31,414 nucleotides of DNA, from IMG/VR virus record IMGVR_UViG_3300008114_000189, positions 1-31,414 of that record. One strand, written 5' to 3'. Source of the DNA: a virus. This document shows, piece by piece, positions 1-31,414 of this stretch (position 1 is its first letter; the number at the start of each line of letters is the position of its first letter). Under the pieces are notes generated by a model. That model ran no database searches. It saw only the letters and a list, made by a program, of their open reading frames with translations, and was not told the origin of the DNA. Made by a program: the position numbers and the translations under genes.

Positions 1-37
1 TAATATATTTTTTTTATATATTAAATTCTTGCTTTAA

Positions 38-133
38 AATTTAAACTTTTTAATCATTAAAAATAGAACTATTGTTATTCGCGATGACCGTTTGACATTA
101 ATCGTTAAAGTGTCTGGTTTATTACCACCATGA
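38..133 (+). other. Open-frame remnant at left edge, possible 3' end of a lost gene
   Basis: The frame is open from a TAA at 35-37 to a TGA at 131-133 and has no ATG. Its second half reads like protein (RTIVIRDDRLTLIVKVSGLL) and is less AT-rich than the flanks. It could be the last codons of a decayed or displaced gene. The first 37 bases are only A/T-rich and include TAATATAT, close to the late promoter box seen elsewhere. I do not recognise the protein, and chance is possible. Confidence 0.25.
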
Positions 134-142
134 GAGTAAATA

Positions 143-1297
143 ATGTTATATAAAAAATTTATGAAAAAATTTAAATTAAAATTCCACTCAATTGTGGAAA
201 TTCCTAGTAATTCTACAAAGGGTAGAAGTTATTCAGCTGTTGTTCAATTAAAACAATTAGTGGATACACATAAAATGTTTAATGGTCAGATTTATGATGT
301 TAATGTAAGAGGACTATTAACAAATTCTAAAAATTCTAAAAAAAATAAAGTACATGTTGGTATAAATGATACTTTAGTTAGTATTTCAAATGGTTCATTA
401 GATTCTATAAACTTCTATAATAGAAATGGTGGTGGTTTGTTAATATGTGGGTCTATAAATGAAATTCAAAATAATGAGTATGAGATTATTTTATCTGAAA
501 GATATCATGGATTTGGGAATGGTCAACAAACAATATCAATTTCAAGTTTTGTTGATAACAAATTTCCTATTAGTGATGATGTTTACATACAATTACAGAT
601 AATGGTTGGTTATGATGAAGATGATTCTTATAACTCTTGTAGTTCTCATAACACTTCTAATAAAATCGGTAACAAAGATACAATTTCAAATGATTGGAAT
701 GACATGAAAGATGAATTGGATAAACTAGGTTATATTTTAAATAATAAAAAGGATATCACTATAGCTGGTGATAATGTTATAAATTTATGGTCGCAAAACT
801 ATTATAATATTATTAATGCTTATTTTAATGAAACTCCTTGGGTAACTGCAAGTGAGGCAATTGAAAACTTTGAAGGTAATGTTATTGACTTTATTTCACC
901 AAGTGATATGATATCAGTGTTTGAGTTATCTAAAGAAATTGATAACTGGTTTGATATTAATTATAAGTCTTATCATGATAATAATTTTTATGATACTGGA
1001 AGACCTGGTTATGCTAAGAATGTTTTAGTATTAGCTTATAAAAGATACTATAATCAATATAAAGATATTACAAATGATTCATCATATGGATTCTTTAAAT
1101 TATTTATGGATAATGTTTGGAAAATTGCTAAATCTGGTGATAAAAAGTTAGACTCTCAATATTATGGATCTAAGTCAAATTGTAATACTATATTCTCAAA
1201 TATAGAGAATGAATTAAACTCAATGAACAGTCACAAAAAAGATATGGAATTAAAAAGATTGAAAGAAATTCTCGAAAAGAATTCCATTATGGTTTAG
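143..1297 (+). CDS. Hypothetical phage protein, 384 aa
   Basis: I do not recognise this protein. It has a short basic N-terminus (MLYKKFMKKFKLKFHS), an N-terminal half rich in beta-prone and Gly/Asn residues (about 20-170, with NRNGGGLLICGSI near 93-105), a Ser/Asn-rich linker near 165-180, and a more helical, aromatic C-terminal half. Two in-frame Met codons (143 and 164) are possible starts; no ribosome-binding site decides between them. No signal peptide or membrane segment is obvious. It stands alone: a strong hairpin terminator follows at 1322-1352. Coding is supported by its length and normal composition. Confidence 0.75.
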   Translation: MLYKKFMKKFKLKFHSIVEIPSNSTKGRSYSAVVQLKQLVDTHKMFNGQIYDVNVRGLLTNSKNSKKNKVHVGINDTLVSISNGSLDSINFYNRNGGGLLICGSINEIQNNEYEIILSERYHGFGNGQQTISISSFVDNKFPISDDVYIQLQIMVGYDEDDSYNSCSSHNTSNKIGNKDTISNDWNDMKDELDKLGYILNNKKDITIAGDNVINLWSQNYYNIINAYFNETPWVTASEAIENFEGNVIDFISPSDMISVFELSKEIDNWFDINYKSYHDNNFYDTGRPGYAKNVLVLAYKRYYNQYKDITNDSSYGFFKLFMDNVWKIAKSGDKKLDSQYYGSKSNCNTIFSNIENELNSMNSHKKDMELKRLKEILEKNSIMV

Positions 1298-1321
1298 TAA
1301 GTTATTGAAAATGAATATAAA

Positions 1322-1352
1322 AGAGAGACTTTTTTAAGTCTCTCTTTTTTTA
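1322..1352 (+). terminator. Rho-independent terminator
   Basis: A 10-bp stem (AGAGAGACTT / AAGTCTCTCT) with a TTTT loop is followed by a T run. It lies 25 bases after the stop codon of the 384-aa gene. Confidence 0.85.
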
Positions 1353-1363
1353 TTTAAAAAATT

Positions 1364-1409
1364 TTTTTTAAGACTTGAAAAAACTATGGATTTTTTAAGA
1401 CTTGAAAAA
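1364..1409. repeat. Two direct copies of a 19-nt sequence, period 27
   Basis: TTTTTTAAGACTTGAAAAA occurs at 1364-1382 and again at 1391-1409. Similar TTGAAAAA or GGAAAAAA stretches lie 20-40 bases upstream of several other late boxes (for example near 25358 and 13696), so the copies may be upstream promoter elements rather than a random duplication. Confidence 0.5.
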
Positions 1410-1427
1410 TTGATGGAAAAAAATCTA

Positions 1428-1436
1428 AATATATAT
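1428..1436 (+). promoter_or_regulatory. Late-type promoter box AATATATAT
   Basis: The box lies 20 bases before the ATG at 1457 and after the direct repeats at 1364-1409. It matches the AATATATA box found before most transcription units here. The role is inferred from recurrence and from T4 late promoters (TATAAATA). Confidence 0.5.
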
Positions 1437-1456
1437 GTTAAAATAATATCTTAGAT

Positions 1457-1756
1457 ATGAGATATAGTGAATTGAAATATGATAATAAGACTTATACAAC
1501 AGAGTCTCAAATAATCAAAATACTCAAAGATAATAAATTTTATTGGCTTTTAGATTCTGAAATAGAAAATGCTGAAATAGAAATTAAAAAAGATACTCTT
1601 ATTTGGAAAAATGGTGAGTATATTTCTGGAAATTGGCATTATGGAATATTCAAAAATGGTAAATTCTACGGTGTGTGGGAAAATGGAATTTTTGAAAATG
1701 GTATGTTCTATGGTAAATGGTTAAGTGGTATTAATTTACTTACTTATCAATCATAA
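1457..1756 (+). CDS. MORN-like repeat protein, 99 aa
   Basis: The C-terminal half (about residues 50-92) is made of short repeats alternating W/F, N-G and G-x-W/F: IWKNGEYISGNW, IFKNGKFYGVW, IFENGMFYGKW. This resembles degenerate MORN or toggling-hairpin beta repeats found in small phage proteins. The N-terminal 48 residues form a separate helical region. No signal peptide or membrane helix is seen. It is first in a short run with the next gene, 16 bases downstream, and is preceded by a late-type box. The function is unknown; such repeats usually form a beta platform for binding. Confidence 0.7.
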   Translation: MRYSELKYDNKTYTTESQIIKILKDNKFYWLLDSEIENAEIEIKKDTLIWKNGEYISGNWHYGIFKNGKFYGVWENGIFENGMFYGKWLSGINLLTYQS

Positions 1757-1772
1757 AAAATAAGAAACAATT

Positions 1773-2225
1773 ATGAAAAAGAGAAAAGTTGGTTTAAAGC
1801 CAATTGGAAAAAACATCTACAATAAAGGAATTGTTAGTGTTTCCAAAGAGGAAAAAGAATACTTCTTTGAAATTGGTAAAGAGTTAACAAGTGATGTGGC
1901 AGAAGCTGTGGCTATTTTAATGAGAAATGTGGATTCTAATGAGGCAATTTGGGACTTGGAAATTAATGATATAGTTTATGAAAACTTATCACCTGGTAAA
2001 TCACTTTTTTGGTTAACTGGTGGATACTTAGAATGGAGAACATTGGAAAATTATAATAAACCTTGGTCTGAGTTATATTTAGATTTTCAAGAGGAGTTTG
2101 GTTATCTAATTTTAAATATAGTTAAAAAGTCTAAAACCTTAAACGATATAAAAGAAAATTTTTTAAAGTATTTAAATCTTCCTATTTTGTATGATTTTGC
2201 TTTAAGTAAGAATATGATAAAATAA
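1773..2225 (+). CDS. Hypothetical protein, 150 aa
   Basis: Not recognised. It has a basic N-terminus (MKKRKVGLKPIGK), then an acidic mixed alpha/beta body with several Trp residues (about 60, 81, 88, 98). No metal-binding motif, signal peptide or membrane segment is visible. It follows the MORN-like gene by 16 bases, with an A-rich stretch but no GA-rich ribosome site, and a hairpin terminator ends the unit. Length and composition support a real gene. Confidence 0.7.
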   Translation: MKKRKVGLKPIGKNIYNKGIVSVSKEEKEYFFEIGKELTSDVAEAVAILMRNVDSNEAIWDLEINDIVYENLSPGKSLFWLTGGYLEWRTLENYNKPWSELYLDFQEEFGYLILNIVKKSKTLNDIKENFLKYLNLPILYDFALSKNMIK

Positions 2226-2229
2226 AATT

Positions 2230-2254
2230 AAACCCATCACAAGATGGGTTTTTT
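2230..2254 (+). terminator. Rho-independent terminator
   Basis: Stem AAACCCATC / GATGGGTTT with an ACAA loop and a T run, directly after the 150-aa gene. The next late-type box begins six bases further on. Confidence 0.85.
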
Positions 2255-2259
2255 ATTTT

Positions 2260-2268
2260 AATATATAA
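2260..2268 (+). promoter_or_regulatory. Late-type box AATATATAA, 3 nt before ATG
   Basis: The box sits directly behind a terminator and only three bases before the ATG at 2272. If it acts like a T4 late -10 element, transcription would start at or next to the start codon, giving a nearly leaderless mRNA. Confidence 0.6.
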
Positions 2269-2271
2269 AAT

Positions 2272-2511
2272 ATGGAAACAAAATATGAGATATGTCAAAG
2301 TCCTTGGTGTAAAGCCAGATTTGAATATAAAGAACATGAAATGGTTAAAAATGAAAACGGTGATTTAGTTCCACCTAAAAATTGTTCTAAGTGTAGAAGT
2401 TTTGAGAATGAACTAAGTGGTGGTATCGAATGGAAGGATAAAGAATATGAAGGTTCTAGATTTGATGGTATGCCACATGAAATAAAATATAAAATTAATA
2501 AATATTATTAA
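2272..2511 (+). CDS. Small zinc-ribbon-like protein, 79 aa
   Basis: Four cysteines form two pairs: CQSPWC near residues 8-13 and CSKC near 39-42, separated by a short basic/acidic segment containing EYKEHEM. This spacing suits a zinc ribbon or treble-clef-like fold. The rest is hydrophilic with no membrane part. Its stop overlaps the next ATG by one base (TAATG), so the two genes are probably translated from one mRNA. Small phage zinc-ribbon proteins often bind nucleic acid or host factors, but nothing here specifies the role. Confidence 0.7.
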   Translation: METKYEICQSPWCKARFEYKEHEMVKNENGDLVPPKNCSKCRSFENELSGGIEWKDKEYEGSRFDGMPHEIKYKINKYY

Positions 2512-3356
2512 TGAAAGCACATTTTTTTGATTTAGATACAATAGTTAATATTGATAATAAAGTTTGGATTATTGATAAAAATAATCCAAATAATCCTATA
2601 ATAAAGATTTCACAATCAGACTTTAATCTAATTAGAAATGGTGTTTATAGAAGTCAAAATCAAAGATTATCTTTAAACGGAACCAATTATTGGTTTCCAG
2701 AAGATTTGATGAATCAAATAAAAATAAAAAGTAAGAGAATAAAATTCGATTTGAGTAATTTGGGATTTTCTATGCAGGAATTTTCAAACTCTGAAATAAT
2801 AAAAGAATTGGATTATGAGATAAATATGGATTTATTTCATAATATAAAAAATACAACAGATCATATTTATATTATTTGTTCTAAAAACAATAAAAAGAAC
2901 TATGAAATAATAATTGATAAAATAGAAGATAAACTTTATAAATTAGGTTTAGAAATTAAAGATTATTATTTTATATCAGAGACATTTTATAATAGAGATT
3001 TAGATGAAATTTTATATAAAAAGATTAGAATTATATTACAACACTTAGTTGGTTATAAAACAGAAGGTGATAAATTCATAGATAATGAGATTGAAAGATA
3101 TGATGAGGTTCACTATTATGATACTGATTTGCAGAATACTAATATAAAAGTTAATGATTTTCTAAAAACTATTCTGGATAATACAGAGGATTTTCTTAAA
3201 AAGACAATCATATCTGAAATAAATTCAATTCAAAAATTTGTTTATATAAACTGGGTTAGTCCAAATAAAGTTAATCGAATTCAAAGTAAAAAGACCTTAT
3301 TAGAATACTCTAAACTTATAAGAACATTTGAAAGTTTTAAATATTATAGAAAGTAA
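2511..3356 (+). CDS. HAD-like phage protein, 281 aa
   Basis: The N-terminus FFDLDT (residues 5-10) has the DxD arrangement of HAD-superfamily motif I, and a segment near 112-122 (TDHIYIICSKN) ends with a Ser/Thr-like motif II strand. Motifs III and IV are not clear, so activity is uncertain. The C-terminal third is Lys/Asn/Ile-rich and probably helical. The gene is coupled to the zinc-ribbon gene by a one-base overlap and abuts a convergent gene at 3357. It may be a hydrolase-fold protein of unknown substrate; the fold call is moderate and the function unknown. Confidence 0.6.
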   Translation: MKAHFFDLDTIVNIDNKVWIIDKNNPNNPIIKISQSDFNLIRNGVYRSQNQRLSLNGTNYWFPEDLMNQIKIKSKRIKFDLSNLGFSMQEFSNSEIIKELDYEINMDLFHNIKNTTDHIYIICSKNNKKNYEIIIDKIEDKLYKLGLEIKDYYFISETFYNRDLDEILYKKIRIILQHLVGYKTEGDKFIDNEIERYDEVHYYDTDLQNTNIKVNDFLKTILDNTEDFLKKTIISEINSIQKFVYINWVSPNKVNRIQSKKTLLEYSKLIRTFESFKYYRK

Positions 3357-3995
3357 TTAACCTTTTTTCTTTTTATCATCCATATTCAACATGGCATTTT
3401 TGATTAAATCATTTAAATCTCTACTGCTAGTAATCATTCCATCATTTGTAGTTGGTTCTTCATCAGTTCCAATTTCTTCAATTTTTGGAGTTGAATTGTC
3501 AATTTCTTCATAACCTAAATCTTTTCTAAGAGTTTTATAGAATTTTTCAAGTTCTGTTCTTTGTCCACTTAGAAACTTAGCATTTTCTCTAATTTGACCA
3601 ATTGTTTGATTGACAACTTCATGCATTCTAGCTGAGTTATCACCATTATCAACCTGTCTTAATTGATTTAAGAAATTTTTTCTAGTCATTTTTGATAAAA
3701 AGATAGCTTCTGCGTAAACAGTAGCATCTTCTTTCATTTTGTTGGCGATATAAGGATGTTCCTTTAACTTAGGAACATCTCCTAAATAAAGATCTACTAA
3801 TGATTCTAATACATCCATTGATTGTTGAGAAGCCACCGTTAGATCTGAATCATAGTCATATATTTCAATTTCACCTAAATCTGGTAAATCTTCTGGTCTT
3901 GCTAAATGTGTTGATATATCAAAATCTATTGACTCTGATTGTATTTGTTCAAACTCATCTTTTATTCTATTTCTTTCTTTATCAGCTTTAGACAT
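3357..3995 (-). CDS. Candidate small terminase subunit (gp16-like), 212 aa
   Basis: This hydrophilic, mostly helical protein has an acidic N-terminal third (residues 20-50), a central helical region about 65-160 suited to oligomerisation (LVDLYLGDVPKLKEHPYI onward) and a Lys-rich tail. It lies beside the large terminase and is transcribed away from it, one base downstream of a small ribbon-helix-helix gene. T4 gp16 is about the same size, all-helical and also adjacent to gp17. That context and architecture suggest the small terminase; I see no diagnostic motif, so this is an inference. An alternative is another virion or head protein. Confidence 0.4.
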   Translation of the reverse strand: MSKADKERNRIKDEFEQIQSESIDFDISTHLARPEDLPDLGEIEIYDYDSDLTVASQQSMDVLESLVDLYLGDVPKLKEHPYIANKMKEDATVYAEAIFLSKMTRKNFLNQLRQVDNGDNSARMHEVVNQTIGQIRENAKFLSGQRTELEKFYKTLRKDLGYEEIDNSTPKIEEIGTDEEPTTNDGMITSSRDLNDLIKNAMLNMDDKKKKG

Positions 3996-3996
3996 C

Positions 3997-4164
3997 TTAT
4001 TCTACTTTACTTTTTTGTTTTTTTAGAAAATCTTTCAATATCTTATCCATTAGTTTTGACTTGTTTATAAAATTATCTTCACAATACTTTTCAAACTCTT
4101 GATAAGTATCTATATCAACTGAAAATCCAACTTTCAATTTACTAATACCTGATTTTCTTCCCAT
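3997..4164 (-). CDS. Ribbon-helix-helix DNA-binding protein, 55 aa
   Basis: A short gene between the terminase genes, starting with ATG at 4164. The product has a basic N-terminus (MGRKSGISK), one beta strand (LKVGFSVDI) and two helices (DTYQEFEKYCEDNF, NKSKLMDKILKDFLKK), the layout of Arc/CopG/MetJ-type ribbon-helix-helix proteins. Such proteins bind DNA as dimers through the strand. A late-type box lies three bases upstream on the minus strand. One base separates its stop from the next start, so it is in an operon with the 212-aa gene. It may be an autoregulator of the packaging region or help terminase recognise DNA. Confidence 0.7.
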   Translation of the reverse strand: MGRKSGISKLKVGFSVDIDTYQEFEKYCEDNFINKSKLMDKILKDFLKKQKSKVE

Positions 4165-4167
4165 AAT

Positions 4168-4176
4168 GTATATATT
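4168..4176 (-). promoter_or_regulatory. Late-type box AATATATAC (minus), 3 nt before ATG
   Basis: Read on the minus strand, the box is followed by ATT and then the ATG at 4164. The spacing is the same as for plus-strand genes at 2272, 9220, 10388 and 27258. Confidence 0.55.
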
Positions 4177-4181
4177 ATTTC

Positions 4182-4206
4182 AAAAAAGTGTAAAATTTCC
4201 ACTTTT
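4182..4206. other. Hairpin in the divergent terminase promoter region
   Basis: AAAAAGTG and CACTTTTT form an 8-bp inverted repeat about 10 bases upstream of the terminase late box. It might be an operator for the adjacent ribbon-helix-helix protein or an upstream promoter element. No protein binding can be shown from sequence. Confidence 0.35.
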
Positions 4207-4212
4207 TCTACT

Positions 4213-4222
4213 TTATATATAA
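4213..4222 (+). promoter_or_regulatory. Late-type promoter box TTATATATAA of the large terminase gene
   Basis: The box is followed by an A-rich leader of about 32 bases containing CTATAAAAAAT and then ATG at 4255. It belongs to the longer-leader class also seen before the protease-scaffold and capsid genes. Confidence 0.5.
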
Positions 4223-4254
4223 AAAAATTATCACTATAAAAAATAATTAAAAAT

Positions 4255-6387
4255 ATGGCAAAAAAACACGTAGAAGAAGAAAGACAGATGGTCTTTACCA
4301 CTAGACTTGTTGATGATGCTACTGATAAAATAAACGACGGTATAGTCCTTAAAAGGTATCAAAACCCTTGGCTAAAAGGTGAAGTTGGTATTAAACGATC
4401 AGGTGTTTCTTTTAGAATGACTCCTGAGGAACAACAAGAATATATTAGATGTGCTTTAGATATACATTACTTTACAGAGCAATATTGTAAAACCAAAAGA
4501 GAAGATGGTAGTATTGGTTCTATAAAACTTAGAGATTATCAGGAAGAGATATTGGATAATTTTGTTAGTAATAGATTCAATATTCTAATGGCTTCTCGTC
4601 AGGTTGGTAAAACTGTATCATCAGCTATTTTTATTTTACACACTATTCTCTTTAATAATGATAAAAACGTAATGATTGTAGCGAACAAAGGTGATACTGC
4701 GGTTGAGATTGTTGATAAAGTAAAATCTATTTATACTCTATTACCATTCTATCTAAAGCCTGGGGTTAAAACTTGGAACCAAAAATCATTAACATTTGAG
4801 AATGGTTGTAGAATTAAAACATCGGCAAGAACAAAGACACCAGCAATTGGTTTTACCATTGACTTACTTTACTTAGATGAGTTCGCTCATATCCCATCAA
4901 ATATCATTGAACCTTACTATACAGCGGCTTTTCCAACTGTATCAGCCGTGCAAAACTCAAAGATTATCATCACATCAACTCCTAATGGTATGAATTTATT
5001 CCATAAGTTATTAACTGATGCTGAAAGACCAGATGGTGATCCACAGAAAAATAACTATAAACCATTTAGAGTTTATTGGTATCAAGTACCTGGTCGTTTT
5101 GTTACTTATATACGATTAAATCCACATAAGATGTATGAGTATGGTGTTACTGCTGATGATATACATAATTTGTGTAAAGAAACTTGGGGTGATTTAACAA
5201 AGGTTGAAATGAACTTTAATATTGATCTTCAAAAGGATGTGATACACATATTTAATAATGATAAGTGTACTGATGAAATGGTTAAATCATTGAGTTTTGT
5301 TGATAAAAATGGATTGGATACCTCAATTTTAGCAATTTCTGAAATAACAACTTGGAAAGATGAAGCTGTTAAGGATATTGGTGGTGAAGATGCTTTCAAC
5401 CAAGAGTATGGACTAAGATTTATTAATGGTAGTAAATCACTTTTAAATGAGGCTATCATAGAAGATTTATTAAGAGGTAAAAAACATTTCGCTTTTACTG
5501 AATTAGATGAACTTAGAAGATTGAGATTTAGTTATACTGATTTAAAATGGATAGAAGATGATGATACTTTTATACCAATACGAAGAAAGGAATATAAAAT
5601 TGTACTATCGGTAGATATATCAGAAGGTTTAGGACAAGACTATTCTGTTATTAACATATTTAAAGTTGGTGAGAAATCAACTGATTTAATAGAAGAACAA
5701 AAATTTAAGTATAAATCAATTGTTGATTTTTTCCGATTAGAACAAATAGGTATTTATAGAAATAATTTCATTTCAGTTAAGCAATTGGCTGAACTTTTAT
5801 ATCTCATTGCTTTTGAATATTTTAATCCGGAGAATGTTAAAATAGTATTGGAGCTAAATAACTATGGTAATACATTATTGGCGGAGATGCCACATGTTTT
5901 TGATGGTAATAATCAATATGGATCTTCAATTTTTGTTAGATATAAACATAGAGTTGATTCAACAGAAGAGAAAGTTGGATTAAAAGTTGGTGATAATAAA
6001 AATATGATGGTTAAAGATTATCAAGAATTAATGCAGAATAAAGGATTGGTTATTACCAATGAAGATAATATTAGAGAGATAACAACTTTTGTTAAACATA
6101 CAACAACTTCTGGTAATGTTAGATATGCGGCTGATGTTGGTCATGATGATACCGTTATGACTTTGGTTAACATGAGTTCTATCTTTAATAAAAATGAATT
6201 CAAAGAGATGGTTGAAGAGTGGGGTAATAAAACCAATAAACAATTCATGACTTACATTGAAAAATGTATGAATGAAGGAGATTATATGGAAGGACTTGAT
6301 TATGGTCAAGTTCTTAAAGCTAGAAGACAGTTTATAAATAGAAGATCGAACTATTCACAAGGTAGTAATTGGTTTGGTAGAAACTAA
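4255..6387 (+). CDS. 17: Terminase large subunit (gp17-like packaging ATPase/nuclease), 710 aa
   Basis: This is the DNA-packaging motor that docks on the portal and cuts concatemers. The N-terminal ATPase has Walker A SRQVGKT (residues 114-120, Lys119), Walker B LLYLDE (204-209, Asp208 and catalytic Glu209) and the coupling motif TSTPNG. The C-terminal RNase H-like nuclease shows VDISEG (Asp454), a Glu near 533 in VLELNNYG and HDD near 630-632, the expected acidic triad. Its length is somewhat above T4 gp17 (610 aa), with an N-terminal extension. It starts at ATG 4255 in an A-rich context and ends at a bidirectional terminator. The assignment is firm. Confidence 0.97.
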   Translation: MAKKHVEEERQMVFTTRLVDDATDKINDGIVLKRYQNPWLKGEVGIKRSGVSFRMTPEEQQEYIRCALDIHYFTEQYCKTKREDGSIGSIKLRDYQEEILDNFVSNRFNILMASRQVGKTVSSAIFILHTILFNNDKNVMIVANKGDTAVEIVDKVKSIYTLLPFYLKPGVKTWNQKSLTFENGCRIKTSARTKTPAIGFTIDLLYLDEFAHIPSNIIEPYYTAAFPTVSAVQNSKIIITSTPNGMNLFHKLLTDAERPDGDPQKNNYKPFRVYWYQVPGRFVTYIRLNPHKMYEYGVTADDIHNLCKETWGDLTKVEMNFNIDLQKDVIHIFNNDKCTDEMVKSLSFVDKNGLDTSILAISEITTWKDEAVKDIGGEDAFNQEYGLRFINGSKSLLNEAIIEDLLRGKKHFAFTELDELRRLRFSYTDLKWIEDDDTFIPIRRKEYKIVLSVDISEGLGQDYSVINIFKVGEKSTDLIEEQKFKYKSIVDFFRLEQIGIYRNNFISVKQLAELLYLIAFEYFNPENVKIVLELNNYGNTLLAEMPHVFDGNNQYGSSIFVRYKHRVDSTEEKVGLKVGDNKNMMVKDYQELMQNKGLVITNEDNIREITTFVKHTTTSGNVRYAADVGHDDTVMTLVNMSSIFNKNEFKEMVEEWGNKTNKQFMTYIEKCMNEGDYMEGLDYGQVLKARRQFINRRSNYSQGSNWFGRN

Positions 6388-6417
6388 AAAAAGTCACTCA
6401 ATTTGAGTGACTTTTTT
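6386..6417. terminator. Bidirectional terminator between terminase and clpS
   Basis: Stem AAAAAAGTCACTCA / TGAGTGACTTTTTT with an ATTT loop. It has A and T runs on both sides and serves the convergent genes ending at 6387 (plus) and 6419 (minus). Confidence 0.85.
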
Positions 6418-6418
6418 A

Positions 6419-6697
6419 TTAATTAGCTTCCATTGTTACTGATAAACCAGCATTTTGTAGTTTATCTTTCATATCAGAGATAGTCTCATAGTCTCCATAT
6501 TTAACATCACAAACACCATTATGATGAACTATAAAAGCACATTGGTTAGCTTGTTCATATTCATGTTTACATACTTTCATTAGGCAAGTGATTACCCAAT
6601 CAAAAGAATTAAAATCGTCATTGTGAAGATCTAAACGATATGGTTTGGATAAAATCTCTTCTACTTTTGACTCTACTTGTTCTTTAGTTTTTGCCAT
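6419..6697 (-). CDS. clpS: ClpS-like N-degron adaptor of the Clp protease, 92 aa
   Basis: ClpS delivers proteins with N-terminal Phe, Leu, Trp or Tyr to ClpAP/ClpCP and, in E. coli, holds back degradation of SsrA-tagged proteins. The product has the family core: YRLDLHNDDF (residues 20-29) with the NDD motif at 26-28 that binds the substrate alpha-amino group, the FIVHHNG segment with His58 at the place of E. coli His66, and CDVKYGDYE followed by the ending AGLSVTMEA. Phe32 replaces the E. coli gatekeeper Met40; as I recall, Bacteroidota ClpS also has Phe there, so it fits acquisition from such a host. It lies downstream of a HAD gene on the minus strand. Confidence 0.9.
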   Translation of the reverse strand: MAKTKEQVESKVEEILSKPYRLDLHNDDFNSFDWVITCLMKVCKHEYEQANQCAFIVHHNGVCDVKYGDYETISDMKDKLQNAGLSVTMEAN

Positions 6698-6718
6698 AGT
6701 TTAAAAATTATTTTTGCA

Positions 6719-6727
6719 TTATATATT
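6719..6727 (-). promoter_or_regulatory. Late-type box upstream of clpS (minus)
   Basis: On the minus strand the region reads TATAAATATATAA, containing both an exact T4-type TATAAATA (complement of 6724-6731) and the local AATATATAA box. About 21 bases of A/T-rich leader follow before the clpS ATG at 6697. Confidence 0.45.
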
Positions 6728-6735
6728 TATATTAA

Positions 6736-7263
6736 TTATCTTTCAAATGTTTTTTCGGTTTTATTAATAACATCAACAACAGTTATTTTAACACCATTTT
6801 CTTTGGAAAATTCAGTTGCCCAATCTTCAAAATGTGGTAGGTGTTCATGTCTATCATCAAACATAATAAACTCTTTTACTTTATGTTCTTTTAACTTTTG
6901 TTCAAATAGTTTCAATTTAAATCGTAGAGTATCTCCGCCCCAATTTAAATGAACTTCATCAAATTCTAAATTGTTTTCTTCAAACAATTTATTTATGTTA
7001 TCAAGCATTCCATTTACTTTAGCTAAACGACCAGTGGCAACAATTACTTTAGTACCGTCTTCGGAACGGTGTTCTTGGTATTTCCTCAAAACCCATTGAT
7101 TCATAGGTATGTGAAATATATTACTATCAATAGTTTCGGATTTACCCCACCAACCATTATATGGCCACATAGTACCAGTTTTTTCTTCCCATATAGATTT
7201 ACCTATATCAGCCTTAGGTGTATGGAATAAAGTATCGTCAAAGTCAAAGCAGACAAGTTTCAT
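6736..7263 (-). CDS. HAD-superfamily protein, RNA-repair-type (SAK-HAD-like), 175 aa
   Basis: The N-terminus CFDFDDTLFHTP has HAD motif I (Asp7, Asp9). VIVATGR near 74-80 is motif II, and MFDDRHEHLPHF near 133-144 is an acidic motif IV with a His pair. The WPYNGWWG segment near 33-40 after motif I is typical of the 'Swiss army knife' RNA-repair-like HAD family (Pfam HAD_SAK_1). Members are thought to act as phosphatases, possibly on nucleic-acid ends, like the 3'-phosphatase half of T4 Pnkp; the substrate here is unknown. It lies upstream of clpS and has a host-type promoter element close before its ATG. Confidence 0.8.
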   Translation of the reverse strand: MKLVCFDFDDTLFHTPKADIGKSIWEEKTGTMWPYNGWWGKSETIDSNIFHIPMNQWVLRKYQEHRSEDGTKVIVATGRLAKVNGMLDNINKLFEENNLEFDEVHLNWGGDTLRFKLKLFEQKLKEHKVKEFIMFDDRHEHLPHFEDWATEFSKENGVKITVVDVINKTEKTFER

Positions 7264-7278
7264 AATAAATATTTTTTA

Positions 7279-7286
7279 CAAAGATA
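7279..7286 (-). promoter_or_regulatory. Host-type -7 element TATCTTTG (minus)
   Basis: On the minus strand TATCTTTG fits the Bacteroidota housekeeping consensus TAnnTTTG and lies 15 bases before the HAD gene ATG. A clean TTTG -33 element is not visible (CTTTA-like sequence instead). It suggests early transcription of the HAD and clpS genes by host RNA polymerase. Confidence 0.45.
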
Positions 7287-7295
7287 ATATATTTT

Positions 7296-7305
7296 TTATA
7301 TATAC
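7296..7305. promoter_or_regulatory. Late-type box TTATATATA between divergent genes
   Basis: The nearly palindromic TTATATATA can be read on both strands. It lies 20 bases before the plus-strand ATG at 7326 and about 33 before the minus-strand ATG at 7263. Confidence 0.45.
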
Positions 7306-7325
7306 TGCTAAAAATTATAAAGTTT

Positions 7326-7739
7326 ATGAAAGATTTTAAAATGATTTCTATTTATGTTCTAACAACTTTGTTTTTATTTTCTCTGTTCTTAAATATAAGA
7401 AGTTGTACAAAAATAGACGATACTAAGTATGATAAACTACATCAGGATAATATTAATTTACAAAAAATTAGAGATTCTTTAGTGAAAGCTAATTCCAAAC
7501 TAAAATCGGAATACAAAACTATACAAGATAGAATTGATGAAAGAGAAAAAACTATTGATAAATTAAAAAATGATTTAGATATTTCGAAAGAAAAAGTTAA
7601 ACAAGCAACTGATAAAGCTAATAGATTAGCTAAAGAGAAATTAGAAGCTGATAGAAAAATAGATGAATTACTCAAAAATCCAATTAGAAGAAATGATGAT
7701 GATTTGATAGAATCACTAAAAAATAAATTAAAACCATGA
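7326..7739 (+). CDS. Membrane-anchored coiled-coil protein, candidate inner-membrane spanin, 137 aa
   Basis: A single N-terminal hydrophobic segment (about residues 7-24, ISIYVLTTLFLFSLFL) is followed by a long charged coiled coil (about 33-115, many Lys/Glu/Asp with hydrophobic heptads). A lone Cys follows the membrane segment. The gene overlaps the next, signal-peptide-bearing gene by four bases (ATGA). An N-in, periplasmic coiled-coil protein coupled to an exported partner is the usual layout of two-component spanins that disrupt the outer membrane at lysis. Spanins share little sequence, so this is inference from topology and gene order. Confidence 0.5.
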   Translation: MKDFKMISIYVLTTLFLFSLFLNIRSCTKIDDTKYDKLHQDNINLQKIRDSLVKANSKLKSEYKTIQDRIDEREKTIDKLKNDLDISKEKVKQATDKANRLAKEKLEADRKIDELLKNPIRRNDDDLIESLKNKLKP

Positions 7740-8221
7740 GTAAAATATTATTATTATTTATAATGTTGATATCTTTTTGTTCGTTCTCACAAGATTATCC
7801 AAAAATTGAATTGAATGAAAAGGGTGAGAAGATTGTTATTTTTACACTAGAGCAAGCACAAAATATAGACAATAAACTAGAAGTATTGGAGTTGATGAAA
7901 GTTGCAAGAATAAAATGTGATAGTTTAAATATATCTTATATAAAGATAATAGATGAGCAAAGTAAACAAATAGTTAAACTGGAGAAGTTAAATAGTGAAT
8001 TGAATAATCAAATAACCGATAAAGATAAACAAATTGAGAATTTAAATCAACAAAATAAAAATTTAACAACCGATGTAAATCTTTGTGAAAAACAAAATAC
8101 AAATAAAAATACAGAAATTGAAGGTTTAAAAAAAGATATTAAAAAAGTTAAGTGGTTGTCACTCGGTGGTGGTTTTTTAGCTGGTGTGGTAGTTACATTG
8201 TTAACAGTTATCGCTTTATAA
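7736..8221 (+). CDS. Exported coiled-coil protein with C-terminal membrane helix, candidate spanin partner, 161 aa
   Basis: The N-terminal 18 residues form a signal peptide ending FCSFSQ, a common flavobacterial cleavage context. A coiled coil spans about 75-130 and a C-terminal transmembrane helix about 138-161 (LGGGFLAGVVVTLLTVIAL). No proper lipobox precedes Cys16, so it is not a standard o-spanin lipoprotein; a protein spanning the periplasm and anchored at the C-terminus recalls unimolecular spanins. It is translationally coupled to the preceding coiled-coil gene. Lysis is the best guess; a tail or membrane-channel role is possible. Confidence 0.5.
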   Translation: MSKILLLFIMLISFCSFSQDYPKIELNEKGEKIVIFTLEQAQNIDNKLEVLELMKVARIKCDSLNISYIKIIDEQSKQIVKLEKLNSELNNQITDKDKQIENLNQQNKNLTTDVNLCEKQNTNKNTEIEGLKKDIKKVKWLSLGGGFLAGVVVTLLTVIAL

Positions 8222-8247
8222 AGTGAAAAAAATGAGTTTTTATTATT

Positions 8248-8256
8248 AATATATAA
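8248..8256 (+). promoter_or_regulatory. Late-type box AATATATAA
   Basis: It is followed by CCTATAAAAAA and an ATG at 8280, and preceded about 20 bases upstream by GTGAAAAAAA. The same order of A-run, box and TATAAA occurs before the genes at 13759, 23232 and 25427. Confidence 0.55.
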
Positions 8257-8279
8257 CCTATAAAAAATTATGCTAAAAT

Positions 8280-8894
8280 ATGAAACATATTAGAACTTTT
8301 GAATCTTATAAAACAGAAAAGGTTAAATTAAAATCAATTAATAAATCTGCTTTTGTAGAAGCTATTAAAGAATCAGTTTTACAAGTTGGTGATATTTATA
8401 AAGTTAGATCTATGGTTGATATTCCACAATCTTTGATTAACTCTTACGTTAAGAAGGTTAAAGATTCTACTGGTAAAAATCTTCGTCAATTTTTTGGAGA
8501 TGTTGAAATCGCTGAAGAATTATTAAAATATATTACTATTAGTGGTTTAGATTTGGAAAAAATTCCAGGAAACGCTTTGATGGGTGGTGCTCAAGGACAG
8601 ACTCAAGGTCAAGGACAAGGACAGGCTCAGGGTCAAGGACAAGGACAGGCTCAGGGTCAAGGACAAGGACAGGTACAAGTAGATACTCAAGCCGAAGGTC
8701 AAGGACAAACTCAAGGACAAGGACAAGATCAAGGACAATTTGAAGAACCTCAAGGACAAGCTCAGGGTCAAGGACAAGGACAAGCTCAGGGTCAAGGACA
8801 AGGACAAGCTCAGGGTCAGGGTCAAGGACAAACTCAGGGTCAAGGACAAGCTCAAGAAGAAGGAGAAGAAGGAGAAGAAGAACTTCCATTATAA
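8280..8894 (+). CDS. Protein with Gln/Gly tandem-repeat tail, 204 aa
   Basis: Residues 1-102 form a helical, charged domain beginning MKHIRTFESYK; residues about 103-196 are almost only Gln, Gly and Ala in 8-residue units such as GQGQGQAQ; the end is acidic (EEGEEGEEELPL). The start motif recurs in genes at 9220, 10388 and 27258. The tail is surely disordered and highly soluble. The function is unknown; its class of late promoter, shared with capsid genes, suggests a virion or assembly protein. Open frames on the opposite strand across the repeat are consequences of the repeat. Confidence 0.75.
   Translation: MKHIRTFESYKTEKVKLKSINKSAFVEAIKESVLQVGDIYKVRSMVDIPQSLINSYVKKVKDSTGKNLRQFFGDVEIAEELLKYITISGLDLEKIPGNALMGGAQGQTQGQGQGQAQGQGQGQAQGQGQGQVQVDTQAEGQGQTQGQGQDQGQFEEPQGQAQGQGQGQAQGQGQGQAQGQGQGQTQGQGQAQEEGEEGEEELPL
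8587..8850 (+). repeat. Coding tandem repeats, about 24-nt unit
   Basis: Units such as GGTCAAGGACAAGGACAGG plus CTCAG repeat with few changes, encoding Gly-Gln-rich 8-mers. A non-repeat interruption near 8671-8760 (VDTQAEG, FEEPQ) splits the array. Copy number probably varies by slippage. Confidence 0.85.
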
Positions 8895-8922
8895 AAAAAA
8901 GAGACTTTTAAGTCTCTTTTTT
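8893..8922. terminator. Bidirectional terminator
   Basis: AAAAAGAGACTT / AAGTCTCTTTTTT stem with flanking A and T runs between the convergent genes ending at 8894 and 8925. Confidence 0.85.
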
Positions 8923-8924
8923 AT

Positions 8925-9167
8925 TTAATAAGAATTTTTACCAGATCCAGTTATATATTTAACTGAGTTACCTAATTGTGCAAACATTGGCTTTCCCGTT
9001 TGTAAACAAATTGAAATATCTCTTGTATTTACTTTTAATTTTATTACGGGTATTCTAAACTCGTCTATAATAGTTAATTCTAAATTTGTCAAATCAACAT
9101 CCTCATCGATGGTAACTAAGACACATTGTTCTGTTTCAGCTACTACATCCCACTTACTTAATAACAT
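8925..9167 (-). CDS. Hypothetical small protein, 80 aa
   Basis: Not recognised. The frame stays open up to 9248, but the ATG at 9167 (MLLSKWDVV) is the likely start because a late-type box lies three bases upstream and the upstream extension overlaps the divergent gene and is low-complexity Ile/Leu/Tyr. The product looks all-beta, with strands CVLVTID, LELTIID and IPVIKLKV, and ends in a Gly/Ser tail. It resembles small OB- or SH3-like phage proteins in outline only. It shares a terminator with the convergent Gln/Gly-repeat gene. Confidence 0.6.
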   Translation of the reverse strand: MLLSKWDVVAETEQCVLVTIDEDVDLTNLELTIIDEFRIPVIKLKVNTRDISICLQTGKPMFAQLGNSVKYITGSGKNSY

Positions 9168-9170
9168 AAT

Positions 9171-9181
9171 GTATATATATT
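9171..9181 (-). promoter_or_regulatory. Late-type box (minus), 3 nt before ATG
   Basis: The minus strand reads AATATATATAC then ATT then ATG at 9167, the same arrangement as at 4168-4176. Confidence 0.55.
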
Positions 9182-9207
9182 TAAGCAAATATAACACTTT
9201 TGTTTTT

Positions 9208-9216
9208 AATATATAA
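9208..9216 (+). promoter_or_regulatory. Late-type box AATATATAA, 3 nt before ATG
   Basis: The box is followed by ATA and the ATG at 9220. It supports that ATG as the start of an almost leaderless message. Confidence 0.6.
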
Positions 9217-9219
9217 ATA

Positions 9220-9678
9220 ATGATAATAAAATTATTTGAAAATTTCAAAAGTCAGTCTGAATTAGAACAGATTATTAATAAATATTGGTTTTTAGATCCA
9301 TATGAGTTTAAAGATGTTATTTTATCATCCTGTGATTCTGCTAAAATTTTAACACCAATAGATATAAATTTTTCAGTTTTATATCCATATCCGGATAGTA
9401 ATATGGATCATTGTACTATGATAAGTTTTGATGGTGATCAACTCAAAGTAGGACCTTGGTTTGATAATTTAGAAGGTATAATAGAAAGTGAAAGATATGA
9501 ACTATTAATTGAATTGTGGGTTGATAGATGGGAACATATAAATGGTAATGATATTGAGGAACTTTACTTGGGGATAAATCAGTTTCTTAAAAGATGTGAA
9601 ATTCCTTATTATTCAGCTTATCCTGATTTCATGGATACTCATATTTATTTTGAATATAGATATACTTGGGAAAAATAA
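9220..9678 (+). CDS. Hypothetical protein with FENF-type N-terminal motif, 152 aa
   Basis: Not recognised. It begins MIIKLFENFKSQSE, matching the basic-aromatic start (F-E-x-Y/F) of genes at 8280 and 10388. The body is acidic and aromatic, with WVDRWEH near 104-110 and YPDFMDTHIYFEYRYTW at the end, consistent with a compact alpha/beta fold. No metal motif or membrane segment is seen. An HNH endonuclease gene begins nine bases after its stop, so the endonuclease may have inserted between this gene and the one at 10388. Confidence 0.65.
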   Translation: MIIKLFENFKSQSELEQIINKYWFLDPYEFKDVILSSCDSAKILTPIDINFSVLYPYPDSNMDHCTMISFDGDQLKVGPWFDNLEGIIESERYELLIELWVDRWEHINGNDIEELYLGINQFLKRCEIPYYSAYPDFMDTHIYFEYRYTWEK

Positions 9679-9687
9679 TTTACAGAA

Positions 9688-10377
9688 ATGAAGATTTGTT
9701 GTACTTGTAAACAAGAAAAAAGCTTTGAACTATTTGGGAAATTAAGCTCGAGTAAAGATGGATATAGACATGATTGTAAAGATTGTAGAAAAGTTTACTC
9801 TGAGAAAAATAAAAATAAAAATAAAGAGTATAAAAAAGAATATTATATTTCAAATAAACAAAAATGTAATGATAAAAGCAAAAAGTGGTATATAGATAAT
9901 TTAGAATTTAAAAAGGAATATGATAGAAATTATGCTATTTTGAATAAAGATAAAAAAAGTGAAAATTATAAAAAATGGAGATCTGATAATCTTGAAAAGA
10001 TAAAAGAGTATAAAAAGAATTATTATCACAATGTTGTTATGAAAGATCCTAATAAAATCATCAAAAATTCCGCAAGGTCTATGGTTAAAAGGTTTTTAAA
10101 AGTTAAGAAAACTAAAACAAGTGAAATAGTTGGATGTTCATTTGAAGAATTAAAATTACATTTAGAGTCGAAATTTGAATATTGGATGGATTGGAATAAC
10201 TATGGTTTATATAATGGTGAATTAAATTATGGTTGGGATATTGATCATATAATACCACTATCTTCTGCTAAAACAGATGAAGAATTAATGAGTTTAAATC
10301 ACTATACTAATTTACAACCTCTTTGTAGTAGAGTCAATAGAGATATTAAAAGAGATAAATTAGATTTTAATTTTTAA
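9688..10377 (+). CDS. HNH homing endonuclease, 229 aa
   Basis: The N-terminus carries a zinc-finger-like pair CCTC (residues 4-7) and CKDC (30-33), followed by a long Lys/Tyr/Asn-rich helical linker that probably contacts DNA. The C-terminal nuclease has WDIDHIIPLSS (about 187-197), with the DH pair of the HNH metal site, LNHYTNLQPLC (about 206-216) supplying Asn and His residues, and a basic end. Free-standing HNH genes of this type promote their own spread. It sits tightly between two genes and has no promoter box of its own. A degraded copy of the C-terminus lies at 15801-15935. Confidence 0.9.
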   Translation: MKICCTCKQEKSFELFGKLSSSKDGYRHDCKDCRKVYSEKNKNKNKEYKKEYYISNKQKCNDKSKKWYIDNLEFKKEYDRNYAILNKDKKSENYKKWRSDNLEKIKEYKKNYYHNVVMKDPNKIIKNSARSMVKRFLKVKKTKTSEIVGCSFEELKLHLESKFEYWMDWNNYGLYNGELNYGWDIDHIIPLSSAKTDEELMSLNHYTNLQPLCSRVNRDIKRDKLDFNF

Positions 10378-10384
10378 TATATAT
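10376..10384 (+). promoter_or_regulatory. Late-type box AATATATAT, 3 nt before ATG
   Basis: The box overlaps the end of the HNH gene stop codon and is followed by ATT and the ATG at 10388. Confidence 0.55.
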
Positions 10385-10387
10385 ATT

Positions 10388-11044
10388 ATGAGATATTTGA
10401 AAAGGTTTGAAAAATACAATATTGATAATAATGATATTCTTATAATAGTTGATGTTCAAAAATCATTTAAAAAATTTTTCACAGAAAACTATTTAAGTGA
10501 GTTAAAAAAATATTGTAAGAATTTCAATAGAGTTTATCAAATATGGGATAATCATCATCTAGGTAAAAATGTTGATAAAGATTATTTATATGATAAAGAT
10601 CCTGAAATTCCAGTTCACAAAGACCTTTATCACTTTCCAAATCAGAAGGATTTAATTGAGAAAAGGTATAATTATGACGTTAACGCTGACTTTTTCAAAC
10701 CAGTTTTGGATACGGATGTTTATGAAGATGTTAAGGAAAAAGAAGATAAAAATGAATTAGTTAAAGGTGATAGTTTTCCAACTAAAGAAGGTACTATGAT
10801 TATTTATATTGGTAATAATCATAAATGGTATCACTTACCTAAAAAACTACATGATTTATTTATTCAAATAACAGAGGCTCAAAGTGTTAATGAAGAATTA
10901 GGTGAAGTTAGAGATGTTATTCTAGTTGGTGGTGCTGATAGAGAATGTTTAGAAGATGTTGAAGAGGCTGCTAGAGTTATGGGTGTTAAGTTAAAAAGAA
11001 ATGAAAACTTCATTTATTCAGCAACTTTTTGTCCAATAAAATAA
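10388..11044 (+). CDS. Isochorismatase-fold cysteine hydrolase, 218 aa
   Basis: After a short start motif (MRYLKRFEKYN), the strand ILIIVDVQKSF puts Asp22 at the place of the first triad residue. IEKRYNYDVNADFF supplies Lys91, and VILVGGADREC supplies the nucleophile Cys187, followed by the usual EDVEEAARVMG helix. The triad Asp-Lys-Cys is that of isochorismatase and nicotinamidase enzymes. A histidine-rich patch near residues 54-56 could bind metal. The reaction cannot be fixed from sequence; nicotinamide hydrolysis in NAD salvage is one possibility. It is preceded by a late-type box and followed 11 bases later by a small basic gene. Confidence 0.75.
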   Translation: MRYLKRFEKYNIDNNDILIIVDVQKSFKKFFTENYLSELKKYCKNFNRVYQIWDNHHLGKNVDKDYLYDKDPEIPVHKDLYHFPNQKDLIEKRYNYDVNADFFKPVLDTDVYEDVKEKEDKNELVKGDSFPTKEGTMIIYIGNNHKWYHLPKKLHDLFIQITEAQSVNEELGEVRDVILVGGADRECLEDVEEAARVMGVKLKRNENFIYSATFCPIK

Positions 11045-11055
11045 AATATTAAATT

Positions 11056-11262
11056 ATGCCATCGAAAAGTAAACAACAGTTTAGATATATTTGGGCGATG
11101 CGTCGTAAATATAAGTCTAAAAAGAAGGCTCCGAAAAATATGAAGTGGGTTTTTAATAAAGATTGGACTGATAATATAAAATTTAAAGATTTACCTAAAA
11201 AAATAAAAGAAAATTATATTCATGATTTTTTAAGATTTATAAATGAACATTATAGATTTTAA
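11056..11262 (+). CDS. Small basic protein, 68 aa
   Basis: The start PSKSKQQFRYIWAMRRKYKS resembles a short basic family found in many tailed phages, which begins PSKSKxQ; its function is not known to me. The rest is Lys- and aromatic-rich (KKAPKNMKWVFNKDWT), with a C-terminal helix. It follows the cysteine hydrolase gene by 11 bases, probably in one unit, and overlaps the convergent gp25 gene by four bases. High basicity suggests nucleic-acid binding or a packaged virion protein. Confidence 0.65.
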   Translation: MPSKSKQQFRYIWAMRRKYKSKKKAPKNMKWVFNKDWTDNIKFKDLPKKIKENYIHDFLRFINEHYRF

Positions 11263-11636
11263 GCAACTACCAAGAATACATCCAAATCTCTTATTTGAAA
11301 ATATACTTCCATGAACTCCTGATACCTTTCTGGATCTTCAAAAAAGCTGACTTCTAATGTATATGGAATTCCATTTATTTCTGGTATATAAGCTGATATT
11401 TGAGCATTTAACTCATCTTTAATTGTTTCTGCTGAAAGTCTAGTTTCATATAAATAGTAATTTAAATTACCACCAAAATCCGGCTGAGCAAAAACCTCAC
11501 CTTTATTAGTGAATAATATCATTTCCCACTTTTGAACAATTACTCTTATAACATCATCTTCTATTAGAGTTAAATCTTTAAATCTTGGATGTTCTGGGTA
11601 TCCTAAATAAAAGTCAGTGAAATTATAGTTTGCCAT
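11259..11636 (-). CDS. 25: Baseplate wedge protein gp25-like, 125 aa
   Basis: The length and pattern match the gp25/GPW family that joins the baseplate wedge to the sheath: an IRVIVQKWEMILFTNKGE segment (about residues 29-46), the hallmark KGE....PDFG turn (about 45-55), a middle helix (LSAETIKDELNAQISAYIP) and C-terminal strands ending LDVFLVVA. It acts in the contractile-tail baseplate, where it caps the inner ring. On the minus strand it begins 10 bases downstream of the clamp-loader stop and has its own late-type box inside that gap. Confidence 0.9.
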   Translation of the reverse strand: MANYNFTDFYLGYPEHPRFKDLTLIEDDVIRVIVQKWEMILFTNKGEVFAQPDFGGNLNYYLYETRLSAETIKDELNAQISAYIPEINGIPYTLEVSFFEDPERYQEFMEVYFQIRDLDVFLVVA

Positions 11637-11639
11637 AAA

Positions 11640-11648
11640 CTATATATT
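11640..11648 (-). promoter_or_regulatory. Late-type box AATATATAG (minus), 3 nt before gp25 ATG
   Basis: On the minus strand the box is followed by TTT and the ATG at 11636. It partly overlaps the clamp-loader stop codon, so gp25 can be transcribed separately as a late gene. Confidence 0.55.
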
Positions 11649-12609
11649 AATTTAGTAATTCCTTTAATTTTCCAATTATTGTCATTCCTAATATTAATGG
11701 ATCGGTTGTATTTGAATCTAATTTCGATGAATAGTCTGTTATGATATAATTACATTCAAATAATTTATCAACTTTATCTGGATAGTTATTAACAACATAA
11801 TCAACTAATGGTCTACCTAATATCTTGATCATTTGATCTATTTTTTCAGCTCCAAATGTACCCATTAAAAAGTGATAAATTTTATCATAATTAGTATCGG
11901 TATTGAATAAAACATCATACAGTTCTTGTTTAACCTTATTTGATATATTTCCGCTAATACTACTTGTACCAGTTTCTAAATAATCTTGTAATTCAACTAA
12001 TGTATTTCTGAAATCTGGAAACCTTTTTGTCACTATTCTTATTAATTCTTCTTTCGGAACATCTTTTCCCTCGGCTGGTAGAATAACACTTTTAATTCTG
12101 TTAAAAAATTCTTTTTTGAGATATCTTTCTTCTTCTACACTTTCGCAATCAAAGTTTAACATTTTTATTCTTGATTTTAATCCACCTCCAATCTTTTCTA
12201 TGTGATTTGTTGTTAGAATAAAAATAACACCTTTATCGTTATACTTTTCAATAAAAGCTTTAAACGCATCTTGAAATTGAGCTGATACTCTTTCAAACTC
12301 ATCTAAAAAAACATATTTAACATCGGAATCACTAAACATTGGTTTTGTTCTACAAAATGTTGATATTTCTTCTCTTAAAAAGTCAATGGATGTTTCTTCT
12401 GAGCAGTTAACTTCCATGAATGGAGTTTCTTTTGAGTATTTTCCGATTAATATTCTAGATAAACTGGTTTTACCAGTACCCCAGTGACCATAAAATATGT
12501 AGTGTTGATTAACACCATTTTCGAAATGTTTTCTAATTCTTGGTAAAAGAATTAAATCCTCAATTTTTTTTGGTCTCCATTTTTCCCATAATAATAAGTT
12601 AACTGCCAT
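11647..12609 (-). CDS. 44: Sliding-clamp loader large subunit (gp44-like AAA+ ATPase), 320 aa
   Basis: This is the motor subunit that opens and loads the sliding clamp for the phage replisome and, in T4, for late transcription. LLLWEKWRPKKIEDL is the typical loader N-terminus. GHWGTGKTS (about 40-48) is Walker A, KYVFLDEFERVS (about 95-106) is Walker B, TTNH is sensor 1 and LKSRIKM includes the Ser-Arg-x finger. The length equals T4 gp44 (319 aa). The ATG at 12609 is preferred over an in-frame TTG four codons upstream; GAGG eight bases before it is the only Shine-Dalgarno-like sequence I noticed. Confidence 0.93.
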   Translation of the reverse strand: MAVNLLLWEKWRPKKIEDLILLPRIRKHFENGVNQHYIFYGHWGTGKTSLSRILIGKYSKETPFMEVNCSEETSIDFLREEISTFCRTKPMFSDSDVKYVFLDEFERVSAQFQDAFKAFIEKYNDKGVIFILTTNHIEKIGGGLKSRIKMLNFDCESVEEERYLKKEFFNRIKSVILPAEGKDVPKEELIRIVTKRFPDFRNTLVELQDYLETGTSSISGNISNKVKQELYDVLFNTDTNYDKIYHFLMGTFGAEKIDQMIKILGRPLVDYVVNNYPDKVDKLFECNYIITDYSSKLDSNTTDPLILGMTIIGKLKELLN

Positions 12610-12664
12610 AATATTCCTCAATTTTAGTATTCAATATATGTGATAATAGAAAGAAAGTTTATTT

Positions 12665-12673
12665 AATATATAT
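12665..12673 (+). promoter_or_regulatory. Late-type box AATATATAT, 4 nt before ATG
   Basis: The box lies between the divergent clamp-loader and gp15-like genes and is followed by CATT and the ATG at 12678. Confidence 0.6.
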
Positions 12674-12677
12674 CATT

Positions 12678-13691
12678 ATGATTGGTGAAAGATTTAATTT
12701 TGAAGATGTTTTTTTCAGAGATTTAACTGTTTGTGTACTTGATACTTTAGAAGGACAAATTAAATGGTTAAATAGATTTACATCGGGTGATGTTTTTGTA
12801 CAAGTTCCTATTTATTATTCATTGACTGGTGATGAAAGATTTCTTTTAGATTCATTTTCGGATGATATTGTTTCTGAGAATAGATATGTTGAACTTAATA
12901 CTGATATTATACCAAGAGGACATCTAACACTAACAGGATTTAATATAAAGTCTGATGAATTTGCTAACCCAAATGTTTGGTTGAGAATGGTTGTTGAGAA
13001 TGAGGTTGAAATTAGAAAAACGTTAGCTAAGGTTAGAGCTGTTCCAATTTCTGTTAACTATGACTTAGAAATACTACTATCATCTGAGATTGATACATTC
13101 AAATGTAGTCAATCTATAATGAATACCCTTTGGATATACAAATTTATGTACTTTGAACATAATTTTATGAACATTGATGCGGTATTGACTATGCCGGATA
13201 GTAATACAGTTCAGATGTCTAGAGAGAAAAACCTAACATCTGATAATAAAATATCTTTGAAAGTTTCTTTTACGGTTGAAACATATTATCCAGCATTTAG
13301 AGCGGATAGAATAAATGATGTTGGTTACCCAAGATCTTATGGTAGTGGTGAATCAGATTTAAATGGTTATGATATAAATAGTAAGGTTAGAGATTATGTT
13401 TCTCCACCTCTTCCTAATTCATTGACGGGTCAACCTGTTAGTACGGATCCATATTCTATACCTGGTGTTAATATAAATGCTAGAGTTCCAGATGTTGCAT
13501 ATGGGGTAACTGGTAGTTTTTACAATACTTACGGATCTGTTGGTGGTTCTGATTTTTATGGATCGTATGCCAACGCAGACTTTAGATCTATTCAACCAAA
13601 AAGAACAAGATGGTTCGATACAATATTACGAGCTAGAGAAAGAGCTAGTGGTAATTACAATGATCCAAATAGAGGTAATCCGGGTCAATAA
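12678..13691 (+). CDS. 15: Tail terminator / sheath stabiliser, gp15-like, 337 aa
   Basis: Several segments line up with T4 gp15, which caps the tail tube and sheath and links the tail to the head: a start with F/Y-rich helix MIGERFNFEDVFFRDLTV, then SGDVFVQVPIYY (T4 has SGDKFIRVPITY), DIIPRGHLTLTGF (T4 ILPRINLHLVDF), VNYDLEILLSSEIDTFKCS (T4 IYELSIFTRYEDDMFQI) and ISLKVSFTVETYYP near the end of the fold. The last ~110 residues are Gly/Ser/Pro/Asn-rich and probably disordered; they are longer than in T4. The match was made by eye, so homology is likely but not scored. Confidence 0.75.
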   Translation: MIGERFNFEDVFFRDLTVCVLDTLEGQIKWLNRFTSGDVFVQVPIYYSLTGDERFLLDSFSDDIVSENRYVELNTDIIPRGHLTLTGFNIKSDEFANPNVWLRMVVENEVEIRKTLAKVRAVPISVNYDLEILLSSEIDTFKCSQSIMNTLWIYKFMYFEHNFMNIDAVLTMPDSNTVQMSREKNLTSDNKISLKVSFTVETYYPAFRADRINDVGYPRSYGSGESDLNGYDINSKVRDYVSPPLPNSLTGQPVSTDPYSIPGVNINARVPDVAYGVTGSFYNTYGSVGGSDFYGSYANADFRSIQPKRTRWFDTILRARERASGNYNDPNRGNPGQ

Positions 13692-13720
13692 AAAATGGAA
13701 AAAAATGATTTTTTTGACTT

Positions 13721-13729
13721 AATATATAC
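13721..13729 (+). promoter_or_regulatory. Late-type box AATATATAC, long-leader class
   Basis: It is preceded by TGGAAAAAAATGATTTTTTTG and followed by TCTATAAATTAAA and a 29-base A-rich leader to the ATG at 13759. Confidence 0.55.
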
Positions 13730-13758
13730 TCTATAAATTAAAAAAATATTACACAAAT

Positions 13759-15042
13759 ATGAAGAATCTAAAACTTGAATTATTTAACTTTAAGAAGAAT
13801 TTAAGTCTTGAACAAGACGAGATATCTGTAATAGTTGAAGGTCACATGAATGCTTGTAACGAAGCTTCTGAGAAAACTATTATTCTTTCTTTAAATGAAA
13901 GACTTAAGCCATATACTTATGATAAAAGTGTAAAGTCTCTATTAGAGAATTTAAATGATGATATGAAAAATTTTGAATTATTATATGAATTGAAAAATTT
14001 ATATAATGTTCTTAATTCGAAAAATCAAGGTGAACTTTACAGACAACCAATTAATGTACTTTTACAAACTATTAACTTAGAGAGTGATAATGATAGAATG
14101 TCTAAAGTTCTTAATGAGTTATCTGTTTATGACTGGGTTCCTGAAGTTAAATTATTTGTACATAACTTAACTAAATCACCTGAACAAAAAACTAACTTAT
14201 TGAGTGGTGGTAAAGGAGAATCTATTTTTACTATTGTTGAATCTGTTGAAGATGGACATATTGCTTTAGTTAAAGATTCTTGGTTCCTTTTAACTGATAA
14301 CAATGTTGAGAAAACTCTTTTAGAAAACAATGTTAAAAACGAAGAGGATTTAAAAACATTGAGAATGTTAGAAACGGCTATGAAATATGCTACTATTACA
14401 GAAGATAGAGTTAATTTTAGAATTTCTGAATATTTAAATATTGGTTTATCAGTTGCTAAAAAAGGTAAGGTATTTGTTAATGATGATGAAATGAATGAAG
14501 AAACTACATTAGAAAGTTTATTTAATTCTCCAATTATTCCTATTGTAAATAAAAACTTTTATCCAATTTTATTAGAAACTTCTAAAAACTTAGATAAATT
14601 TGTTGAATTAGATGTTGTTAAAAGAGTTAATAACTTAATTAACCCTTATTTAGAGTGTTTCGCATTCAACTATAAAAACGCAACTTTCTTATACAGATGT
14701 GATGAAAGATATGGTAATTCATTCTTTAAATACGAATCAGCTATAGAATTGGTTAATGAAGTTAGAAATGAATTAAACTATGATCTAACTTATTTCTTCG
14801 AAAATAAATTAGGTAAAGAGTTAATAGTTAAAAGAAAACTTGAAGATAAAGAAAGAGAAATTACCTTAAAATTAGAAGATGTTAACTTTAACATTGATAA
14901 ACTTAAAGGTTCTATCAAGATGATTGGTGAATCTGAGGTTTTAACTACAGCTTTAAATAATCTAAATAAAAGAAAAGAAAATTTAGATGCTGAGTTAAAA
15001 GGTGTTAAAGAATTACAATATAAAGAAAGAATTAAATTCTAA
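13759..15042 (+). CDS. Hypothetical large structural-type protein, 427 aa
   Basis: Not recognised by domain. It is largely helical, Asn/Lys/Glu/Leu-rich, with a likely coiled coil at residues about 355-420 (KLEDKEREITLKLEDVN onward). There is one small segment with Gly (LLSGGKGES) near 148-156 that is not a good Walker A. No signal peptide or membrane helix is present. It has the strong, long-leader late promoter class shared with the terminase, protease-scaffold and capsid genes and is followed by a terminator, which suggests an abundant virion or head-assembly protein. Its start (MKNLKLELFNF) loosely resembles the F-x-x-F starts of other genes here. Confidence 0.75.
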   Translation: MKNLKLELFNFKKNLSLEQDEISVIVEGHMNACNEASEKTIILSLNERLKPYTYDKSVKSLLENLNDDMKNFELLYELKNLYNVLNSKNQGELYRQPINVLLQTINLESDNDRMSKVLNELSVYDWVPEVKLFVHNLTKSPEQKTNLLSGGKGESIFTIVESVEDGHIALVKDSWFLLTDNNVEKTLLENNVKNEEDLKTLRMLETAMKYATITEDRVNFRISEYLNIGLSVAKKGKVFVNDDEMNEETTLESLFNSPIIPIVNKNFYPILLETSKNLDKFVELDVVKRVNNLINPYLECFAFNYKNATFLYRCDERYGNSFFKYESAIELVNEVRNELNYDLTYFFENKLGKELIVKRKLEDKEREITLKLEDVNFNIDKLKGSIKMIGESEVLTTALNNLNKRKENLDAELKGVKELQYKERIKF

Positions 15043-15059
15043 TTAAATATAAATATTTT

Positions 15060-15090
15060 AAAAACCCTCTTATTCAAGAGGGTTTTTTCA
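15060..15090 (+). terminator. Rho-independent terminator
   Basis: Stem AAAACCCTCTT / AAGAGGGTTTTTT with a short ATTC loop, 18 bases after the 427-aa gene. Confidence 0.85.
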
Positions 15091-15111
15091 TTTAAACTTT
15101 TTTTTATAATT

Positions 15112-15120
15112 AATATATAA
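15112..15120 (+). promoter_or_regulatory. Late-type box AATATATAA before the late sigma gene
   Basis: The box is followed within two bases by an ATG (15122) that opens only a 12-codon frame. The sigma gene itself starts at 15184, so its leader is about 60 bases. Confidence 0.5.
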
Positions 15121-15121
15121 C

Positions 15122-15164
15122 ATGAAGGACATCGAAAATCATAAGCTTATGATGTTATAAGCTT
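15122..15164 (+). promoter_or_regulatory. Leader with 12-codon upstream frame and hairpin
   Basis: A short frame (MKDIENHKLMML, stop at 15158-15160) runs into a hairpin AAGCTTAT / ATAAGCTT with loop GATGTT at 15143-15164. The two overlap, and the sigma-factor ATG follows 20 bases later. A ribosome on the short frame would melt the hairpin, so it could tune sigma-factor synthesis. The structure is visible; regulation is inference. Confidence 0.45.
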
Positions 15165-15183
15165 AAAAAATAAATGATTATGG

Positions 15184-15549
15184 ATGTATTTAAATAACAG
15201 AGAATTATATATTGAATTAGTAGTAAGTAAAGCACAAGGAAGATTAACAAGAAATGCTCAAAAAATGTTAGAGCTTCTTGCTAAGAAAACAATAAAAAAA
15301 ATGAGATATTGGTCTAATGATGATAAATTAGATTGTTATCAAAGTGGATTACTTTATGTATTCCAAAACTGGTATAACTTTAATGAAGAAAAATCAGTAA
15401 ATGCTTTTGCATATTTCACTGAGATCTTTAAAAGAGGAATAGCAAAAGGATATAATGACCTTTATAAAAAGAAAGGTGATAATGAACACCAAATTAGATT
15501 GATCTCTATCGAAGGTTCTAACGAAGGTATGGGATTACACTCTTTATAG
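15184..15549 (+). CDS. 55: Late-transcription sigma factor, gp55-like, 121 aa
   Basis: T4 gp55 is a minimal sigma subunit that directs RNA polymerase to late promoters. This product has the same order of features: MYLNNRELYIEL (T4 YVNNKELLQAI), a middle helix, then DDKLDCYQSGLLYVFQNWYNFNEEKSVNAFAYF (about residues 52-84), matching the T4 stretch with DGIEASIKGLHNFDETK and NPHAYI, and a following F-K-R-G-I segment like sigma region 2. It is shorter than T4 gp55 (185 aa), mainly at the C-terminus. An in-frame TGA at 15175 fixes the start at 15184. It is the natural reader of the AATATATA boxes. Confidence 0.85.
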   Translation: MYLNNRELYIELVVSKAQGRLTRNAQKMLELLAKKTIKKMRYWSNDDKLDCYQSGLLYVFQNWYNFNEEKSVNAFAYFTEIFKRGIAKGYNDLYKKKGDNEHQIRLISIEGSNEGMGLHSL

Positions 15550-15552
15550 AAT

Positions 15553-15723
15553 ATGAAAAATAAAGACATAAAAGATTGGGATAAAGTGACTGTTCAAGTT
15601 TTATTTCCATTTGATATAGTCAGTTCTCCGGGTTTTAGCGGGGCTAAATTTGAACTTGAAGGTAGAATAGGTAGAATAAAGAGAAAAATCAAAAGTATAT
15701 GGAAGGGAAAAACCCAGTTTTAA
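15553..15723 (+). CDS. Hypothetical small protein, 56 aa
   Basis: The ATG lies three bases after the sigma-factor stop, so the genes are probably co-transcribed. The product begins MKNKDIKDWDKVTVQVLF, has a middle SSPGFSGAKFELEG turn and ends in a basic helix (RIGRIKRKIKSIWKG). The last codons form the left arm of the terminator stem. It resembles nothing I know; short size and the basic tail would suit a partner of sigma factor or polymerase, but that is only context. Confidence 0.55.
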   Translation: MKNKDIKDWDKVTVQVLFPFDIVSSPGFSGAKFELEGRIGRIKRKIKSIWKGKTQF

Positions 15724-15735
15724 ACTGGGTTTTTT
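15709..15735. terminator. Bidirectional terminator
   Basis: AAAACCCAGTTT / AAACTGGGTTTTTT stem; the TAA stop of the 56-aa gene sits in its centre. A minus-strand coding remnant ends right next to it (stop at 15736-15738). Confidence 0.8.
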
Positions 15736-15821
15736 CTATTTTTCTTCTAAAATTTCTTCTTCTTTTAAAATTGTTGTAACCATTCTATCAACAATTAAGT
15801 ATGGATATTGATCATATCATA
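15736..15821 (-). pseudogene. C-terminal remnant of a minus-strand gene
   Basis: Reading leftward, the frame encodes YPYLIVDRMVTTILKEEE and a short LEEK end before a TAG, then the shared terminator. Upstream on the minus strand it meets a stop where the HNH remnant begins. A gene tail correctly placed against a bidirectional terminator but lacking its body suggests that the rest was lost when the HNH gene inserted or was deleted. Confidence 0.4.
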
Positions 15822-15935
15822 CCAATATCTTCTGTAAATAGTGAAAATGATGTTATAAGGTTAAATCACTATACTAACTTACAACCATTATGTAGTAAAG
15901 TAAATAGAGATATAAAGATTGATAAGTTTAATTAA
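15801..15935 (+). pseudogene. Degraded HNH endonuclease, C-terminal fragment only
   Basis: The 44-codon frame keeps the nuclease end: DIDHIIPISS and LNHYTNLQPLC then VNRDIK. Over 43 aligned residues, 29 are identical to the intact HNH protein encoded at 9688-10377. The zinc-finger and linker parts are missing, so it cannot work as a nuclease. It is a deletion remnant of a related homing endonuclease. Confidence 0.85.
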
Positions 15936-15977
15936 AACTTTTTTATTAATTTTAATACAAAGTTTAAATATTATATT

Positions 15978-16280
15978 ATGAATAAAGTCGTATTACAATT
16001 TTGGGAAGAATCTATTCGAGGTAAGTCTCCAATACAAGATGGTTGTTCAATACATTTAGACACACAAGAAAGAATTAAATATATAAATTCTATTTATGAT
16101 GGTAGAAATGAAAATAATATACCAGATGAATATGAAAGAACGGTTGGTGATGAGCTAGTTGCTTTTATAGAAGATTCACTCTTTGAAAAACTCACAAAGG
16201 ATAAATCAATTAGAATATATCAACACCAGTTTAAAAATTTGTTGAATATGTCTGAATTAATAATTAAAGAAACGATATGA
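15978..16280 (+). CDS. Hypothetical protein, 100 aa
   Basis: Not recognised. The acidic, helical product begins MNKVVLQFWEESIRGKSPI and contains DEYERTVGDELVAFIEDSLFEKL near 52-74, a likely amphipathic helix pair. No metal or membrane motif is present. It overlaps the next, membrane-protein gene by four bases (ATGA), so the two are translationally coupled and may act together. The upstream 40 bases hold TTTAAATATTATATT, only a weak version of the late box. Confidence 0.6.
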   Translation: MNKVVLQFWEESIRGKSPIQDGCSIHLDTQERIKYINSIYDGRNENNIPDEYERTVGDELVAFIEDSLFEKLTKDKSIRIYQHQFKNLLNMSELIIKETI

Positions 16281-16618
16281 ATACATTGTTCTATTTAGCC
16301 TTAATTTTATTTACATTAAATGAGATTTTTTATTTTTCCAATAGAAAAAGATTAGATATATTTTTTAAGAAAAAAGATTCAAGTCAAATAAAAAAAATTG
16401 ATATACTTTATTACTTGATAAAAACAACTTCAATTATTTGGCCAATAATTGGTTTATTTTCAAGTTTTAGTGTTTTATTTCTTATGATAATATTATTAGG
16501 ATTTACAAAATTTTTACTTTATCATATCTCAAATAGAATTTATAAAGTTTATGTAGATCTACATCCTATATTACTAATATCAATTTATTTAACTATATTA
16601 TTTTATAGATTTACTTAA
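16277..16618 (+). CDS. Small membrane protein, 113 aa
   Basis: Hydropathy by eye gives about four transmembrane segments: residues 3-20, 43-62, 65-84 and 95-111, with a basic loop (NRKRLDIFFKKKD) after the first. The protein has no recognised domain. It is coupled to the 100-aa gene by an ATGA overlap and converges on the gp4-like gene with a four-base overlap and no terminator between. A holin or superinfection-related membrane protein is possible but unsupported by sequence. Confidence 0.6.
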   Translation: MNTLFYLALILFTLNEIFYFSNRKRLDIFFKKKDSSQIKKIDILYYLIKTTSIIWPIIGLFSSFSVLFLMIILLGFTKFLLYHISNRIYKVYVDLHPILLISIYLTILFYRFT

Positions 16619-17139
16619 ACATTAAATTTCTTTAGGTGTTCTTCTGTTATGATTATAAAGTCATAACCCTTTTTGTTACACCAGTTTATCATTGTTTCCC
16701 ATTTTTGTTTATTTTTATACGCCATTTTTAGGTCATACTCGAAGTTTTTTAACTTCTTACCTTTATCCTCAGGTACTTGAAGCCTACCTTCAGTTAATGC
16801 TTGTACAAATGCGTATTCTTTTTGTGGTTTAACTTCAGCTACAACTTGTTTCAAAACACCATTAATTCTCATTTCATAATAAAAATCAACATGATATACA
16901 TGGTTTTTAACTCTTGTATCTCCATTTTCAAAGTGTGTCATTTGATATGGTATCTGTAAGCACTCAGCACCCCATTTAGTTATTTCCGGTTTTAAATCTA
17001 ACCATGTCATTATCTTTTTCTCCCAAGAACTTCTATAAAAAAGACCTCCTTGAGTATTTAATTTTATTACCTTGTCTTTATTTTTTGGAATATAAAGACC
17101 ACCGTGATATTTTGAATTATTTGGCTTGGAATTTAACAT
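16615..17139 (-). CDS. 4: Head-completion nuclease, gp4-like, 174 aa
   Basis: T4 gp4 acts after DNA packaging and is needed to join tails to heads. This product matches its pattern: a Tyr/Gly/Lys-rich start, FYRSSWEKKIMTWLDLKPEITKWGAE (about residues 34-59; T4 has YRSNWEKFFFEWLDKNPEIIAWGSE), YHVDFYY (about 82-88; T4 YFMDFW) and VVAEVKPQKE (T4 FIEIKPKKE), giving the E...D...ExK site of PD-(D/E)XK nucleases, then KW...KGYDFIIITEEHL at the end (T4 RGIKFRILTEDGL). The length is close to T4 gp4 (150 aa). Confidence 0.9.
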   Translation of the reverse strand: MLNSKPNNSKYHGGLYIPKNKDKVIKLNTQGGLFYRSSWEKKIMTWLDLKPEITKWGAECLQIPYQMTHFENGDTRVKNHVYHVDFYYEMRINGVLKQVVAEVKPQKEYAFVQALTEGRLQVPEDKGKKLKNFEYDLKMAYKNKQKWETMINWCNKKGYDFIIITEEHLKKFNV

Positions 17140-17157
17140 AAGTTTATTTCATTTTAT

Positions 17158-17167
17158 TTATATATAA
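17158..17167. promoter_or_regulatory. Palindromic late-type box TTATATATAA serving two genes
   Basis: The box reads the same on both strands. It lies 15 bases before the plus-strand ATG at 17183 and 18 before the minus-strand ATG at 17139, so one box may start both divergent genes. Confidence 0.5.
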
Positions 17168-17182
17168 AAGAAAAAACTTTCT

Positions 17183-17869
17183 ATGGGTGCTTTAGAAGAA
17201 AGAGTTAAATTAAGTTTATTGGTACATGGTAACGGATTAGAAGAAAATTTTAAAAACAATTCACTTGAGTTTTTAGATAAGTGGAGTAAGAGTGATAAGA
17301 TGTTTAAAGCTATAAATGTCTCTGATATAAAACCAGGTGGTTTTTATTTTATTCATTATAAAGACCCTTCTAAATGGATGGAGTATTCACCTGTATTTGT
17401 TGTTAGTTATAAAAAATTTGATAATAAAGTTATCATATTTGGTGTTAATTTAAACTTTATACCACTACAAATAAGAAGTGCTATCTTTGATCCTTATTTC
17501 AAAGATGAGTTTTTTGACAATGATACCTTTCTGAAAGTTACTTATGATGGGATGTATAAAGAACTATTAAAATGGAAATTTGAGTATTCTTTAATGGAGT
17601 ATAATGCTATACAGATTTATAGATGTCATAAAATACACATGAGTCAAATTCCAAGATTTTTATATTCACAACACCCAAAGGCCGTATATGATCCTCAAAA
17701 ACTAATGCAGATATGGAATGCTAAATTAGAGACAAGAGATCAACGACATAATGAGATGGTACAAGCTCTTATTTCTGATTTTTATGATGTTGATGGTAAA
17801 ATCAAAGCTCAATATGAAGCATTAAAAGGACATATACAAAGGATAAAAAATTCTTTAAGGAGATTTTAA
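17183..17869 (+). CDS. Putative DNA-end protector (gp2-like), 228 aa
   Basis: A central domain (about residues 48-105) has the pattern PGGFYFIHYKDP, then Y-S-P-V-F-V-V and GVNLNFIPLQIR, similar to the F/Y-x-Y-x-PK ... P ... GLNLHYLP...R pattern that I associate with gp2-type proteins of T4-like phages. T4 gp2 binds the ends of packaged DNA and protects them from host RecBCD. The divergent neighbour is gp4-like, and genes 2 and 4 are also neighbours in T4. The C-terminal part is a charged helix. The assignment is from memory of the pattern plus context. Confidence 0.45.
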   Translation: MGALEERVKLSLLVHGNGLEENFKNNSLEFLDKWSKSDKMFKAINVSDIKPGGFYFIHYKDPSKWMEYSPVFVVSYKKFDNKVIIFGVNLNFIPLQIRSAIFDPYFKDEFFDNDTFLKVTYDGMYKELLKWKFEYSLMEYNAIQIYRCHKIHMSQIPRFLYSQHPKAVYDPQKLMQIWNAKLETRDQRHNEMVQALISDFYDVDGKIKAQYEALKGHIQRIKNSLRRF

Positions 17870-17887
17870 ATTAGATTAAAAAATTAC

Positions 17888-17895
17888 TATCTTTG
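17888..17895 (+). promoter_or_regulatory. Host-type -7 element TATCTTTG
   Basis: It fits the Bacteroidota consensus TAnnTTTG; the -33 region (TTTTAAA) is weak. The next ATG is at 17920, giving a leader near 20 bases. No AATATATA box is present, so this gene is the best candidate for purely early expression in the late region. Confidence 0.55.
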
Positions 17896-17919
17896 TATAG
17901 TTATTAAAAATCTATAAAT

Positions 17920-18366
17920 ATGAAATATTCTACTTACGTATCAGCATCTGAAAAAGTATCAGCATTTGGTCAAAATGATTTAGCTAAAAGACTTATTGAA
18001 CATGCTAATTTAATTGAGCAAAAGAAAATTGAAGATCTAAAGTTTGATATTTTAGTTGGTAAAGTAAAAGCTTTTGATAATGCTATTTTTCATTCTGTTA
18101 GGGTTTTAAGAGAAAAAGAAGCAATTACGGTTATGTTCATTTTCACTTCAGGTCAAAATACTCACAGAATTAATTGTACCTTAAAACAAAATGGTGAAAT
18201 TGTTTGGTGTGATGGTAACCTTTTTAAAAACAGATCATCTGTTAAAAACTTTACTAAGTTATTTTATCACTTAACTAATTATAATAAAGACATTAGAAAC
18301 GTCTTGAAAGAAAGTGAGATATCAGTGAATAGTTTGAATGTTGTAAATAGAACTTTTTATATCTAA
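17920..18366 (+). CDS. Hypothetical protein, probably early, 148 aa
   Basis: Not recognised. The N-terminal half is helical (SASEKVSAFGQNDLAKRLIEH... ), the middle shows beta strands (AITVMFIFTSG, HRINCTLKQNGEIVWCDG) and the C-terminus is helical. There is no signal peptide or metal motif. It is preceded by a host-type TATCTTTG element instead of the phage late box, which suggests transcription by host polymerase before late sigma is made. It is followed by a 74-aa gene four bases later. Confidence 0.65.
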   Translation: MKYSTYVSASEKVSAFGQNDLAKRLIEHANLIEQKKIEDLKFDILVGKVKAFDNAIFHSVRVLREKEAITVMFIFTSGQNTHRINCTLKQNGEIVWCDGNLFKNRSSVKNFTKLFYHLTNYNKDIRNVLKESEISVNSLNVVNRTFYI

Positions 18367-18370
18367 GAGT

Positions 18371-18595
18371 ATGAAGTATGATTATGAATTAATTAAGGAT
18401 TTTATTATTGAGAAAGATCCTACTGTAAAAAGAAAAAATATCATTTTTGAAAATGTTTATTTACACAATGAGTGGATAATGGCCCCTTATAGAGAACTTA
18501 TTTGGTCTAATAGTTTTAGTGTAAAGTTAGAAGACTACGAACTTAGACTAAAAGAAAAGTTGAGAGATAATAAACTGAATGAATTAGGAATATAG
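18371..18595 (+). CDS. Hypothetical small protein, 74 aa
   Basis: Not recognised. It is charged and helical at both ends (MKYDYELIKDFIIEKD; LEDYELRLKEKLRDNKLNEL) with a central aromatic strand (VYLHNEWIMAPYRELIWSN). It starts four bases after the 148-aa gene and ends at a terminator, so the two form a bicistronic unit under the host-type promoter at 17888. Confidence 0.6.
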   Translation: MKYDYELIKDFIIEKDPTVKRKNIIFENVYLHNEWIMAPYRELIWSNSFSVKLEDYELRLKEKLRDNKLNELGI

Positions 18596-18622
18596 AAAAA
18601 GAGACCTTTGGGTCTCTTTTTT
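18596..18622 (+). terminator. Rho-independent terminator
   Basis: AAAAAGAGACC / GGTCTCTTTTTT stem with a TTTG loop directly after the 74-aa gene. Confidence 0.85.
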
Positions 18623-18643
18623 CATTTTAGGGAGTTCATATTT

Positions 18644-18652
18644 TTATATATA
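18644..18652 (+). promoter_or_regulatory. Late-type box TTATATATA before the portal gene
   Basis: It is followed by an A/T-rich leader of 22 bases to the ATG at 18675. Confidence 0.5.
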
Positions 18653-18674
18653 CCATTAAAATTTATAATTTTTA

Positions 18675-20390
18675 ATGGCTTCATATAATTATACAAATAA
18701 TAATAACTCTCAAGGTGGAATGGGTTTTGTGAATTCCGCTGTAGAAAATAAAGGTCTTTTTAGTAGAATATTAAGAAACTTATCTAACTATGGTATGAAC
18801 TACGATGATATGATCATCAGAAATCAAGTTGGTGTTGGTATTAACGAAGATCCTTATGCAGCGAGAGGTAGTTCAATGTATGACTTCTTTTCTCAAAGAG
18901 CGGTTGCTTCGGTTTTAAATAGAAAATCTATACCTTATTTGGATAAGTCTTATCCTGATAAAAGAAGAATACTAAGAGAATATTCAATTAAAGATGAAAT
19001 TAGAGATTTTATTAGTGCTATCGCGGATGAGTCCATTGTTTATAATGATACTAAAGACTTTTGTTCACCATCACCATTATCTTCTGACTATTCACAAGAT
19101 ATAAAAGATAAATATCAAGAATTTTTTGAAAAAATATATAATAAGTTTGGATTTTCAGATAGTGTTACTGCTTTTAACATGATGAGAGACTTTCTTATAG
19201 ATGGTTATTTGGCAGTTGAATTAGTTTGGGATGATAAAAAGAAGAATATAATCGCATTTAATAGGTTAAAACCAGAAAGTATTGTACCAGCTTATGAACC
19301 AAACGTTGGTCACTTATGGATTCAGTTTCCTGAAGATCCGCAGTTGAGAAGAATATTTTTAGATTCTCAAATAGCATTTATTTCATATTCAACTCAAAAT
19401 GATTTTTCTGAGACTTCATATGTTGAAGGTTTAATTAAACCTTATAACCAGTTAAAAATTCTTGAGCAAACAAGAATTATGTTTAATATAATGAATGCTA
19501 CTGTCTATCAAAAATTTACTATTCCGATCAAAGGTTTATCTAGACAAAAGGCGGAAGAACAAATAGGTCAATTGATACAAGATTATTCAGAAGAAATTGA
19601 ATTTGATGATACATTGGGTACAATTTCTATAAATGGTGCTAAACATATTCCGTATAATAAACAAGTATGGTTTCCTGATGGTGATGCTGGTACTCCTAAT
19701 ATGGAATTAGTTGCTCCTCAAGGACATGATATAAATGAAGATGGTATGTTGAAGTGGTTTCACATGGCACTTAAAAGAGCTTCTAAAATTCCAATTAATC
19801 GATTTGAAGCTGAAGGTGGTGGTGGTACTTTTGTTGCTGATCAAGCTGGTATGACAAATGATGAAGTTAAGTTTCATAATTTTATTGGTAGATTAAGAGC
19901 AAATTTTAAAGAAATTATAGTAAAACCTCTTAAACTACAAATGTTAGTTGAATTTCCAGAACTCAGAGAAGATGATATTATAATGAATGAGATAGATATT
20001 GATTTCAACTCAAATCAAATTTTTGAAGAGTGGAAAAAGATTAATAATTTAGCTAAAAGAGCTGAAGCAATTGGTACACTTACTGGTATTATGAATGGTG
20101 AAAAACCTTATTTCCATATTGAATGGATAATGGATCACGTATTTAAATTAACACCTGAAGAAAAAGCTGAAAACCAGAAATATTGGGCTAAAGATGCTGC
20201 TGGCGCCGGAGCCGCTCCGGGTGCTCAAGGTGGTGCTCAAGTCGGTGGTGAAATGGGTGCTCAAGGTGGTGCTCAAGTCGGTGGTGAAATGGGTGCTCAA
20301 GGTGGTGTTCTTTTCTGTTTTTATATAAAAATGACTAAATTGATCCTCAAAGAAACTCATAGATATATCTACATCAATTCCAGCATCTAA
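18675..20390 (+). CDS. 20: Portal protein gp20-like, with aberrant 3' end, 571 aa
   Basis: The portal is the dodecameric ring through which DNA enters the head and on which head assembly starts. Residues 1-500 have the gp20 pattern: AVASVLNRKSIPYLDKSYPD-like start region, DGYLAVELVWD, FNRLKPESIVPAYEP, LDSQIAFISY, a long helix with LKILEQTRIMFNIMNATVY, then IPINRFEAEGGGGTFVADQ. From about residue 507 come 12-residue repeats (GAQGGAQVGGEM) and from about 545 a tail (VLFCFYIKM...) that is only the antisense of the opposing gene. The true C-terminus is therefore probably missing. Confidence 0.93.
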   Translation: MASYNYTNNNNSQGGMGFVNSAVENKGLFSRILRNLSNYGMNYDDMIIRNQVGVGINEDPYAARGSSMYDFFSQRAVASVLNRKSIPYLDKSYPDKRRILREYSIKDEIRDFISAIADESIVYNDTKDFCSPSPLSSDYSQDIKDKYQEFFEKIYNKFGFSDSVTAFNMMRDFLIDGYLAVELVWDDKKKNIIAFNRLKPESIVPAYEPNVGHLWIQFPEDPQLRRIFLDSQIAFISYSTQNDFSETSYVEGLIKPYNQLKILEQTRIMFNIMNATVYQKFTIPIKGLSRQKAEEQIGQLIQDYSEEIEFDDTLGTISINGAKHIPYNKQVWFPDGDAGTPNMELVAPQGHDINEDGMLKWFHMALKRASKIPINRFEAEGGGGTFVADQAGMTNDEVKFHNFIGRLRANFKEIIVKPLKLQMLVEFPELREDDIIMNEIDIDFNSNQIFEEWKKINNLAKRAEAIGTLTGIMNGEKPYFHIEWIMDHVFKLTPEEKAENQKYWAKDAAGAGAAPGAQGGAQVGGEMGAQGGAQVGGEMGAQGGVLFCFYIKMTKLILKETHRYIYINSSI

Positions 20391-20756
20391 TAATCCAATT
20401 ATTGATCTACCCAATTCTGTTTGTAATGGTCTCCATTCAATTTCTAACTCATCGACAATATCATCTTTTATAATCATTGTGATTCTTTTAACCGAAAAAA
20501 CCACATCAGATAAACTCATATCATTTGATTTAACACTATCAATTTTACCCCATTCATTAATATCTTCAATATCAAATTGAACTCTTTTACCTTCTAGTAA
20601 AGAGTTCAACTTAATTTCTCTTTTAAATTGTAACCAGTTGGGCCACTTTTCTAATTTATTTTCAAATTGTGATAATTTAATTCCTTCTAAATAGAATTTT
20701 TTAATTCTATTTTTTAAATGAGAATCCTCATTATCTACTCTATATAATTGTCCCAT
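20148..20756 (-). CDS. Hypothetical protein with aberrant 3' end, 202 aa as read
   Basis: Not recognised. Residues 1-149 look like a normal protein (MGQLYRVDNEDSHLKNRIKK start; RVQFDIEDINEWGKIDSV; LGRSIIGLLDAGIDVDISM; FEDQFSHFYIK). From about residue 150 the frame runs into the antisense of the portal repeats, giving Thr/Ser-Leu-Ser-Thr-His repeats and a Phe-rich end that are not credible protein. The native stop was probably near 20308. It starts two bases after the RNase R stop, so the two share an operon on the minus strand. Confidence 0.6.
   Translation of the reverse strand: MGQLYRVDNEDSHLKNRIKKFYLEGIKLSQFENKLEKWPNWLQFKREIKLNSLLEGKRVQFDIEDINEWGKIDSVKSNDMSLSDVVFSVKRITMIIKDDIVDELEIEWRPLQTELGRSIIGLLDAGIDVDISMSFFEDQFSHFYIKTEKNTTLSTHFTTDLSTTLSTHFTTDLSTTLSTRSGSGASSIFSPIFLVFSFFFRC
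20220..20307 (+). repeat. 36-nt tandem repeat in the portal 3' end, 2.4 copies
   Basis: Two full copies (20220-20255, 20256-20291) and a 16-base partial one encode GAQGGAQVGGEM. The third copy breaks off at about 20307, exactly where sequence of the opposing gene begins. Confidence 0.85.
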
Positions 20757-20758
20757 AA

Positions 20759-22663
20759 TTAAAATTTTAAAAAATCGATTTGTTTCTTTTCTAAATCAAC
20801 TGACTTAACAACAACCTTTATTGGATCACCTAATCTAACTTTATCACCTAAATCACTAACAGCATAGTAATTATCTGGATAAGCCATCCATTTTCCTTCT
20901 AAACTACTTAGTTTTATTAAACCTTCACATTTACTTTCAAACAATTCTACATAGATTCCTCTATCTAATACACCTGAAACAATTCCATCAAAAACTTGAC
21001 CAATTCTGTCTCCTAAGTATTCAGCTTGTTTATACTTAATAGAATCTCTTTGAGCTTTTGCTGATACTACTTCTTGTTTAGATATCCACTCACATTGTTT
21101 TTCTAATTCGTTTGGTTTAACATCTTTACTATATCCCTCACTTTTCAATGCCATTGATAATAATCTATGTGTCAACATATCACTATATCTTCTAATCGGA
21201 CTTGTGAAGTGTGAATAGTGTTCAAATCCCAAACCATAATGACCAATGTTTCTAGTTGTATATTTAGCCTTTTGCTGAGCTCTAACTATTAAAGTTGTAA
21301 TGATGTTTTCCTCACTAGTTCCTTTGCAACTTTTCATTAGTTCATTTATAACTAATTTAGTCTTCTCAGGTGTATCACCGTAATTTACTTCATATCCTAA
21401 AGTTGATATGAATGTTTTAATATGTTCTAATTTAGTTTCATCCGGTTCTTCGTGAATTCTATTAACACAAGGTAACCCTCTAGACTTAATAAACTTAGCA
21501 ACTTCTCTATTCGCTAATAACATATATTCTTCTATTAAGTGATTAGCTTCTTTTTGTTCTTTTAAATAAAGTCCAATTGGTTTTTTATTATCATCAGCTA
21601 ATTTGAATTTAACTTCAACACCACCAATTTCCATGGAACCTCCTAACATTCTTCTTCTTCTCATTTTTAAAGCTAATCTGTGTAATTCTAAAATAACCTC
21701 ATCACAATCTTTATTTTCTTCTGATGCTGTTCCTCTGTCGATAACTTCTTGAGCCATTTCATAAGAATAGTCTTTATTTACGTTTACAATAGTTCTACCA
21801 AACCAAGTGTTTTCAATTCTACCATTTGTATCTAATTCAACTATAACAGAGTAACATAGTTTATCACTACCTGATTTTAAAGAACATATACCATTACTCA
21901 ATCTTTTTGGTATCATTGGCACACATCTATCAACTAAATAAACAGAAGATGATCTTTTATAAGCTTCTTCATCTAAGGCACTTCCTGGTTTTATATAGTG
22001 TGTAACATCTGCGATATTTATAGAAACATATCTTTTACCATCTTTAAATTCTAATCCGATTGTATCATCAGCATCTTTTGAATCAAACGGATCGATACCG
22101 ATTGTAGTTATATTTCTCAAATCTCTTCTTTTAGATATCTCTTTCTCAGTAATAACTTCTGATATTAACTCTGATTCATTTAAAACTTCTTGTGGGAAAT
22201 CCACTGGTAAGTTATATTCATACATAATAGCGTTCATTTCGGTTTCATTCTCACCAACAGTTCCTAAAATTTTAACAATTTTAGCATTTGGTGATTTTTG
22301 ACCGTTTTCCCAACTATCAAATTTAACAAGTACTTTTTGATTATCTTCTGCTGAGTGTTTACCTTTTATATAAAAGTCAACGTGTATTTTTGAGTTATCT
22401 GGTATAACAAATGTGTGATCTTTTTTAACTTGAGTAGTTCCTACAAATTCTAATTTAAATCTTTCAACTACCTCTATTACTTTTGCTTCTAATTTTTTTT
22501 CTCCTTTAAAGAGAACAAATCTTACTTTATCTAAGTGTAGTGAATTTAACGTTCTCTTTTTATGTACGAAAAATTCTTTTCCATCAACTTTGACAGTTGC
22601 ATTTCCGCTAACGGAGAATTCTATTTGAGATTCAAGAATATCTCCTTCATTGTATTTAGCCAT
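20759..22663 (-). CDS. rnr: RNase R/RNase II-family 3'-5' exoribonuclease, 634 aa
   Basis: These enzymes degrade RNA one nucleotide at a time; RNase R can unwind structure and clears non-stop mRNA during trans-translation. Two cold-shock-like domains (about 1-135) precede the RNB domain with GIDPFDSKDADDTI, where Asp191, Asp197, Asp199 and Asp200 keep the exact spacing of the E. coli RNase R site (272, 278, 280, 281). HFTSPIRRYSD near 487-497 completes the core, and an S1 domain spans about 555-634. It is shorter than bacterial RNase R (about 700-810 aa), lacking the N-terminal helix-turn-helix and Lys-rich tail. The fold is certain; R versus II is my judgement. Confidence 0.93.
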   Translation of the reverse strand: MAKYNEGDILESQIEFSVSGNATVKVDGKEFFVHKKRTLNSLHLDKVRFVLFKGEKKLEAKVIEVVERFKLEFVGTTQVKKDHTFVIPDNSKIHVDFYIKGKHSAEDNQKVLVKFDSWENGQKSPNAKIVKILGTVGENETEMNAIMYEYNLPVDFPQEVLNESELISEVITEKEISKRRDLRNITTIGIDPFDSKDADDTIGLEFKDGKRYVSINIADVTHYIKPGSALDEEAYKRSSSVYLVDRCVPMIPKRLSNGICSLKSGSDKLCYSVIVELDTNGRIENTWFGRTIVNVNKDYSYEMAQEVIDRGTASEENKDCDEVILELHRLALKMRRRRMLGGSMEIGGVEVKFKLADDNKKPIGLYLKEQKEANHLIEEYMLLANREVAKFIKSRGLPCVNRIHEEPDETKLEHIKTFISTLGYEVNYGDTPEKTKLVINELMKSCKGTSEENIITTLIVRAQQKAKYTTRNIGHYGLGFEHYSHFTSPIRRYSDMLTHRLLSMALKSEGYSKDVKPNELEKQCEWISKQEVVSAKAQRDSIKYKQAEYLGDRIGQVFDGIVSGVLDRGIYVELFESKCEGLIKLSSLEGKWMAYPDNYYAVSDLGDKVRLGDPIKVVVKSVDLEKKQIDFLKF

Positions 22664-23054
22664 CTTTATTTATTTTATTCTTTTTTGATATATTATCTAC
22701 ACCGTATTTTTCAACTAAGGTATTTTTCATTTTAGATAATACTTTTTTATTTTGTATAGGATAATCAACACCAAAGTTTTTTCTTAGTGTTTCTTTTCTT
22801 TTTATTTCTGAACATTTTCTACAAAAATAGTCTCCCCAATTCTTATTGTCGTATTTAAGATAGTTTTTATATATAACCTGTTTTTCTATACCACAACTAT
22901 CACATTGGCACTTTATTTTATGATGGGAACCTTTCGAAAGTAATTCTACTGGTATGGTAATAACCTCACCCAATCCTATATCATATCCTAAGTCTTCATA
23001 GTAATGAAAATTGGACTCACTAATCTTTACATCTATTTCTCTAGTTAGAATCAT
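22656..23054 (-). CDS. Truncated homing-endonuclease-like protein with YGV repeats, 132 aa
   Basis: A four-Cys zinc site (CQCDSC and CRKC) is followed by two copies of a motif T/L-R/V-x-K-F/Y-G-V-D (NFGVDYPIQNKKV and KYGVDNISKKNK). The same zinc finger plus TxxxKYGVxNxxQ repeats occurs at the N-terminus of longer phage endonuclease-like proteins, where more repeats and a nuclease part follow; here the protein ends soon after. It overlaps RNase R by eight bases. The ATG at 23054 is preferred because a TATATTTATATAAA promoter-like stretch lies directly upstream; another ATG exists at 23087. Confidence 0.6.
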   Translation of the reverse strand: MILTREIDVKISESNFHYYEDLGYDIGLGEVITIPVELLSKGSHHKIKCQCDSCGIEKQVIYKNYLKYDNKNWGDYFCRKCSEIKRKETLRKNFGVDYPIQNKKVLSKMKNTLVEKYGVDNISKKNKINKDG

Positions 23055-23103
23055 TTTATATAAATATACATGTATTTTATTTTTCATTTTGAAAATGTTT
23101 TAA

Positions 23104-23115
23104 AAATCATGATTT
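23104..23115. other. 12-bp palindrome AAATCATGATTT
   Basis: A perfect palindrome in the 144-base divergent region between the zinc-finger gene and the protease-scaffold gene. It could be an operator; no other copy was noticed. Confidence 0.3.
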
Positions 23116-23190
23116 AAAAAGCCTTTTGGTATTTATAAAATTTAGTTACTGTAAAAAATCCATATAGAAAAAAGAGGAGTTTGATAAGGC

Positions 23191-23199
23191 AATATATAC
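23191..23199 (+). promoter_or_regulatory. Late-type box AATATATAC before the protease-scaffold gene
   Basis: It is preceded by TAGAAAAAAGAGGAG and followed by ACTATAATTTATAC and a 32-base A-rich leader to ATG 23232. Confidence 0.6.
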
Positions 23200-23231
23200 A
23201 CTATAATTTATACAAAAAATAACTATTTTAC

Positions 23232-25340
23232 ATGAAACCAGTCTTAATTGTAGAAAATTCAACTAATTCTCTTATTGTTGAGAATAATTCGGTGAGTAAA
23301 GATAAGTATGTATTAGGTGGTATATTTACAGAATTCGGTGTTAAAAACCGTAATGAAAGAATTTATACAGCTGAAAAATTCTTACCAGCTCTACAAGAAC
23401 TTAACGAAAGGATGAATGGGTTAGGTGCTGTGTATGGTGAATTTGACCATCCAGACGTATTTGACACATCTCTTTCAAGGGCTTCACACATAATTACTAA
23501 AGCTAACTATGTTAAAGAGGCTAATAATGTCACTGGTGAAATCAGATTATTAAGTACTTATTGGGGTAAAGAAGCTAAGGCATTGGTCGATGACGGATGT
23601 CCTGTTTTTGTTTCTTCTAGAGCCGCAGGTATTACTGAGTCTGACGGATCAGTTTCGTTAAAGAAATTATTTACTTATGATATAGTTGCTGATCCAGGTT
23701 TTGCTTCAGCTAAAATGAGTGTTAAAACACTTAATGAATCACTAGGTTATGATAATCCACAATCCAACTTTAGGATATATGAAATGTCCGATGAGTCAAA
23801 AATAAATGATCTATTTAACATGAACAAAAATGAGTTTGTTACTAAGCAACAATTAACTGATTACTCTAAGTATTTAGTTAATGAATTAGCTTCTACAAAG
23901 AAAGAAGTTAAGAATGCTATTTCTAAAGGTAACTTAAGCCCTAAGAAATTAGAACAACTACTTGAGTATTATGATGAATTAAACACTACTAATTCTCAAG
24001 TTGTTAAGTATTTAGATTATTTAGCTGAAAAAGTTCAAATTATGGTTAATGAGAACAAGTCGTTAAAAGAAACAACTGACAAACTTATTAAACACAATGA
24101 CTATTTAGCTGAAAATCTAGAAAAAGCTGTTAATTACTCTGAGTATTTAGCTGAGAATTTAGATAAGAATATCGCTTATTCTGAATACGTTGCTGAAAAC
24201 TTAGATAAAAACATCGCTTACTCTGAGTATATCGCTGAAAACTTAGATAAGAATATCTCTTATTCTGAGTATATCGCTGAAAACTTAGATAAAAACATCG
24301 CTTACTCTGAGTATATCGCTGAGAATTTAGATAAGAATATCGCTTACTCTGAATACATCGCTGAAAACTTAGATAAAAACATCGCTTACTCTGAATATAT
24401 CGCTGAGCACGTTGATAATTCAATTGCTTACTCTGAGTATTTAGCTGAGCACGTAGAAGGTAATATCGCTTATTCAGAATATATCGCTGAACACTTAGAT
24501 GATAATATCGCTTACTCTGAATATATCGCTGAGAACTTAGACAAATCAATCTCTTACGCTGGGATGATTGCTGAGAAATTAAACGGTGGTAAATTATTCG
24601 AATCTGCTGAAGAAGCTTTCCCAACATTAAACGCTGCTGGTTTTTCTTCTTTAGAAGATGAGGATGAAGAAGAAGCTTGGGGTTCTGAAGAAGAAAACGA
24701 AGATGAAGAAGAATACAATGGTATTTCTCACGTAGGTTCTGAAGAGGCTTATGCACACGAAGAAGATGAAGAAGATGATGAAGAATGTGGACCAATGGAC
24801 TATGAAGTTTCTGGTGACAATGATTCTGAATTATCTGAATCTATTAATAAATTAATCGAAGAGGCTAAAAAACGTAAAGTTTCCGAGACATCAGATTTGA
24901 ATTTCTTAAAATTCTTATCTAAATCACAAGTTGATAGTTACTATGCTTTAACTAATGAAGAACAAGAAACTGTTAAACTTCACATAAACGAAAGAAGTTA
25001 CTTCACACAAAAAGAAGTTCTTTCATTAATTTCTGAAGCATTATCAACTAAAAATGAAACTCTAGAAGAAAGAGTTATCAGAATGATGCCTGAAAACACT
25101 AAGGCTATCTGGAATCAGTTAAATGAATCAGCTAAAAAATCTATGTTATCACAAGCTAGATTATACCCAGCTGAAATGTTAACAACTGAGTCACAAATTG
25201 AGCATTTCTGGGCAACTAGAAATCTTAAAACAAATGAATCTGTAACTAAAAAATTAGTTTCACATGATGCTTTAATTCAAGAAGATAAATTATCTGACAA
25301 TGATGTAAATGCTATTATGGAAAGATTCAAAAACATCTAA
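23232..25340 (+). CDS. 21: Prohead protease-scaffold fusion (gp21 + gp22), 702 aa
   Basis: Residues 1-185 form the prohead serine protease: GGIFTEFGVKNRNERIY, VYGEFDHP (His73) and CPVFVSSRAAG (Ser129) match the T4 gp21 active-site regions. Residues about 190-290 are helical. Residues 291-444 are eleven 14-residue units of the type YIAENLDKNIAYSE plus a partial twelfth (MIAEKLNGG), then a strongly acidic stretch (about 470-530) and a helical C-terminal scaffold (to FKNI). T4 makes protease and scaffold separately. Each repeat holds [ILV]AE, the T4-type cleavage consensus, so the scaffold could be shredded by its own protease domain during maturation. Confidence 0.9.
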   Translation: MKPVLIVENSTNSLIVENNSVSKDKYVLGGIFTEFGVKNRNERIYTAEKFLPALQELNERMNGLGAVYGEFDHPDVFDTSLSRASHIITKANYVKEANNVTGEIRLLSTYWGKEAKALVDDGCPVFVSSRAAGITESDGSVSLKKLFTYDIVADPGFASAKMSVKTLNESLGYDNPQSNFRIYEMSDESKINDLFNMNKNEFVTKQQLTDYSKYLVNELASTKKEVKNAISKGNLSPKKLEQLLEYYDELNTTNSQVVKYLDYLAEKVQIMVNENKSLKETTDKLIKHNDYLAENLEKAVNYSEYLAENLDKNIAYSEYVAENLDKNIAYSEYIAENLDKNISYSEYIAENLDKNIAYSEYIAENLDKNIAYSEYIAENLDKNIAYSEYIAEHVDNSIAYSEYLAEHVEGNIAYSEYIAEHLDDNIAYSEYIAENLDKSISYAGMIAEKLNGGKLFESAEEAFPTLNAAGFSSLEDEDEEEAWGSEEENEDEEEYNGISHVGSEEAYAHEEDEEDDEECGPMDYEVSGDNDSELSESINKLIEEAKKRKVSETSDLNFLKFLSKSQVDSYYALTNEEQETVKLHINERSYFTQKEVLSLISEALSTKNETLEERVIRMMPENTKAIWNQLNESAKKSMLSQARLYPAEMLTTESQIEHFWATRNLKTNESVTKKLVSHDALIQEDKLSDNDVNAIMERFKNI
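24102..24590 (+). repeat. 42-nt coding tandem repeat array, 11.6 copies
   Basis: Units encode YIAENLDKNIAYSE with small changes at positions 2, 5, 6, 8 and 9. Synonymous differences between units (for example AACTTAGATAAAAAC versus AATTTAGATAAGAAT) alternate, showing an older array rather than a recent expansion or assembly artefact. Confidence 0.9.
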
Positions 25341-25384
25341 TCTATAAAAAATCCACACTTGAAAAAAACGAGTAAAATTAAGGT

Positions 25385-25393
25385 AATATATAG
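25385..25393 (+). promoter_or_regulatory. Late-type box AATATATAG before the capsid gene
   Basis: It is preceded by ACTTGAAAAAAACGAG and followed by ATTATAAAAAAAATAAAAA and a 33-base A-rich leader to ATG 25427, the most A-rich leader in the window. Confidence 0.6.
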
Positions 25394-25426
25394 ATTATAA
25401 AAAAAATAAAAAAAAATAAATTAATT

Positions 25427-27178
25427 ATGTCACACATTAGAATAGACAAAGCGAAAGCAACTAAGAAATGGGCTCCGGTTCTTGAGAACATGGGAGTTAC
25501 AGGTGATAGAGTTGAATGGATGGCGGAATACGCTGAGTTTCACTCAATCAATGAAAATGCATATGTAAATGCTTCTAACGTAGCAGGTATGGGTGCTGTT
25601 TTAAATCCAGTTATTGGTTCAAATACACCTTCAGGTGTTACAGTTGGTGCAAACTGGGGTGGTGTTGCTGGTTCAGGAGACGTTGGTCAAAACCTTTTAC
25701 CAGTAGCTATGAAAATCGCTGCTCAAACAATCGGTTTAGATTTAGTAGCTGTTAAACCTTCTCCAGGTCCGAAAATTGATTTACTTTATATTGATTTCCA
25801 ATATGATGATACAAGATTAGGCGCATCTGATGAGAGACCACAAGTTTTCAAATTAAACTTAGACTCTACTACATTAGGAAATGTTACTACAACATTAAAC
25901 ACTAAATTATCTGGATATAACATTACTCAAACAAGTGGTGGTCTTCAAGGTGGTAGAGTATGGGTTACTTTAGGTACTGCATCTAACACAGCAGGATCTG
26001 AAGCACCAGTAGGTGGTGAGTTTACTCAAACTGAGCCTTCAAACAAAGCTGCTTACGCTGAGTTCTTAGGTTTCTCTCGTATCGATGGTTACCCAATCTT
26101 CAGAGCTTACAGACAAGCTAACACATCTCACACAGGTGTAAACCAATTTACAACTGCTTGGGCTTTTGACTCTACAAGAAATACATTCTCAGCTACGGCT
26201 TCTATGTCATCTCAAATCGTTCTTGTTGGTACTCACTCTGTATCAGGTGCAAGTACAAAAACTGTTGAATTAGTATCTGCATTAGAAGATCATATCCCTG
26301 GTTTCTCTGCAAACTGGACAGGTGTTGCTACTTCTAACGCTGCTGGTTCTTACCCAATGGGTAGAGATGCTGACGATGACTCTTACGCTGGTGTTATCGG
26401 ACCAAAAATTTCTTCTAAAACTATCGCAGTTGGTACTATTGAAGTATCTTCAGCTTTAAGAAGAACAGAAATTGAAGATATTAAAGCTAACACAGGTATG
26501 GATATCGTTCAAAAAATGGAATCTATCCTTGTTAACGAGTTATCTCAAACAATTTCTAAACAAATCGTTGCTAAAATCTTTGAGATGGGTGCGTTAAACA
26601 GAACATCAGCTCCATTAAATACTTCTTTATCAAGTACTTTAATTACTGGTTCTGCTTCAACAATCTTTGACTTAAACACAGCTTATGCTAGTGCTGCTGT
26701 AACAGGTGAAACTACACACGCTGTTCAAAGAAAGTTAATCACTAAGATTGCTCACGCTTCTAACTACATCGCAACTGAAGGTCGTGTAGGTCCAGCTCAA
26801 TACTTAATCACAAACGGGGGATTAGCTGCAGCTTTACAAGATATCGCTGGTTACACTATTAACCCAGTTAAATCTAAATTAAACGGACAAGGTCAATTAT
26901 ATCCTGTTGGTTCAATTGGTGATATTTCTATCTATGTTGATCCATACATGAAATATAACGACAACAGAATCGTTTTAGGTAGAAAAAACAATCCTGATCA
27001 ACCAGGTATCATCTTCGTACCTTACTTAATGGCTCAATCTATCTCAGTTATTTCTGAAGCGACTTTCGCTCCAAGAATGTTACTAAGATCTAGATACGCA
27101 GTAGCTGAAGTTGGTTGGTTCCCACAAAAACAATTTATGACTATCGTTGTAACTGATAGAAATCAATTACTTAACTAA
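25427..27178 (+). CDS. 23: Major capsid protein gp23-like, 583 aa
   Basis: This forms the hexamers of the head shell. The order of features agrees with gp23: an N-terminal prohead propeptide (SHIRIDKAKATKKWAPVLENM), WMAEYAEFHSINENAY containing possible protease sites, NVAGMGAVLNPVIG, the LLPVAMKIAAQTIGLDLVAVKPSPGP segment, and a C-terminal part with IGDISIYVDPYM and MLLRSRYAVAEVGWFP. T4 gp23 is 521 aa. Codon use differs from neighbours, with more C-ending codons (AAC, ATC, TAC), as expected for the most highly expressed gene. It lies directly downstream of the protease-scaffold gene and ends at a terminator. Confidence 0.96.
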   Translation: MSHIRIDKAKATKKWAPVLENMGVTGDRVEWMAEYAEFHSINENAYVNASNVAGMGAVLNPVIGSNTPSGVTVGANWGGVAGSGDVGQNLLPVAMKIAAQTIGLDLVAVKPSPGPKIDLLYIDFQYDDTRLGASDERPQVFKLNLDSTTLGNVTTTLNTKLSGYNITQTSGGLQGGRVWVTLGTASNTAGSEAPVGGEFTQTEPSNKAAYAEFLGFSRIDGYPIFRAYRQANTSHTGVNQFTTAWAFDSTRNTFSATASMSSQIVLVGTHSVSGASTKTVELVSALEDHIPGFSANWTGVATSNAAGSYPMGRDADDDSYAGVIGPKISSKTIAVGTIEVSSALRRTEIEDIKANTGMDIVQKMESILVNELSQTISKQIVAKIFEMGALNRTSAPLNTSLSSTLITGSASTIFDLNTAYASAAVTGETTHAVQRKLITKIAHASNYIATEGRVGPAQYLITNGGLAAALQDIAGYTINPVKSKLNGQGQLYPVGSIGDISIYVDPYMKYNDNRIVLGRKNNPDQPGIIFVPYLMAQSISVISEATFAPRMLLRSRYAVAEVGWFPQKQFMTIVVTDRNQLLN

Positions 27179-27194
27179 TAGTTAATAAAGATAT

Positions 27195-27224
27195 AAAAAA
27201 CTCTCCTGATGGAGAGTTTTTTTT
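27195..27224 (+). terminator. Rho-independent terminator after the capsid gene
   Basis: AAAAAACTCTCC / GGAGAGTTTTTTTT stem with a TGAT loop. Confidence 0.9.
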
Positions 27225-27245
27225 GTTTATACATTTTTCAATTTT

Positions 27246-27254
27246 AATATATAA
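27246..27254 (+). promoter_or_regulatory. Late-type box AATATATAA, 3 nt before ATG
   Basis: The box follows the capsid terminator and is followed by ACT and the ATG at 27258. Confidence 0.6.
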
Positions 27255-27257
27255 ACT

Positions 27258-27872
27258 ATGAGAATTAAAAGATTTAAAACGTTTAAAGTATATGAGACAT
27301 CTACAAGCACTCCAAAAAGTGATTTAGAACAATTCAAATTGGATGGTTATGATATAAAACATAAAAAAATATCAGATTCGAATAATCCAGAAAATGTATA
27401 TGATGTCTATTGGGGTAGAAATGCTAAAAGTAATGATTTTCTAACCACTATGTATTCCGGTAAATTTGCTAACCCAATCGGTGGTTCAGAGCCTAGTAAA
27501 AATGATATTTGGATGCACGCTACAAGTATAAAAAATCCTGATCACTATTATAAAACTAATGGTGAAGAAGTTACTGGTGATAGAATTATTGGAACTCATC
27601 TTATAATTAAAACATTAAAAGATGATATTATACCAGAGAATGTTATTCTACAAGCTGCTGACATAGTTAAAAAAAACAGTCATTTAGAAAAGATGGAAAG
27701 TAATGAAAAAAAGAAATATTCTTTAAATGACCTTTCAAATTGTGATATAGTTGTTTGTACAAAAGATTATGTTAGTAAAAAACAAGGATCTGTAACTGGT
27801 CAAGTGCAGGTAGATCATACAAATAGTAGGTATGTTAGATATTCTAAAGGTAGAGTTGAAATAACTCATTAA
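27258..27872 (+). CDS. Hypothetical protein with RFKTF-type N-terminal motif, 204 aa
   Basis: Not recognised. The start MRIKRFKTFKVYETSTST resembles the basic-aromatic starts of the genes at 8280, 9220 and 10388 and is followed by a Ser/Thr linker, as if a detachable leader. The body is mixed alpha/beta, with YDVYWGRNAKSNDFLTT near 49-65, NDIWMHATS near 87-95 and a long central strand-helix part (GTHLIIKTLKDDIIPENVIL). No metal site or membrane helix is visible. It has its own near-leaderless late box and precedes the peptidase gene by 37 bases. Confidence 0.65.
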   Translation: MRIKRFKTFKVYETSTSTPKSDLEQFKLDGYDIKHKKISDSNNPENVYDVYWGRNAKSNDFLTTMYSGKFANPIGGSEPSKNDIWMHATSIKNPDHYYKTNGEEVTGDRIIGTHLIIKTLKDDIIPENVILQAADIVKKNSHLEKMESNEKKKYSLNDLSNCDIVVCTKDYVSKKQGSVTGQVQVDHTNSRYVRYSKGRVEITH

Positions 27873-27880
27873 TTGAATTT

Positions 27881-27889
27881 AATATATAC
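27881..27889 (+). promoter_or_regulatory. Late-type box AATATATAC before the peptidase gene
   Basis: It is followed by an A-rich leader of 20 bases to the ATG at 27910. Confidence 0.55.
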
Positions 27890-27909
27890 AAAAAAAGAAA
27901 TTTTAAAAG

Positions 27910-29754
27910 ATGGCGGGAGAACCAACAAACTTACCAAAAATAAAATTATCAAAAGCTTTAATAGATGTATTAGAAAAGCTTAATGATATGAATGAATATA
28001 TTGCTTTTGAAATATTATGTTTAGATGATGAAGATACAGAATATTTCAATGGATTGAAAATAACAAATGTTGATGTTTCTGATAAAGATTTTCATTTTAA
28101 AGTAACAACAAAAGATAAAGGAACAGTTGATATGAAATGTGGTAACTTTATTAGATATTATTTTCATAATTATTTTACATCAGAAGATATTCAAAACTTT
28201 GTTACTTTGTATAATAAAGTTAAAAAAGGAGAATCTGTTGAAGATGAAAAAATTCCAATTAAGGTTCCTACATTTGAATATAATCCATTAGATCCAAGAT
28301 CTACATTCCTTTCATTAGTTACTAAAACTTATCCACATGGACATGAAGATGAAGTTCTTCAATTCCTACCTGAATTAAGTAAAGATATTGTTGGTAACTA
28401 TTATAAAATAATTGGTGACAATCCAACAACTATGTTTACTTGTCACTTAGATACAGCCGATAGAAAACAAGCTGTTACAAGACTTTTTTCTGTTCAAATT
28501 GATGAACAAGAACACATCGTAACTGATGGAACAACAGTATTAGGTGCTGATGATAAAGCAGGAACAACTGTTATGTTATATATGATGGCTAAAAATGTAC
28601 CAGGTCTTTATTACTTCTTTATCGGAGAAGAAAGAGGTGGTATTGGTTCTAGAGCTTTAGCTGATAAATATGATGAAGTTAGTTATTTGAAAAATATTAA
28701 AAGATGTGTTTCTTTTGATAGAAGAAAAACAATTTCTGTTATTACCGCACAAGCTGGTGGTAGATGTTGTTCTGATGAATTTGGTAACGCACTTTGTGAA
28801 CAATATAACGCAAGTGGATTGAATTTGAAAATTGACCCTACTGGTGTATTCACCGATTCAGCTTCATTTATAGATGATATTCCTGAATGTACAAACGTTT
28901 CAGTTGGTTATTTAAATGAGCATACTGGTAAAGAAATTCAAAATATGGATTACTTAATAGATTTATGTAAAGCTTCTGTTAATGTAGATTGGGCTAACTT
29001 ACCAGTTGTGAGAACTATTCAAGATAGAGCGGCTATTAAACAGATGATATCTAATGTTAAAACATCAAATAAAGAATTTGTCGATGCTTTAAAAGGAGTT
29101 AATTTAGATAAAACTATTTCAACTGATCACGGTAATGTTTATGTAAACTTTGATTTAGAAAATGAAGATATTGATACCATTTTAGAAAGTTTAAAAGAAC
29201 TTAGAAATGTTATGAAACTTCACAAAAGACCAACTTCTTGTTTATTTGATGAGACATATTTACAAATTATATTGGGTAAAGATAGTTCATCTAAGACTAA
29301 TAGAACTTATAATGATCCTTATGAGTCAAATAAATTGAAGAAATATGACCAATTCTTAAATGAAGAGTGGGATAGATGGGATGATGAAGAGGAAGAGGAT
29401 TATGATCAATATGAAGATGATGACGATAATAACACTGATGATATTGATAATCTTAAATATCTTTTGAGAAAAATGATTACTCAAGCTGGTATCAAAAACT
29501 GTGAAGTAACAAATACTGGTATGAATTTAAAAGTTCAAATTATACCAACAACATACGGAATGGTTAATTATTTTTATAAACTTGATGAAGTTATTCATAT
29601 CTATGAAGTTATAAAGAAAATTGATAAAGATGTCTTAATTGATTTTGATTTGGAATGTGATATATGGGAAACAAGAAAAGTAGAACCACTATTTATATTC
29701 AACTTCTACTCAATGGATGATGGTGATATGCCAGATGATACTGATGTATTCTAA
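27910..29754 (+). CDS. Zinc metallopeptidase of the M20/M28/M42 clan, 614 aa
   Basis: The catalytic domain (about 100-370) has the full metal set of the dinuclear aminopeptidase clan: CHLDTA (His179, Asp181), LGADDKAG (Asp214 bridging), GEERGG (Glu240 general base, Glu241 ligand), SFDRR and NEHTGKE (His338). M20/M42 enzymes trim or hydrolyse short peptides; such a gene is uncommon in phages. An N-terminal domain (1-100), an acidic linker (about 480-510) and a C-terminal domain (about 515-614) are not recognised. It lies 110 bases upstream of the tmRNA, separated by a terminator. Cytosolic location is likely, as no signal peptide is present. Confidence 0.85.
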   Translation: MAGEPTNLPKIKLSKALIDVLEKLNDMNEYIAFEILCLDDEDTEYFNGLKITNVDVSDKDFHFKVTTKDKGTVDMKCGNFIRYYFHNYFTSEDIQNFVTLYNKVKKGESVEDEKIPIKVPTFEYNPLDPRSTFLSLVTKTYPHGHEDEVLQFLPELSKDIVGNYYKIIGDNPTTMFTCHLDTADRKQAVTRLFSVQIDEQEHIVTDGTTVLGADDKAGTTVMLYMMAKNVPGLYYFFIGEERGGIGSRALADKYDEVSYLKNIKRCVSFDRRKTISVITAQAGGRCCSDEFGNALCEQYNASGLNLKIDPTGVFTDSASFIDDIPECTNVSVGYLNEHTGKEIQNMDYLIDLCKASVNVDWANLPVVRTIQDRAAIKQMISNVKTSNKEFVDALKGVNLDKTISTDHGNVYVNFDLENEDIDTILESLKELRNVMKLHKRPTSCLFDETYLQIILGKDSSSKTNRTYNDPYESNKLKKYDQFLNEEWDRWDDEEEEDYDQYEDDDDNNTDDIDNLKYLLRKMITQAGIKNCEVTNTGMNLKVQIIPTTYGMVNYFYKLDEVIHIYEVIKKIDKDVLIDFDLECDIWETRKVEPLFIFNFYSMDDGDMPDDTDVF

Positions 29755-29760
29755 AATATT

Positions 29761-29790
29761 AAATAACTCACTTTGGTGAGTTATTTTTTT
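29761..29790 (+). terminator. Rho-independent terminator after the peptidase gene
   Basis: AAATAACTCACTTTGGTGAGTTATTTTTTTT: AATAACTCAC pairs with GTGAGTTATT around a TTTG loop, followed by eight T. Confidence 0.85.
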
Positions 29791-29809
29791 TAATAAAATT
29801 TTCAACTTT

Positions 29810-29841
29810 TTTGTATATTTAAAATATTATATATACATTTG
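29810..29841 (+). promoter_or_regulatory. Host-type (Bacteroidota sigma-A) promoter of the tmRNA
   Basis: TTTG at 29810-29813 and TACATTTG at 29834-29841 are 20 bases apart, a near-perfect match to the Bacteroidota promoter consensus (TTTG, 19-20 bases, TAnnTTTG). Transcription would start around 29845-29848, about 17 bases before the mature tmRNA 5' end. The tmRNA is thus probably made by unmodified host polymerase, early in infection. An overlapping TTATATATAC (29828-29836) could also act as a late box. Confidence 0.75.
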
Positions 29842-29863
29842 TAGAAATAATTACAAACAATAT

Positions 29864-30230
29864 GGGGAAGTCATTAGATTCGCCTAGCAGATTGGTGGTG
29901 ATTATGCAGGTATCGGGTTGTCGAATGTCCGATTTATAAATTAATCGATAACTGTCGTAAATGGCAACACAAATGAAGTAGGATCTCGTGAAGATTTAGT
30001 AGCGACCCTAAAAGCAATTGGAGTTAACACTCCAGAGTTAGTTTAAGAGAAACTAATCGAAAAAATTCTCCAACTGTATCACACAGACCAAATGTGAAAC
30101 CAGAATTGTTAGAGTGATGGGTCAGTTCAACTAACTATTTTGTAAGTTTAGAAAAACTCTACTAAACCTGTGAAGATTAATTGTTGTCATCTGAGTAGTA
30201 CACCCGGGGCGGTACCGGGTCTTCTCCACA
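29864..30230 (+). ncRNA. ssrA: tmRNA (SsrA), phage-encoded
   Basis: tmRNA with SmpB frees stalled ribosomes and adds a tag. The ends form the acceptor stem GGGGAAG (29864-29870) / CTTCTCC (30221-30227) with a G3-U70 pair and discriminator A, the alanine identity; CCA is not fully encoded. GATTCG follows as in other tmRNAs. Pseudoknot 1 is clear: ATCGG (29912) pairs with CCGAT (29929) and GTTGTCGA (29917) with TCGATAAC (29945). The tag probably begins at GGC 29963 (GNTNEV...) and ends ...NTPELV at TAA 30044-30046, inside hairpin TTAGTTT/AAACTAA. The tag is long (27 codons) and lacks LAA; the T loop lacks TTCRA. Confidence 0.92.
29963..30046 (+). other. tmRNA tag-peptide frame, 27 codons
   Basis: Frame from GGC at 29963 to TAA at 30044-30046. 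The first residues (GNTN) resemble Bacteroidota tags, which begin like GENN or GETN; the rest (SREDLVATLKAIGVNTPELV) is unlike normal tags. The resume codon is inferred from its distance to pseudoknot 1 and could be GTA at 29957. Confidence 0.7.
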
Positions 30231-30235
30231 AATTA

Positions 30236-30262
30236 AAACCCCACAACATTGTGGGGTTTTTT
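30236..30262 (+). terminator. Rho-independent terminator after the tmRNA
   Basis: AAAACCCCACAA / TTGTGGGGTTTTTT stem with a two-base loop starts a few bases after the tmRNA 3' end. Confidence 0.9.
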
Positions 30263-30275
30263 CATATAAAATACT

Positions 30276-30782
30276 ATGAGTTATATAAATAGATTTGATG
30301 GTAGATGGAATTTTCTATCCAATTTCTATCCAGTTGAAATAGAACATCAAGGAATTAAATATCCAAGTGTAGAACATTTCTATGTAGCACAAAAATGTAA
30401 AAATGATCAAATGATAAATGGTATTTATTACACACCTGCTGACTTTAAAGAAATGATTGCGAAAACACCAAGTCCAGGTCACGTTAAAAAACTTGGTCAA
30501 AAGTTAAAAGTTCGTAGTGATTGGGATGAAAAGAAATTAGAGTTCATGAATTGGGGTGTTAGAGAAAAATTCAAAAATGATAATTTATCAGAACTTCTAT
30601 TAAACACAGAAGATCTTCAGCTAATCGAAGGTAATTATTGGCACGACAATTTTTATGGGTCATGTTATTGTGAAAAGTGTGGAAATAAAGGTAAAAATCA
30701 TCTTGGTAAAATACTTATGAAAGTTCGTGATGAACTAAGAGGAATTGAAAAGAAAACTGGTTTAGAACAATTTTTTAAATAG
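30276..30782 (+). CDS. NADAR-domain (YbiA-like) protein, 168 aa
   Basis: The pattern of the NADAR family is present in order: FLSNFYPVEIEHQGIKYPSVEHFYVAQK (about residues 13-40), AKTPSPGHVKKLGQK (about 62-76), RSDWDEKKLEFMNWGVREKF (about 79-98) and LLLNTEDLQLIEG then WHDNFYGSC (about 105-129). A CYCEKCGNKGKNHLG insert near 129-143 could hold zinc and occurs in a subset of the family. NADAR proteins act on ADP-ribose derivatives, and some remove ADP-ribose from guanine bases in DNA. In a phage this suggests countering host ADP-ribosylation defence. It overlaps the convergent GIY-YIG gene by eight bases. Confidence 0.88.
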   Translation: MSYINRFDGRWNFLSNFYPVEIEHQGIKYPSVEHFYVAQKCKNDQMINGIYYTPADFKEMIAKTPSPGHVKKLGQKLKVRSDWDEKKLEFMNWGVREKFKNDNLSELLLNTEDLQLIEGNYWHDNFYGSCYCEKCGNKGKNHLGKILMKVRDELRGIEKKTGLEQFFK

Positions 30783-31414
30783 GTTTTGTCCAACCTTTAT
30801 GCGATTTTATCTTACCACTAGCAACTAAGCACAATTTAGAATTTGATAAATTGTTTTCCTTACAAAACTTTGCCATATTTATAAATGTTATAAGTTCACC
30901 ATCCGGATTTAAAAGTGTGTATTCCTTCTGATTTGCTTCTATAGCTGCATTTATAGTGTTGTCAGATGGTTTTTTACCACCAAACGCATCTCTCCATTTT
31001 TGTTTTGTTTCCTCTGATGGAACCCATCCTTTGTGTGAATCTGATAGTTTTTTTATAGTTTCCTTTGTTCTTTTTTTACCTTTATTCGAAATGCTAATTT
31101 TTAGTTTAGTCTCCTCTGATAATTTTTTATTATCACCACCATTTTTTATATTATAACCCTTTGGTGATATACAATCATAATATTTTATGTAATATTCCTC
31201 TTTCATATTTAACTCCTCTATATTTTCAGCACTATCAATTTCCTCTATCATGAAATTTTCCACACCATATTTTATAATCGCATTGGTTATAGCCATTACA
31301 TTTCTTTTTATAGTTGACTTCCATGTGTGTCTTCTCCACCTCTTATCCAATGTCTCTATTGTCTGACCTATATAGATCTTATCATTTATTATATTAGATA
31401 TTTTGTATATAATC
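30775..31414 (-). CDS. GIY-YIG homing endonuclease with NUMOD repeats, 5' end outside window
   Basis: The frame is open to the window edge, so the true start lies beyond 31414. The visible N-terminus IYKISNNIINDKIYIGQT and DKRWRRH is the GIY-YIG core with its catalytic Arg, and EEYYIKYYDCISPKGYNI carries the conserved Glu and the domain end. Two NUMOD3-like motifs (SEETKLKISISNKGKKR; SEETKQKWRDAFGGKKPS) and a C-terminal helix-turn-helix module (FINMAKFCKENNLSNSKL, then SHKGW) bind DNA. It is a Seg-type free-standing homing endonuclease placed against the NADAR gene. Confidence 0.92.
   Translation of the reverse strand, partial: IIYKISNIINDKIYIGQTIETLDKRWRRHTWKSTIKRNVMAITNAIIKYGVENFMIEEIDSAENIEELNMKEEYYIKYYDCISPKGYNIKNGGDNKKLSEETKLKISISNKGKKRTKETIKKLSDSHKGWVPSEETKQKWRDAFGGKKPSDNTINAAIEANQKEYTLLNPDGELITFINMAKFCKENNLSNSKLCLVASGKIKSHKGWTKPI

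Follow-up and report, generated by a model that had tools for sequence, protein, structure and literature searches.

The RNA at positions 29864-30228 of the window, a 31-kb IMG/VR fragment (31,414 nucleotides) akin to "huge phages" of 634 and 642 kb, is a genuine phage tmRNA, although it is overlooked by ARAGORN and Rfam. We favor, with a probability of about 0.55, the reading that it belongs to a trans-translation line owned by the phage, in which the peptide tag would have gained a recognition element while the degron read by host ClpX was weakened. An earlier note on this DNA had listed a tmRNA, an RNase R-like enzyme, ClpS, and a peptidase as parts of a joint ribosome-rescue set, and all four elements were recovered at the positions it gave.

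Identification and Structure of the tmRNA

The earlier tmRNA call (29864-30230) differs little from the mature RNA (29864-30228, plus strand), whose extent was set by homology, covariation, and the acceptor, and which ends with the discriminator A; the CCA is not encoded (ACAA). In the window, ARAGORN detected no tmRNA, and Rfam returned none at the gathering cut-off or at E<=5. Homologues of the RNA were found in 67 of 82 related loci. Of the other 15, 14 stop short of its place, as judged against relatives, and the last, L040, extends 1.2 kb beyond the peptidase, where presence cannot be judged; the tmRNA is found in every locus where it can be. Sequences with both RNA ends numbered 65, reduced to 50 distinct ones, the alignment leaving out L015 (5' half missing) as well as L038 and L070 (contig ends).

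Among the 50 distinct copies, both sides had changed in 50 of 71 pairs, and the covariation score was 0.397 versus 0.186 after shuffling (0 of 500 reached 0.397) and at most 0.121 in slid controls. All seven acceptor pairs, G3-U70, and the discriminator A were present in 50/50 distinct sequences when raw ends were counted; this pattern was demanded by the end-finding step, yet every locus that had both ends conformed to it. In the covariation alignment, a small number of rows are out of register at the 5' end, which makes its acceptor counts slightly low. P2 and the pseudoknot PK1 (29912-29952, +), backed by covariation counts, lie upstream of the resume codon, PK1 just before the tag; its first stem (29912-29916/29929-29933) is paired in 100% of cells and its second helix (29917-29924/29945-29952) in 76.9%, with changes on both sides in five of seven pairs. 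In PK2 (30074-30097, +), pairing reaches 83.3% and 94.5% in the two helices, where compensatory changes occur. One helix of the drawn structure is paired in only 60% of cells, a point against the main reading. The T arm (30202-30220, +; 97.3% paired) consists of a 6-bp stem, each pair of which has changed on both sides somewhere in the alignment, and a loop GGCGGTA that replaces TTCRA. Most family members carry a GCRGW loop on a 6-bp T stem, and the canonical TTCRA loop occurs in 0/50 distinct sequences; it is retained in L159 and L212.

These two family members pass the Rfam model RF00023 (52.0 and 49.4 bits, cut-off 47) and are also called by ARAGORN, with tags of 15 residues, while L081 stays below the cut-off at 39.3 bits. 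Across the family, ARAGORN calls amounted to 0/82 loci and 2/80. The tmRNA identity thus follows from the covariation, the acceptor with its G3-U70 pair, and the two members recognized by both programs. Folded as a single sequence, the window RNA was no better than its shuffles (z -0.84), and only the comparative test separated them; this and the two program misses are what could be cited for reading the region as a small-peptide gene or a structured RNA of another kind. Such a reading has next to no probability, as it is opposed by the covariation, the universal acceptor, and a frame without a start codon, and is already contradicted by the members that exceed the Rfam tmRNA threshold. A profile of the window family also matched the tmRNAs of LR756501 (E 9e-10) and L333 (8e-15), and did not match those of LR756504, LR756500, or Lak-B5.

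The phage RNA shares with the standard one-piece tmRNA (RF00023) the G3-U70 acceptor, a long P2, PK1 before the resume codon, a start-less frame, and SmpB, encoded here in relatives. It differs in its tag of 27-30 residues without AA and, in most members, in the T arm described above, and the window copy differs further in escaping Rfam and ARAGORN.

Flanking Signals and the Neighboring Peptidase

A predicted promoter motif of the Bacteroidetes type, TTG-N20-TACATTTG (29811-29841, +), precedes the tmRNA. The same kind of motif was found in 26 of 51 distinct upstream regions, versus a mean of 0.64 and a maximum of 3 in 100 dinucleotide shuffles. A terminator-like hairpin with a T run, read by eye from the sequence, follows at 30239-30262 (+).

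Upstream of the tmRNA, the ORF at 27910-29754 (+) had been described as an M20/M42-type peptidase, and it is a metallopeptidase of this type. It had no Pfam match, and it matched PHROG 4191 'peptidase' (E 6e-64); in a PDB search, its AlphaFold model (pLDDT 74, pTM 0.55) hit M42/M20 aminopeptidases, TET and PepT structures among them, with a best E of 6e-9 and a TM near 0.5 when normalized by target length. The residues HxD, DD, EE, D, and H, which make up the M20/M42 metal-ligand pattern, were invariant in 27/27 sequences, these being the window's peptidase and 26 of 53 other distinct ones, which served as input for the fold prediction. A homologue occurs in 76 of 82 loci. The peptidase is tied to the tagged products by its neighborhood alone.

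An Extended Tag with a Conserved Core

The tag reading frame, read from a putative resume codon, occupies 29963-30046 (+) including its stop and encodes GNTNEVGSREDLVATLKAIGVNTPELV. In all 50 distinct sequences it is open for 27-30 codons, and no in-frame ATG is found within up to 12 upstream codons (50/50); GTG lies upstream in two. The commonest length of tmRNA tags is 10 residues. None of the 50 tags ends in AA, the final residue being V or A in all of them. An ED[LIV]V core is conserved, with E10, D11, V13, and L16 invariant among 36 distinct tags, and this inserted core is more conserved than the tag end. What is most unusual about the RNA is its long tag lacking a terminal AA, along with the remodelled T arm; the earlier note mentioned neither.

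A search of IMG/VR with the tag core gave 88 stretches, and in 80/80 of those examined the match fell within the phage tmRNA. In eight records, a tag profile hit nothing but the tmRNA of LR745206, LR756502, and G003 (the last being a fragment), and therefore no tag-like phage protein turned up. The tag pN/pS was moderately low (0.59 and 0.49, versus 0.68-1.03 in shifted frames), which we count against the main reading. An amphipathic helix in the tag was unsupported (mean z -0.4, 36 tags).

Tags of 23-31 residues occur in 37 of 42 IMG/VR stretches that contain related phage tmRNAs, and 26 of these 37 keep the AA end. The stretches were found with a pattern from the 3' region of the window family, so the sample is biased toward relatives, and several are near-duplicates. 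ARAGORN reported a tag of at least 23 residues in 13 of them, 14 residues in five, and no tmRNA in 16, and its tag was shorter than the pattern or eye reading in 8/42; in the 24 stretches where it was shorter or silent, tags were read by pattern or eye (L479 by eye). The shorter ARAGORN tags here and in L159 and L212 count against the main reading. The core ED[MI]MSIPTS is common to tags with different ends, namely L491 (AIAA), L468, L481, and L485 (ELV), and LR756501 (LVLA), which indicates that the AA end was lost while the core was kept. From these present-day forms, the likely descent runs from a short AA-ending tag through a long tag ending in AVAA to a long tag without AA.

Controls were bacterial and IMG/VR loci picked by a canonical T-arm pattern among the matches listed. 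In 80 bacterial loci among these matches, ARAGORN gave 24 tags, of which 22 have 8-12 residues and 22 end in AA; the outliers are one tag of 17 residues and one of 33 ending in ALS (L349, a doubtful ARAGORN call). Another 38 bacterial loci, again among the matches listed, gave eight tags of 10-13 residues, all with the AA end. The corresponding IMG/VR loci among the matches listed yielded 19 tags in 80 loci (15 of at most 12 residues, 17 ending in AA) and, in 40 others, 11 tags, nine with AA, L328 and L333 included.

It also counts against the main reading that host ClpXP may still recognize tags of the window type, as proteins with a terminal LVA or AAV are broken down in E. coli. The extended tag could accordingly be a common degradation signal for ClpXP or a different protease of the host, with the extra residues tolerated and the tmRNA topping up the host rescue pool. 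The V or A that closes every window-type tag and the AA retained in most of the extended phage tags are consistent with this explanation, which we nevertheless regard as rather unlikely, considering that conservation is centered on the core instead of the end and that EDMMSIPTS persisted as AA was lost.

Partner Genes in the Window and in Large Relatives

The ORF at 20759-22663 (-), previously annotated as RNase R-like, contains CSD2, RNB (329.9 bits), and S1 domains by Pfam and NCBIfam. It falls just below the NCBIfam RNase_R equivalog cut-off (583.8 versus 597.85 bits) and passes that of the VacB/RNase II superfamily (442.9 versus 368.6), and it is therefore named RNase R-like. Homologues occur in 65 of 82 loci, and the motif DPxDxxDxDD is present in 33 of the 36 sequences checked (of 49 distinct), with a variant in three. 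The reported ClpS (6419-6697, -) likewise holds up as ClpS-like, because it passes the Pfam cut-off (PF02617, 64.6 bits versus 23) but misses the NCBIfam ClpS equivalog cut-offs.

The earlier note had suggested looking for SmpB elsewhere, and in a panel of 10 records it was found in six, namely the four largest complete relatives, Lak-B5, and a 385-kb contig; it is present in 6/7 panel records with a tmRNA match, weak or strong. The proposed rescue set does exist in phage-encoded form, since LR745206, LR756502, and LR756504 each encode tmRNA, SmpB, RNase R, ClpS, ClpP, and a ClpC-type ATPase, whereas co-occurrence beyond shared ancestry was not borne out: in a panel of eight large records, RNase R was found in 3/8, ClpS in 4/8, and ClpP in 5/8. 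It counts against the main reading that LR756501 has a long tag and no match to ClpP, ClpS, or RNase R, and that the fragment G003 has no ClpP match. No Clp_N, the domain bound by ClpS, was among the Pfam matches listed for the ClpC-type proteins of LR745206 and G003. Two candidates were rejected: a phage Lon as tag reader (0/8 phage records), and charging by a phage AlaRS, which was absent from LR756502 and G003 and represented in LR745206 solely by an ORF bearing part of the catalytic domain.

These patchy counts, together with the distance between RNase R and tmRNA in two of the three genomes carrying both, would fit huge genomes that gather translation and proteolysis genes singly, the set having no joint function. 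We consider this highly improbable in view of the pairing of SmpB with tmRNA and the presence of the tmRNA in every judgeable locus. In a further alternative, the tag would not serve as a signal for degradation: the phage tmRNA would win stalled complexes from the host tmRNA and rescue ribosomes, while the changed tag spares or redirects the products. The complete loss of AA in the window-type tags and the SmpB of relatives agree with it; it is still quite unlikely, as the tag is long and conserved where a short one would do, and ClpS, ClpP, and ClpC-type genes reside in the same genomes.

Proposed Mechanism and Comparison with Known Systems

In the reading that we favor, a trans-translation line of the phage's own, the tmRNA would be expressed and charged and would free stalled ribosomes in a Bacteroidetes host, consistent with its alanine-type acceptor (G3-U70), the host-type promoter motif, and the SmpB encoded in relatives. 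The phage RNA would append a tag 27-30 residues long, about 10 being usual. The ED[LIV]V element of this tag most likely recruits an adaptor or unfoldase, a plausible candidate being the ClpC-type ATPase encoded by the phage itself, working with phage ClpP. With its weakened end, the tagged product would be degraded poorly by host ClpXP on its own. From homology we would guess that RNase R clears the stalled mRNA and that ClpS redirects host Clp.

There are precedents for a changed tag reader. As the passage of PMC9382460 on these tags describes, the SsrA tag of the mollicute Mesoplasma florum is longer and read by Lon, and degradation of the engineered DAS+4 tag requires SspB. The Mesoplasma tag resembles the phage one in being longer, with a changed end, and is tied to a different protease (PMC9382460, same passage); it differs in being cellular and ending in NYAFA, whereas the phage has the ED core and no Lon in 8/8 records. 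DAS+4 parallels the phage proposal in joining a weak ClpX end to an added element, giving adaptor-dependent degradation (PMC9382460, same passage), but it is artificial and depends on SspB, whereas for the phage only a candidate reader can be named.

Phage tmRNA plus SmpB is already known. Al-Shayeb 2020 (PMC7162821) names both among the translation genes of the same huge-phage genomes, and the portion of that paper dealing with these genes does not mention an extended tag, a T-arm change, or a link to phage Clp. Marine phage Melnitz also bears ssrA, in two pieces, and selective tagging of host proteins has been proposed for it; this tmRNA is of the permuted alphaproteobacterial type, and no extended tag is mentioned in the relevant part of the article (PMC9004378). 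No earlier report of extended phage tmRNA tags was found in the literature searched.

Implications for Huge Phages

Because ARAGORN and the Rfam model used miss most of this clade, searches for phage ssrA that depend on tools of this kind give counts that are too low. Besides the hidden rescue RNA, complete relatives encode the protein that partners it and components of a proteolytic machine. A wider version of the main reading is possible, and we offer it tentatively: huge Bacteroidetes phages may run an orthogonal trans-translation and proteolysis line, with a tmRNA of remodelled T arm and altered tag, phage SmpB, and a ClpC-type unfoldase with ClpP reading the ED-core tag, so that rescue is kept while host ClpXP loses control over the fate of the product; several unrelated classes of tag found in other phages would then represent parallel versions of the same switch. 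In tmRNAs, both the length of the tag and its AA end can vary. If the proposal is true, new SsrA tags, perhaps together with their readers, have arisen several times in phages; these would be a natural source of orthogonal degradation tags and would allow one to test directly how a phage benefits from owning ribosome rescue.

Identity of the Window RNA as a tmRNA

The 31,414-base window carries T4-type head genes (terminase, portal gp20 and capsid gp23), and its capsid protein shares 73% identity with those of the complete phage genomes LR745206.1 (634,780 bp) and LR756502.1 (642,428 bp) and 50% with those of LR756504.1 (636,363 bp) and LR756501.1 (735,411 bp). In the text available from Al-Shayeb 2020 (PMC7162821), genomes above 634 kb are placed in the Mahaphage clade, with Bacteroidetes hosts predicted, and tmRNA and SmpB are already reported in huge phages.

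The earlier note had called a tmRNA from sequence alone (mature extent as mapped here 29864-30228, +), and neither ARAGORN nor Rfam reported one on the window. The call was borne out by homologues, covariation and relatives that pass the tmRNA model. The RNA was matched in LR745206 and LR756502 by nucleotide search and was present in 67 of the 82 capsid-linked loci; 14 of the other 15 stop short of its place, and one, L040, is not judgeable. Across 50 distinct sequences, the drawn structure (acceptor, P2, PK1, PK2, further helices and T arm) was paired in 90.9% of cells, with both-sided changes in 50 of 71 pairs, the weakest helix (columns 274-278 with 305-309) pairing in only 60%. Its covariation score was 0.397, against 0.186 for shuffles and at most 0.121 for structures slid along the alignment, over which it has an advantage, since parts of it were taken from these same sequences. 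The raw ends showed 7/7 pairing, G3-U70 and a discriminator A in 50/50. Two family members with the window-type tag core, L159 and L212, retain a canonical T arm, are called by ARAGORN and score 52.0 and 49.4 bits with RF00023 (threshold 47), forming a direct bridge in sequence from the window family to known tmRNAs. The window clade itself has lost the canonical T arm: a TTCRA T loop occurs in 0/50 sequences, a GCRGW T loop in 41/50 and a 6-bp T stem with a 7-nt loop in 41/50. This remodelling is probably why ARAGORN and Rfam failed on the window. Judged by sequence, the RNA is a tmRNA. One copy, near position 15019 of locus L015, lacks the 5' half and has promoter-like sequence fused to the tag region, either a true deletion or an assembly fault.

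Of 51 distinct upstream regions, 26 have the motif TTG-N18-23-TAnnTTTG, which fits the Bacteroidetes promoter consensus, within 100 nt of the tmRNA; in 100 dinucleotide shuffles the mean was 0.64 and the maximum 3. A hairpin with a T run was seen by eye downstream (30239-30262). Directly 3' of the tmRNA is a NADAR-domain gene (30276-30782, +; PF08719, 93.8 bits), with homologues in 60 of the 82 loci; because NADAR proteins are linked to ADP-ribosylation reversal, it may be a counter-defence gene. Elsewhere in the window, an ORF (8280-8894, +) has a long Q/G-rich repeat tail.

Extended Tags in the Window Clade and Other Phages

In all 50 distinct sequences, the tag frame (29963-30046 in the window) starts at the presumed resume codon, Gly in 49/50, and runs without a stop for 27-30 codons; the other two frames stop within 8 codons in all but two sequences, in which one frame runs for 20 codons. 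The up to 12 codons inspected upstream of the tag contain an in-frame ATG in 0/50 sequences and an in-frame GTG in two. Among 36 distinct tags, E10, D11, V13 and L16 are invariant. The pN/pS was 0.59 for 29-residue tags (27 distinct) and 0.49 for 27-residue tags (12 distinct), with 0.68-1.03 in shifted frames, a moderate effect confounded by RNA structure. Of the 50 sequences, 27 have a tag that ends in V and 23 one that ends in A, with an AA end in 0/50. Scanning viral contigs for the tag core gave 88 stretches, and all 80 examined fall inside a window-type tmRNA (38 distinct tags, one incomplete); tblastn of a window-type tag against phage records matched only LR745206 and LR756502.

Ordinary tags are shorter. 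Among 80 bacterial loci listed, retrieved with a canonical T-arm pattern, ARAGORN gave 24 tags, 22/24 being of 8-12 residues and 22/24 having an AA end. For 80 IMG/VR loci listed, 19 tags were given, 15/19 with up to 12 residues and 17/19 with an AA end, the longest of those listed (L306) having 25 residues and an LAA end. The commonest length among 97,179 sequences of a 2025 database is 10, according to the available text (PMC11915505). Among the papers listed by literature searches, there was no publication on extended phage tags.

A pattern built from the conserved 3' region of the tmRNA retrieved 42 stretches, of which 37 have tags of 23-31 residues and five have 14-residue tags; ARAGORN agreed with the long tag in 13, gave the 14-residue tag in five and shorter tags in eight, and reported no tmRNA in 16. 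By eye, the 37 extended tags comprise a FED-like class (18, e.g., AVELSTMTFEDVMSFVGADYAVAA), a GKTNVWEAINSFGAPVSQVEFAVAA-like group (eight), an ED[MI]MSIPTS class (four), the window type (four) and others (three), and 26/37 have an AA end. Searching 50,697 phage records by tblastn with one FED tag gave no match. Three of the four ED[MI]MSIPTS tags end in ELV and that of L491 in AIAA; the relatives carry GDYKMNAEDMMSIPTSLTGKVATESFVEDLVLA (LR756501), DNVNSFEQSILNELFAPVEMAVAA (LR756504) and DDEIEFRMAA (Lak-B5), all by eye, and GNNAEMRMAA (LR756500, by ARAGORN). The core is thus retained, whereas the AA end is variable. Two neighbouring RNAs were also observed: a GOLLD RNA (RF02032, 281.8 bits; L328 1372-1790) located roughly 0.6 kb downstream from a phage tmRNA whose tag is ANVDYSTEYYAVAA, and a group I intron (RF00028, 96.1 bits; L107 160-391, -) that adjoins the LR756501.1 (735 kb) tmRNA match at its 3' end. 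T-loop introns in bacterial tmRNA genes are on record in the available text of PMC11915505.

SmpB, RNase R and Clp Genes

The search for smpB that the earlier note had proposed was successful in relatives, where homologues are present in 6/10 records (LR745206, LR756502, LR756504, LR756501, Lak-B5 and the 385-kb contig G003). Of 26 further IMG/VR contigs, 25 with a related tmRNA and one (L028) picked by its capsid, seven encode SmpB, including 5/5 of those of at least 298 kb, three of which have identical tags and probably represent a single phage in several versions. Shortly upstream of smpB, with the same neighbours, three phages have a thioredoxin-like ORF by eye (L083 523-843, L084 568-888, L085 607-933).

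RNase R (window, 20759-22663, -) was found in 3/8 records (LR745206, LR756502, LR756504), ClpS (window, 6419-6697, -) in 4/8 (these three and G003) and ClpP in 5/8 (these three, LR756500 and Lak-B5), with two or three ClpP matches per record and S/H/D triads by eye in all seven translated. A Clp-type AAA ATPase with a ClpB_D2-small domain occurs in 6/8. Those of LR745206, LR756502, G003 and LR756504 are large and two-domain, with, by eye, the VGF loop that is the ClpP-docking motif of ClpC; that of LR756501 has no VGF, consistent with the absence of a ClpP match there, and is the only one of four run against Pfam with Clp_N among the up to 25 families listed for each. Smaller ClpX-like proteins were seen by eye in LR756504 and Lak-B5, both of whose tags have an AA end, and Lon was found in 0/8 phage records. 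In LR745206.1, a 248-residue ORF (L086 1540-2286), with no match in LR756502 or G003, has a partial alanyl-tRNA synthetase catalytic domain and could bear on tmRNA charging.

The full set (tmRNA, SmpB, RNase R, ClpS, ClpP and a ClpC-type ATPase) occurs in three genomes of shared ancestry, and the co-operation of rescue and turnover genes proposed in the earlier note is plausible but unproven. The phage tag resembles two cases described in the available text of PMC9382460: the mollicute tag, likewise longer, for which Lon is the reader, and the engineered DAS+4 tag, which needs SspB. The invariant core, the loss of the AA end and the parallel tag classes suggest that the phage tag would be an address for a different reader.
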